From: Viridothelium virens
Lineage: Eukaryota; Ascomycota; Dothideomycetes; Trypetheliales; Trypetheliaceae
Assembly: GCA_010094025.1 (NCBI GenBank)
Contig: ML991775.1
Coordinates: forward strand, 1-64,000
Direction: 5' to 3'
Length of the DNA: 64,000 nt
Part shown: piece after piece, positions 1 through 64,000 of the stretch
Layout of the letters: the number at the start of each line of letters is the position of its first letter
Numbering within the stretch: the stretch's first letter is position 1
The notes under the pieces: model-generated
Database searches by the model: none
The model's input: only the letters and a program-made list of their open reading frames with translations
Told to the model about the DNA's origin: nothing
Position numbers and translations under genes: made by a program

Positions 1-1004
1 TTCCGCCTCTCCCTCCCCCCCCTCACAATCCTCCCCTGCTCATCCACAACCGCCACCATCGCCGCCTCATCCACCATCCCCTCCACACTCTCGACCTTCA
101 ACGTCAACACCTCCGTGTTCCAGCACGCCAACACCACATACACGAACACCAGCGCGACGACCCCCCACGCCGGCAGCGCCAGCGCCCACCACCGGTTCGG
201 ATAATACCGGATCCCCAGCTGGTGCAGCAGCGCCGACGGCAGGTACGCCCACAGCAGGTACCCGATGAACGCCGCGCTGCTGCACAGGTACAGCACGAAG
301 CCGTAGTATTCGTATGTCGGGACTGGGGGGTGCGCGCGGGGAACGCCGTGCGTGGGCGCGAGGGACACGAAGGTTGCGGCGGTGGAGGAGGAGGCGACCC
401 CGGCGCCGGCGGTTGTGGTTGTGGTTGAGGAGGCGGGTGTTGCGGTGCCGGAGGTGCCGGGGGGGTGCGGGTTGCGAGGGAGGTGGGTGGAGGAGGTGGA
501 GGGGCCTTCGTGGTCGGAGGAGTCGGGCGTTGTGGGGCGGGAGGTGAAGGCTGGGCGGAGGAGAGAGGTTAGAGAGGGGGAGGGCGGGAGGGGGGTTGGA
601 GGTCGGTTGTAGAAGGGAGGAGCGAAGGGTGCCGAGGGTTTGTCGAGGAGATGAGAGTGTGACCGGGAGTGGTGGGTATACAGAGGTCGTTGGGGAGGTA
701 AATTGGGGATGGGTAGGTCTTCGTCGTCGTCATCCGAAGAGGAAGCGGAATCGTTCGAAAGGGTTTCGGGAGTAATGCCTTCGATGAATGCGTCTTCGAG
801 AAGCGAAGGGTCATTTTGCTCGGTAGTCGAATCATGGGCTTTTGGAGTAGCAAGGGAAGAGGCATGATTGTGCCTTGCGGCCGAAGCTATTGATGAGGTG
901 GGTGATAAGGTGGAATCCTCTGCTAGGCTATTGAGCGTCGAGAGGTTAGGTGTGGACTTTGATTGCAGGTTAGAAAGCAATTGTCCTCTACTCTGTGGAG
1001 GCAT
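1..1004 (-). CDS. gpi19: PIG-P/Gpi19, GPI-GlcNAc transferase subunit P (3' end beyond window)
   Basis: Subunit of the ER-membrane enzyme that moves GlcNAc from UDP-GlcNAc to phosphatidylinositol, the first step of GPI-anchor synthesis. One open frame runs from the ATG at 1004 off the left edge (334 codons seen). Residues 1 to about 220 are a low-complexity Ser/Thr/Pro-rich tail with an acidic patch (SSSDDDDED). The PIG-P domain follows: PTYEYYGFVLYLCSS begins the first membrane helix, then LGIRYYPNRWWALALPAW, then a second helix (VALVFVYVVLAC). The two-helix hairpin and the YYPNRWW signature are typical of the family. The long N-terminal extension is common in Pezizomycotina, and I infer it is cytosolic and disordered. 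No intron was needed. The DPM-like C-terminus is not in view. Confidence 0.9.
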   Translation of the reverse strand, partial: MPPQSRGQLLSNLQSKSTPNLSTLNSLAEDSTLSPTSSIASAARHNHASSLATPKAHDSTTEQNDPSLLEDAFIEGITPETLSNDSASSSDDDDEDLPIPNLPPQRPLYTHHSRSHSHLLDKPSAPFAPPFYNRPPTPLPPSPSLTSLLRPAFTSRPTTPDSSDHEGPSTSSTHLPRNPHPPGTSGTATPASSTTTTTAGAGVASSSTAATFVSLAPTHGVPRAHPPVPTYEYYGFVLYLCSSAAFIGYLLWAYLPSALLHQLGIRYYPNRWWALALPAWGVVALVFVYVVLACWNTEVLTLKVESVEGMVDEAAMVAVVDEQGRIVRGGRERR

Positions 1005-1921
1005 TGTAGGTGAAGATGTCGACGTAGTACCGTTGTGGATTCGCTGAGATGACCGAGCCTTCGCCGCACCCTTTCGAGGCGGCGAACGCGTCTGAGCTAG
1101 GTAGGATCTACTACTGTATGCCACCCACATGAAGATGTGCTACAAAACTACTTGAGCTTGAGAATTTTTGGGTCATCATCAAAATCCTCTCCTCTTTGTT
1201 CTCGAGCTTCAACGACTCAGCCCTAGGAGTCGGGTCATATAAGAGTGGTATGCCCTTCTCTCGTCTCTGCGGAGAACTATTCGAGTGATCAATTTGTCAA
1301 ATTTCAATTTAATCAGAGTAGCAAGATCGACCTGGGGAAAAACCGCGATGAAACAATGCTCCAGTCACGGACGAAAAAACCCCAAGTCGATTTTTTGCAC
1401 TTTGATGTCAAAAATCTAGTTTCTATCCATCGCCCCTTAGGTCAATGCCAGCGTTTGACGCAGCATAATCCCCATGCAAGCTCAGAAATAAGAGCTCAAC
1501 GGGTATGTCACTTAAAATGCTGCGACGCATTCCCCAGCATCAACCATAAGCCATACATCTTCAGCAAACGAGTGACTTCCAGGGTCGATGGACCTCTCCG
1601 AGACGACCAAGTCCTGCGCCGTGAAGTCAGCAGGCGGCTCCCCTGGTAAAAGTATGTTTGACGTTGTGCAGATAGACCCACCTCTTCTTCGCCCCACCTC
1701 AGTTCTGTAGCATTTGAACAAGGCCTATGTCGTAGGCGACCCTGTGCTTGCGGCGGCACAGGGTCCATGGCCATGCGACTGCCAAGTTTCAGACCAGCGC
1801 GCTCATTCCGTCCCACTGTGGCAGTACCAGTATCACATCGGTACTGCTGGATGCGAGGTGCCGTCAGAAGCCGCCGCGCCTCTGGATCAGCATCCTCGCC
1901 GTTGGCGAGGGTTTCGCACCG
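1005..1921. other. Intergenic: PIG-P promoter side and eRF1 3' flank
   Basis: This should hold the PIG-P 5' region next to 1004 and the eRF1 3' UTR next to 1922. Open frames here (for example 1245-1649 and 1508-1816) lack recognisable domains or splice logic. I see no RNA gene. Confidence 0.6.
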
Positions 1922-3330
1922 TCAATCGTCATAGAACTCGTCTTCGTCGTCGTCATAGTCGGCCAGCTGTTCGAAGTTGACCTTGTAGCGTAGGATGGCC
2001 CCGATACCACCGAAGCCCTTCACAAACTGATTACCTTCGCTGGAGCGGTCGGAAACGAATTCGAGGGTAGCGCCGAAGTCAGTATGCTTCTCGGCGAGCC
2101 ACTCGAGCAAGCTCAGAGACTCGGTGACTTCCATCTCTTGACCCGTATCCTTGTCGGCGAAGAGGCTGCGATCGGCTTCTTGAGTCTTGTTGGTGTGGAG
2201 GATCACTTGACTGCCTTCAGAACTCTTGAGTTCCCAGCGAGTAACTTCGAGATCTTCATATACAATCAGTGTTTCCGCAGCACCAAGCTCAAGAGCCTTC
2301 AGCGTGTCCTCAACACCATAACAGACTTTGCCCGAGTCGAGAGAGATTTCGTCGAAATATTTGTTGATGAGCTTCTTCTCTTGGATGAATTTGACGTTGC
2401 TTAGAGTCTCGGAGGACAACTCGATGGCCTGATTAAAGCCATTTTCTCCACCGTAACTGACGTCGACTACCTTGATGACCTTTGATTGGAGACGACCATC
2501 GAACATGTCAGACTGGTTCAGCTCGCTCTTGAAATCTGCAGAACCTGCAAGGATCAATCCTGCAACGTTGACTTTGTCGTTGGTTATAAAGACCTGAACC
2601 GCAGTCTCGGCGACCTTTCGCACATAGTTGTGACGCTTCTCCTCCCGAAGACGGGCAAAACGCAAGGCAGACTGACCACCTCGTCCATGCTTCTTGGGGA
2701 GATCGACAGTGAATTTGGTAAGCACGTCACGAGTGTTACCGCTGAGAGTACCGAACAAAGCACCGTTACCATCCATAATGATAAAACCAAACTTCTGGTC
2801 ACTCTCCAACAGTTCACTCAAGGCTTCAGTGTGGAATTTGTTGTCGCACAGATAGAGCGAGGTGTTGATTGGCTTGAACGGTTCAAAATCGATATTGACC
2901 TTCCTCTCCTTGCCTTCTGAGGTTAAGATTTCACCACAGTATACGACCAAGCCGTTGGGAGGCACTTTGGAGTAGAGCTTCAGGCGTTGCTGGGTGGAGG
3001 TGATGGCAGAGAGGACAGAGAGGCGGTTAACTCGAGATTTGATGTTAGAGGCAGTCCCGAATTCTGGAAGCAATGTCAGGTCTAGACAGTGTCGGAGTTT
3101 ATTCGATCAAAATCACCTTCAGCTAACATTTTCGCGGCACGGGAGACTTGATCCTTGGGAGCTACGACTTGTTAGTAGAGTACAGGTATGACCTCAACTA
3201 ACGACGTACGAATGATGAGCGAGATCATGCTAGTTCCGTTTCCACGAGCCTCTTCGAGTCGCTTGATGAGCTTCTTGACCTTCCATATCTCGATGTTCTT
3301 CTCGGCATCGTTTGCTTGAGCGGCGGACAT
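1922..3330 (-). CDS. sup45: eRF1, eukaryotic peptide chain release factor subunit 1
   Basis: Recognises stop codons in the ribosomal A site and triggers peptide release with eRF3. Three exons: 3330-3210, 3161-3117 and 3063-1922, giving 435 aa, the normal length. Introns are GTACGT...TCGTAG and GTGATT...TTCCAG, and the joins rebuild the conserved [17 protein letters not shown] stretch. Stop-recognition motifs NIKS (about 62-65) and YLCDNKF (about 126-132) are present. The catalytic GGQ lies at about 184-186 in [20 protein letters not shown]. The C-terminus is acidic ([12 protein letters not shown]), as expected for eRF3 binding. The start at 3330 gives the family N-terminus ([20 protein letters not shown]). 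It is transcribed away from the AVT1-like gene. Confidence 0.97.
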
Positions 3331-4628
3331 GGTGACGAAAAAAAAGTGCGGGCCCAACGACGACCAGCAAAGAAGAAAAGCCTCGTTCAGACGAGGTAGG
3401 GGAATGAAGATGTAGACAGTCGGCTTTTGTGGTTTGATTGCTCTGTAGATCCTGTCGATGGTGCGGCGAAAAAATCGTCAACCTCAGTCGAAGGTTTTAA
3501 TGTGTGACGCACAGGGTTCAGCCTTGATGCCAGGTGCGGTTGTGGCTGGTGGGTCAGTGGAAGACGGAACTGCGCATAGCCTTCCACGTGCCGCCACTGA
3601 ATAGGTATTTCATCTCCAGAGGTACGGAGTACAGAGCCACAGCACGAGGTACCCTCCATATCGTCATCTACCTACTCGGCACACCGAGTAGAATGAGTCA
3701 CTACTCTGTCGTACTATAAGTGTACAGCTATCTACTACTACGTTGACTCATGCGGCATGTTATAACGAGTTTACTGCGTACAATGCTTAAAGACGTTGAT
3801 TGGACTCGATACTTCGTTTGCAAGGTAATTATCCAGTAGCCGCTAACTGACGAGTTCGTTTCACCGAATGAGGGTGATCCTCCAGATGGCATCTATGGAC
3901 CTTTGCTCAGCCTCTGGGCGACACCACCATTCAATGGGGTCTAGGAGATAGCGAAGCCCTCCCATTTTTCTTATTTCCCATCCTTTGTCAAAATCGTCAA
4001 AATATCCAAACAGTGCACCATTTTCAGCCCATACAATTCAAACTATTGTCTAGCATAGTCCCGGAAAGAACATCTCGAGGCTTTTGAGATCCTTTCTCCA
4101 GCTTACATTTCCCTTATGGGCCTGGGATAGAGTACATGGTCGGCAACAAACATCGGATCCAGTATACGAAAGCTGCTCGTAGTGATGCATCAAATCCACG
4201 GAAACTGCGCAGATTGGATTTTACATTCAGTTCTTGTCAAGGAGATTTGAATTTGAGTACTTGATTGGGGTGAATCGAGCATCAAAGTTTATTTTTGAGG
4301 ACAAGGGAGGGCCGAGCTCGGGGTGATGATGACAGGCAGCGGCTGGCCCGCGCCAGTCGGTGGCTTTGCCGAGACTCGCCTTTCCCAACTATCGTAAATC
4401 TTTTCCTGTCAGGATCTTATCAAATGCCCCGCCAAATTTCGTTTCTCGATTCGCAATAACGACTTGCAATCTAAATCGCTAGGGGGCCTGGGTGTGGTCC
4501 GATGACCTTTGACGCTTTTTGTCTTCCTCCGCCTTTTCCATCTGCACCTTTCACATACGTATGTGATTTTCTGTTTCCATTCAGTCGTGTACTGCCCTAT
4601 TGTCAGGATCAACTGCGGGGCAGGCGCA
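3331..4628. promoter_or_regulatory. Divergent intergenic region, eRF1 / AVT1-like transporter
   Basis: About 1.3 kb between two divergent starts. It contains two TGASTCA sites (listed separately) and a pyrimidine-rich stretch just upstream of 4629. An in-frame ATG at 4509 would add 40 hydrophobic residues to the transporter; I treat that stretch as 5' UTR. No gene was found. Confidence 0.6.
3694..3750. promoter_or_regulatory. Pair of GCN4/CPC1-type TGASTCA sites
   Basis: TGAGTCA at 3694-3700 and TGACTCA at 3744-3750. TGASTCA is the known binding site of the cross-pathway regulator (Gcn4/CPC1/CpcA), which acts under amino-acid starvation. The pair lies 365-420 bp upstream of eRF1 and about 880-930 bp upstream of the AVT1-like transporter. 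Function is inferred from sequence only. Confidence 0.4.
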
Positions 4629-6647
4629 ATGAGCATTACCAATAGCCAACCTTCAACATGGGAGGAGTACGAACGTGGAGGCCGCCGGGGATCTTCCGAG
4701 TCTGGCCAAAGTCGGGTTCATTTCGATTCAGACAGAAATCGAAGCTCGTTGGACAGTCATGATCAGACCTTACATCCACCAGACGATGCCAATGGGCGCG
4801 GGCTTAGACAGAGAAAGTCTTCGATGTCAATGCATTTCACATCACTTCGACAGGCTGGTGGCGTCAATAGCTTCGATAATTTTGCCAGATCATGGCAGCG
4901 AGCTGCAGGATTCGTCGAGGTTACTCCTGTTCGACAATCTTTCCAATCCGTCGATGATGGAGACTATGAACAAGGCCGAAAGCCCATGACCACTACTGGA
5001 CCAGGAGAAAGGGTATCGCTCCTTCGTGCTGCTTTTGAAAATGAGGGGAGGCGCATCTCTGAAAATGCAATTGCCAATGACGAAGAAGCCCCTGCCGTTG
5101 AAGCATCAAGCGCCGTGCCCGAGGAAGCAGCTGTGCAAGACTCCATGGAAAGACGTTTGTCTGAATCCCGAGCTAGGATGTCAACTGACAACATCTTTTC
5201 GGTCTCGCCTCACCTTGCTTCTCCGTTTAGTGCCAGCTACGGAACCATGTATGGGAGTCTTCGTGACCATGTTAATGAGCCAGCAGTGGAGCATGCGGGG
5301 AAGCTATTCAAGCAACAGCAACTGTCCGGTGCCGGTGAGCCGGATAAAGAACGCGAGCCATTGCTGGTCAAACAGGTTCAGCAAAATGATGGAAAGACTG
5401 TCAATGTTGTGGTTGGCCAATCTACATTGCCACAGACCGTCTTCAATTCTGTCAACGTACTTGTTGGGGTTGGGCTCTTGGCACTCCCTCTATCCTTCAA
5501 GTATGCTGGGTGGCTGATAGGCATGCTGTTTTTTCTTTTTTCCGCCATTTCAACATCCTATACTGCGAAGCTCCTCGCGAAGTGCCTAGACGTTGATAAT
5601 TCCCTAATCACTTTCGCGGACGTCGGGTATGTCGCTTTTGGATCAAGAGCACGGATTGCTATCAGCATCCTCTTCACCCTTGAACTATTAGCAGCCTGCG
5701 TAGCACTTGTCGTGCTATTTGCTGATTCTCTGGATGCTCTAATACCTGCCTGGAGTATTCTAGAGTGGAAGATCATCTGCGGTATCATACTGATTCCACT
5801 TTCATTTCTGCCGTTGCGCCTCCTTAGTTTCACTAGCGTCCTGGGCATCCTGTGTTGTTTTGGCATCGTTTTTGCTGTCTTCGTAGACGGTTTCATCAAA
5901 CCACATCAACCTGGCTCATTAAGAGAACCGGCGAAAACATACCTCTTTCCTGAACATTGGGGCACTATCCCTCTCAGTTTCGGACTCATGATGTCCCCTT
6001 GGGGTGGACATGGCGTCTTTCCGAATATTTATCGTGACATGCGGCACCCGCATAAATATACCAAGGCAGTGAACGTCACTTATGTCTTCAGCTACTTCCT
6101 CGACGTTGCCATTGCTATTGCCGGGCTCCTTATGTTTGGCAATCAAGTTCGAGACGAAGTAACGTCCAACATTATTCTAACGGATGGGTACCCAAAGGGC
6201 CTCTCTGTTTTCATTGTCATCTGCATCGGCATCGTCCCCATTACTAAGGTGCCCCTGAATGGACGTCCCATCATCTCGACCCTCGAGATTCTCCTGGGTC
6301 TGGACTCTCGCGCTATGTCTTCGACATCGCAGTCAACTACTGGGCTGTCCGGCTTTACGAGAGGTATCCTCAAGATCACGATTCGGACGCTGATCAATGT
6401 CCTCTTTGTAGTATTAGCCATATTGGTCCCTAGTTTTGACCGCATTATGGGGGTAATGGGAAGCGTGGCCTGCTTTACGATTTGTATCATTTTACCGCTC
6501 GCCTTCCATTTGAAATTATTTGGAAAAGAGCTAGGCCGGTGGAGATGGTGGGGTGAAATGGGTCTGATGATGTTGAGCGTAGCGTTGGCGATTACCGGAA
6601 CAGTGGGTGCATGCCTACCCAAGGAGACCATTGGGGCGAAGCCTTGA
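4629..6647 (+). CDS. AVT1-like vacuolar amino-acid transporter (AAAP family)
   Basis: Predicted 672-673 aa multi-pass membrane protein that moves neutral amino acids across the vacuolar membrane using the proton gradient. The first 265 or so residues are hydrophilic and Ser/Arg-rich, as in fungal Avt1 proteins, and may be a regulatory cytosolic tail. The Aa_trans domain begins at LPQTVFNSVNVLVGVGLLAL, the usual first helix with its GVG/LAL motif. About ten further hydrophobic segments follow, including FSAISTSYTAKLLAKCL and PLSFGLMMSPWGGHGVFPN. It is a single uninterrupted frame. The start at 4629 (MSITNSQPSTWEEYERGG) is preferred over the upstream in-frame ATG at 4509. Two TGASTCA sites upstream suggest amino-acid control. 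It could also be an Avt3/Avt4 relative; the exact subfamily and substrate cannot be fixed by reading. Confidence 0.88.
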   Translation: MSITNSQPSTWEEYERGGRRGSSESGQSRVHFDSDRNRSSLDSHDQTLHPPDDANGRGLRQRKSSMSMHFTSLRQAGGVNSFDNFARSWQRAAGFVEVTPVRQSFQSVDDGDYEQGRKPMTTTGPGERVSLLRAAFENEGRRISENAIANDEEAPAVEASSAVPEEAAVQDSMERRLSESRARMSTDNIFSVSPHLASPFSASYGTMYGSLRDHVNEPAVEHAGKLFKQQQLSGAGEPDKEREPLLVKQVQQNDGKTVNVVVGQSTLPQTVFNSVNVLVGVGLLALPLSFKYAGWLIGMLFFLFSAISTSYTAKLLAKCLDVDNSLITFADVGYVAFGSRARIAISILFTLELLAACVALVVLFADSLDALIPAWSILEWKIICGIILIPLSFLPLRLLSFTSVLGILCCFGIVFAVFVDGFIKPHQPGSLREPAKTYLFPEHWGTIPLSFGLMMSPWGGHGVFPNIYRDMRHPHKYTKAVNVTYVFSYFLDVAIAIAGLLMFGNQVRDEVTSNIILTDGYPKGLSVFIVICIGIVPITKVPLNGRPIISTLEILLGLDSRAMSSTSQSTTGLSGFTRGILKITIRTLINVLFVVLAILVPSFDRIMGVMGSVACFTICIILPLAFHLKLFGKELGRWRWWGEMGLMMLSVALAITGTVGACLPKETIGAKP

Positions 6648-7110
6648 TGTAATTTCTTCATCTGAATGGCAGTAACAGCATTCGATCGACTGCATTATCT
6701 AGTTTCGATTGCATAGCGGCGATACCCGGCATTTTGGAGGTAATGTACCTACTCAATGAACTGTAAGGTCTATATGGAATGACACTACATGCACTGAATG
6801 ATAACCGAGCTTTACAAGCTTTCTTCCATTCGACCAAAAGTCTTTCAGAACACACAACTGCTAAGACTTTAGCATAGGACCCGAAAGTCCCCTAAACACT
6901 TCTGCCTATTTGAGATGTATGTACCCTGCGTCAACTACACTAGGTGCTGAGTGGGTCTGTTCTGGTTGGCCCCAATGTCATACCATAATATCAATCCGTA
7001 TTGCTCGCTAATAGAACGCTCCATGTGCCCCCCTATACCCTCGACAGCTCGGCGAGCATTCTTGTGACCACGCATGCGTAAAACAGGCCGCAACAGCTTT
7101 TCAATCATCG
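6648..7110. other. Convergent 3' intergenic spacer
   Basis: Lies between the ends of the AVT1-like gene and Get5. No gene, repeat or RNA signal was seen. Confidence 0.6.
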
Positions 7111-8024
7111 TCACCTCTCTCCAAGCGCCCCCCTAAATATCCCCACCAACCTCTCCCCTTCTTCCGCATCCTTCAGTCTCATCCCCAACCAACCCCTCAA
7201 ATCCGTCCAAAACTCCTCACTCCGCAACACCGCCGTGCTCGCGCCTGCGCCCTCCCCTCCCTCCCCCATCACCACCTCAGGCGCAGACGCAGGCGCAGGC
7301 ACACTCTCCATCGGATCCGCCTTCTCCGCCGCCCCCGCACTCGCGCCCCTCCCCGCCCCAGGCGTCGTGGCCCCTCCCCCACCACCACCAGCGCCACCAG
7401 CACCAGGCGTGCCTCCAACCACCATGACGCTAAAGTCGACATCGGCGCTGCCGGGCTCGGCGCACTCGGCCAGCGTCTTCGAGTCGGCGACGGGCTTCTT
7501 GCGGAACAGGATCTTGATCTTGTCGACGGAGGCGCCGGTGCCGGATTGCGCGGCGAAGGACGTCTTGAGCGCGTGGATGCTGGTGCTGGGGTCGAGGGAG
7601 GGGAGGGTGAGCGTTGAGGCGGGGCGTAGGGTGCGGAGGTTGGCGGTTAGTTTGGAGGGGGTGGGGGTTGGGGTGGAGGTGGATGCGTCGAGAGGTGAGG
7701 AGGGGTCTGAGGGGTGGGAGCCGGGGGGTGGCATGGTGGTGGGCATTTTGGGGAGGATGTACTATGGGAGCTGTTAGTGTTGGCGTATATTGGGGCTATG
7801 CTTCTCGAGGGAGCTGTGGCCGCTCAATTCATGACTACTTTATTGAGACTTACAGCGGGCTGCGCTGGGAGCTTTCTTGGATCTTCGACATGGTCGGCTG
7901 AGAGTTTCAGAGGTTTTTGGTCTGCAGAGGTGAGGAATTGTTTGGCGAAGCTGATTTCATTTACATCGACGCCTTTGCCTTTGGGGGAGAAGGACTTGAT
8001 GTAATTTTGCATTCTGGAAGACAT
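7111..8024 (-). CDS. get5: Get5/Mdy2-like ubiquitin-like protein of tail-anchored protein targeting
   Basis: Get5 links Get4 to Sgt2 and hands tail-anchored membrane proteins to Get3 in the cytosol. Two exons: 8024-7854 and 7761-7111 (272-273 aa), joined in phase 0 across GTAAGT...CCATAG. Exon 1 carries the Get4-binding N-terminus (FAKQFLTSADQKPLKLSADH). The ubiquitin-like domain spans about 90-150 (SVDKIKILFRKKPVADSK is the second half). A Gly/Ala/Pro-rich linker follows, then the C-terminal dimerisation segment EEFWTDLRGWLGMRLKDAEE. The linker sequence (GAGGAGGGGGGATTPG) is low complexity and GC-rich, unlike the flanking domains. It shares a 302 bp divergent promoter with nop2. The start at 8024 is the best Kozak-proximal ATG; an upstream frame extends further but looks non-coding. 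Confidence 0.85.
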
Positions 8025-8326
8025 AATGAATATCAATGTCCCAGTAGCCAACGAAGCTCTGAGCTCTCGGTCAGAGAGAAAGTTGAGGTTGGAATGATTA
8101 TAGAAATATTCTCTTTGGTGTTGATGCGGCATGGTGACGAGATGGTCCAACCCGCAGTGGCGGTGCTCTGTGGCTGGTAGGCTTGGCTGGTCCGACAGCA
8201 AAATTTCCAGAGCACCACACCAAAATCTCATGACACTAGCATCTATCAAAATCGTCAACTCCAAAACTTTCCCGTCCTCACGCCTTCGCTCGTTTCAATT
8301 CTGTAAGGCTATTCAGGGAAGTAGTC
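8025..8326. promoter_or_regulatory. Bidirectional promoter, get5 / nop2
   Basis: A 302 bp spacer between two divergent start codons must hold both promoters. No specific site was recognised. Confidence 0.5.
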
Positions 8327-10414
8327 ATGAGTGCTACGAGACAGCGGAGAAATCAGGTTCCCTTCCAACCATCAGACAACTCTTCTCTCAACAGAAAACG
8401 CAAAGCCGTGCCTGTGGCAAACGGCTCTACTAAGAAGCTTAAGGTTCAAGCGACGGGTAAATCTGCAAAGGATCGTGCTCTGCGGTCAGTCCCTGCAAAC
8501 TCGGGTGGTCAGAGATCGACGAAAGGTAATTTTACCAATGGCAAGCCCACACAGGTCGAGAAGAGTGGGACAATTAGGGATGTAAAAACCCAGTCTGGCA
8601 AAGTCAAAAAACAGTTACTCACAGACCTTGATGACGACTATGACGATGGCATCGTTTCCGATGGTGTCGGTGACTTTGACGGATTCGACGATGACGAGGT
8701 AGATGGTATCGATGATCCAACCGTGATGGAGGATGAGTTTGGCAATCTAGATGATCCAAGCGATGACGAGTTCAGTCTTGAGGATGAGGGAGTTGGTGAT
8801 GATCAATTCGGAGAGCTTAGTTCCGATTTTGTCGACTCGGATGAAGAACCCAAGCAAGGTCTGTGGTCGGATGATGACGAGGATGCTGAGGAGGCTCTAA
8901 CTGCAGCAAACATTGAGGGCCTCTCGAGTAGACTGGATGCCCAAGCGGCTCAAGATGCAGCCGATGCACAAGCCGAATTAGAGGAACAGGCCCTTCAAAC
9001 AAATATTGCCACGGATCGGCCGAACGTACTGGATGATGCGGACGAGGGTGCAACAGGTCAACCCTCCTTACTCGCTCCCAATCTCCAACTTCTTCGCACA
9101 CGAATCACTGATAATATCCGAGTCCTCACCGACTTCTCCAACTTATCTGAGCCCGGAAGATCAAGGGTGGAGTATACTGCACAGCTCCTCAAAGATATTT
9201 GTGTCTACTACGGCTATTCTGAGTTCCTGGCTGAGAAGCTTTTCAGCCTCTTTTCACCCTCGGAAGCATTTGCGTTCTTTGAAGCAAATGAATCTCCACG
9301 ACCGGTTGTCATCCGCACAAACACACTTCGGACACATCGACGCAACCTTGCTCAAGCCCTTATCAACCGCGGCGTTACTCTTGAGCCTGTTGGGAAGTGG
9401 ACAAAGGTTGGACTTCAAGTTTTCGAATCGCAAGTTCCGCTCGGTGCTACACCCGAATACCTTGCCGGCCACTATATCTTGCAAGCCGCTTCCTCCTTCC
9501 TCCCAGTCATTGCTCTAGCCCCACAGGAGCATGAGCGGGTGCTGGATATGGCGTCTGCTCCTGGCGGTAAGGTTACACACATGGCAGCTTTAATGCGGAA
9601 CACTGGATGCATCTTCGCGAACGATAGCAACAAAGATCGAGCAAAGGCACTCATTGGTAATATTCATCGTCTTGGCGTCAAGAACACAATCGTATGCAAT
9701 TACGATGCTCGCGAGTTCCCCAAAGTGATGGGAGGGTTTGACCGTGTCTTGCTCGACGCCCCCTGCTCGGGAACCGGCGTCATTGCCAAAGACGCCAGTG
9801 TCAAGACGAACAAGACGGCTCAAGACTTTCTCCGCCTACCCCATTTGCAAAAGCAGCTGCTACTCTGTGCCATCGACTCAGTCGATGATTCGAGCAAGAC
9901 TGGGGGTTATATTGTCTATTCTACTTGCAGTGTTACGGTGGAGGAGAACGAGCAGGTCGTTCAGTATGCGCTCAATAAGCGTCCGAATGTTAGGCTCGTG
10001 GACACTGGCATAAGTTTCGGCAAGGAGGGCTTCATAAAGTATATGAACAAGAGGTTTCATCCCACCATGAAGGAGACAAGGCGCTATTATCCGCACGCGT
10101 ATAACGTCGATGGTTTTTTCGCTGCCAGATTTAAGAAGATAGGTCCCACTCCACCCAACGCAGTGGCAAGTGGATCCCAGAATGGCGTGCCCATGGAAGT
10201 GGATGACAACGAAGTGGTCGACAAGACGCCGGTGGCGGATGATGAGGATGAAAGGGGGGATGACTTTGGCGGATGGGACGATGAAGAGGATCAAGAGTAC
10301 ATCGAACGGGCGAAGAAGAAGCTGCTGCGGAAGAAGGGGTTTAATCCCAAGAGCGAGGCCCTCGCTGGAGAGAAGAAAATGAACGGAATGCCGGAGCGCC
10401 GATCGAAGTCCTAA
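8327..10414 (+). CDS. nop2: Nop2, 25S rRNA (cytosine-C5) methyltransferase
   Basis: Nucleolar RsmB/Nop2-family enzyme that methylates a cytosine of 25S rRNA and is needed for 60S assembly. It is 695 aa in one exon. Residues 1-200 are charged, with basic (Lys-rich) then acidic (DDDYDDGIVSDGVGDFDGFD) blocks typical of Nop2. The SAM-dependent domain has LDMASAPGGKVTHMA (motif I), VLLDAPCSGTG (motif IV, about residue 480) and YIVYSTCSVTVEENEQ (motif VI, about residue 533), so both expected cysteines are present. YPHAYNVDGFFAARFKKI is the family C-terminal signature, followed by an acidic and Lys-rich tail. It is divergent from get5. Family assignment is secure; the precise target base is known only from yeast. 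Confidence 0.95.
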   Translation: MSATRQRRNQVPFQPSDNSSLNRKRKAVPVANGSTKKLKVQATGKSAKDRALRSVPANSGGQRSTKGNFTNGKPTQVEKSGTIRDVKTQSGKVKKQLLTDLDDDYDDGIVSDGVGDFDGFDDDEVDGIDDPTVMEDEFGNLDDPSDDEFSLEDEGVGDDQFGELSSDFVDSDEEPKQGLWSDDDEDAEEALTAANIEGLSSRLDAQAAQDAADAQAELEEQALQTNIATDRPNVLDDADEGATGQPSLLAPNLQLLRTRITDNIRVLTDFSNLSEPGRSRVEYTAQLLKDICVYYGYSEFLAEKLFSLFSPSEAFAFFEANESPRPVVIRTNTLRTHRRNLAQALINRGVTLEPVGKWTKVGLQVFESQVPLGATPEYLAGHYILQAASSFLPVIALAPQEHERVLDMASAPGGKVTHMAALMRNTGCIFANDSNKDRAKALIGNIHRLGVKNTIVCNYDAREFPKVMGGFDRVLLDAPCSGTGVIAKDASVKTNKTAQDFLRLPHLQKQLLLCAIDSVDDSSKTGGYIVYSTCSVTVEENEQVVQYALNKRPNVRLVDTGISFGKEGFIKYMNKRFHPTMKETRRYYPHAYNVDGFFAARFKKIGPTPPNAVASGSQNGVPMEVDDNEVVDKTPVADDEDERGDDFGGWDDEEDQEYIERAKKKLLRKKGFNPKSEALAGEKKMNGMPERRSKS

Positions 10415-12521
10415 TGAGCAAAGGAGCGATTTCTCTTATCAAACGCACTCACCCATCCACGGCTGATCCTTCTGCAGCTCCATGTTATAAACATAAAAAT
10501 GGTGTAGAAGACAGCTGAGTATCGGAGGTGGTTGGCAAAGATTGCCAATATTACCATGGAGACGGCACTGAATTAGAGTGACTCTGATAGATTGATGATG
10601 TGATGGTAAAGTTTTCTAATTCTGAGAAAAAGTATTGGAATTAGCGGCAATGATGAGAAAGTGAAAGCAAGAGCGGGATACAGAGAGAGATTGAACTGTT
10701 CAGCCTTCCTGAAGGGTTCAGTCTCCCTGCCAGGATGGTATCGTACCTCTCCGTGACTATCTCTTCACTGGCGAGATTTCTTCATATTCTAGCTCCGAGG
10801 CCTGCTCGAAAATTTGTCCAGGTCTATTTTTACAGTCCGGCCCGAGACCAGTCAAGTTCATCGGAAGCCTAGTGCCAATGGTGTGCTTTCGATACGACGG
10901 GATTGCGGAAATGGTAATGTCGATATCTTTGGTTCCCAGGTCTCAAACAATGCGCCCCGTCATTCAACAGACTTCCACACGCCTTTCGTTGATTGATCGT
11001 TGCGCCGGAAATTGAATCAATTAGCCTCACGGAAAACGCTCAGCACCTTACTGTAATCCTCTTGACATCTCAATCGGCATGGCTCGCACCAAGACGTATG
11101 CTGCTGCTCGATTATTCCCATGTCAGGGGATTCCAGCGGCTGCTTTGTTAGTCGGAACGCTTCCTCTGCGCTTTGGCGGATCGTCTAAATACCTATCGAG
11201 CAAAGATTAGAATATATAAATCAGTGCATCTGCTGCACCAATCGACAGAATAGGCATGCAAGTGTGGCATTCGATCGTCCACACCAGAGCCAGGATGTAT
11301 TCAGACTGTCCATGACTCGACATCATGTGTCTCGTTGACAATTTTCAGCGGAAACTAAGCCAATGAACAGCAGCTGTCGAGTAGAACATGAAAAAAATTT
11401 CATATTAATGAAGCGCGACTTGCGCCTAATGGTATGCTATAGTAGTAATGATTTTGTCTCGCGGCTCGTTGCTTGAAACCTATCAGGGCATTAAGGTCGT
11501 CCGTGAATACGGACGATAGCTTATTCATCTAATAATAAACCCTTGGCGCCGGCAGTAGTGGCAATACCTTTGTGTGCGTCGATGAGTCAACTGTACATTC
11601 TCGTTGTAATAATTAATTAAGAGGTAGACTATCAGGTGGTATTCTGAGGATCACCCGAGTGGTAGAGCATCTACCTACCTGTAGAGTCAGGGAAGTTGAA
11701 GATTTGTTCTTAGGGTTTTCGGGTGGTTGGTTATCGCATACTAGTAGAGCCACGGTTGCAAGTTGCCTTGTCTCGCACTCGAACGAGTTTCCTCCCTCGT
11801 TGCGATGCGTGTTCAAAGTTGGCGAGGGGCTGCGACCTCATCAAATTCGAGCAGTTCCCTGACAGATGACGCTGTGTAAGCGTTGCATTCGTATCACCGC
11901 TTAGAATGTGCCGCATGTCAGCCAGCCCTTCCAGAGTAGCGGCCTGTCGAGAGAAAAGCCATCAGAAGACAGCGCCACTCCTACGCCACCCCATTCGAGC
12001 CTGCCAGAGACTCTACTGTACTCATACATGCCGGTCTATACTAGCTCCAGCGTGCAAGCCGTCAGTATGGGCTGCTTAGGGCCACAAATACGAATCTCTG
12101 AGCGGCGAGCTTGAGACGTCCCATCGGAGTTTTGTCTCGACTTTCACGTCCTCAAGAAAAGCTATTTTTACTTTCTATAACATGGTATCTTGTATTCGAC
12201 CGCTGTTTGACAACAACACAGCGTCCCAACGCGAGGTCTCGTTGGGCTTCCGTTCAAGTATCTGCTCCTACTTTGTTGCAATGAACAAGATGACAACCGG
12301 TAGAAAGTGCTCAGTTACTTCGTATGATGTTCGTATCCTTTTTCTCTAGGCTCTATTTGGTTCTTCTTTATAGCTTACGAGAGGCGCCAATGTATATTCT
12401 TGGACTTGGCACTCCTCGTGATAATATCCGAGGTTCTCATGCACTAGTTTCTCATCCATTTCACATCTTACTCCCACGCGATTAATCAACTGTCTCTCAA
12501 ATTCCTCCAACTATCTCAATC
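10415..12521. other. Gene-free spacer (2.1 kb)
   Basis: Downstream of nop2 and upstream of the glycosyltransferase-like gene. It contains only short open frames without domains. A tRNA-like A-box string near 11,650 lacks a matching T-arm. AT-rich stretches occur at about 11,380-11,620. Confidence 0.6.
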
Positions 12522-14049
12522 ATGTTCGAGAACAGGAGTCTCTTGCAATACACTGACGACCCTTCCAGTACGGAGAATTCTTCGGTACAGATGTCGGAAG
12601 ATCGAGAGAAGGGCCAGCCATGGAGTTATCCGAAATACCGGGTATGGTTTCCTTGGCGATGGTTTGAACGTGGACGTATCCTTTGGATTGCTCTCTTCTT
12701 GCTCGGTCTATTCAGTATACTGTACTTCATTAGCTGGCTCTCCAAAGACCATGAACTTCTGGCGAAACTCGCTAAGCTGGATGCCTTTGGAAGGCATAGC
12801 GCGGCTTTGCAAAGCACGAAGAAACCAGACAATTTTCCTATTGTCGCTGTCGTTTTCTGTAAGCTTTGCAGTCTTCTTTCATCCTTAGCCAAGCTGACAA
12901 ATGTGGGAAAGACGGTAGACGACAATTTGTCGATATTCTTGACTGCTATCTCCAGCGGAACCTGGCTCGCAATGGCGGATACCTGGATGAAGTGGTCTTC
13001 GCTGTCCATACCCATAATGAGGATGATATCGACTGGTTGGATGGGGTAGTTGAAAGGACCGCGGGATATAGAAAAATTGACGTCCGATCCTCGAATTACG
13101 GACAAATATGGGAAGATCATCTCAGTGACCCGGCGACATTATACATCAAGTTGGATGATGATATTGTAAGTCTTGATAGAGCAAAAGAGACAATGCAGTC
13201 TTACTGATTCTGGAACAGACGTACATTCATGATGAAGCCATCCCTCACCTCGTCCAGACGCTCCAGGCGCATCCAGAGTCGTATGCAATAACAGCCAATG
13301 CGATCAACAGTGTGTCCGGATCTTGGATCCATTATCACAGGAATGCGATTCTGCCGTACCTTCCCGAGCCGTTTTCTCCACACCTTTCCGAGGAGCAGAA
13401 TGGAAGCTCATGGCGTGCCTCGGAGCTTCCAAACTATCCGGAAGAAGAATACCCACCCTCGGATGTCTTTAATCTCGAACTAGATGCACCGCGCGTCGAT
13501 CACCGATGGCTTCCGCTCCGCCGCAATGGCAAAAACATCCACAAAACCCCCATCAACAGCGCAGCGCAGGACGACTTTGGTCCGGGCCAGAAAAGGTGGA
13601 GCATTGCCGCCCAGCAGCACTACAGCTTCCTCGCAAATTTGGAAGATGACCGGGTTGATCGCTACTATTTCGGAGACGAAAGTTCGGGCGAGCTCTGGAA
13701 CCTGCAAAACAAGCGGTACAGCATCAACTTTGTCGCGATCTGGGGCGCAACTGTTGCAGCGAGCAATGTTACTGCCGATGACGAGTTGTCGATTGCAGTG
13801 ACAAATCCAACGAACATGGGACGGCCATTCTTCATTGATAGCCGGGCCATCGTGTCGCATTACGCATACGGTCCTCAGCGCGACCAGTTGCTGAAGACAG
13901 ATCTGCTGGATAGGTATCGGGCGTTGGCAAACGAGAATGCTTGTAGAGTGGGAAATCAGAAGACGGCCATTTCTTTTGACAGCCTTAAGCCACGGGAAAA
14001 AGAGGACAAGCCACACCCGAAGGAGGATTTACGGCAACCACAGAGATAA
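12522..14049 (+). CDS. Glycosyltransferase-like type II membrane protein (fungal, uncharacterised)
   Basis: Three exons, 12522-12858, 12912-13165 and 13219-14049, give 473 aa; the phases (1, 0) agree. The introns are GTAAGC...GAAAG and GTAAGT...GAACAG. A short N-terminal tail is followed by one membrane helix (ILWIALFLLGLFSILYFISW, about 47-66), then a luminal domain. After splicing the domain opens with PIVAVVFYGRRQFVDILDCY and includes NGGYLDEVVFAVHT, the DxD-like YIKLDDDI and YIHDEAIPHLVQTLQAHPES. This matches a widespread Pezizomycotina family with a GT-A-like look. DDD may bind metal and nucleotide sugar (inference). It has no described function I can name. Confidence 0.8.
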
Positions 14050-15109
14050 GATGGAAAAATGGGCAAAGGGTCTCTCATATTACATCAATTTGAGCATGTA
14101 AACCAAGGAATCATTCAATCAATTAGCGTTAGCGTTAGGCGTTAGATCAAAGAGAATACTTTATTGATCCTCAAATATTTTGACCAAAACAATACAGCAA
14201 ATGTGATATCAATTGTAGGAAGGCACGCAACGTCTGCCTACCTATCCAAGCGGCTTGGCTTTTATTACACTTCACATGCCTCCCCGCCATACCAGAGCGT
14301 CGGTATAAACATGAAGCTACGCAGTTATGCAACGATGTGTATTCCACATCATTACATATCTGTCTGTGGCAAAATTGATATATGGATGATTGAATAAGAC
14401 AATCATAGCGTCAACAACTTGAGAGACACTTATACCGAAACCTACGAAGATCGGAGAGTTACGGCCGTCAGACCTAGGATCTGCAACTGATTTCCAGTCG
14501 CAAGACTGTAGGGCAAGCCTCAGTGGCTCCTCGTCAACTTCGCACCTTCGCACCGTTCGCATCCTCTTATTCGACGGGGCCCATGTTGCTGGTCTTCATT
14601 GACCAACCAACTTCGGAACATGACGTAGTCGCCCTAAATGTGGCTGCTCGCAACTTGACCACCAATTCGAGAATAGCGCAGAATAGTACCAGGACTACTT
14701 ACGTCCGCAGCAAAGAATTTCGAGCCAACCACAACCGAACCTGGGATAAGATCCTGTCTGGCCATTCTCTAAAGCCTTGATATCCACTCTACTTTTCAGC
14801 TATCCTACTTCTCGGCCGCAATGACGAGCAAGGAGACTTCAGCCTTTTCCTATACCGAATTAAGGCTGTGAATCAAAGCTCAGCATGGCCTCATCGAACG
14901 ACGAAAACAGCGTAGTGTTGAATGCATGCTCTAAAGAGCATTGCATCGTAGACTGGCCCGAGATTGTATTTAGGCCTCTTCCTCGCAATGATTCCGTCCT
15001 CAATGTGCGATTGATTTGATCTGATCTCCTGTCTGAAAATCTACCTTCCGTTTACTTGACGAAATATTGCACCAAGTATCTGAAGTATTTAGCGTGTCCA
15101 GAATACATC
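14050..15109. other. Gene-free spacer with a short TTAGCG-type repeat
   Basis: It holds the 3' flank of the previous gene and the promoter of the Zn2Cys6 gene. At about 14,121-14,143 there is a short run of GCGTTA units. An open frame at 14523-14780 shows no domain. Confidence 0.55.
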
Positions 15110-17376
15110 ATGGTAGGCGTTCCAGGAAAGTCCAAAGGATGCAATACTTGCCGAAGAAGGAAGATACGGGTAAGAAAGACTGGGTCTATAGGGAAGAGAC
15201 TACGACTAATTCGACCCTCAAAGTGCGACCTTGGCAAACCTACCTGTGATCGCTGTGCCCAAAGCGGACGGGAATGCGAGGGCTACGAAAGGTTCCCGAC
15301 CTTTCTCAACCGGAACGCTCAAGGGTTGCAGAGACGCAAACCGCTTGAGGAAGCAAAGTCGAGACGAAGTACATTGGCCGAAAGTAGTTCTGCACGTCTA
15401 TCTCAAGCTCAACAGCAGACTGCCCTTGCTTCTGCATATGCATCACAAGGAGGACGCTCTTCCCCGCTGGGCCAGCCAGATGCTGTTCAGCAATATGAAC
15501 GCCAGATTTTCGCTACCTTCATGGGCGTCTACTGTCCGGCAACGGTTCCTCTCCCGCCTAATAGATTTACGACCTGGTTTCACCTTATACCCACTATGGA
15601 GGACCCCGGGGATACATTAAGGCATGCAGCTAAGGCTTTGGCCGCAAGTCGAGTTGCTTTTGTGTATAACGACCCCAACATGAAACTGCGGGCATATGAC
15701 GCCTATGGAAAGGCGTTGAGGGAATTGCAGAAAGCTCTTTGGGATCCTAATGCGATGTACCGGGATGAGACTTTGGCAGCTGCTCGGGCTCTTGTGGCAT
15801 TCGAAGTAAGGACCCCTGCTCTTCTGTTGCTCAACGGAAGGCTTCGAATAGTATTTGTGTGTACTGACGAAGATAACATTATAGCTCTTTGAAACTACAT
15901 CGAATTCGATGCGTTCGTGGAATAGTCATGAGTCTGGAACGGCACGACTCGTTCAGATGCGAGGCGCGCACCGCCACCAAGCGCCCGCTCCAAGAGCAAT
16001 TCTGGAGGGTCTGCGCTTTACTTCCGTATGTTCTGATAAAAATGGAATATATCCACTTACATTTGCCATTCTAATCCTAGATTTAGATGATCCAATCTAT
16101 TCAATATCGAAAAGCCAGCTTTCTGGGTTCAGAAGAATGGTTAACAATCCCCTGGTTACATAGTCCGAAAGATATCAAACAAAGGCTTTATGACATTGGG
16201 TTCCGTATAGCTGGTACCCTCGAAGGCGTCGACCGGCTGGCAGAGACACAGAATGCAGAAGAAAAAGCCTTCACTTTCACCAGCAGTCTCACGCGATTCT
16301 CGCAGATCGACACAGACCTTGATAATTGGTATCATGACTTCAGCCGACAGTTTGATATCTTGTACTGGACCTTGCCTCCCGAAGATGCTTATGCGATCGA
16401 TCCAAACAACCCACTTGGCATGGAATCCCTTGCGTTTCCTGACATCGATACGGCCCACCTCATGACTGCCTTCTGGGCACTCAAGCTCACAACCAGCATG
16501 ATCATAAGCCAAATGTGTACTCGTTTCATGACCGAAGCTCAAGCCAAGACCTCCTCTCCGTTTCCTCCACCCAGCAGCCACGCCCCCGGACCAGCAGCAA
16601 CCGACCCGTCTCCTCAGCAGCCTCAATCATCTTCGACTCCATCCGCACCCCTACAACTCACGCAAATCGTGTCCTCCATGCTGCACACCTACACAGCCTC
16701 TCACCGCTTCAGCTTCGGCGCCCGCATCGCCCGCAGCGTACCCTTCTTCCTGCGCGACGACCACGGCCTCTTCGCCGCGCACCTAATCCTCATGCCCATC
16801 CGGGTCGCGCTCTACGAATTCCAAGACGCCCGGCCCGGCGTCGACTTCCCGCAGCCGCAGCAGCCCGCCGACCCCCCGGTATCCTTCACCTCGCTCTCCC
16901 CCGCGCAGCGAGCCGAGAAGGAGCGTCTGCTGCAGGCGTCGCTGCTCCTCTACGACCGGCTGATCGAGTCCAAGGGCGTCGGGTATGCGCGCCAGGTGGG
17001 CCGCACGGGGAATCGCTGGGGGAGGCCGATGCCGCGGGATGTGGATCGGAAGATTGAGTCGGGTGAGGTGGATCCCACGATTCAGCCGCGGGTCCCGCGG
17101 GAGGAGCACGAGGTTCATGCGGCGCGGCAGCAGCAGCAGCAGCAGCAGAGTGGAGGCGGTGGGGCGGAGGAGGATGATGACGGGGGGTGGAGAGAGGCGC
17201 GGAGGCAGGAGGGGAGGGAGCGGCCGGAGTTCACGAGTCCGGTTTTGGAGCGGGGGTGGAATGCAGATATGGTGATGGGCTCACAGGGGACGGGGCGAGA
17301 GGGTGGCGAAAAGATGACGATGAGAAGGGAGTTTGCGTATCTGGAGGGGAGCTCATCGGGGCCTTCGAATACTTAG
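15110..17376 (+). CDS. Zn2Cys6 fungal transcription factor
   Basis: Four exons, 15110-15169, 15224-15805, 15885-16025 and 16087-17376, give 690 aa with phase-0 joins. Splicing exon 1 to 2 restores the binuclear zinc cluster (CNTCRRRKIRCD then LGKPTCDRCAQSGREC), that is C-x2-C-x6-C-x6-C-x2-C-x6-C, at about 11-38. The middle region (FETTSNSMRSWNSHESGTAR, IPWLHSPKDIKQRLYDIGF) resembles the Fungal_trans_2 homology region. The last quarter is low complexity: a Pro/Ser/Thr patch near 16,550-16,660 and a seven-glutamine run, with a marked GC rise from about 16,690. It acts presumably in the nucleus as a DNA-binding regulator; the targets are unknown. The third intron must end at TTTAG (16,086), because the earlier CTAG would leave an in-frame stop. 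Confidence 0.88.
17128..17148 (+). repeat. (CAG)7 microsatellite in the Zn2Cys6 coding region
   Basis: Seven in-frame CAG codons encode seven glutamines near the C-terminus of the regulator. Length variation is likely between strains. Confidence 0.9.
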
Positions 17377-17691
17377 ATTGCACTTTGGTAGTTTTAAAAA
17401 AGGGATAGAGGTTTTTGAAATATGCGCCTGGCTCACACTGCATTTTCATCATTTTGATATTAGGTAGAAAATTAGAACAGAAAATGAATTGAAAGCTCCA
17501 GAACTGAAATCTACGTGTGACGTCGCAGACCTGGTAAAATACATACATGACTGCACGGACCCTCTGTTGCTAGAGCTTTCTCATTCTGCTTTTGCATCCT
17601 TGCAGAATCGACAATAACTGATCCCATCGTCCTGTTTCTTTCCCACATTCCTAACTTACCGCTCTTCGTGAAATAAGTCCGTTCTCTCGCT
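17377..17691. other. Spacer before tim8
   Basis: A 315 bp gap between two genes on the same strand, AT-rich at the left end (probable 3' UTR). The tim8 promoter should lie in its right half. No specific site was seen. Confidence 0.5.
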
Positions 17692-18067
17692 ATGGATTCC
17701 CTCGTTAGCGGCTCCAGCCTTCCAGTGGATCCCTCCAAGCTCTCGGACAACGACAAGAAGGAGATTCAGCAGTTCGTCGTGAATGAGACGCAAAAGGCAC
17801 GAATTCAGCAATGTATGCTATGCTCTGGAACATCTCATTGCCTTTTCCCAAATGAAATGGCTTCATTGGGGCGTACTGACTAAATGTTACAAAACAGCAA
17901 TCCATAGCCTGACGGACATGTGCTTCCGCAAATGCATCACTTCGCGCATCTCTTCCGGGAGCCTGGATCGGAACGAGGAGAGTTGCACACAGAACTGTGT
18001 AGATCGATACATGGATGCGAATCATACCATCCTGAAGAAGTTGGAGGAGATGCGAACACTGGGTTGA
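17692..18067 (+). CDS. tim8: Tim8, small Tim chaperone of the mitochondrial intermembrane space
   Basis: With Tim13 it shields hydrophobic precursors in transit through the intermembrane space. Two exons, 17692-17812 and 17898-18067, give 96 aa, the family's normal size. The intron GTATGC...AAACAG has the branch point CTGAC/CTAAA and joins to rebuild RIQQSIHSLTDMCFRKC. The twin CX3C motif, CFRKC (49-53) and CTQNC (70-74), is 16 residues apart, as required for the two disulphides made by Mia40. ISSGSLDRNEESC is specific to the Tim8 branch. Confidence 0.93.
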
Positions 18068-18459
18068 AGGGGGTATATTGAACAGGGGAGAAGGATGTTG
18101 GGATTGGAAGATGAGATGAGAGATGGGCCGGTCATGGAAGCAGACCAGCTGCAAGAGCTTGGGAATGTATGATAAGAACGGCGCATATTGAGGGACGCTA
18201 CTTAAGAGGATAGAGGAGCTCTACTTGACTGCTCTTACAATGAGTCGAGTTAGTCGGATCCTTCTCTGCCACTTTTAAACCCGCACAAAGGGGGATTGTA
18301 TCATAGAATGTACATTTATGACACTGCTCAACGAATCATAGATTGCAAGGTCAACCAATAAAATCCGGTTTTAAGGAGTTGCTACATATTCAGCAATCTC
18401 AGCCAGTGCTCGAATGCTGAGCAGTACCACCGCATCACCGTCAATCTGCCATTTCCAGC
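18068..18459. other. Convergent spacer between tim8 and uL23
   Basis: 3' flanks only. No gene was recognised. Confidence 0.5.
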
Positions 18460-19181
18460 TCAAACAATTGCCAATTTAGTCGCCGCGATGTCGAGAGCAT
18501 CGACGTCTGGCGTAAGACGAGCAAATGCTTTTTTCCTACCATCAGGCCTGATATCACGTAAACATCAGTCTTAATGCCCCAAAAAACATCCGCTATAAAA
18601 CCAACACGCATGGGAAGTAATCAACTCACCTGATCAAAGTGTTGATCTTGACCGTGTCCACATCATACAGCTTCTTCAACGCCGCCTTGATCTGACGCTT
18701 ATTCGCCTTGACATCCACCACAAACACCAACGTATTGTTCTCCTCGATCTTCTTCATCGCGCTCTCCGTGTTGAGCGGATGAATGATCACCTTGTGCTCA
18801 TCTAGCCGTGGCTCGTGCGGGATCGACTTGCGCGGGTACTTGGGCGAACGCGAGAGCTCAAGCGTCTTGGGCCGGTGAAAGGTGGTGCTTGTGCGCACCT
18901 TGCGGACTTTGTGCGAGTTGACCTGTACATACGAAAAGACAGGCCGTCAGCAGTGCCCGTGGCGTGGGTAGGGTGCTGACACGCGTGGAAGTCAGGGTGG
19001 ACAGGGAGAGAGACATACACCTCGGAGGGTGGCCTTGGCGGCGGCAGAGGCCTGTTTGCCAGGCTTGGTGGGCTTGGGCCCAGGGGCTGAATTGATTAGC
19101 GTTTGTTGCTATTCATGAGCATTGAGAATCTTTAAGATACGAACCCTTCTTGCTGGCGCTCTTCGATTCCTTCGGTGCCAT
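18460..19181 (-). CDS. rpl25: Ribosomal protein uL23 (L25/L23a)
   Basis: Large-subunit protein at the polypeptide exit tunnel, where signal recognition particle docks. Four exons, 19181-19145, 19086-19019, 18922-18630 and 18547-18460, give 161 aa with consistent phases (1, 0, 2). The first donor is GTTCGT, a rarer form. The N-terminal extension is Lys/Ala-rich (nucleolar import). The core reads [40 protein letters not shown] and [18 protein letters not shown], and the C-terminus is [20 protein letters not shown]. Four exons in a short ribosomal gene is typical of filamentous fungi. It is divergent from bmt2 with only 206 bp between starts. Confidence 0.96.
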
Positions 19182-19387
19182 GATAAGTGCTGTTGATCAA
19201 GATTGAGAAAGGCGTAGCAAATGCGGGCTTTGGGAATTTTGGAGTTGAGCGTGCGTCGCTTAGTAGCCCGTTTCGGGTTAGCCCAGCAGCAGCCGCCAGA
19301 AGATCAACCTCAATATGCCGGCGCAACCCGACCCGACTTGCGTCTCATCCCACTCTCTACGCTCTCCTACAAACACAACATGCTCTC
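19182..19387. promoter_or_regulatory. Bidirectional promoter, rpl25 / bmt2
   Basis: A 206 bp spacer pairs a ribosomal protein gene with an rRNA methylase gene. It contains GGGTTAGCCC at about 19,275, close to the telomere-like AACCCTA/TTAGGG boxes known from fungal ribosomal-protein promoters. The box assignment is tentative. Confidence 0.45.
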
Positions 19388-20359
19388 ATGCCAGCGTCAA
19401 ATCGGCGCAGAGCCAAATCGCTCTCGAATGGCCGTCCACCCCTCTCACAGAAGACTTCCACAAGCCTATCCTCAAAAGCAACCCGCACCCTAATCCGCAC
19501 ACACCACAACCTCGAAAAAGCCCACGCCCGCGCCCTCAACACCGGCGACAGCTCCACCGCGGAAACCCTCTCCGCCGAAATCCAAGAGCGCGGCGGCCTC
19601 AGGCTTTACCAACGCGCCAGCACCATCGGGCAGAGCGCCTCCCGCGGCGGCGACTCCAGCAAGATCCTTGTCCAATGGCTTGAGGAACTCCTTCCGTCGT
19701 CTCCAGCCCCAGCCCCAAGCGCTCCCTCTCCATTGGCCCTCCAATCTTCTCGCAACAGCGCACCTGCGCTCTCCCTCCTCGATGTCGGCTGCCTGAATCC
19801 AGAGAACCACTGCGCGCGCACGAAGCTCTTCGACCATGGTCGCGGTGTCGTGCGCATTGATCTGCGCTCTGCGCATCCGCTGATCCAGCAACAGGATTTC
19901 ATGTCGAGACCACTGCCGAGCGGAGATGCGGAGAGGTTTGATGTGTTGAGTTTGAGCCTGGTGCTGAACTATGTGCCGGATCCTGTGGGGAGGGGGGAGA
20001 TGCTTCAGCGGACGAGGGAGTTTTTGCGGGTGCCGGGGGATGGTGGAGATGTGAGAGGGAGTGATGGGAAGGGAGGCACAGGCATGGCGCAGAAAAGGGC
20101 GAGGGTCCTTCCGTGTCTGTTTCTGGTGTTGCCCGCGCCTTGCGTGACGAATTCGCGGTATTTGACGGAGGAGCGGCTGGAGGAGATGATGGGGGAGCTG
20201 GGGTTTGCGCTGGTGAAGAGGAAATTGAGCGCGAAGCTGGTGTATTTTCTATGGCGGTATGATGGATCGAATACTACGAGAGAAGAAAAGGAAGTCTTTC
20301 CAAAGAAGGAAATTCGCCCTGGGAGGACAAGGAACAATTTCTGTATTGTGTTGCGCTGA
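19388..20359 (+). CDS. bmt2: Bmt2, 25S rRNA adenine-N1 methyltransferase
   Basis: Nucleolar Rossmann-fold enzyme that makes m1A in 25S rRNA. One exon of 323 aa, counted from the ATG at 19388 (MPASNRRRAKSLSNGRPPL); the same frame is open further upstream but that part lies in the shared promoter. Family marks are TRTLIRTHHNLEKAHARAL, GGLRLYQRASTIGQSASRGG, the SAM site LLDVGCLNPENHC and the catalytic-region FDVLSLSLVLNYVPDPVGRG. A poly-Ser/Pro/Ala insert lies between them. It could be co-regulated with rpl25 through the shared promoter. Confidence 0.9.
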   Translation: MPASNRRRAKSLSNGRPPLSQKTSTSLSSKATRTLIRTHHNLEKAHARALNTGDSSTAETLSAEIQERGGLRLYQRASTIGQSASRGGDSSKILVQWLEELLPSSPAPAPSAPSPLALQSSRNSAPALSLLDVGCLNPENHCARTKLFDHGRGVVRIDLRSAHPLIQQQDFMSRPLPSGDAERFDVLSLSLVLNYVPDPVGRGEMLQRTREFLRVPGDGGDVRGSDGKGGTGMAQKRARVLPCLFLVLPAPCVTNSRYLTEERLEEMMGELGFALVKRKLSAKLVYFLWRYDGSNTTREEKEVFPKKEIRPGRTRNNFCIVLR

Positions 20360-20744
20360 CTGCATGGGGCATTTGCATTGTGGGAGGAGTTGTTAGGAAA
20401 TGCATTTTGAGACACCCACTCTGCCCGCGCGAACTTGGAGCCTACTATATTTGAAGTATCATCTGCAATTCAGTCGAGTCCGATCGGGTCGTCATGTGCA
20501 TAGGATACTCGACTTCGCGGAATCTGGAGAGCTTGTAATTCGATGTTCTATCTCAACACTCATGCATGACCTTCCAGAATATAGAAACATCGCCAGCATG
20601 CCTGCACCATCAAGCGTAAGCCTTCTCTCATTCCGCCTGCTGTCGATCGGTTACATCTTCAAAACTACGTCGACCGGACTCAAATATTGTGTTGTTGTAT
20701 GATTGGCTTCGAAGCGATGCCTTTGGTGGTAGTCAAGAAATAAC
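20360..20744. other. Convergent spacer bmt2 / cofilin
   Basis: 3' flanks of two converging genes. An open frame at 20400-20702 has no domain. Confidence 0.5.
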
Positions 20745-21484
20745 TTAGCGACCCTTCGAGACTCGTTGCTTAATACTCTCAAACTCAATGTCCTCTTCAT
20801 CGTTGGCTTGAATATCTGCGGCGAGACCGTTGAGAGCACGCTTGATTGCTTCTTTTGACGAGCTGTACATCATACGAGGCTGTAAAGGCAGGATGTCAGC
20901 CTCATCTTCGACACTGCGATGCGATGCGTCAAGTAGGTAAGAGCATAGCAAAGAAACTTACATATTGCGACGCATTGTCTGGACACCACGTAATGAAGGT
21001 AATCTTGCTCCTGCTTCCCTCGCCACCCTCCAACTCGTACTCGACATCAAACACAGCATATCTCCCGCCAATACCCTCATTCCCGCGCTTGTCCTTGCTC
21101 TTGGCGTTGACGAGCTTGTCGCGGAACGTATCCCAATTCCCCTCTTTAGAGGTCTCTTCAACGACAATCTCTTTCCAGTCGTCGCTAATTTTGTAGATGA
21201 TCCATTTAAGGTCCTTGCCAAGCTTGAGCTCGTTGAAGGCGCTGATGCACTCTGGGTTGACGGAGACGCTAATGGAAAAGTATTAGATTAGTTTGGCAGT
21301 GAAAATGGAGTCGAGTGGAGATATTAGCAGTCCAGGTAAGTAACAGGAGAGCAGGAACGGCAGTTTGTTCGTGGCACGAGGCATACGATATGGGACAAAA
21401 AACGTGGAAACCCACCCAGATTGAGCCTGACAGAATGGTTTGGTTAGTACTCGCAGAACTCAAAGCAATAGTAGTACGTACCAT
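20745..21484 (-). CDS. cof1: Cofilin (ADF/cofilin actin-severing protein)
   Basis: Severs and depolymerises actin filaments. Four exons, 21484-21482 (ATG only), 21426-21416 (11 bp), 21268-20962 and 20879-20745, give 151 aa. The donors are GTACGT, GTGGGT and GTAAGT, and phases close without stops. The product starts MAQSGVSVNPECISAFNELK and contains KWIIYKISDDWKEIVVEETS, GRYAVFDVEYELEGGEGSRS, ITFITWCPDNASQYPRMMYS and the actin-binding long helix SSKEAIKRALNGLAADIQA. All the expected actin-contact regions are present. A coding exon consisting only of the start codon is unusual but well supported by phase. Confidence 0.95.
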
Positions 21485-22132
21485 AGCGGAGGTCTGAAAA
21501 GGGAATCAATTCGTTTTTGGACCGTGATCAAAATCTGAAAAGAAATGCGCTATCAGCAGAGGTAAGCGAAGTGGGGTGGTGGGATGATGGATTAGGGTCG
21601 GAGACAATGATTTCCAGGCACAGAGAAACTTACTTAAATTGTTATATGGAGGAGATTGGTAGGAGGAGCGAGTTTGAGGAGGATAGGGGATTGATGGTAG
21701 AGAAGTGGGCTGAGCTGGGGATTGTTGTTTCTCTTCTGCCTTGAACAGGGATACGCAGCCTGGTGGGGCTGCCCAAGCGACGGAGTGAACTGAAGGGTGG
21801 GTGGGTGAGAGGACGACGACGATGGCGAAGGCGATGGCCAGTCGCCGCCCACTAAAGTACCACTTACGCTACTAAACAAATATTTTTAAATTTTTTGATC
21901 GAAGATGTAAATTATTTTACAGGCCCATCCCTCGCTCTTCCGCAATGCAGAGTATCAAACGACAAATTCGAAGTCCAGAGTGGAGTAGAAATTAACCTCT
22001 TCCGACCATGCCAAGCAAAAGGTTGTGACTTTGTATAGGTGCCTGATCATGGCATAATTGTCCCTCGACGCGAGTCCCTTCCCATGCGCGCCAAGCTCGT
22101 TAGGGTATTGCGTGGACAGATACTCAGTAAGC
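21485..22132. promoter_or_regulatory. Cofilin promoter and hsp60 3' flank
   Basis: Both genes lie on the minus strand, so the left part is the cofilin 5' region and the right part the hsp60 3' UTR. An AT-rich stretch lies at 21,865-21,920. Confidence 0.5.
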
Positions 22133-24024
22133 TTAGAACATGCCACCGCCCATGCCCCCCATGCCGCCCATACCTCCACCAGGAGGCATGGCTGGTGCCT
22201 TGTCCTCCGGAGCCTCAACAATGGCAACCTCTGTGGTACCCAGTAGCGACGCAACGCCGCCAGCGTCCCTCAGTGCTGTTCGGACGACCTTGAAGGGATC
22301 AAGGATTCCGGCGCTGATCATGTCAACGTACTCGCCTTTGGCGCTGTCGAATCCCTTGTTGAACTCGCTGCCGTACTCATCCATAAGCTTGCCCACGACG
22401 ACCGAGCCTTCGGACCCAGCGTTCTCGACGATTGTTCGAGCCGGCCGCGTGATCGCGTTCTTGACGATGCTGACACCGAGCTGTTGGTCAAAGTTGGTGG
22501 GTTTGAGCTGGGAAAGACCGTTGGCGGCAGCCTTGAGAAGTGCTGTACCACCACCAGGCAGGATACCTTCCTCGACGGCCGCTCGGGTCGCATTCAACGC
22601 GTCGACCATACGGTCCTTCTTTTCGCTAACTTCGACTTCGCTTGAACCTCCGACTTTGATAACCGCAACACCACCTGAGAGTTTGGCAAGACGCTCCTGC
22701 AGTTTCTCCTTCTCGTACTCGGATGTCGTAGGGTCGGCCATGACACCACGAATTTGTTCGCAGCGTTGAGCGACGGCATCCTTGGATCCTTCGCCGTTGA
22801 GAAGGACCGTGTCTTCTTTAGTGATGGTGATGCTGCCGGTGGAACCAAGCATGTCGGGTGTCGCCTTTTCAAGTTTGATATCGAGCTCGTCAGTGAAGAC
22901 TGTACCGTTGGTGAGTACTCCTAGATCGCCGAGGATAGACTTTCGGTTGTCACCGAAGCCGGGAGCCTTCACTGCTGCAACTTGGAGCTGACCGCGCAGC
23001 TTGTTCAAAATGCAGACTGCTAGTGCCTCGCCATCAATGTCCTCCGCGATAATTACAAGCGGACGGCGAAGTTGTTGAGAAGCCTCGAGGGCAGGTATCA
23101 CGTCTTGGACGGCAGAGATTTTCTTCTCAGAAAGAAGGAGAAGGGGTTTCTCGAATTCCACCTTCTGAGACTTGGTATCGGTGATGAAGTATGGTGAGAT
23201 GAATCCTCGGTCGAACTTCATGCCTTCCGTGACTTCAAGCTCATCCTCGATCGTCTTGCCTTCCTTGACCGTAATTACACCCTCTCGGCCAACCTTCTCC
23301 ATTGCGCTTGATAGCAAGGTGCCGATGTGATTATCCCCGTTGGCAGAGATGGTGGCAACTTGCGAGATTTCCTCGCTAGTCGTCAAATCCCGCTTGTTCT
23401 TTTGAAGGTATTCCACCACAGCATCCACAGCGGCTTGGGTCCCTCGTCGAAGGTCCATCGGGTTGCATCCTGCAGCAACGTTCTTGACAGTCTCTGAGAA
23501 GATGGCGCGAGCAAGGACGGTAGCGGTTGTCGTACCATCTCCGGCTACTTCGTTGGTTTTGGAAGCGACGTCTTGGAGAAGACGGGCGCCGAGATTCTCG
23601 AACTTATCTTTTAGAGAGACTGCTTTCGCAACAGTAACACCATCTGAAGTATAAGGTTAGGGTCAAGGAAGGCGCCAGCGGACGACAGGATATCTGACCT
23701 TTGGTGATTTTTGGAGAGCCATAGCTTGATTCAATGAGTACATTGCGTCCCTTAGGGCCAAGAGTTGTGGCTACTGCTTTTGCAAGGGTATCAACACCAT
23801 TCAGAAGAGATTGTCGTCCCTCGACACCAAATCTTAGATCCTGAATGGAATACCGTTAGCATAATACAATGCAGAGTGCTCAATTCCAAAGCGAGGTACA
23901 TGCATACCTTGTGGGCCCATCTCTGTTGTTGTAGGTTCACAGCAGCCGGCCGTAATCTCGAGTTTGAAGATGAAGCAGAAGAGAGGATGGAGGATTTTGT
24001 CTTTGAGGTCAACGCTCGATGCAT
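22133..24024 (-). CDS. hsp60: Hsp60, mitochondrial chaperonin
   Basis: Group I chaperonin that folds proteins in the mitochondrial matrix with Hsp10. Three exons, 24024-23908, 23840-23699 and 23643-22133, give 589 aa. Exon 1 is an Arg/Ser-rich presequence ([20 protein letters not shown] ... RWAHK), and the mature part starts [23 protein letters not shown]-site motifs are [10 protein letters not shown] and [15 protein letters not shown]. Apical and intermediate domains follow, then [17 protein letters not shown]. It ends in the GGM tail ([18 protein letters not shown]). The introns GTATGC...TTCAG and GTCAGA...TTCAG have good branch points. A heat-shock-like element lies about 120 bp upstream. 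Confidence 0.97.
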
Positions 24025-24755
24025 CTTGAATTACGACGCCGAAAGGAGATGTAACAGTCGTGTGAAGGAATGGTGGAACGAGGGCAAATGGAAAGGGGAA
24101 ACTGGGGATTGATGGGGTCTCGCTCAAGTTTTTCGTGATGCTTCGAAAGTTCTCGAGCTTCAAGAGCACGGACATTACTCCTAACGCACTTCGGGAATAG
24201 TGCATCCCGGTCATTTTACAACACCATTCCGAGGCATCACGAAGCCAAGCTACCTGCCGCGGTGACAACAGTGGTGCATTCGGTCCGCCTCAGTGTGAGG
24301 AGAGCACGCATGGGAACAAGCACAATTTACCTCGCAAATACAATCTCCTGGTACTCTACTAGGGTTTTGATAGACATCACGACGCAAGGCATATCTCCGA
24401 ATTTTGACTCAGAGAATGTACAATGGCGAGACGGACACTGTGTCACGATAATTAGAGAAAGAGTCTGCAGACTATCGTATTGGACTATCTAGGTAGCTAC
24501 CAGTGACCTGTGAAGGTTCGTGCTGGAAATGCTCGTCAGAGTTATTGCAAAGGCCGCATCGCATGGACCAGCGAGCCTTTCAGAAATACACCAGTGGAAG
24601 AAAAATATGTGTCAAAAGGATACTGGTGTACACGCAAGGGAATCAGGAAACTTTTCGGGGACTGCATGCATTCGTGTGAACCGTGTGCCATTATCATCAA
24701 GCGTGCAGAGTCGTGTCATAGATTTCCACCGATCACGACTAGATCTCATATCCAG
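24025..24755. promoter_or_regulatory. hsp60 promoter and 3' flank of the next gene
   Basis: The left half is the hsp60 5' region with a heat-shock-like element. The right half is the 3' UTR of the gene ending at 24756. Open frames at 24262-24872 have no domain. Confidence 0.5.
24142..24161. promoter_or_regulatory. Candidate heat shock element upstream of hsp60
   Basis: The stretch contains GAAagTTCtcGAGctTC, three alternating nGAAn/nTTCn-type units with one mismatch, about 120-140 bp before the hsp60 ATG. The position and the known heat regulation of Hsp60 make Hsf1 binding plausible. Confidence 0.45.
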
Positions 24756-26232
24756 TCAGAACCCATCGTCAATGCGTTCATCAGCGTTTCCATTGAAACC
24801 ACCCATGCTGAAGTATTCGTGACTGTCTCCTGCCCTTTGATACTGCGACGTCAAAAAATGCATGGTGGGTAAAAACGGTGTTCCACCCATCAGTGGAGTA
24901 GTGTTGCTGCCAGTGATGTTTGACCAGGTGTATGGTCCGACTTCGGGCTGTCCTCCGGAAGCGTTGGTACTCATGTTCGAATAGTCGTAGAAGTCGTTGT
25001 TTGCATAAGGAGCGCCAAATCCTGTCGAGCTATTGCGATTACTTTCAACACCTGGGACGAAGTGGTGATGTGAACCAAGCGACTGTTGAAAAGGGCTAGC
25101 TAGGGAAGAAGAAGCCTGGTTTTGATTGTTATAGTTGTAGTCGTAGGACCCAGAATAAGGGACTGCATTGCCGTTCGTAGGATCATGCATACTGTTCAAG
25201 CCATGATTGAAGTAAAATGGGGGATGCGGAGCTGGTGTAGTGGATGGTTGTAAAAAGTTATGCGGATTGTGTGCGATCATTGTAGATGCACCTGCAGTAC
25301 TTGCATCTCCTTCCGTGTGCTGAGATGTGTTCGTGTTGGTGCGGTCGTGGGCGTGAGTGGTGGGCGAGTCGGGGTTGGTCGCAACAAGGGTTTGCTTCTT
25401 TCGCCCCGGTCCTTTGGGCTTTGGAGTCGCTTTGCCCCTGGTGGTCTTGGGCTTCGCTTTCTGGGCCTTTTCCTTCGGCGAAGCGCTGTTGACACCGGTA
25501 GAACCGGGACCCTTGTCTGTTGCAATCAGCAAGATACACACAAGAATGAAAGTCAGAAGAGAAACAAAGTAAAGATATAACGACGGGAATGGCACGTGAG
25601 GGGTTTACCTACCGGGAGTGTATCCCGGGACCGTAAGACCCTGCTGGATCCGGCTTTGACGAACCTTGACCAGGTGTTGCCGGATCCCCGACTCTGTGGT
25701 CGAGTCTGAGATATGGCGAGCAATATTTCCCCAAGGTATCGAGGCCTTGGCGGCATCGCACTCGTAAACAAAGGCAAGCAGCAGCTTGATGTCCGTATCA
25801 TCTACGCAGGGACGAAGTCAGCACAGTTGTGTCTTAAGGATAGACAGAACTCAGTCAAAGACGGCGCTATAATCACTTACTGGACCATCGCACGATCTCC
25901 CGATGCTCTGGACGCTTGGAGATCCGCGGCTTCTTTGCTGATGCCTTTTGTTGAGTTCTGCGAGTGCCCTGCACGATACCTTTCCCTTCCTTCTTGCCAG
26001 CCTTGGGTGAGATCGGGCCTTTTCCAGAACGGACCGCGTTGCTTCTCTTGCTATTTTTGGACTTTTTGCTGCTTGGGCTAGGCTCCCAGTCACTATCATT
26101 AGCCTCGCCAGCCGATTCGTAATCAGCGTCACTGTCGTTGGAAATTGGAGAGCCAACAGTGACTTCGCCGGGAGCTGAGAGCTCTCCAGCGTTACTGGCA
26201 TCAGAGGTCTCGAAATGCTTGAGGGCATCCAT
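24756..26232 (-). CDS. Fungal nuclear-type protein of unknown function
   Basis: Three exons, 26232-25881, 25801-25613 and 25516-24756, give 433 aa with phase-1 joins. Exon 1 is acidic/Ser-rich then strongly basic (SKKSKNSKRS, KKEGKGIVQGTRRTQQKASAKKPR). Exon 2 holds the only folded-looking segment, about 60 residues: NDTDIKLLLAFVYECDAAKA, SIPWGNIARHISDSTTESGI, RQHLVKVRQSRIQQGLTVPG. It resembles a Myb/SANT-like helical domain seen in uncharacterised Pezizomycotina proteins. Exon 3 begins with a Lys/Pro-rich stretch, then an Asn/Ser/Tyr-rich tail. Nuclear DNA or chromatin binding is inferred. A decayed inverted copy of part of exon 3 lies 1.3 kb upstream. Confidence 0.75.
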
Positions 26233-26954
26233 GATAGTGGCTCAGAAATGGAAGTTGGAGGAAGCTGGGTGATCGAGCGCAGAATTGAAGAAGGTGCGCG
26301 CGAGGTGATATATATCGCCCGACCAAGCCGGAGGCGGAAGTGAAGGGATCCCCGTCACAAGCACGACCTGGTCGAGATAGGCCCCAGATCCTCTGTGATA
26401 TAGGAGCACTAGCGTTGGCTGCAGCCGTCCTGAATAGGAAGTGTAGCAAAGCGTGAGCGTTCGTGGAGCCAAAGTCCCGCTGCAATCCAGCATGCAGCGG
26501 TGATTCTCAACAACACGTGCCCTTGCATCTAACATCCACTGACCTCAAGACCCACTTGGAGATAGCTGTGAAGTGGGTCTGTAGAGTCCCCCACTTGATC
26601 GAACAAGTGGATAAGGCGAATGGTGAAAGACACCAGACCACGTGCAGCAGAGAGAAGACGAACAAGGCCCGCATAGGTATAGGTGTGTCCAAGGGGTCCG
26701 ACATCGGCGTGTATATCGAATTCTGCCAGGAGATGGTCTGTAATCTTCTTGAATTCGAGGATGTGTTGATTGTTGGCCCCACGTGACGAAGGAGAAGTCT
26801 GCTCCAGCGTCACCATGGCCATGTCTCCCCGAACCTTTTGAGATTAGAGTAGAAGTCCCATCTCTTCCAGCGGCAGCTCCATCACTGCGCCTGGACCCCG
26901 CCGGACACGTTAACCATCTCTTTCCCAAGGGTACTGGCTTCCCATCTGCTCCAG
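26233..26954. other. 5' flank of the unknown nuclear gene; unassigned open frames
   Basis: It contains the promoter of the preceding gene. Overlapping open frames on both strands (26463-26786 plus, 26545-26958 minus) have no recognisable domain and may be decayed coding sequence. Confidence 0.4.
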
Positions 26955-27075
26955 CCAAAATCTCCTACCACCATACCACCACGACCACATCTCACCAGAT
27001 GGACGAAGAAGCTAGTACCGCACATGCATCTACGATGATAGCCAACAACACCCAGAACTTTTTACAACAGTGTAG
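26955..27075 (+). pseudogene. Inverted relic of exon 3 of the neighbouring nuclear gene
   Basis: On the plus strand this reads EEASTAHASTMIANNTQNFL, matching GDASTAGASTMIAHNPHNFL in exon 3 of the minus-strand gene at 24756-26232. Nucleotide likeness is also plain: both share a CATCTAC(G/A)ATGAT(A/C)GC core and AACTTTTTACAAC. The match begins upstream at a His/Thr-rich stretch and fades after about 120 bp. The rest of the gene is not recognisable here. I infer an old inverted partial duplication. Confidence 0.65.
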
Positions 27076-30000
27076 TAACAAGACCAGTAGCGATCCTTGT
27101 AGTGGCGTTCCCAACTTGGTCTCGTCTACCAAGAAATGTGGACGATGTTGTATTTTCAATCTCTTCAGGGTATAATCTTGAGCAGCATGCATGTTCTGCG
27201 CACTGATGCAGCTATGCCTCTGCCTGACCATTGTGACGTCCGGACGAGACATTGGCGCGTAGGTGTCATTTATATGCATCAGCTATAATAGGCGGGCAGG
27301 TACTATGATTCGAAAGAATGTTAACTTTGTCCAGCGGTCCGCAAGAAACCTTTCCAAAAGTTCAGAAACATGAAGGACTGCTGTCAAGAGGAGTACACGA
27401 AAACAATCTGAATGCGAGGTCTGGTCCATGAGCATATAAGATGGGGTAAATGCTGGACTGTCGAATAGAAATGGGCGACAGGTTGCGCTCGCATAAATTT
27501 CTATTGGGAGGAAGTTGTTTTACCTTTTCACAAGTACCAAGACCCAGTCTGCTTTTCCATAGCCAATCTAGACATCGACATCGCAATTCAAAGAGACTGT
27601 CTCTTCTCTTGGCGATTCTTTCCTTGGTGCGCTAGATACGCACAGTTAGTCTGCTTCGATAATTTGAGGCGACTTCCTCAGTAGTGCTTTACCTTAGCTG
27701 TTGTAGATGGGATATACGGTGCAACAGCGTACAGTACTATCCCCATCAACAGTGTATTCCATTTGTATTCGGATACGCGTAGAATAGTGCGAAGGTAAGA
27801 CTTGGTTTGATCGAATCTGCATAGTCGACATGAGCGAGGACAGGACCCAAAGACGTCCCGAGCAGAGTCCGTCTGCCGTGGCTTCAAGGTGTTAAGGTCC
27901 TTCTCGTTGAACTGAAGGAGGTACGTCAAAAGATTCGCACCGTCAGTTCGAGGTTCAGATCATCACCACGACTTACTCCATCCATTGAAGACTCAGATCA
28001 TCCATGCAAGATACTGATCCTTCACCCCCGACTGACATAGTCTATCGCCAACTAACATAGTCTATCGAGCATAGACCGGAAGTTGCATAGGTGGTGGGAG
28101 CTTCCCGAGGGAATGAGGCTGTGAGGGAAGTCCGAGGAGGTAAAAGAAGCAAGGAAGGGCAGGGAAACAAGGGAATAAAAGCCCTCAGATCACCTGAAGC
28201 AGCGAGGCTCACGTAATCTCGCGGTTGTGAGTGTGCCTGGATTCCGCTCTCAGTTTGCACGCGCAGCTTCACAACAAGAATTACCCCTGAAGGCCGGTGT
28301 ACTACCCAGATAACCTTTTCTCTTTCAGGTAGGATCCACATGGCATGTTGAACCAGTGCGGGACAATGATGAAGGGCCAACTGTGACTTTCAAACCGATG
28401 TTACGAAGAGTCGTCGATTCATTGTTATTGGTGATGTTGAGGCTCAATGTTATGCTATCATTATCTTACACATGATCGAATGGCAAAACTGCTTCAAGTA
28501 ATCGAATTGGACTCATAGTCTTCTCTCCAATTAATCCGAGGTGATTGTAATAGGCCATGGCTGACTTCATAGGTGAGAATGTCAGTCTGACACACATGAT
28601 TGAATTTGAAGGGTTCCACATCCAGCGTGGATGCTTGTTTTGGATCCACTCACGACAAGCTGAGGTGATCGCTGGGAACAGCACCATGGAGAGTTGGCAC
28701 ATTGCTGTGTGGGAACGGAGCAGGAGATAACACGGGGCTCGCTCTGTCCATCTACTGAACATGCAGCTTCGTGTAGCTCCAGGTAAAGAAGAGGCCAAGT
28801 CAAGCAAGGCTCAACGTTGTGAGGTTGCCTTGAAGTCGTATTTGAGTTGCGTCCCTGCGGCTGTCCGTGTATGCACAATCGGAAGATCGGATGCGCCATT
28901 ACATGGGACGAAGCCCACAATAGGGAAAGTGGCCGCTCAAACTCTGACGAGACAGCTCTCTAATAATCTGCCCAACCTAGAATCCTCTCAAGTCCTACAA
29001 TAATCTTCTTTGATTGTGAGAATGCTGTGCAACGTGATGAACTGGAATCCATCATCTGAATTTGAACCCTGTGCTGCCAGGGTCGTCAGAAGACCCCTTG
29101 TGCGACATTGAAGGCGTAGTTGTGCAAGTGATTGCCTGTTGTAACTCGGAGCGGCTGTTGGGCAAGAGCTGGTGGGTCTCATTAAAGAGCATCAGTCATG
29201 GTTGCTCTTGCCTTCCCTGAAATGGTGTTCGGCCGCGTGGAAGATTTGGAGCCTCCCGCTCGTTGCCCCATAATGGACGCTCGTTGGGCCTATCACTTCC
29301 CTCGCCCCAAGACGACGAGCACTGCGCAATGTCACGCTGGCAGTTTCCCGATCTTGCGGATGGTCTCTACCCACACGGTACCAGCAGCCTGACGTTGAGA
29401 TCTGATTCTGGTAGTTGTCCCTCGAAGGGATCATGCCGCCTGTCACCAGCTGCTCGGACATCGATGCTCCACCTTGGCGTTGGATAGCAGTTCGTTGGCA
29501 GACTCGTGATGGTGTTGTGTCGGCATATCCCTGATCCTGTGGACTGTGCTCGGCAGTACAGGGGCGGCGTTTTGACCTTGGGTTCTTGATCTCTCACTTC
29601 GATACCCCCTCACCCCTTGCTTGGGGTTCGAAGCCTTGGCTACAGAAGAACAGCAACCACGCCACATTCTCTGGATTAGACTGTGCTGGGCTACACCTCG
29701 CCATCATGATGCTATCCTGGCTCGTCGACATGCAAAGAGGGAAGCCACAGGTACTGCCATCAACAAGCAGCTTGATGCTGTGACCATCGTGAAACAAGTG
29801 ATCCGACCGGCGAGGTCCCAGACGACCAGCAGCGTCTCATGAGTCTGTTCACAGTCCGATCGCACTCCTAGCAGGACCATTCAGGCGATAAATCAGCTGC
29901 TATTACCTCTTGCCGCTTGCAGCAGGACCAGGACAAGCAGCCGCCACCAGAAACGTCTCCATCACCTGCGGCCTGTATCCAACGTGCATCCACTTGGATG

Positions 30001-30920
30001 CAGCTGAAGGGATCAGAATACTACACCCAGACAGCAACTCCAGCGATCGAAATGGTTAATAGGATAATTTGTCAATGGTCTTTGTGTCGGCGACGACTTG
30101 AAACTGTCGATGCCCAACTCAGCGGGCGGGTCATGATGCTGAAGCAAGGCAAGATGCCTACCTCCTATGCTCCTCGGCGCCCGGGCCATGACAACAACAG
30201 CGACCTTGGCCTTGGAAGGGAGAAACTCCTGGTGACTTCGCCTTTCACGATTTGCAGTTGTGACTTAACAACTACGGCTTGAGGACTGGAGGCTCAACGG
30301 TAAATGGAATTCTCACGGCTCCTTGTTCTTTATAAACTAGTTATCCCGACTCAGCGAACGACGGCTTGATCCGAAAAGATTTGACCGTGGGAGATGGGAT
30401 CGTCAAAGACCAGACAATCGAAGACTTCGCAACCTATATTATCGGCAACAATAACAGGGACCAAAGCTCCAAAGTGGTGCAGCAAGGTCGACACGGCGAG
30501 GCTAGATAAGCGAAACCGAGCCGGCCAACGCCGACGAGAGTATTCTTCGAGCGACCGACAGCGAGCGACCGAGATCAACATGATTGACGTCGAGACGTAC
30601 AATAACTTGACCGACCAGGAAAGAATTCTCGGACACTTTGCTGTAATGCATCGATCGCAAGCGTTGACGGGCCGCGAACATCCTTTGATCCTTCGAAAAG
30701 ACCCTCATTAGAGGTTCAAGAAAGAGAAGGCCTCGCTCGTCCAGGACCAAGGTCTTGCCATATCGCATCACGATCCCTTAGGCATTGAAAATTGATTCAG
30801 AGGCTCATTGGAGCCCGAGCCAAGTTGGTCATCCCTCGTCGGAGGAAGGCCAACCACGGCAAGATCACTCGAGTGCAGCCACAACGACTGACTTCAGGGA
30901 GAAATCTCGCCCCAAGGAAG
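27076..30920. other. Gene-poor island, left part
   Basis: No gene can be supported. Short open frames on both strands overlap without splice logic. A 20-bp direct repeat (ACATAGTCTATCG core) occurs twice at about 28,033-28,073. A stretch at 28,555-28,730 keeps a plausible open frame (MADFIGENVSLTHMIEFEGF), unassigned. Confidence 0.5.
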
Positions 30921-31147
30921 GATGCTCGACTGCAGGGGGGATGCTCGACGCCAGGGAGGATGTTCGACTCAAAGGGAGTGCTCAACTCAAGCGAAAGTTC
31001 TCAATCAAATGGACGATGCTCAACTCAAGGAAGAATGCTCGGCTCAAGAGAAGATGCTTGATTCAAGAAAGGGTGCTCGACTCAAGGGGAGCTACTCGAC
31101 TCAAGAGAAGGTCCTGGACACAGGAGAGAGCTCTCAAGTCCAGGAAA
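30921..31147. repeat. Minisatellite, about twelve 19-bp units
   Basis: Tandem, diverged copies of GATGCTCGACTCAAGGGAA. Units are 18-19 bp, so the phase shifts and the apparent 134-residue open frame across it (repeating LDSRG/MLDARED-like words) is not a real protein. It was read directly from the sequence. Confidence 0.85.
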
Positions 31148-31340
31148 CATGATACCCTCGACGGAGAAGACAGAAATCCAGGCTGACCACTCACTCCAAG
31201 GAAGAAAGAGACGACCTGAAGAGCAAAATGCAGGAATGGCATTAATCGATAATCGTGCTGCATTGAAAATCTTCTCCCGATAAGCGTATTCGTTCGGTGA
31301 CCGTGTCTTCGAAAGACGCATTGCCTTTGAAGAAGGACAC

Positions 31341-31500
31341 AATTAAAAAGAAGATCGGAAGACGGAAAGATGGGAAGATGGGGAGATGGGAAGCTGAGAG
31401 GCCGAGAGGCTGAGAAGCTGAGAAGATGAGAAGAGGAGAAGATAAGACTCTGAGGAGCTGAAAATATGAGAAGATGGGAAGATAAGAAGAGAAGCAGGAA
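31341..31500 (+). repeat. Purine-only strand tract (GA-rich, GAAGATGGGA-like)
   Basis: About 160 bp in which the plus strand is almost all A and G with sparse T, built from imperfect GAAGATGGGA, GAGGCTGA and GAAGCTGA units. Such mirror-like tracts can form triplex DNA; that is known chemistry, not shown here. Confidence 0.75.
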
Positions 31501-33980
31501 CATCGTACGACGAAATGCACATCAGGGGAGAATATTAGGGAGATCGACGAGGCCCTTCCGCGAAACAGACCTCAAGAGTAGATGAGAAGCATATATCCGG
31601 CATCTTGCAGCAATAACCATGCAGAGAAAGATGGGGACAAATCGAGGAACATCTCCAAGTCATCTTTGCTTGGTAGATATGGCTACGCGCAGACCTTCTT
31701 GTGAATCGGACCTTTAATGGTACAGAGAAAATTCATATCGTGCATAAGGACCATTACCATCAACCGGCGCGCTTCGATACAGCCACCGACCTGCTCTTGT
31801 TAAGTTTTGAAATGACAGAGAGCCCTTTACCTCTGTGAAATCCAAAATCTAAGAGCCTCTCCGAATGCCTTCCTCATCACGCTGCTTGTTGGAAGCGTCG
31901 AGGAGTCTTGGAAAACAACTTCACACTCCCAGATCAATCAGCGTAACTCCTGTTGAAGCTCTTTGCGACGAATAAGAAGAAGTCTTCGATATACCGGAGC
32001 TGGAAGACTTTCGGCCAAGCTAGGAATGCTGGAGCATAGTATTGCCAAGACCGGAAAGAAGATATTTAGGCTGCACATTGGAAAAAGGGCTCTGATTTCT
32101 GCAAACACTGCGAAGTAAGGGCTATTTGGACTGAGAAGGTCGAAAACAATCCGTCGTATGGGAAAAGAAGTATCTACTCGTGCCCATGAAAGCATCATTA
32201 AAAAAAGGAAAAGCGCCGACTAATCGAGGCCGAGAGGTTCAAATAGCTGGATCTCAGGGTTAAACCCCCTTCATCGATCAAAGAAATATATGTCAAGACG
32301 CCTTCCTCAAGTTTTCCATGTCGTCTAGCCGCAAATATGGTCCCGTTCCAAGCCTGTCTAATCCGGTAAGAAACGTCGCCGCAGGTCTTTACGTGGATCG
32401 GAAGACCATCAAATGTGTCGCGAACTTGGAGATCAGGATTGTAAGTGATGTTGCGAGGATAACGCTGTCGATTACCTGGATTTGACGGACGTTAGCCTCT
32501 ATTCCTGCGCGAAATATCAAGTCCTTGACCAATTCCCTGGAGTTACACTGGAGAAGACGCTTGCCATGGGGACGCTTGAGGATCAGTCCATTTCGTCAAA
32601 TTCCAAACAAAGTGTCCTCCAGAACGGGAGATGACGCTCGTCCGGATCCTTGAAATAGCTTTTGCGACTCTTGCTTGGATAAGTCATCAAGATCGCCCAC
32701 AAACTAAAGTTGTTCAAGCGTTCTCAGAGAAATGGCGACAATGAGACATGGCACCGGACGGCGAAACTTGAGACTCAGCTTTGCTTTGGAATTCGTCCTC
32801 TCCAATTGATCTTTACCATTCCAGGCCTCCTTTATCAGTCATCGACCCGATGCAGCCCATTCACAGTAGAACCAGCTCCGGATGTCTCGACGGTATAATA
32901 AGACCATACTGGCATGCTCTTTTGACTCCGCATTGCATGTCAAATCGTCCCATCGCAGCAGCAGACGATTGTCCGGAATGGAGATGTATACCCTCGAGCA
33001 GCCTCGACTATCCTAATCAGGAGGGAGAGTCACTATCGCTCAGGAGTGCTCGCAGTTTCAGCGCCTTGTTGATACTGAACCAACGGTGTTTGATTGGGTT
33101 CGCCTTGTTACTTGTGGATCGATTTCCGGCGCAGACTGCATCCAACATTGACTTTATCGTCTCCGCTACTTGAGCTGTATCTCTTGATCAAGACGATGTG
33201 CTGCCCTTCGTAGAATAAAGAGCTGCTCGTGCACTGTCCGGCCGTTTCTGTGCTTTTGACGTTGTTCTTTGGCACACGATCAATGTCCCTGCGTACTTGG
33301 GCTTGCTTGCTACGGATAGCTATAGTCCCCCTTCTGGCCGCTCAACATCATACAGGCAAATGTGCTGCCCCCAAAGTGTGTGTCTGCTCCTCTTGCTCTG
33401 CGCAACCTAGGATGCCGATCATCGGAAACTGTGGAGGCAATTTGGCACCAGGGTGTGCGTGGTGTTGGAGCTTCCGTTTGCTGCGATGTCATCGCTGCAG
33501 CCAGCCGAATCTAAAGAAGCTGGACATATAATTTCCTTCTGTTCTGAAAAATAACAGATATCATGTCTTTCGTATTTCGTAAATTTCTTTTTGTCTCTTG
33601 CTCTTGCATCGTACCACAAGGAGGATGGTTCCGGGCGGTCATGGTTGCCGGATTTCTCTGGATGGATATGATCCGGAAGTTTGGACCCGATGAATCTGGA
33701 TGACGGACTGCTGGCCATCCTGGAACAAGTGCTAAAGCAACGGAAATATGCGGCTCACCTCTACTGGAACTATAAATCATGTTAGCCGCTTTCTTGACGA
33801 GATCGTTTCTTGGGGAGGAAACTCACTCGATCTCGGATTCGGTTAAAGAGATTCTGGCACCATACACTATGTCAGAGTTAGCCAAATTGGTAGCCGTTGG
33901 CTCTGCTTCTCTGCGATAGCTTACCCATCGCAGGGAAACAATCCCATATTCTAGGCTACCGCCGGCCAATTGATCTGCCC
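31501..33980. other. Gene-poor island, central part
   Basis: No gene can be supported. Open frames at 32781-33173 and 33229-33531 lack domains. The segment 31,930-32,230 has a Lys/Arg-rich broken plus-strand reading that I could not assign. Confidence 0.5.
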
Positions 33981-33989
33981 TAGGTCAGT

Positions 33990-34145
33990 GTCCGGTCGCT
34001 TCATAATACTACACCACCAACAGGATTATTGTTGCTCGTATAGCGGAGCACCGCTATCACAAGCTGGGATAACTCCCATTCTCTCTCACAAACGGCTTCG
34101 AGGACCATTACGTCGGCGGGAGTCTGCCATGTATTAATGCTGCAA
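33990..34145 (-). pseudogene. Relic copy A of an unidentified coding family
   Basis: On the minus strand it reads LEAVCEREWELSQLVIAVLR then YTSNNNP. It is a diverged inverted copy of 35745-35870. Over the best 48 bp there are 8 differences, 7 of them transitions. The pattern (hydrophobic helix, short loop) could be one ankyrin-like repeat from an NLR-type gene; this is a guess. Confidence 0.5.
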
Positions 34146-34256
34146 ACTCAAGTGGCGAGTGGTCGATCGAACAATCACTCCGGTATTCATGCCCTCCACA
34201 AGCATCTTGAGGAAATACCATTCCCTTCGCTCTGTCCGCATGTTTCTCCATTCCAG

Positions 34257-34430
34257 AATCTGCCAAATTTCAGATCCGGACACCCAATAATCTGGGATGG
34301 AGCAGGCACTGCTGACTTACCTGCTCAGCGATCAGGCTGTGAAGGAATGTCGATTCAGTAATCTGCCTGATGTCAAATCGAGACATCCAGTAATCTGGAA
34401 TAGAGCAAGCATTGGCGCCTTACCTGTGCC
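34257..34430. repeat. Diverged tandem duplication, period about 102 bp
   Basis: AATCTGCC...ACACCCAATAATCTGGGATGGAGC at 34,257 recurs 102 bp later as AATCTGCC...ACATCCAGTAATCTGGAATAGAGC. A period divisible by three next to relic A suggests decayed repeat-protein coding DNA. Confidence 0.6.
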
Positions 34431-35266
34431 ATTTTTTTTGGTATCTGATTCGTGGTTGTTTGTTGAATGTCTTGGGAGTAGTGGAGGTGGTGAAAGGACA
34501 CCAGCCGCTCCGCATCACCCGAGCTACAATGTACCACAACAAACGACCATGCCAGTCCCGCTCGCTTTTCAGGATTACTTGAGCTACTGATAGACTGCCA
34601 TGGAAGAAATGGAAATTGCAACCGCGTGCTCAACTGTCTACATACACAAATTTACGAATTGCACGCTATCATCAGGGCTTGATTCAAGGGACCCATGGCT
34701 GTTCTGATAGATGCAACCCTTCTCCATACTCGCACTCAAGACACAAGCGACGGTGAAGAAATGCTATCAGACAACGAGTGGACATCCGGGTTTCAAGGAT
34801 TCACAGCGAGACCTAGATCACACTGAAGCCTGTTCTTTCGAAGATGCCTCTGCTATATGGGTAAAGTGACAAGGAGTTATGCCAACAACAATAGGCGACT
34901 CAGCTTGGGGTCTCTCTTGGAATGGCCATGGCTCGATGACATCCTCTTAAGATACTATAAAGCTCGACTCATCTTCTTGATGACATGGCATGGACGATTC
35001 CTGCATCGTTCGATGAGGTCTGGTTCCCACGCTTGGCGTGCCATTCCTCATCTAAGTGTACAACCTGCCTACCCACTCATAATCAACCACACGCTTGTAT
35101 CCTAAAGTATCCCATGTCTTGTACTACCCAGTGCAGTCTAGGGGCATCACGCTGGCTCTCCAATTCAAGCTCTTCTCAATACCATGTGACGTCCACCCAG
35201 TCTTCGTTCAGGCCTTTTTTAGAGGAACACGATTGCTGGGTGCCGAACGTTGTGTGTGTCAAATAG

Positions 35267-35310
35267 GCTTGCTGGATGCTGTAGAGACGCTTGCTGGATG
35301 CTGTAGAGAC
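35267..35310. repeat. Perfect 22-bp tandem duplication
   Basis: Two identical copies of GCTTGCTGGATGCTGTAGAG plus AC lie head to tail. Identity implies a recent event compared with the other repeats nearby. Confidence 0.9.
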
Positions 35311-35744
35311 GCCCGCGGGAGCATCTTCAGATTCCGAGCCGCTGCGTAGCGAAGAGAGCGCGCTGGCATGGGTACCGATTTGTCGCATGAGCTGCGGCAT
35401 CGTGAACGCAAGCCTAAGAGTCTGTTAGCTCGCATGTCCTCGTGCAACGATTCGAATAGGACATTATGGATACAAAGCCGTGCGTTTTGAGCCCAGCACA
35501 AAGGCAGAAGCAATGGTATCGAATGGTGTGGGTGCCCCGTTGTCACCGTGCCTCGAAGTCGCAAGAAATGGCATGCCGGCAAAGAGATCAGCAATATTTT
35601 CGAGCCTGACCGCTTGCCTAAGGACCCAGGCGACTCACCTAATACTCGTAAGCTACTGCAGATTCGGACTTTTGAGACCCGTCCATCGGTTGTTGTACGC
35701 AATGATTCCTCTGAACATAGCCTCGAGAAGTTTTAGCTATGTGG

Positions 35745-35870
35745 AAAGCCGCGACAGTATGGAGGGCCACGGAGGTCTGGACTTATCTGGAAAGCTTTTG
35801 TGCGATAGAATGGATGTTGTTCCAGCTTGTGACAGCGATACTCCACTACACGATCAACAATAATCCCCAT
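35745..35870 (+). pseudogene. Relic copy B of the same unidentified family
   Basis: Plus strand reads LESFCAIEWMLFQLVTAILH then YTINNNP, matching copy A at 33990-34145. No complete frame surrounds it. The inverted placement relative to copy A, 1.7 kb apart, suggests local inverted duplication. Confidence 0.5.
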
Positions 35871-36079
35871 TTGAGCGCTCAGTTGAGCGTCTGCACCTTT
35901 TTTCAACGCGTTCGGCATTCGCGTGGGGCTCTCGAGCTTCACGTCGGCACTTGTCGCAATACAACTCCGTCTGTAACTTCACTTTCATATCAACAAATAG
36001 ACATGGAATTCATCAGGCTTCTTCCCCACCCTCGCGCACAAGGCACAGGCAGATGATGAAAAAAGTTGATAAAAATTGT

Positions 36080-36231
36080 GGTTTCCAAAAATTAATTAAG
36101 GCTCGATGGCCGATAGCGATCCTCCGATATCCCAAAGGACGTCAGTGGATCGGTTTCCAAAAATTTAGAAGGCCCTAAGGCTCAATGGCTAACTGCGTTC
36201 CACCGATATCCCGAAGGACGTCAGTGGATAC
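36080..36231. repeat. Diverged tandem duplication, period about 75-79 bp
   Basis: Both copies start GGTTTCCAAAAATT and end GATATCCC(A/G)AAGGACGTCAG followed by TGGAT; the middles (GGCTCGATGG / GGCTCAATGG) are diverged. Confidence 0.75.
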
Positions 36232-36496
36232 CTAGAGAAAAGTCAGAAACAGTCTTCAAAAGGGGGATTCATGCTTCTGCAGAATCTGGTCAGGCCTCAG
36301 GGATGGGTAAGCCCATCAGCAATTGACCGAACTGCCTCTCATGCCTAATTACGGCCCGTAGATACTGGGAGGGCGCATGATCATCGAGCTATAGGCAGAG
36401 GAACGCATGAGGAAAGAAGAAGAAGAAGCTGAGGGCAGGGGGGAAGTGAATATATCTCGACGAATACGCTAGGCACTAGCTTCAATAGCTAAGCCA

Positions 36497-36539
36497 GGGG
36501 TGGCGGGCAAGGGTGGCGGGCAAGGGTGGCAGGCAAGGC
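36497..36539. repeat. Three 14-bp tandem units, GGGTGGCGGGCAAG
   Basis: Three consecutive units, the last with one change (GGCAGGCAAG). G-rich plus strand. Confidence 0.85.
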
Positions 36540-39500
36540 CGTCTGCCATGAGGTGCTCATACTCATCGAAGCTCTACGCACCGTCGGAGGGTAGAACTCC
36601 GTGGAAATTCGTCGAATCCATACAATCAGTAGCGAAAGGAGCACTTGATATTCAACCACTTTGGGGTTCTACATGATTCCAGACGAGATCGAAACCAATG
36701 AGGGAACTTCGACAGATACAGTAGCAATCTGATCAATAAATTACCATGGTCGCCCACATGGAGAGCCAAGCACTTGCATTTGTCCGTGATAATGAGTGTC
36801 TTACCATCTCAGGTTCAGTCCTTCCAGAAACAACTATAGAGGCTATGCTTTGAGCTCAATGACTGAAGCGTGCATTGCTTTCAAACTCAGGATGAAGCAA
36901 CGCGTGGTATAACTACCCAGACGGATATTGTGTTGGACAGTGCTGAAAATCTTCCGGTGTGTCAATGTCTGCATACAGTCTACAAGACCATGGTGTGCAT
37001 CGAAGGTCCAGCAGCCACCAACTATAGAATTGCGTACTTTAGAGTTCAGATATTCTTTTCTGGATGGGGAAGCTTTTCTCTGCGAGCCTTTCCTCTGCTT
37101 AGGATAGCAAAACAATCTTGCATTCCTCCAGTCCCGAGTGCCAGACGGTGTAAATCGCACGCAAACTTCGCGTATACCTCCTCGTGGCGTAATCGACACA
37201 TAAGATTAGAAGCTATCATCCCTCAAGCTGCGAGGGCTTTTCACAGGGGCAAATGACGTGTGCTCGAAGACGAGAAACGAAGCTGAAGGTTTCGGCCGTT
37301 CAGATATATTTGCCAACTATTTACTACGACTCGCGCTCAGGTGCGAAAACCTGTCCTGGCCTAGAGATCAGTAGCTTGAAGCAGAAATCGGCGATGCTTG
37401 CTAGATACAAAGAGCCTCCTAGCTATCACGGCTTTGTTGTGATCATTGATCTCTGTCTAATCTCCTGTCCTTGATTCAACCCTGCCGTCAAGGTATTGGC
37501 CAACCACGCGAGGCGTCGTGCCAAGCTGTTTGCCTCTTCAATACACCATTCAATATTGACTGTATGCCCTTCGTACCGTGCTGTGGGCGTCGAGTCTTCG
37601 AGGACCGCTGCGAGTTTGGATTGGGGTTTCAGCGCGAGCTGCTCAATATTGGGATATCCGGTCCCTTCTTTCGGAGAAAGGGTATGACTCTGGAGAGGCT
37701 CCGAATTGGCTGCGTCGCGATACTCTACGAGAGATTGACGTTCTGGCTTTTCCCACTGAGACTGCCATCTAAAGGTACTTCTGTGATGGCAAAGCTTAGG
37801 ATATGCCATGCGCAATTTCTTCTTCACACGACCAACTTGTATCCTATTCGTAAACAGTAGACGAAGTATCGACCAATCCAGCCTGATTCCTGATTGTTTG
37901 GCCTGCGTCCGCCCAACTGGAGATGATCTTCAAGTATGCCTCAGATTAAGTGCCCTGGGGCGCTTGATTGTTTCCGCAATTCTCAGAGGGCTTCTTGTCA
38001 AATATCGCCGTGGCGCTGCGGGCAGAGGTTCATTTGATGGTGTACCGTTGTGAGTGTCTGAATCGATTCGCTGGTGGCGCTTCTTGTCCTGCATAGCAGC
38101 AGTAGTCAAGGGTAGAGGCTGTAAAGAAGGTCTCTCGACACTAAGACGCAGATTAGTTGGCAGGTCATCCTCTTGATATTGCTCACATCTGGATGGACTA
38201 GCAAAGTGGCTCTGCGGCACCTTTGTGTCCACCCGTGGCCCATTGGTGAAGCGGAGGTTGTGGCAATCCTGCTTTGCCCCAGATCGCGTCTCATCCACGA
38301 ATGCAAGTACTAGTGCCAGTCTCTTGATTTTTGAGGTGGGCGAACACATACTGTTGCCCTGATCTTAGGAAGGACAGAGCGTTGGACATTCTGCACTGGC
38401 CCTCCTCAAAGGCCGGCGAACGGCCCAACAACCTGGGTCTAAGACCAGTCACTCTGTCGGATCAGCCCATTTCGCTCTCCTCTAATGATAAAATGGAAAC
38501 TTATTGCCTGGTCTCATGCTCAGGAACATCTAGACTACGTTAGGCTTGCTGTACAGGAACCGACAGTCCCAGTCTGAATGCGTGGTGTCACGGCTTCCAG
38601 CATTTGGAAACACGCCTATAGGAGTTTGGGTGATTCCCATGGTTGCCACACAGAATGTACTACAAGTGGACTTGCCCGGGTCATTCAAGGAGAGAAGGAG
38701 AGGCCTGAGAGGACTGAAATGCGGTGACTTCCCTTGGTATCTAAGCGAACTTCCACTGGTTTCCTTCTCCAAGCTCCCACAATAAAGCAGAAGTCATGAT
38801 GAAAAAGAGTGAAGTGGTGCCATCAAAAATTGTACCCCGAGGCTCCTCATACGGAGAGACTCGTACAAGTCACAAGCCCACGTTGTGCAATGCAGTTGCG
38901 ACTCGCATGATTCCGAATTCTTGAGCTCAGAATCCCAAGCGGGGGGGAGTATGAGGAAAGAAAGATTAGGAGGGGAGAGGAGCGTGGCAACCTTTAAATA
39001 CTTCACAGGCCGCGCTAGCCACTAGCGTAATCACGTCCTACTTCTCACCGCGGTTATCGACTCGATGGTATCACTGGGGCTGAGAGCGTGTATTAAATGG
39101 TCTTTGAGAAGTAGAACACTACCTGCGGACTGCCCCCATCAGAGATCTTCGGGATTCGTCGCTTGGGAGATAATCTAGTCCCTAAAAATTACCTATACTT
39201 TCTGGACTCTGACCGGATCAGACCACACTCATTAGCTTGTTAGGATCGATGACAAGTATCCTCCCGTTGTCAAGGGGTTCCACGGAGCATCTAAGCAATC
39301 GGATCTGCACCGCGAAGAAAGGTTCTATTGAAGGAGACGACAAAGGTCTTAGCGGAGATATTCGTGGTTTCTTAGCAAATCCTTGGCATCTCCGATGTGA
39401 TCTCCTGTTGTTTGATACATGCGAAGATGCAAACAAAACTGATATCACGTGACTGGACGCCCCTGAATCTCAGAACGCGACATCCATGTTATTTGCTCCC

Positions 39501-40832
39501 AGTCATCTACAGGTTCTGCTTCGTGACGGTGTGGCACTTAGACTCAACTCGCGGGTCACATATGTGCATCACTATCAACCTACTTGAGCAGTGTCTTCTC
39601 GCGTTTGAATGCCGTACATTTAGCATCCCGTCTTCAGCTTCCTTGGACTGATTGTCACAACATCGCACTCTGAACCTTAAGAAGATCCTATCGGCTCGGT
39701 ACCTTATTCAATATTGTTTGCGAGACCTCGTGCACACAACTGGAGGCACTTCACCGCATCAGGTTACGCATGTCATCACCCCGCGGCCAGGGCTAGGAGA
39801 AGTGAGGCTGCCCTGGCGCTCAGGTCACAGCGGAAAACAGACTTTCGGCCGCGTCACCTGCCGATTGTATCAGTGATCGAGCCTCGTGTATGGAGGTATT
39901 CTCGGTCGAAACGTGTGAGCTGCCTTTCATGAATGAGTCAATGGATACTATGCAAACCAGGATGTATCATTCAACCTTCCGCTATCTTGAATACAATGGC
40001 AACGCCCTGTCTGTCTTCCGAGAAGTGGGATGTTTGCCAGAAGCAGAGATTGCAGAAACCGGAAAAGGATCTTTACTGCCAACGCTGTCTTGCCTTCGCA
40101 AATAATGAAAGGGGTCGATTATTCATTGCTGCTTAAAGTGACGGTGGTCAGGCTGCAGCAATGTTCCTCACCTCTTTGATTGTCCTCGGTGTTCGGCACA
40201 CCACTGCTGCCCTGCCTCGTTGATCCTGTGGATCACCTCTATCCTCCGCGCCAGCCAAGAAGTGGAGCTAATTTCTGTACTACCCGGACGCAAACGTTAG
40301 TCACCGCCTAGGAACAAAGGTTTTGGAGGCTGGGAAGCACATGTGAGAGTCCACTCAGGGGTAATGATGAAGCATTACGGAGCTCAGCCTGCGATTTGAC
40401 GAATAACAGTGTCTATACGTTGCACACCGAACACGCCCGATTTTAGTTGAGGCTGGGTCTGGGCTTGCTTGGAGGAGCTTTATCACGTCGACTGACATGC
40501 CGAGCCGCTATTTTGTGGCAACCTGGTGATCCTCTGCTGCAGACATGGTCTGACGTTCGCCTGAATTGGCTATTTCAACAAAGTGTGACTGTCTTCAACG
40601 GTGGATATCGTGTAATTTAGTGTTTTGAATAGTCAAACTTTGTCAATTTCGTGATACCCGAGTGGGTCTGATGACGCTTAGAGTGGTAAATCACATCAGT
40701 AGGCGTGCGTTTGCTGCTAAGCATGAATACAGCGAAATCCGCAGATTCTCCAAGTTTCCCACAATCTCCTCAATCTCTTCAGCCTCCCTCAGAAACCTTT
40801 TTCCATCATCATACCACCCAAACATATTATAG
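36540..40832. other. Gene-poor island, right part
   Basis: No gene can be supported. The longest frames (36870-37256 plus, 37426-37827 minus, 37930-38349 minus) overlap each other and have no domain. At 40,035-40,134 a frame reads DVCQKQRLQKPEKDLYCQRC, a Cys-pair that may be a decayed zinc finger. Confidence 0.5.
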
Positions 40833-41493
40833 ATGCTTAGACTTCTTGCTCCTCGTGATATACTTACTCTTCTATTGGCCTTCACCATATCCACACATGC
40901 TTTGTCTGTTGTGACATTGCAGCTTCGCGTGATGCCAGTCCCAGGTGTCAGTGTAGGTTCATATCGAGTCAATATCTTATATAGTTGGCGATATGATCCA
41001 AGCCTGTCAGTTATCGCAAACTATTCAGAAAAAATGAGTGACATACTAATCCATCTTACAGCTTACTCGCTACGGAGAAGTCTACTACGAAGGCAAATTG
41101 TATGAGACCAATTTACGACATCTACGTCCAGGCGAGCTGCAGCTTTTGGGCTGATCTGCAAATTCTTGGCTGGCTCATCTCCTGGAATTTTCAGGACTAT
41201 GTAAAAAGCCAACTCAGGAAGATCGTAAGTGTTTTCGCAATTTAAGAATTTTGATGTATGTGAATTTTCGACTAATTTTCATACAGAATTTCGAAACTTC
41301 GTGCTACGGAGATGACCCGAACTTAAAAGCCTATCATTTGCGCGAGCCTCGTGGTATTCGTCTGTGCGCTGAGCTCGATACCGGTACAGTTTTCTGCGAC
41401 CCCTTCGCATACGGCGCAATAAGAAAAATATCAAGGTACAAACAGTACAGCGGTACGAGAAACAGACGCGTGCAACTATCTTTTACGATATGA
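40833..41493 (+). CDS. Possible small secreted protein (exon model uncertain)
   Basis: The first exon from 40833 encodes a signal-peptide-like start (MLRLLAPRDILTLLLAFTIS then THALS). Good splice signals follow: a GTAGGT donor at 40,953, a TACTAAT...CTTACAG 3' site ending at 41,060, and GTAAGT...CATACAG at about 41,221-41,286. The last exon (about 41,287-41,493) reads NFETSCYGDDPNLKAYHLRE, PRGIRLCAELDTGTVFCDPF. The middle exon is open in the frame MRPIYDIYVQASCSFWADLQ but its join to exon 1 does not close in phase with the best sites. Several cysteines and a hydrophobic start suggest a secreted or effector-like protein. It is not recognised as a family, and it may be decaying. Confidence 0.35.
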
Positions 41494-42448
41494 CCTGCAT
41501 CGAATGGCAGGAACCTTCTTCAAAGAAGGCTTCATTGTCCGGAACTCTCCAATTCCGGACTCTTCGGCCAAAGCAACCGGCTTTTATTCGTGGGGTGGCT
41601 TTGGACTTCCACCTCGAGCGAATTCGCGAGGTGGCTTTGGATTTCCACCTCGCACTAAGGAGAACGATACTCCTCTCGATAGGAATGACTCCGTTAGCGA
41701 ACGGGACGATATCCCAAGCCAACAGAGCTGAAGCTGCTCGCCTTGCCTGGCATCAGCACTCTAAGGGCCGGCTACAAGCATCCCGTGTATGCTGACATTG
41801 TCAACTGGCCCTAAAAGATCGGTCGCCTTTGCGATAAACGCAACGGCAAATGTCCCGTTTGTGACTCCTACGTGTGACCCATGACCCTTGTGCATATCTG
41901 TGCCGAGTGTTCCTTCGACAAGTACCCAAGATCGAGGGCTTAATGACACTTTCGGAACGTGTCGAGAAAGAGATGGCTGTATATGATACCGCTTATGGTG
42001 TCTTTGTTACCATCCCTTCCCTCGAGCAGGTCTACTTCGGTACGGGAAGAATCAAAGCATGGAAAAGGCCGGATAAGGAGGGCCGAGCATGCATCTGCTT
42101 CTTGCACAAATGGGATGTGCCACATAGCAAGTCCAATGTACACGGCAACAACCCCCAAGAGCCACAATATACACAGCGCGTTCTGGTGCTGTACCTCCAA
42201 TGGGGTTCCCATCAGGAGCCGTAGCCCCCGAAGTCAACCATCTTGGGGACATGACAACTGAGAGCCAGAATATCGACGTGGGCGCTTTAGGTAACTAATG
42301 ATGCCTTTGCTTGAATATCTTCCCCAGGATTTCTTCAATAATTCAACATTGGGGACGGGGATATGTATCCACAACAGCTCAGAAGTTCTGATACTGTATC
42401 GCCGACAATGTCGACCGAAGAAGCGTCTATCTCTCAGGACGTAAATAA

Positions 42449-42553
42449 GCTCGTCTTTCAGACGGGCATGGTAGGGTACCCGGAGTCCATCGTCGGCCCT
42501 TCATGTCGTGGCCATATAGCTCGTCTTTCAGACGGGCATGGTGGGGTACCTTA
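42449..42553. repeat. 70-bp repeat, 1.5 copies, with a CGTCTTTCAGACG hairpin
   Basis: GCTCGTCTTTCAGACGGGCA opens both the unit at 42449 and the next at 42519. The unit includes GTACCCGGAGTCCATCGTCG and GGCCCTTCATG. GTCT-TTC-AGAC is a perfect small palindrome. The same unit recurs at 42801-42909. Confidence 0.8.
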
Positions 42554-42800
42554 AGCGAAGCATATGATGATCGCTCTTACGGTCGTCGCGAAGGATATGG
42601 ATCTCGCCATATTGACCGTTACGCATCATCTTCGCGCGATTATGGCGGTCCTTATATGCTTCAGTTGTCAGAATTCGGACGGTGATTTAAGAAAATGCCG
42701 TGGACATTCGACCAAAAGGATATGGGATGGTCAGTAAACAGGACATACACTGTTTACGAAGCCACGGTCGGTTTTAGAAACCCCCTACGCGCGGCTATGC

Positions 42801-42909
42801 ACCCGGAGTCTATTGTCGGCCCTTCACACCGTGGCCAGAGAGCCCGTCTTTCAGACGGGCATGGTAGGATACCCAGAGTCCATCACTGGCCCTTCATACT
42901 GTGGCCAGA
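42801..42909. repeat. Second locus of the 70-bp repeat
   Basis: ACCCGGAGTCTATTGTCGGC, then CCCGTCTTTCAGACGGGCAT, then ACCCAGAGTCCATCACTGGC. It shows the same order of blocks as 42449-42553, about 350 bp away, with scattered substitutions. Confidence 0.8.
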
Positions 42910-42985
42910 TTTCTGTTGCGGCCTTTCCCCTTGTTGGCAACTACGGTGTGCCATCCCGCGAAGCACGAGATATACTGCTCATGCC

Positions 42986-43227
42986 AAACCGCGGCCTGTG
43001 GGGTTCGGGTATCTGAAATTTGACCTCAGCTCAGAGGCATATCCGGAAATCAAGGAGGCAGTCTTGGATTCTAATAGGAACGTCATTGTTGGTAACAGTG
43101 GCGATCCTCTGCGACACATTGTGGGTCGCAACGGTCAACCTGTCCTACCCAATGAGGTCTCAAGGGCAGACCTTTTGAACAGCAGGAACCCATACTACTG
43201 GCAAGCCAGTCATCTGTTGCTACGTTA
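42986..43227 (+). pseudogene. Partial copy of the module at 44612
   Basis: It reads [20 protein letters not shown], matching KPLPVEFGYLEFDRSPFSPD at 44,612; the first 40 nt differ at about five places. The frame continues to NGQPVLPNEVSRADLLNSRN and stops at about 43,228. The family is unknown. Confidence 0.5.
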
Positions 43228-43622
43228 GAAGGATATCTTTGGTTTTGATCTTGCGGGACGGCCAATCTGGGTCGGTCTGGGCAACGACAAGTTCACTCCG
43301 GAATCTACTCAAGACCTTCTACAGCGCTTTCCTAATCAGGATAATGGCTTTCAAGGCTCCGCATTTCTGGATTCGGAGGACGTAGCACTCAAGCTGGAGG
43401 TAGCAGCAACTTTGACCGCGCTGGTGGACGTGGTGATGATAAGGGTGCTAGCGCCGCAAGCGCGCTTGACGATACTGACGTTGCAGGAGTCAACGTCTCC
43501 AACTACTCTCGTGATGCTTTGATGCGGAAGCTAGCACGTGCAGACGAACCTGTTGAGTCGAGTAGTACCGATCGGCGTGCAACGACGAGAAGCCGGAATG
43601 AGAAGAGGACCCGACATTGGTA
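43228..43622 (+). pseudogene. Fragment of an RBM39/Rsd1-type splicing factor, frameshifted
   Basis: First frame: [40 protein letters not shown], which matches the end of the second RRM and the linker of RBM39-family proteins. Near 43,370 the reading moves to another frame and continues [20 protein letters not shown], then [20 protein letters not shown] and KLARADEP, again as in fungal RBM39. The RRMs upstream and the C-terminal UHM domain are absent. It is therefore a gene fragment with at least one frameshift, not a working gene; the intact parent should be elsewhere in the genome. Confidence 0.65.
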
Positions 43623-43938
43623 ACAAGGCAGGGTCAATGCACTTGCGAACGTACACAATCGCTGGCGACACGTTCCACGATAGTCCCTCGATGGGAATGG
43701 GAATACCATCGCGCGGTCACAAGAGACAGCGTAGTCGATCGGTTCCTGTGGCGATTGATTTCTCCATGCTTCGGAATAATCCGATGCCTTCCTTCCTCAT
43801 TCAGCCAGAGCATCAACAGGCACCGGCGCCTGTGGCCGATCCGAGGAGCCGTTCGAGATGCCGAGGGAGCCGATAACGAGAAAGAATATCGTAACGTATT
43901 CATATAGCGATCCACTAGAATTATGGATCGTACACTGA

Positions 43939-44779
43939 GTGCTTGGACGAGTTACATGTGTCCATACCAGCTATCATCGACCCTTTCACAACCATGGGTC
44001 GCTACCTCTAGTCTGTGCAAGCTGCAAAGAATCGCCATCACTGCACGGAGGCTTAGTTCCGGAGACGCCCTACTGCTCGGATACTTGCTGGGAAAACCAT
44101 AGGCCTCGTCACGAAAACGACTGCATGAAAATAAATCGTGTAGTCCCTGACGGCAACGAATTACGCATTTACGAGAATCCAATAGCTCCAGAGAGCGTGT
44201 TTGCCGACTTCTCAGCGAACGGCCAGAGGTGCTCCAATCATGGGACTTTCCCTTCATCGGAAGCTGATTATCCCCTACTGGATAAAGCTACAGAACATGG
44301 CGGCACTGAGACAGTGCAAACTGGCTTCACCATGCGGAAGCCGAATAGAGGGACGGAAACAGAGGAATCGACATATCCAAGGTCAGCATACACGGTATTG
44401 CCGGAACACAATATCCCTGACCAAGGGTTCTTCGGTGGAGAGCGTGCCCATGATCTCAAAGGTGGGCAGGAAGGACGTATCACCTCTCCAAATTCCGAGA
44501 CCCAAGTCGCGCAAGCGCAACAGCAATGCGAAGAGTCGCAGATCCACTCTGAACACCAGAGCAGCCGGCCGCGAGTACCCAGCGCCGGAGGGCATCACAC
44601 CAGGCTCGGATAAACCGCTGCCTGTGGAGTTCGGATATCTGGAATTTGACCGCAGCCCATTCTCCCCTGATGACCCGAGAAATCTCATCCGCAAGCGGGT
44701 CATGCAAATGAGGGGGGAACATGTTAGCTCCCTATTCTCTTGCCTTTCGTGTACTTCGTCAACTTCACACACGCGATGA
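43939..44779 (+). CDS. Possible MYND-like zinc-finger protein (structure uncertain)
   Basis: The frame from 43939 to 44613 has a MYND-like metal site: CASCKESPSLHGGLVPETPY then CSDTCWENHRPRHENDC, that is C-x2-C, C-x3-C, H-x3-H/C spacing. Downstream it is Glu/Gln/Ser-rich. An overlapping frame then carries EGITPGSDKPLPVEFGYLEF, DRSPFSPDDPRNLIRKRVMQ. A short intron between about 44,300 and 44,560 could join them, but I could not fix the sites. A second partial copy of the latter module lies at 42986. MYND fingers bind proline-rich partners; no role can be given. It may be a broken copy of a gene elsewhere. Confidence 0.35.
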
Positions 44780-45082
44780 AAGTCAAATAGATCACCTTGC
44801 TCTGCAGCATCCACAAGACTTAGAAGAAGAAGATGGATGATGGATTTGGACGGACTTGGAGTGACATGAAGAAGGAAGGCGACGATTGTTGGGAGGGAGA
44901 AGAACATATCAAGGGTACACTGAGAGCTGCAAGCACACTAGGTGCCTTTGGAATGGGGATGCAAGTCGTTTGGGTGAACTTGATATGTAAAGTCGCTTTG
45001 GTCGCTGGGTTGATCTCGCTTCAACAGTGAAGTTGATGAAGTATACGAAAGGCAAGAGAATAGGGAGCTAAAGTCATACATG
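44719..45082. repeat. Inverted repeat, arms about 50 bp, 258-bp loop
   Basis: Arm 44719-44768 and arm 45027-45082. The reverse complement of one matches the other over GTGAAGTTGA(C/T)GAAGTA(C/T)ACG and AAAGGCAAGAGAATAGGGAG, CTAA. Only two mismatches (both C/T) occur in 44 bp, then a 6-7 bp insertion before ACATGT. It lies at the 3' end of the MYND-like frame. Confidence 0.85.
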
Positions 45083-46281
45083 TCGTAGCGTGTTGGTGTC
45101 TTGGACAACATGACGAGGGTTGCTTTCAGATTAGAGGATACTACTTGAGCTGTTGTTTAGTTAAGATACTGCGTATAGAATCTTTTCTGTAAAAACTCTC
45201 CCTTATGGTAAACTACCACCAGGGGTGCGAGAAAAGGAGTCGTAATTTGTGCTTGTAGGCTACACCGCTAGAATCAAGAGGAAGGTTTCCCTGAAAGAAA
45301 TGCAGCTACTCAGCTCTTCATGTAGAGTAAAGAAGGGCTCATTTCCAATCCTGATACACCGTTCAACGTGATGACCGAGTGGAGAGACCTCAATTTGGCT
45401 ACGTGCTTAGTCTGTGGACACGCAAAACACTCAAAGGCAGGTTCCCGGGGATTAGGAGAGGAGTTTCGGAGCTCTGGCAAAGTAACGTTGTATCGGCCTA
45501 CCCTGACTCGTACGATATCTAAGGCATGTAGCTTGAAGCTCGCTCCATTCGCTGAAGCTGCTCCTGAATCAAAAAGACAGCTCTGACTCGCTGTATCCTC
45601 CGGCTGTTTTTGATGGAAACCCTTCAGATCTCATCAGGAGTATTTCGCGGAGTAGTGTTCAATGAGGGTTCAAAGTTGAAGATTATCTGTCTACGCAGAC
45701 ACAGCGAAAGTTTGGAATAGTTTTGCATAATAATGAGTGGTGTAGAGTATTTCATTGCGGTCGCAAAGCCCCGTAATGCAAGCTTCGTTGCTACCCGTGA
45801 TGGTGTCAGGGTCTGTGCTACTCTAAATACGGTATCGTATGATACAATACAGTACCCAACGATATCGCAGTGAGATTGGGTTGATCCGTGGTACGATCCG
45901 TAGACAATACATACGATGTGATAGCGTGCTCACCTGAAGTCTTGCACTTGGGGATGCTACCCGGATTGCAGCCCTCTCACCTAGGGACTCTAAGAGATCA
46001 CGTTATGCCGAGCCAAAAGGAACGTACCTTGAGGTCCTTTTTGCCTGCGTCACGATATCTGGAACGTTAGAAGCGATTGCCAATGGTTTGTCGATGACCG
46101 TTACGTGTCCATACTCTACGATACTCTAACGATGAGTCGTGCTACTCTAGTACTCCACTATACTCTACGCCCACACGATATAGGGATGGCGAGTCTTGGA
46201 GAGAATCGCTTGCTCTGAATCGCGGACCGAGATAAATACTGTGTTGATTCCATTCATCACGATCTATCTGTAAGCCTTATA
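45083..46281. other. Gene-free spacer closing the island
   Basis: No gene. Several TACTCTA words cluster at about 46,108-46,180, a local low-order repeat. The right end is the 3' flank of the 560-residue gene. Confidence 0.5.
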
Positions 46282-47964
46282 TCAATCATCTATCCTGTCG
46301 AGTTTCCCCTTCAATTCCCCATTATCCAGCAAACTCCCGAACATAGCCGTCTCAAAAAGCCTATTTATCTGCCAAGCGTGATGCACGGCATGAAGCAGCA
46401 GCCAAGTCATCTCGTCGATTAAGCCCTTGCTATAAAAAGTCGCCATGGCCAGCCTCGACATCTCACCAAGCTCGTCCTCTCGCGCCTTCGACAGCACGCC
46501 CAGCTCGACGTACTTCAATGGCCCCGTGGACAAACACCACCAAAGATGAGTCAATGAATCTTTCTTCGCATTATCTCTAAAAGAAGAGATGCACCTCTCA
46601 ACTTGATCACACGGATCCATGCCATTGCATGTATCTTTCAGAGGTCTGCTGAATCCCGTGGTGTGGAAGCTTTCATCAAAGACCTCGTCAAAGTCGCCTT
46701 CTCTCTGCGGCTGCTCCTCCGTCCGCCCAAACCTCTTCGCTTTCTCCCGACCAAGGACCGCTCTTCTCAAAAACATATGTCGATCATTCTGAATATGCCA
46801 GCAAAACAAAATCGCGCACATCCTCCCTATGGGCTCGCTCCAGCGTTCCGTCAACATCCTGGCGCCAGTGTGCGCGTACGCATCATAGACCCGTCGAAGC
46901 GCTTCCTCGCTCACGATTCCACTTCCGGTGATATCCGTGGTATTGAGGAACGAATTCAGGACTTCGGAATTGAGAATATCAGACCCGACGTCGACTACAT
47001 CCGTGCCGGGTGAGCTAAATACCAAATCGCTCATCGTAGCCGCGGGATCGAAGCCACGAGCAATCGCCTCGGCGCCCATACTCATCAGACTGCTTTCGAG
47101 CAAGAACACCACCTGCGCAGTCCGCCGATCCATAGGCGCCGTCTTATACGCCACGGCGCCCTTAAACTCCTCCTCCAGCGCGATCTTCCCGCGAATATAC
47201 CGCAGCCCGATCTCCACCGCGATCCGCCGCTCCCGCCCCGCCGGCGTCCGCCTCGCTTGCTCATCCGCCACCGACTGTCGCAGTAGCTCCCCGAGCTCCG
47301 GGAAGACCTTGTGGTAGCCATGCTCGTAGTAGAAGGCCATGTCGGTGCAGTAGTTCGAGAACAGCGTCGCCGGGTCGTATGCCCCAATGAACATGTTCGC
47401 CATCCCGGACCCGAAGAGCGCGTCGTTCGTGAGCAAAGGCCGGGGCCAGTCTTCTGCCCCTAGCAGCGTGAGCACAGTGGGTGAGGCCCGCGTCAGTCCG
47501 GGGCCTTTCGCCGGCAGGATACGTCCAAGGGCGAACTGGTCCTGGCGCCACTTTTGGAGGGAGGGCGAGAGGCGGATTGAGGTGAGACCGGAGCCGGCTG
47601 GCCCCTGACCGTTCGCTGTGGATGCCCTTGTGGATGAGAGATGGCTGAAGGCTTCATTGACGTATTGAAGGGCTTGTGTCCCCAGCTTGGCCATTGTCCC
47701 CAGATTTCCATCGCCGATGATCGAGCTGGCTTCTACATATCCTCGATGAATGGGGAAGCTTGACGTGCCAGCACCCTCGTCGGAGCCTTTGCCCCAGAAA
47801 TATGGAATATTCTGTAGGGTCGATTTGGGGCTAATGGCTGGTGCAATCTGATGGTCAAGGAGGTTTGGGCTGTCACTCCTTACGGAAGACTGTTCTTGTT
47901 TGGGGCTGTCAACATAGCAGTCCATCGCTCCTTCCTGTTCCGTCTCAACAAGCGGAAACTGCAC
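46282..47964 (-). CDS. Fungal protein of unknown function, 560 aa
   Basis: Single exon. The first 130 residues are Ser-rich and probably disordered, and the rest looks helical. Distinctive stretches are RPLLTNDALFGSGMANMFIG, YDPATLFSNYCTDMAFYYEH, IAVEIGLRYIRGKIALEEEF, MLTERWSEPIGRMCAILFCW then HIQNDRHMF, and GLIDEMTWLLLHAVHHAWQI. No signal peptide, membrane helix or known catalytic motif (no DDxxD, no P-loop) was seen. The frame is long and GC-rich at third positions in its middle, so it is real. It lies 347 bp downstream of, and on the same strand as, the homoserine kinase-AIR synthetase fusion. I do not recognise the family. Confidence 0.7.
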   Translation of the reverse strand: MQFPLVETEQEGAMDCYVDSPKQEQSSVRSDSPNLLDHQIAPAISPKSTLQNIPYFWGKGSDEGAGTSSFPIHRGYVEASSIIGDGNLGTMAKLGTQALQYVNEAFSHLSSTRASTANGQGPAGSGLTSIRLSPSLQKWRQDQFALGRILPAKGPGLTRASPTVLTLLGAEDWPRPLLTNDALFGSGMANMFIGAYDPATLFSNYCTDMAFYYEHGYHKVFPELGELLRQSVADEQARRTPAGRERRIAVEIGLRYIRGKIALEEEFKGAVAYKTAPMDRRTAQVVFLLESSLMSMGAEAIARGFDPAATMSDLVFSSPGTDVVDVGSDILNSEVLNSFLNTTDITGSGIVSEEALRRVYDAYAHTGARMLTERWSEPIGRMCAILFCWHIQNDRHMFLRRAVLGREKAKRFGRTEEQPQREGDFDEVFDESFHTTGFSRPLKDTCNGMDPCDQVERCISSFRDNAKKDSLTHLWWCLSTGPLKYVELGVLSKAREDELGEMSRLAMATFYSKGLIDEMTWLLLHAVHHAWQINRLFETAMFGSLLDNGELKGKLDRIDD

Positions 47965-48311
47965 CGAAGGGAACTTGAGGATAGGGGACTCGAGGAGTCA
48001 AACAGTGGCTTGACAGTCGTCTGGAGATTGCAGATGATACTTAGTGAATGCCCAAGTATCTATCTACAATGAAGCATGTGTCCTCTACTGATAAGCAGTG
48101 ATCACAGAGGTCAGCTGTGACACTGTGCCGCAATATTGCAATAGCAATCAAGAGCTCTGATAGAGCAGGACCAGCTAAAAATCATTCGATCGTGGCAACC
48201 AGGACAATCCAGGTGCAATATTTCCTGGAGCATACCAGCCAAAATCTGAGCGTCTCCATACCGAATTCTATCAGTAACGGCTGCAGGCAACTCAGAAGTC
48301 GATGATGAGCT
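47965..48311. promoter_or_regulatory. Tandem spacer: promoter of the 560-aa gene
   Basis: 347 bp between the stop of the fusion gene and the start of the next minus-strand gene. It should hold the terminator of one and the promoter of the other; no motif is clear. Confidence 0.45.
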
Positions 48312-50689
48312 TCATTCCCAAGTCTCCATCTTGTCCACCGAGCATCCAATAGTTCCTTTGCGCCTGTTTCCCAGCTGTCCAACTTCCCAGACTGCCTCTC
48401 CAGCTTCTCCTAATCTCTTCGTTACCTCGGATACCCTGGCAGCGTCTACGACAAGGACCATGCCCAGTCCTGCATTGAAGGCTGACACAAACTCGTCATT
48501 CCCCACGTTGCCCGTCCTTTTCAACCACCTCAATACTGCCGGCACCTTCCATCTCTGGGCGTCGAGCGTAGCGGCGAGATGAGAAGGCAGCATGCGCGGG
48601 ATATTCTCCACCAGACCACCCCCCGTAATGTGCGCAAGACCCTTGATTCCGGTGAAGTCCGACGCCTGCAGAAGCGGTAGCAAAGCCTTGACATAGATCT
48701 TCGTCGGCGTCAACAAGGCCTCCCCAACGGTCGTTTCCTCCCCTTCCACCCACGGCGCCCGATCGCCATATCCCAATCCCGCCCGGTCCTCCACAATCTT
48801 CCGAATCAAGCTAAACCCATTACTGTGCGCCCCACTACTCGCCAACCCAACCAGCACATCCCTCTCTCTCATCGCCCCCGTATCCGGGAGCACCTTCCTC
48901 CCCTGCGGCACCGCTCCCGTCGCCTGCCCCGCGGCATCAAACTCCCCCTCGCCATACATCCCCGGCATCTCCGCCGTCTCTCCCCCCACCAACGCACACC
49001 CCGCCAAGCGACAGCCCTCGGCGACGCCCTCGACAAACTCCGCCGCGACCTCCAGCTGCAGGCGGCCGGTGGCGTAGTAGTCGAGGAAGCTGAGGGGCTC
49101 GGCGCCCTGGACGAGCAGGTCGTTGACGTTCATGGCGACGAGGTCGACGCCCACGCTGCGGTAGCGGCCCGTCGCGAACGCCACCTTCAGCTTCGTCCCC
49201 ACCCCGTCGATGCAGTGGATCAGCGTCGGTGCTAACGTGTACCCTGCCGCGCGGAGGTCGAAGGTCCCCCCGAAGCCGCCGATGGAGGCGGAGGTGCCCG
49301 GGCGCGCGGTGCTGGCCGCGGTGGACCGGATGCGCTGGATGAGCTGGTTGCCGGTGTGGATGGAGACGCCGGCGGAGGCGTAGGTCATGGCGGGGGAGGA
49401 GCAGGGGCCGGGAGGTAGAGAGGTTGAATCGGGTGGCTGGTGGTTCACGGTGGCGCCGTCGTTAGCGGGGGTGAGGAGTTTCCAGTCGCATTTGATGGTT
49501 TTGCCTTTTTGTTTTTGGTATTCGGATATAAGTTTGGAGGAGATGGCGTCGGCGATGGAGGAAAAATTTGTGGTGGCGAGAGCGAGGATGGTGGGACCGG
49601 CGCCAGAGAGACAGATGCCGAGGAGGCCGGGATGGCTCTTGGGGGAGAGGGATTGGAGAACTTCGGAGAGACCCGGGATAAGATGCTGGCGATAGGGTTG
49701 GTGCATTTTGTCTTGCATGCCTTGATATATCATGTCTGGGTCTGGTGGGCTTTCCCCCAAGGAAGTAGTTAGGAGAGCAGTGCGTTGAAGATTGAATACC
49801 ATATCTGCCCGAGTATACTTTTCGGGGAGACATTTTCGAGCGTCAGCGGTGGGAACTTCAAAATTCGGGATGATCGCAATGCATTTCACTTCCTTTGCCC
49901 ATCGAAACTTCTTGTAGTGGCCAATATTGAATGGTGGTTTGGGAGGAATGATGCCAGTATCGACCCCACCAGCCGGTTGTGGTAGAACTTCAGAAAGTGG
50001 TATTTCCTTTCTCTCCGTGTCCTTTGGTTCGAGCTCGTTCAAGTACGTCCCTACGAAACCGCCGTATAGTGCAGCCGCTACATTATCAGGATGTCGTTCT
50101 GCAAGAGGTGATCAGTACTTTAAGCAGAAAGTCAACGAAGGAGTCAAATACAATGCCATACCAACCATCAGAGAATAATCCAACATTCTGTTCTTTGACA
50201 GACCAAGCTTTCCCACCTCATTTGCCAGCATCACTCCGCCAACGACGGCTGCACCGGACGACCCCAATCCTCTTCCGAGGGGTATGTTGTTGATGATATG
50301 GACATTTGTCCCGTTTGGAAATGCTCTCTGGCCATGGCATCGTAGTACGTAGAGCGCAGTGCGAGTAAGGAGGTTCTCATCTGCAACTAGTACCACATCT
50401 TCTTTACCTGGACCTTCGTATGTGACATTGCAATGAAGGGGTGCAGTTGATGGAGTACTTGAAGAATCAAATGTCACTTGAATCTCGAGATAGATAGATA
50501 GCGCGAGACCAATGACATCAAAGCCGGGTCCTGAAGTTTGACGTCAGTCATCCACTGATAGAAGAAGTTGCAAGTGGGAAAGTTTCACCGATATTGGCAG
50601 AGGAGCACGGAACTTCTGTACATTTGGTGAGCTCAACGAGTCTTCTACTGCCAGCTGCATTGCACAGGCTACGCACTTATCGTGATCAT
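48312..50689 (-). CDS. Homoserine kinase fused to AIR synthetase (Thr1-AIRS)
   Basis: Four exons, 50689-50677, 50615-50589, 50530-50162 and 50098-48312, give 731 aa; phases 1, 1, 1 close exactly. Residues 1-354 are a GHMP homoserine kinase: MITIKVPCSSANIGPGFDVI, PLGRGLGSSGA (101-106 is the ATP loop), CLSGAGPTILAL, and the usual C-terminus LLTPANDGATV. A Pro/Ser linker (355-373) has no stop and runs into residues 374-731, AIR synthetase (PurM fold): MTYASAGVSIHTGNQLIQRI, IGGFGGTFDL, DGVGTKLKVA, VAMNVNDLLVQGAEPLSFLD, GGETAEMPGMYGEGE. All motifs look intact, so both activities are expected: homoserine + ATP to O-phosphohomoserine, and FGAM + ATP to AIR. AIRS is normally the C-terminal half of fungal Ade5,7. 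It is divergent from the GAR synthetase gene. Fusion of these two enzymes is not one I know. Confidence 0.9.
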
Positions 50690-51216
50690 CTTATCCCAGC
50701 ACCTCCACACGATCGCGGAGGAGATGATCAAATTTTTGTGCGATGTGCAGCGAGATCTTTTGCAAGGGTTCAGCCTTGCAACGTGCCCCACCGTGGGGAA
50801 AATCCGAGCCTTCAAAGATCTAGATATCGTAGATCTAGATGCGAAGCGATTCAAAAAAACATCCCTCCAGAAACAGGCGAATTGACCAGTCGATTCAGCA
50901 ATTCCAATATGATGTTGATATATTGGTGATTTCCCCAGTCTTTACTCACCTGAGTACTCTAACATAGGTAATTTTGACAAAGTTCAACCTCATCCATCGA
51001 AGTCCTTCATATTTTCACGAAATTTTTTCTTAATTGCTTGATCTCTCCATTGTGTGCTCACACGAATGTTGATCACCATATTAAAAACTATAAATTCATT
51101 TGTGGCCTTTTCTATTTCCGCAGTGTCGTAGCTGCCAACTCACGCCAATGATGCGATCTCCCGGTGCCTACATGAGGTGGATACTAACGTCCTGTTTTGA
51201 CCCCTAGGATTCTACC
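50690..51216. promoter_or_regulatory. Divergent promoter, Thr1-AIRS / GAR synthetase
   Basis: 527 bp between the starts. AGATCTAGAT occurs twice (about 50,816-50,841) around TATCGT, a near-palindromic pair. Just before the GAR synthetase ATG there is TACTAAC...CCCCTAG (about 51,183-51,209), a strong intron end, so that gene probably has a 5' UTR intron. I found no TGASTCA site here. Confidence 0.55.
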
Positions 51217-52609
51217 ATGTCTTGCCAATCCCTTATAATTCTGCTTCTGGGTTCTGGCGGCAGAGAACATGCTCTCGCATGGAAACTCTCCCAATCGCCC
51301 CTCGTCCACCACGTCTACTGCGTTCCTGGAAACGGCGGCACCGCATCAACGCCTAAGTGCACCAATCATTCCGATCTCCCATCTCCAGAAAAGGTATCTA
51401 GCTTTCCCGCTCTCGTGTCATTCGCTCAGCGGCATGGCGTCAACTTTCTAGTCCCCGGACCCGAGGCCCCCCTTGTTGCTGGAGTTGTGGATTACTTTGA
51501 GCAGCATGCGCCAGGCGTCCGCTGCTTCGGGCCGAAATCTGACGCAGCGAGAATGGAAGGCAGCAAGACATTCGCAAAGGATTTCATGAGGAAGCATGCA
51601 ATTCCCACCGCCAAATATCAGAATTTCTCTTCGCATGCGTCCGCAAAACAGTATCTGGAGACGGTGGATCATCCAGTGGTCATCAAAGCTTCGGGTCTTG
51701 CGGGTGGAAAAGGCGTCATCATTCCGTCTTCTAAAGATGAAGCGCAAGAGGCTTTGACCGATATCATGCTGAAGAGCGAGTTCGGTGCTGCTGGCGAAGA
51801 AGTCGTGATCGAGGAATTCCTGGAAGGGAACGAGATCTCGATATTATCGTTCTCCGATGGTATCACGATTAAAAGCTTGCCACCAGCGCAGGATCATAAG
51901 AGAATTGGTGATGGCGATACAGGTGGGAACACGGGAGGAATGGGTGCATATGCGCCGTGTCCAAGCAGTGTAGTTAGTCAAGCGCAGATGGAGGAGATTG
52001 AACGGACAGTGCTGCGACCGACAATAAAAGGAATGGAAGATGAAGGTAAGCGTAAAGCTGGGTTCGAGAGAGCTAAAACTCGAATGCGCCCGTGGAGCAC
52101 CTTCAGCTAAAGACTCATTAGGATATCCATTCAGAGGCGTACTATTCACCGGCCTCATGATGGCCACCTCTGGACCCTGCGTCCTCGAGTACAATGTTCG
52201 CTTTGGTGATCCCGAAGTGCAAACCCTCCTCCCACTCCTCGCTCCAGAAACGGACCTTGCGCAAGTTCTTTATGCCTGTACAGACCATACTCTAAGCTCC
52301 GTTCAAGTATCCATAACCAACGACGTCGCCGCCACTGTCGTCGTGGCTGCTGGTGGCTACCCGAGCTCCTATCCTAAGGGCACACCAATGAAGTTGAAGG
52401 ATATTCCGGAGGACGTACAGGTATTCCACGCCGGAACGGCCGTGGATGTCGAAGGAAAGCTGAAGACGTCTGGAGGAAGAGTCATTGCGGCGACTGCGAC
52501 TGGCAAGACCCTCAAGGAGGCAGTGGAAAAAGCGTATGGTGGTGTGAAGGCCATCGAGTTTGAGGGTATGTATTACAGGAGAGATATTGCGGCGAGAGCA
52601 TTAAATTAG
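51217..52609 (+). CDS. Free-standing GAR synthetase (phosphoribosylamine-glycine ligase)
   Basis: ATP-grasp enzyme of purine synthesis: phosphoribosylamine + glycine + ATP to GAR. Two exons, 51217-52045 and 52122-52609 (GTAAGC...CATTAG, phase 1), give 438 aa. Motifs in order: IILLLGSGGREHALAWKLSQ, NFLVPGPEAPLVAGVVDYFE, VIKASGLAGGKGVIIP, FLEGNEISILSFSDG, GDGDTGGNTGGMGAYAP, LEYNVRFGDPEVQTLLPLL. It ends at YYRRDIAARALN and stops, exactly where fungal Ade5,7 proteins continue into the AIR synthetase half. The missing half is found fused to homoserine kinase on the other strand. The last third is slightly divergent from textbook sequences but keeps the key residues. Confidence 0.92.
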
Positions 52610-53187
52610 AAAGAAGCACGTGCGGCTGTGAACTGTGTGAATAAAGCAGTGTCATCATCTCTCGTCGCATTGGACGTGTCATTAAATTCTCAGCTGGGGC
52701 GAATATGAGTCCACCGTTCCAGAGATAATCGAACACTGTGGATCGATCTCTGGTATACGGTGTGTCAGTCGGTCACCTCAATGGTCCTCAACTTAGCATG
52801 ATCGGCTGCGCGTGCAAAATGGTAACCTTCACAAGATACATTAGCGGGCGGCTAAATCGACGCAAAACGGATTGCAAAGGCTGGTGAGGATTTCGAACTA
52901 CGATGTACCATCATTTGTATCTTTTCTCTGCGATCCTATGAATTGGAACTTCGCTGCCGACTCGTAATTGGCTTACGATGCCTCGATCCTAGAATCGAAG
53001 CTGCGCGTGCTGCAAACGCCGAGGACGCCATGGTATCCTTACAAATCCCATCAAAGAGTCAGAACGCCAACGTGTCAGAACAGAGCAATTCCTATCACCT
53101 CTATGCTCCTCGCTCCAAAATGCCAGCAAAGCAGTGGACGGGAAAATCTAACACCTGTTATAGCGCCTCAACTACAAATACTCAAAT
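52610..53187. other. Convergent spacer, GAR synthetase / CENP-A
   Basis: 3' flanks only. A plus-strand frame at 52943-53233 overlaps the CENP-A end and is a shadow. If the inversion model is right, this is the ancestral 3' flank of homoserine kinase. Confidence 0.5.
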
Positions 53188-53833
53188 TCATCCTAGGCCA
53201 CCCCATGCACCTCGTATTCGTCTTGCTAATTGAATATCTTTCTGCTGTATCGTGACGCGTTTTGCATGTATCGCGCAAAGATTCGTGTCTTCGAAGAGAT
53301 GTACAAGGAAGGCTTCAGCGGCCTCTTGGAGAGCCATGATGGCCTGAGACTGCCAGCGTAGGAGTTCGCCGTGGCCTGAGGTATTGAGGGCGATTTCGCG
53401 GACCTGATGGACGTGTTCAGTACTCTACTCTTACACGGCCTTGCAATAATAACAGGAAGTAGCGTAGTTGCCGGATGGAAGAAACAGGGCAGCACTGGAC
53501 ATACCAATCTCGCGAATGGAAGCTTAGATAGCAGTAGATCTGTACTTCTCTGATATTGTCGGATCTCGCGCAGAGCCAAAGTGCCTGGCTTGTATTTTCT
53601 TTTGGTCTTGGCAGGTAACGGGTCTCCGGCTACAGTCCTTGTCAACCCTGCAGTGAGGCTTGTACACTGACAAAGCTGCACCTACGCTCAATTCCTGACC
53701 TTCTGCCTTTACCCAGACTTGATCGACTCGGACCAGCTATCGTCTTTCCTCCTCTCGTCTTGCCTCCGCCCCGCCGTGGACTCGGTATAGTTTTCCGTCC
53801 GCCCTGAGAAGGGCTTGTGTAATAAGGGGGCAT
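53188..53833 (-). CDS. cnp1: CENP-A (CenH3), centromeric histone H3 variant
   Basis: Replaces H3 in centromeric nucleosomes and seeds the kinetochore. Three exons, 53833-53686, 53629-53505 and 53403-53188, give 162 aa with phases 1 and 0. The divergent N-tail is Arg/Gly/Ser/Pro-rich ([20 protein letters not shown]) and lacks the H3 tail. The fold follows: [38 protein letters not shown], a lengthened loop 1 [59 protein letters not shown]. The longer loop 1 and the lack of the H3 tail separate it from canonical H3. For intron 1 I chose the acceptor at 53,630 (56 bp intron, branch TTGAC), which yields IEPGDPLPAK; an upstream AG would give only a 38 bp intron. Confidence 0.95.
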
Positions 53834-54443
53834 TTCAGTGAGCTCGAATTTATTCTCAGCGGTATTATCCCTCCACTTCGGGACCACTCAATTTTTGCGA
53901 GAAAGAGAATTGCGCGTAGTCAGGGTCCAGCGATTTGCGGTTTCTCGATCAACGCGTTCGCTTAGGATAACGCGCCGAGATCGCGAGGGAGTATATTCGC
54001 GTGATCTTTGAGTTTTGCGCTTGCGGAGCAGGAACGCACAGGTAGTGAGATTCATTGAGGGCTTCCCCGGTGTCGACGATCCAAAGCAGTCGCGTGGGGA
54101 CGGAAGCGGCGGGGATGGTGTGCGGATTGCGGAGTGTTGTTGTGTCTGGGATGCGGATTAGAGTATGCCTCTAGGTAGGTGCGCTGCCACAGTTACAACC
54201 CTGACACACAAGCCACAATACAGAAACAGCCACCCGGCTGGCGTCATTGCAAGCAAAGTCGCTACGTTGCCATTACCATTGCTGTTACCAACCGCGCCAG
54301 AGTTCGACCCTCCTCTGGAGCTTCTGGAAGCAACTTCGAGCTGTCAAGCAATCACGTCTCTTTGGACAATCACAGCTCGTTACCTTCCGTCGCACCACTA
54401 CCGAATAGCTCTCCAACACTCATCCTCACCCTCAAGAAACAAT
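53834..54443. promoter_or_regulatory. Divergent spacer, CENP-A / derlin
   Basis: 610 bp with both 5' regions. No specific element was recognised. An open frame 54165-54443 upstream of the derlin ATG is in frame but low in coding character. Confidence 0.5.
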
Positions 54444-55326
54444 ATGGCGGCGTTGCTTGGAGGCGGCGATGGCCAAATAGGTCAGATACCCCTAGAGCAG
54501 TGGTTCTTTGAGATGCCAGTATGCACGAGATGGTGGACGACGGCAACGGTGGTCACAAGTGCACTGGTTCAATGTCATATCGTTACGCCATTCCAACTAT
54601 TCTACAGTTATCGCGCAGTCTTCTACAAGAGTCAGGTATGATAGTACTCAGATCAATAACCTCGGTGGAAACCTCTTGAGAGGCTGACTTGCATTCGGCG
54701 ACAGTATTGGCGTCTCGTCACTACCTTCTTTTACTTCGGCCCGCTCAGTCTCGACCTCCTCTTCCATGTGTTCTTCCTTCAACGGTACGCCCGAATGCTT
54801 GAAGAATCATCCGGAAGGTCGCCAGCGCATTTTGCTTGGCTCATAGGTTTTGCCTCGGCCTTTCTCCTCTGCGTCGCTCCTCTCTTTTCGATGGCATTCT
54901 TGGGAAGCGCATTGTCCAGTACACTGGTCTATATCTGGAGCAGGCGCAACCCGGATACGCGCCTCAGCTTTTTGGGAGTTTTTGTGTTTCGTGCACCATG
55001 GCTACCACTCGTGTTGATGCTTGTGTCAGTTCTTTTGCATAGTCATTTACCAAAGGATGAGATCTTTGGAACCGTTATCGGACACAGTATGTTGATCTCC
55101 ATTCCAGGATCGTCAACGGCGAAGGATAAGGGCTAATTAATTTTGAACAGTCTGGTATTATTTCAACGACATTTATCCTTCACTCTCCGATGGGCACCGG
55201 CCATTGGACCCTCCTCAGTGGTGGATCCGTTTATTTGAGGGACCCCCAGCAGATACCGCTACTGGAACTGAGGCCGAGCCGATCAATCATGACATTGCGG
55301 CGGCAGCTGCACCCGAAGTCAGATGA
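54444..55326 (+). CDS. Derlin (Der1-like) ER-associated degradation protein
   Basis: ER membrane rhomboid pseudoprotease that helps move misfolded proteins to the cytosol. Three exons, 54444-54635, 54705-55086 and 55151-55326, give 249 aa (phases 0, 1). Family marks are IPLEQWFFEMPVCTRWWTTA near the N-terminus, YWRLVTTFFYFGPLSLDLLF at the exon 2 start, and the C-terminal GHIWYYFNDIYPSLSDGHRP and PPQWWIRLF. About five to six hydrophobic helices are visible. The WR motif after helix 1 is present (YWRL). The C-terminal tail is short, acidic and Ala-rich. It could be orthologous to yeast Dfm1 or Der1; I cannot separate these by eye. Confidence 0.9.
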
Positions 55327-55993
55327 AGCGAATTCTATCATTATTGGTGCAATGTTTCAATAAGACTTGGAAAGGCATGTTCGCTTGGCATGCAGGTAAG
55401 GCATGGACATCCCCCGCCCTCTGATTCGCCGATCGTCCGTCGCAACAGGCGAACTCCTTGTCTAATTGGCCATCTGGTTTCATCTCCTCGGCGCTTCGCT
55501 CAGACTTCGTTGCCAGTGCTGCAATGGCCGACCAGCTACAAAAAGCACAGTCAGGTGCAACCCTGTGCCTCAGTAGAAATGCGGAGCCAATCTTTGCCTA
55601 TCAGGACCCCCACGTTGGAACCCTCCTCGTCTGCCCGTTCTCTCGCCTTGGCCTCAATTGCACACACGCCACAGTTACCTACTCGTTAGGGTTTGGCGGC
55701 AATCTCTCCCGAGCGGACCTGCGTCCGCATCGAGGCAAGTCATCTGTCGTCGTTGCTCGTCCCATCGCTTTATCGTCACGCCAGTACATGATTCTATGCA
55801 TAAGGAAGGGAGCAACTGGGAATAAGCTTTCGGAGCACGGTGCGACAAGTGACTCTGGTGATAATAACGATGATTGGGTCCTGAATACAAATATCATCGT
55901 ATTGTTCCTTTGCACTCTTCTGTGGTCCTAAAGCTTCCTGAAGCAACTTTGCAGCCGAGTTTTTGATTCGCAGCCATTTTAGAGCCCCTCAAC
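55327..55993. other. Spacer before the S1/P1 nuclease
   Basis: 667 bp. It contains an open frame (55458-55931) with a hydrophobic end but no domain and no conservation that I recognise; most likely UTR and promoter. Confidence 0.45.
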
Positions 55994-57062
55994 ATGGCAC
56001 TTCTCGTGAAACGTCTTCCTCTTTTTGCTGCGCTGCCGGGCGCTCTTGCCTGGGGGGAGTTGGGTCACTACACCGTTGGCTATATTGCCCAGAACTTTGT
56101 CCAATCCTCTACCGCGTCGTGGGCTAAAGACATTCTTGGCTCTGGGTCTTCCAACACCTCTTATCTTGCTGCGGTTGCTACATGGGCCGATACATACCGT
56201 TATACCTCTGCCGGCGCTTTCTCAGCTCCATTCCATTTCATTGATGCAGAGGACAATCCCCCTTCTAGCTGCAATGTCGATTATGATCGCGACTGTGGTG
56301 ATGATGGATGTTCTATCTCTGCCATTCAAAATTACACCACCCGTGTTCAGGACGGCCGGCATACTCAGGCGGATCGTCAAATGTCGCTAAAATGGATCAT
56401 CCACATCATCGGCGACATCCATCAACCGCTCCACGACGAGGCTCTCGAGGTTGGCGGCAATGACATTGATGTCAATTTCGGCAGCGATGACAGCACCAAT
56501 CTCCACCACATCTGGGATACCGAGATGCCAGAGAAGCTTGTCGGTGGATATTCCCTCAGTGATGCGGAAAGCTGGGCTACCACCCTCACCAGCGACATCA
56601 AGAGCGGTACCTACAAGAGTCAGGCTGCTAGCTGGTTAGACGGTATCGATCTTAGCGATCCGGTTACCACCACCATGAACTGGGCAACTGAGGCCAACGC
56701 CGACGTCTGTACCATCGTCATGCCCAAAGGCGAATCGTACTATGTGAACAAGGATCTGTCTACCTCGTACTACACAGGTGCTATCAGCACTGTCGAGCTT
56801 CAGATTGCTAGGGGTATGTTGTCAATCCGCTTTTCCATCCTTGCTCATACTTATGTTAATCTATTTCATGACAGCCGGATACCGTCTTGCCAAATGGCTC
56901 GACCTCATTGCTGCCAACGACTCGAAACGCAAGCGTGATCTCGCCGAGGGCGTTACGCCAGCACCACTACCAGAGGTCGCTGCTCCGCCCAAACCAAGCC
57001 GTCTTAGTCGCGCGAAGATGGCAAGGGCGGCCAGAGGGTATAACTGCAATCACGCTCACTGA
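55994..57062 (+). CDS. Secreted S1/P1-family zinc nuclease
   Basis: Extracellular single-strand nuclease and 3'-nucleotidase with a trinuclear zinc site. Two exons, 55994-56813 and 56875-57062 (GTATGT...GACAG, phase 1), give 335 aa. Signal peptide residues 1-19 end at ALA, leaving Trp20 as the new N-terminus, the known zinc ligand of this family. Other ligands seen: GELGHYT (His), ATWADTYR (Asp), FHFIDAED (His, Asp), WIIHIIGDIHQPLHDE (His, Asp, His) and LHHIWDTEM (His, Asp). Paired cysteines fit the family disulphides. The C-terminal tail after AGYRLAKWLDLIAA is longer and basic (SKRKRDLAEG ... RLSRAKMARAARG), unlike the classic short S1 end. Confidence 0.94.
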
Positions 57063-57555
57063 CGGGTTCTCTGATTCTATTTTTGTGCTGACGAGGGATG
57101 TGCGGGGCATTTTCCACTCAATGCAGAGGTCTGACGGATCCTGCGAACGAGTTCGGCATATCTAAGATTAGCCAAACTTAGAGCTTTACCGTTGATAATA
57201 GATGATACACGATGAAATTCACTTATCTTCTTGTTATTTGTTAGGCAAACCGCTTTTAGTATAACTCTACCTATAACTCAAGACGACGAAGCTAGCTAAC
57301 CCTAATTGCTCAAGCTTTCCTATGGCCGACTTGTCTGCGTTCAGCCTGGCAGGGCGTTCTGCTCAATCGGAAAAGAACCGGAAACGAAAAAGAACGAGAA
57401 GAAAGGTGAAGCAAGAGACTATTCCTGCAGTCAGAGTTGCAAGCGAGCCACACCTATCGAAGGTCTCAGTTTTTGGTCGTGTCTAGCCCGAGAGCCCTCC
57501 TGAGTGCGGATTGCTACCAGTAGTCTACGATATTGGAAGTTTCTCAACAACCCGG
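57063..57555. other. Convergent spacer, nuclease / ankyrin-like gene
   Basis: 3' flanks only. No feature was recognised. Confidence 0.5.
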
Positions 57556-60509
57556 TCACCCTTGTACCAACCTCCCAGCAGGCCAGATGCTGAGCAGCAA
57601 TACCATGCCAATTACGACCAGAGAAGGCCATAGAGGCCTGTTCAAGTCCCTCAGAGTAAAGATCAAAGCAATGAGATCATAGACAGTGATTACACCAATC
57701 ATGAGAACGTAGGATATGCATCCAAGGAGCGCTTCCGGGTAGGTTATCTCGCTAATCTTTGCCAATCGTGCCCTTTTCAGAGCCTGAGCTATTTCTTGTC
57801 GGTTTGTCCAGCTTGTCGAGCGTTTGCAATGCATGTAGATCTCGTCGGATGAGAATCCCATCGGTGAGGAAGGGAGTAGCTCAACTATGATATCGATGAC
57901 ACGGGCCTTGAGCAATTCCGCCTGGTGGAGTAGCGTCAAAAGATAGGACACCGGTCCAGATGGTAAGTCTGCGGATCCTACATCGATGTCGTCTACATCT
58001 ACGTCACTATTCCCCATATCCCGTGCCGCTATAGCATCCGTGCTTCCGGCTGACTGAACGATGAGCAGGGTCGCCTCATCTTCCGCGGCCGATATTATGG
58101 TGCGCTCCTGGTCCTCTATCCAGTGTAGTCCGTGGAGGACAGAGTGGCGGGGATGGCTCGCTCTGTTGGAGGATTGAGCAATTTGCAACGCTGATCTACC
58201 TGCTCCGTCCCGGTGGTTGACTGCCTGTTCCTGATTTCCGACCTGATTCAGGATGAGCCCGACGCACTCTGACCTTCCGAGCTCGACAGCTAATGTAAGC
58301 CAAGTGTAGTTCATGATCGACTGGAAGTGCTCTCGAGTCGTTTTAAACATATCTTTGATCGTAAAGTCCACAGGAGGCCCGTTGTCCAGTAGCTCTTCGA
58401 GTATCTCAATACTATTGTTATAGAGCGCCCACAAAACATAGCTTTTGCCGAAAAACACACTTCGAGGGCCATAGAGCCTACATGGACTGAGAAGTTTGTT
58501 TTTGAGAAGGATCTGTGGAGCATCCGATCGATTTTCTAGGGCTCGACTACTTTCAAGGGTTTCAGCAAGCGGGTCAAAGCCGTCATCATCCTGAACTTGG
58601 TCCTCCGCAGAACCCAAGTTGTCGACAAGCTGGATATTAGTCCTTAGGAAAGGTGCGAGCATCGCTGGTGTGCCTTTGCTAGCTAGTGTTTTATGAAGTT
58701 AGACCGCTCTTTGAAGTCTGCACCTTCAACTTCGTGAGCAATTCCCTCAATATCCAAGATTGATTTCAGCACAGAGTCCGGAGAGCTTTGCTCATTCGTG
58801 CTTATGGTTGATCGAAAGCTGTGCGCATACGCCAATAAAGCTTCCCGGAAACTTCGATCTGCATGCGCTAGGACTGCCACATACCAAAGACCTCTTCCCG
58901 ACAAATCTTCCGAGGTCCATGACTGGGATTGATGAAAGAGACAGTATCTCAGTTCCTCGAAACTTAGAGGTCCTTCCATAAGAGCAGTAATTAGAGACTC
59001 GTTAATATTCCCTTTATATAGGCCGTATCGGTGATAGATTGCGAAATCCAGCCCAAAAAGGGATTTGCATGAAATACTGAAGGCATCTAAGGAAATGGCA
59101 TCGTGATCTAGTAGTGTTTGGAGATATCGATGTGCAGACTGGAGAAGCATGTCCGGCCGGTCGTTAGCCCAATAAGATGACATTTTCAAGAAGAAAATGG
59201 TCACTGCTTTCGCCCTTCATAAAGTTAGTGTTGGTATTTCAAATTTGGTCTACGGTCTGGAAGCCGTATACATACGATCCTGGTGCACCTTGATCGATCA
59301 AGAAGGAAAGCAGCTCCTCATGTTTAGAAAGAACATTACTACAAGGTGAGAACCCCACAAAGGTACCCAGCAATGCCTAAAAACTCAGTCACCAAGACAA
59401 CTACGGAATTCAGTGGCAACAGGCTTACTTCGAACAAGGTGACCGGTTCATTCATCCTTATATCCATAACCATATCGTTCGGCCGAGCCCGATTGGTCTC
59501 AAAAAGCTGCTTCAGTTGCAATAGATCAAGGCGGTGGAGGGCTTCTAATAGTTTCGGGCTGTGGTTGACTGTAATCGGCTGTAAAGTGACTCTTGGCCCC
59601 ATCCCCATAAGAAATGACTGGCTCAATTGATCGATAGTTGCCAGAAGAGCGGTTCGAGACAGCCATGGCGGGGCCAGAAAGGCCAATTTCAGTCGCTTGG
59701 TAATTCCTCTTTGACTTGACGTAGTTCTGTCAGTGGACTGCACTTCGAAAGCTTTGATAGATACCTACCCGGAATTGAAGTCGCATTTCTTTTCTGTCGC
59801 ATGACGCTTCACAAAACCGAGCCTGCGGTTGCTATTTTGATCGCCTATATATTCTTCAGATGCTAAAGATGGAGGTGACTGCTGTTGGTGGCTGATAGAT
59901 CTGAACAAGCGCATTTGCGAAGACATCAATCTGAAAAGCCCTTTTGTCTCGTCGAGAATTTGCCTAGTGTTTTGATTCAGATGGTCAATCTTGTAGCTAA
60001 GTTTGTGTTAGCCTAGGCTTAGGTTCTGCACACAAACTTGATTGCACAGCAACGTACGTAATCAGAGGAGTATGCATCATACCCAGATACATGATATGTG
60101 TCCCAATCCTTCCACGAAATTCCTGGATTGTACTTTCGGCCAACACATGCTGCACCTTCGCTTTAAATCCCACCCCGACCGTAAGGGTGGATTTGGCACT
60201 GGATCGATTGACAATCATGTGAAGTTCCCGCAACTCTTTCTTTAGTTGCATGATGGAGTTTTCGCAAATGAATCGTAGTGCGGGAGGATAATCTGCAGCT
60301 TCATCTCTAGAGAATCGAGCTTGTATAATGACTAAAAGAGCGCGTAGCTTTTGCAAATCATCGTTCAATTGGAGAATACTCCTCGGCGCGTCCTTGAACT
60401 TCCTCCGCAATTCAAGGAGCTTTGTCGAAACCTCAGATATGGCATCCACGAGTGTGATCAGGCTGGCACCAAGGCCGGTGAAGGCCAGTACAGCAGAAAG
60501 TGGATCCAT
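57556..60509 (-). CDS. Large fungal protein: signalling-type N-domain, ankyrin-like middle, C-terminal membrane helices
   Basis: Six exons, 60509-60058, 59996-59769, 59726-59429, 59376-59276, 59214-58724 and 58682-57556, give about 898 aa; phases agree. The N-terminus (MDPLSAVLAFTGLGASLITL VDAISEVSTKLLEL) is the helical domain common at the start of fungal NLR/STAND proteins. No P-loop NTPase follows. The middle has weak ankyrin-type repeats (NHSPKLLEALHRLDLLQLKQ, LLDHDAISLDAFSISCKSLF, TLAVELGRSECVGLILNQVG, NHRDGAGRSALQIA). The C-terminus has two hydrophobic segments (LGCISYVLMIGVITVYDLIA; PLWPSLVVIGMVLLLSIWPA), so it is probably membrane-anchored. The last intron (58,723-58,683, 41 bp, GTGCAG donor) is the least certain. 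It is likely an immune- or self-recognition-type protein by family resemblance. Confidence 0.75.
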
Positions 60510-62080
60510 CGTCCTCTTTACCGTCGAGAAGATAAAACTATCGCTTTCGACCAAGTCAAAATTCGTCGTATAAGCTGTGAAGGGTGTGTGACTGCTATGC
60601 TTGCACTTTTCATCCTGCTTAATCTCTGACTATAATGTAAAGTTTTCGATCAGGCTGAAGGGTTACATCACCTCCGATAGCTCTGCATGTTGACGTAAGC
60701 TTAGGTAGGAATTCGCTCACATGCAATCAAGGTGTCTTAGTGTCCTACAAGGATCGAACGCCCGTAATCAGAGCATAGCTGACTACAGTCCGCGCATATA
60801 GCTTCCCCAAAAACTTGCAGTAGATTTGCTGCATCGTCGTCGATGGAGAAAGAATGTATGGCAGAATCCTGAGTGACGCATCAACTGAGAGTGGCATCAG
60901 GTCGTCCTAGACTTCTGCCTACAAGCGGTTGCCTTTGAGTGAGGCTAGATTTGTTTGCGCCTGACTCCCTCAATTCATGATGAGATTCTGGCCACCGGCA
61001 GACACGTCACACTTCACTCCTTTCCACGCTCTAAGCTCCCTGAGACCGGAACACACTTAACAAAATAAATCTGCAGACTATACGTCTATACTTGCGTACC
61101 GATGATCTCCAGGCTCGCTTTCGCCGCCAACTCGTATCATTGGTCGTATGTCCGCCCAAGAGACGCCCGACAGGTCATCACCCTAAAGTTCTGTCAAGCG
61201 GTCGCGCCTTCTTTCGACGCCGCCATGCCGTCGATCAAATCCACATCGTCTGAACCCGAGACAACAACCGTGTCTTCGAGGATTGCGATGGGCTTGCCGT
61301 CGGGGTAGTCCTACATGTCGTTCCGCATGCAGTAGATCTTGGCTGCCGTCGATTGGGTGCCTCCTCGCCATTATTCTTATGCAGTATCGAAAATGTCAAG
61401 TGAATGAGGGCTGGTATATATTTCATGAATGTGTGATGAGACGCAGAAGTGCGAATTCCTGTTAGGGCCAATTTTCAACAATTACCAGAGAAAAAGAGTC
61501 GGCAAGGAAGGTGACGAGAATTGAGTCGCAACTGATTTGAGCCATGGTCAATGCGTGTACTGTCCGGTGTCAACAGCCGACTCGCGGGTAAGCGAGCATA
61601 TCGTAGTGCATACTCTATACGGGGAAGACGAATGTCTGAGTATTCCTGTACTCTAGTGTCTCAAACCCCACGACTACTAAAGTTTCGAGGTCCGTCAAGG
61701 GATTTCTTGCGCTCTACTTCATTGGGAGTCTGCAGGAGAAAGTAGAGTATACTCGTACGAGAATATTGCCCATATCGCGACGAGATCGTGCGGACTTGCG
61801 AGCTGAGAAGGAGAGGTGGTCCAACTTGAGACTGGCGAAAGGGCGCGGATGTCTGTGCAGCAAGCCATGCCGGAGAGCTCGAAACTCTGGCGAACTCTGC
61901 CTGCCTGCCCCATCCCCCTCTGCCCACCATGTCTGTATGATATCGTAAAACTCGCATGCACGTGCCGCCAACACCTTGTTAGATCCTTTAGTTACTTGAC
62001 CACTCTTCAGTATTTCCATCAACGGACAACACGTTGGGACTCCAGAAAGCTGACTTCTCTCGTCCTTGCGTTCAAGTTGT
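60510..62080. other. Gene-poor spacer
   Basis: It includes the promoter of the ankyrin-like gene. A possible gene remnant lies at 61,194-61,310. Repeated TACTCTA/AGTATAC words lie at about 61,610-61,760. No tRNA; a GTTCGATCC-like string at about 60,750 lacks a tRNA fold. Confidence 0.5.
61194..61310 (-). pseudogene. Possible 3' remnant of an unidentified gene
   Basis: The minus-strand frame DYPDGKPIAILEDTVVVSGS, DDVDLIDGMAASKEGATA ends at a stop. It has good coding character, but upstream the frame breaks quickly (a nearby AKIYCMRNDM in another join). No start or complete gene was found. Confidence 0.35.
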
Positions 62081-62190
62081 ACCCCTTGCACTGGTGGGGC
62101 TGCCTCGCACAGACTTCAAGTCACGTGCTATCACCGTTATCGTAGAAGAGTGGTTCGTGCGAGGCAGCCCACAACACCAGTGCAAGGGGT
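62081..62190. repeat. Near-perfect inverted repeat (30-bp arms, 46-bp loop)
   Basis: Arm 62081-62110 is ACCCCTTGCACTGGTG then GGGCTGCCTCGCAC. Arm 62157-62190 is its exact reverse complement with four extra bases in the middle. A plus-strand frame at 62034-62444 runs through it and continues in a Cys-containing reading (KGYPKCPKNCTRVFNFQELP, GRCGRCEKRLD), not recognised. Confidence 0.9.
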
Positions 62191-63153
62191 ATCCTAAGTG
62201 TCCCAAGAACTGTACTAGAGTATTCAACTTTCAAGAACTTCCTGGATCCTGTCTGTCGAGATTCCTGCATGACCAAATTGAGCAGGCGACTAGATCGGAA
62301 CTGTCTGAATTCATGAGAAGCCTGCACAACTGGCTGAGGCGGGTTGTCAACAAAGATCGTCACACGGTGGGGAGGTGTGGAAGATGCGAGAAGCGATTAG
62401 ATACAGAAAATCAACTTAGGCCGTGGGATCCGCCTCGAAGATAGCAGTATAGCCGCGAAGGGTTTGTCTTCAGGTTCGACTATCGTATACGTAGATTAGC
62501 GAGGAGCACAGACTAGCATGCATCGCTTTGTTGTTTTTCGACTTTCTAAAGGTACTCTAACGGGGCGACTCTCCGAACGCGCCAGGTCAGCACAGTTACA
62601 CATTGTTGTTGAAGAGGCACTTGCAGCGCTCATCGATGTTCGCAGCTGTTACCATTCATCTCTGCGGCTCTACAGCGCAAGGCTGCCGCATCTCCTTTCT
62701 CTCTATCTCTCTTTAGATATGTTCGGGTTAGGCACAAAGTCCAATGCTCTAGCCTTCGGTCTTTGACAACAGCAGCCGCATGCAGGAAGTAGAGCTAATT
62801 AGCCTTTGTTTTCACCGAATTCGGACAATAGAGTAAAATCATTTATCCATTACCTTTGTCCCCGCTTGTTCTTCTCGAATCCTCTCTAGATCGATGTTCT
62901 TCTTGATGTGAGATTCGAGCAGGCAGTTCTATCGTGTGATTTCGAGTAATGTGCGCGATCAGCACCTATAGCTACAGTACATAAAGATCCCCGTCCCCAT
63001 GGCGAAATCTATAAGCTTTTACCACATATTTGTTACCATCAGTTCTCTAACATACAGCAATACTGGGGCGTAGGGTCTTACGCTACTCGCATCTGGTCTG
63101 TTTCTTACATAAACAGTTCCGTACCCTGGCGCGCGATCTGCAAGCTCACTACC
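62191..63153. other. Spacer before the last gene
   Basis: No supported gene. The right third should hold the promoter of the gene at 63154. Confidence 0.45.
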
Positions 63154-64000
63154 ATGGCCCCCTTGGATGACGACCAACTTGCGACCCCCTTCGCGAAAGA
63201 CCAATATCCTCCTGAAAAGATTGCAGAAGCTCTTGCCTACATGGACAATACAACACCAGCTGGATACATTGCCGCTGTTCAATGGTTTTATCTATGGCAC
63301 AACACGCATTGGTATTGTTTTGGACAGCGGGGTGGACTTGAATACGGAATTAAAAATCAACTCTGGGATGATTTTCAAGACCTTAAATACGATGACGATC
63401 ACGAAAAACACATTCGAGTCTCTTTAGATCAACGGCAAACAGACGAGCAGATGGTTGGCAACGTCTTTTCTCTTCACCGTTTTGTCGAGAGTCCATTACA
63501 GTCTGGTTCTGCGGCAACTGGATCGGAGCCTTCTATGACTCAATCGGCAGGACAAAACGAAGCCACTTCAAGTTGCGTCAAGGTGCTCTCACGCTTCTTC
63601 CAAGTAGGTAGATTGTGGACCAGACCACATGAGGGGGCTCTGATAACGCCAACACGCTTTACTGTTGTGAAGGCTACGGGCCCGCCTGAGTGTGCGGGAC
63701 TATGGATCATCGCTTTACCACCTACAGAGGAACGCAATCGAGATTTTGATGCGGGACCACCAACACCTGATTTTGACCGGGAGATGTCAGAAGAGGAGGT
63801 TGCTGAGATGCGCAGCAGTCGTACTGCCATTCTCGAAGGCTTCCCAGAACCGATATCATATGCGCGTATCAAAGAAGATGAACAAAGGAAGGAGTTTGCT
63901 ATAGTGGATCCTGTCGTAAGCAGCTTTGTGATCAGCAGTATAGTTTGGCATGTTGGTTGAGAGGAGGAGATTGCCAGGCAAGCAAAAAGACTTTTGAAGC
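63154..64000 (+). CDS. Unknown fungal protein, 3' end beyond window
   Basis: Exon 1 runs 63154-63915 (254 codons: MAPLDDDQLATPFAKDQYPP, PPEKIAEALAYMDNTTPAGY, AVQWFYLWHNTHWYCFGQRG). A GTAAGC donor at 63,916 and a TTGCCAG acceptor at 63,977 would resume in phase 0 (ASKKTFEA) up to the edge; reading through instead gives a stop at 63,960. No signal peptide or membrane helix. An acidic region near the end (PPTPDFDREMSEEEVAEMRS) precedes the donor. The family is not recognised. Confidence 0.6.

Follow-up and report, generated by a model that had tools for sequence, protein, structure and literature searches.

Homoserine kinase and AIR synthetase in one predicted chain in Viridothelium virens and other Dothideomycetes, a probable partner swap of a purine enzyme

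Results

A gene that joins homoserine kinase to AIR synthetase

We analysed a window of 64,000 nucleotides at the start of contig 5 of Viridothelium virens (Dothideomycetes, order Trypetheliales), a lichen-forming fungus, and found a gene in which a complete homoserine kinase (HSK) of threonine synthesis continues into a complete AIR synthetase (AIRS) of purine synthesis. Judged from sequence, this is very probably a genuine HSK-AIRS fusion, formed when the bifunctional purine enzyme Ade5,7 was broken in its linker and its AIRS half was joined to HSK. A known enzyme appears here to have changed its partner; the product is already present in the databases, and we found no description of it in the open-access literature. 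The features of the locus are collected in Table 1.

Table 1 Features of the fusion locus in the window.
Feature	Position	Strand	Details
HSK-AIRS fusion gene	48312..50689	minus	4 exons, 731 aa; GT..AG spliced translation, thrB and purM matches
Homoserine kinase (HSK) part	49440..50689	minus	residues 1-356, three introns; TIGR00191, motif scan
Inter-domain linker	49389..49439	minus	about 17 residues; least conserved block, predicted disordered
AIR synthetase (AIRS) part	48312..49388	minus	from residue 374; TIGR00878, motif scan
Intergenic stretch between divergent start codons	50690..51216		527 bp
Stand-alone GAR synthetase (GARS)	51217..52609	plus	exons 51217-52045, 52122-52609; 438 aa, ends ..DIAARALN

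The exons of the fusion gene lie at 50689-50677, 50615-50589, 50530-50162 and 50098-48312, the last one including the stop, and the three introns between them measure 61, 58 and 63 nt and have GT..AG borders. After splicing, the coding sequence of 2196 nt is translated into the full protein. The last exon covers the remainder of HSK, the linker and the whole of AIRS without a stop, in a frame that is open for 599 aa. The preliminary description had given the same coordinates and the same length of 731 residues, and both agree with the four-exon spliced model; its statement that no stop separates the two enzymes was likewise borne out, and one continuous exon frame, uninterrupted by an intron, spans the linker.

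Both halves were matched over nearly their full length by equivalog models. NCBIfam thrB (TIGR00191) covered residues 3-356 with 318 bits against a cut-off of 168 (profile positions 2-303 of 304), and purM (TIGR00878) covered residues 374-712 with 380 bits against a cut-off of 236 (profile positions 1-329 of 332). The Pfam families GHMP_kinases_N, AIRS and AIRS_C were also above their cut-offs, and GHMP_kinases_C was slightly under it (20.9 against 21.0). In a motif scan with selected HSK (GHMP) and AIRS patterns, the HSK half carried ANIGPGFDV, GRGLGSSGAA, RHPDNV and SGAGPT, four motifs that are conserved in 112, 116, 115 and 120 of the 120 fusions listed. The AIRS half carried DGVGTK, DLVAMNVND, GGETAEMPG, HSNGFSL and HITGGG; the corresponding motifs DGxGTK, DLVAMxVND, GGETAEMPG, HSNG and HITGGG are conserved in 120, 120, 111, 120 and 119 of the 120. 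By equivalog model and motifs, the window protein would be classed both as an HSK of the ThrB/Thr1 type and as an AIR synthetase of the PurM type. The earlier proposal of a natural fusion with signature motifs in both halves is thus upheld by the gene model, the near full-length thrB and purM matches and the motif scan.

The fraction of GC at third codon positions is 0.50 in the HSK half and 0.78 in the AIRS half; it peaks at 0.94-0.96 at codons 401-500 of the fusion, with a flip of GC skew close by. The fusion gene adjoins a 571-aa open frame on the minus strand (46282-47997) without any Pfam match, and an S1/P1 nuclease gene lies on the plus strand at 55967-56938. The window protein is 100% identical over 98% to P0001, a protein filed as Trypethelium eluteriae (MAG). 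Since the two are almost identical, either that record or the one of Viridothelium virens may be misnamed.

Spread of the fusion among fungi

Two protein searches, one with the window protein and one with its Trizodia relative as the query, returned 3838 and 4131 proteins below the E-value threshold, and the best 120 of each set together comprised 168 distinct proteins. Each of the 168 listed homologues is predicted as a single chain in which SGAGPT of HSK is followed by DGxGTK of AIRS. Every named fusion homologue except Trizodia is from a dothideomycete, and many orders are represented; Aureobasidium is among the carriers. The HSK-AIRS fusion is, by these predicted proteins, widespread and conserved in Dothideomycetes, and the window protein resembles the fusions of the listed Dothideomycetes, with a stand-alone GARS in the same genome. 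Databases file the fusion protein under "homoserine kinase", "phosphoribosylformylglycinamidine cyclo-ligase" or "ADE1", and these differing names for one protein are explained by its two halves. In the prokaryote and viral contigs, HSK stood next to PurM in none of 160 loci (the 80 best loci per scan, retrieved throughout via AIRS patterns and with limited flanks).

The preliminary description had known of no described enzyme with this build. The sequence databases do contain it, in all 168 listed homologues, but we found no paper describing the HSK-AIRS fusion in the open-access literature.

The one named exception, Trizodia sp. TS-e1964, is unplaced within leotiomyceta at NCBI. In a tree with Leotiomycetes alone as the outgroup, its AIRS fell outside the sampled Dothideomycetes with a support of 89. 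When bacterial PurM was used as the root, it grouped with the Leotiomycetes AIRS (98/88), and a single fusion clade including Trizodia was not rejected in the tree rooted in this way (p-AU 0.36). The Trizodia fusion may have been inherited vertically or acquired by transfer, or it may come from a mixed bin. In a 2025 phylogenomic study, Trizodia stands on a long early branch and more sampling is called for (PMC12238968).

Copy number in the genome

We searched the genome assembly, which comprises 30.7 Mb in 175 contigs and may be incomplete, with a six-frame search that runs exon by exon. A single match each was obtained with the thrB model, with PF00586 and with the last exon as DNA. It had been suggested at the outset to look for a separate Thr1 and a canonical Ade5,7, and neither a separate HSK nor a second AIRS was found in these profile and DNA searches of the genome. 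Four other GHMP matches were rejected as HSK, as the thrB model did not report them. Two extra AIRS_C matches on contig C84 were also rejected as a second AIRS; both belong to a single 1421-aa frame that presumably encodes FGAM synthetase. The fusion therefore appears to be the only visible source of HSK and AIRS in this genome, and with one HSK and one AIRS gene present, it probably serves both the threonine and the purine pathway.

The genome has a second GARS-like gene, which is diverged. It lies on contig C55 at about 148600-150100, its tblastn identity with the GARS of the window is about 44%, and its N-terminal reading frame is broken in the assembly. No AIRS match was found beside it, and in the tree it stands on a long branch outside the GARS of Dothideomycetes.

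A stand-alone GAR synthetase and probable traces of Ade5,7

The gene divergent to the fusion encodes GARS alone. TIGR00877 purD spans nearly the whole of its model in this protein (scored on a 443-aa version), and the 438-aa model is identical to P0121 of Viridothelium virens. The stretch between the two start codons is presumably a shared promoter region of the fusion and GARS; neither TGASTCA, the amino-acid-control site, nor TGACTC, the Bas1-type site, occurs in its 527 bp. Two GARS proteins (P0143 and P0165), 64% identical to that of the window, are recorded as coming from cork oak, Quercus suber, and presumably represent fungal contamination of that genome.

By its predicted composition, the window protein is not an Ade5,7, that is, GARS and AIRS in one chain. 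The preliminary description had stated that the AIRS of known fungi forms the C-terminal half of Ade5,7, and this fails for the listed Dothideomycetes; in the window, a stand-alone GARS, which that description had overlooked, starts 527 bp away from the fusion. The partner that normally precedes AIRS thus adjoins the fusion as a gene of its own, and this points to Ade5,7 as the source of the AIRS half.

The ends of the two proteins carry further traces of such a break. Among the 120 GARS homologues listed, 111 had no AIRS start and nine had the canonical linker. These nine consisted of six truncated models and three full-length leotiomycete proteins (P0193, P0198 and P0232 from Pseudogymnoascus, Chlorociboria and Glarea) with GARS and AIRS in one chain; the linker of Glarea reads RALKRTASKEALTYASAGV. 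The stand-alone GARS proteins end at most two residues from the RAL-type motif, at which the canonical linker begins, in 100 of the 111 listed; in the other 11, five extend 3-10 residues further and six lack the motif. In Lophium, the C-terminus reads RALKKTAS. On the side of the fusions, E[AS][LM] before TYA is retained in 77 of the first 120 and in 84/168 overall among the matches listed. It is absent from 43 of the first 120 and from 84/168 overall, and the linker of the window protein (..SPAM-TYA) belongs to this latter group. PKAM was found in 36 of the 168 listed fusions, and Trizodia has RESL. Since the GARS ends and E[AS][LM] correspond to the beginning and the end of the canonical linker, we infer that Ade5,7 was torn at this point and that AIRS changed its partner; the break most likely occurred inside the old inter-domain linker.

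Linker and predicted structure

When the mean identity was calculated in blocks of 20 residues, the linker block 361-380 was the lowest (0.40), and block 321-340 near the end of HSK was variable too (0.46). The structure was predicted for the relative P0002 as a stand-in for the spliced window protein. The model (mean pLDDT 84.8, pTM 0.53) has two mostly well-predicted domains, and pLDDT was below 50 in linker residues 358-370 and likewise in stretches 15-17, 155-159 and 162-182 of HSK. It is consistent with two bodies joined by a flexible tether.

Two readings would deny that the locus makes a single bifunctional protein. That the join is an artefact of assembly or of the gene model can practically be dismissed, because the same chain order in 168/168 distinct listed homologues, drawn from many separate records of genome and metagenome assemblies, excludes chance or misassembly, and in the window a single continuous open frame crosses the junction. 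It is also conceivable that the two halves are made separately from one locus, AIRS either starting at an internal ATG or being released by cleavage of the linker. There is indeed an ATG at 49388, in frame and opening AIRS, the third-position GC jumps at the junction (0.50 to 0.78), and the linker is predicted to be disordered. However, the residue at this position is variable, being methionine in 58, leucine in 60 and isoleucine in 2 of the 120 listed fusions, and HSK and AIRS form a single predicted chain in every one of the 168 listed proteins. If the join had no use, we would expect some of the homologues to have lost it, and for this reason we regard separate proteins as very unlikely.

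How the swap may have arisen

A single inversion could have produced the present gene order. In the ancestral state, HSK and Ade5,7 would have stood head to head with a divergent promoter between them. If one break fell at the 3' end of HSK and the other in the GARS-AIRS linker, the inversion would leave GARS alone, AIRS behind HSK and both promoters between them, which is exactly the order observed now. We give this route about an even chance. It is supported by the linkage of the fusion and GARS. Their longest contigs were of equal size in 8 of the 32 tabulated named species, whereas genes placed at random in a genome assumed to be 35 Mb in size would give 1.1; as the longest contig of a cluster may stem from another genome of that cluster, equal size is strong but indirect evidence of linkage. 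The table leaves out Friedmanniomyces endolithicus, in which the contig sizes of the listed clusters differ, and the count becomes 8/33 with it. The equal-size species include members of Trypetheliales, Botryosphaeriales, Dothideales and Myriangiales. In Bathelium, GARS and the fusion have consecutive locus tags (M1821_006894 and 006895); in NU459, the two gene numbers, g5807 and g5819, are 12 apart; and a GARS/fusion pair in which both longest contigs measure 7,213 bases is sister to Rhizodiscina in both trees.

The other route that we weighed leads to the same product by duplication or translocation: a copy of AIRS, or of Ade5,7 as a whole, would have been placed at the 3' end of HSK, and with the later loss of the original AIRS half, GARS would have been left. 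The longest contigs of the fusion and GARS differ in size in 24 of the 32 tabulated species, as this route would allow, and the second, diverged GARS-like gene on C55 indicates that a further GARS copy entered or arose at some time. That copy, however, has no adjoining AIRS match and does not group with the GARS of Dothideomycetes (its branch is long), and a distant copy predicts otherwise than what is seen in several separate lineages, where GARS and the fusion are adjacent or apparently on the same contig. We therefore consider the copy route rather unlikely. Returning to the inversion, we suggest only tentatively the fuller history, in which one event split one bifunctional enzyme and built another, early in the dothideomycetes or before the split from Trizodia, and the result has been kept since across the class.

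Discussion

In the fusion protein, a flexible tether would connect two catalytic domains that fold independently and carry out their usual reactions: the HSK half would convert homoserine to O-phosphohomoserine, and the AIRS half FGAM to AIR. The two reactions are not known to have an intermediate in common, and from what is known of the families no channelling between the halves would be expected. HSK and AIRS each form dimers. What the tether would couple is the amount of one threonine enzyme and that of one purine enzyme. The link from threonine through glycine to GAR named in the preliminary description is possible as a speculation; a threonine-aldolase-type gene (PF01212) is present in the genome and has no observed tie to the fusion.

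Compared with fungal Ade5,7, the fusion likewise has AIRS at its C-terminus, and the residues just before TYASAGV are alike in many fusions; its N-terminal partner, however, is HSK instead of GARS, which is a separate gene. Like fungal Thr1 and bacterial ThrB, it contains a complete HSK with the four signature motifs, but it adds a C-terminal AIRS, and no stand-alone HSK was found in this genome. Animal trifunctional GART has the order GARS-AIRS-GART, and the solved structure 2v9y is human AIRS. The partners of AIRS in the animal protein are purine enzymes, whereas the partner in the fusion comes from threonine synthesis; AIRS in animal GART lies inside a multifunctional purine protein (PMC6816169). 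Spermidine synthase-saccharopine reductase is a natural basidiomycete fusion (PMC10051792), which also joins enzymes of two pathways, but different enzymes.

The covalent pair of GARS and AIRS is usually regarded as fixed in fungal and animal purine synthesis. A large fungal group appears to have dispensed with this pair and to have attached AIRS to an enzyme from a different pathway, so that the function of the GARS-AIRS link and the effect of a cross-pathway fusion become directly testable. If the inversion took place as proposed, one step of purine synthesis would since have been governed by the expression control of an enzyme of threonine synthesis. In these fungi, the loss of one gene is predicted to cause a need for both threonine and adenine. 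The fusion may also serve as a rare genomic marker of Dothideomycetes and help to settle where Trizodia belongs.
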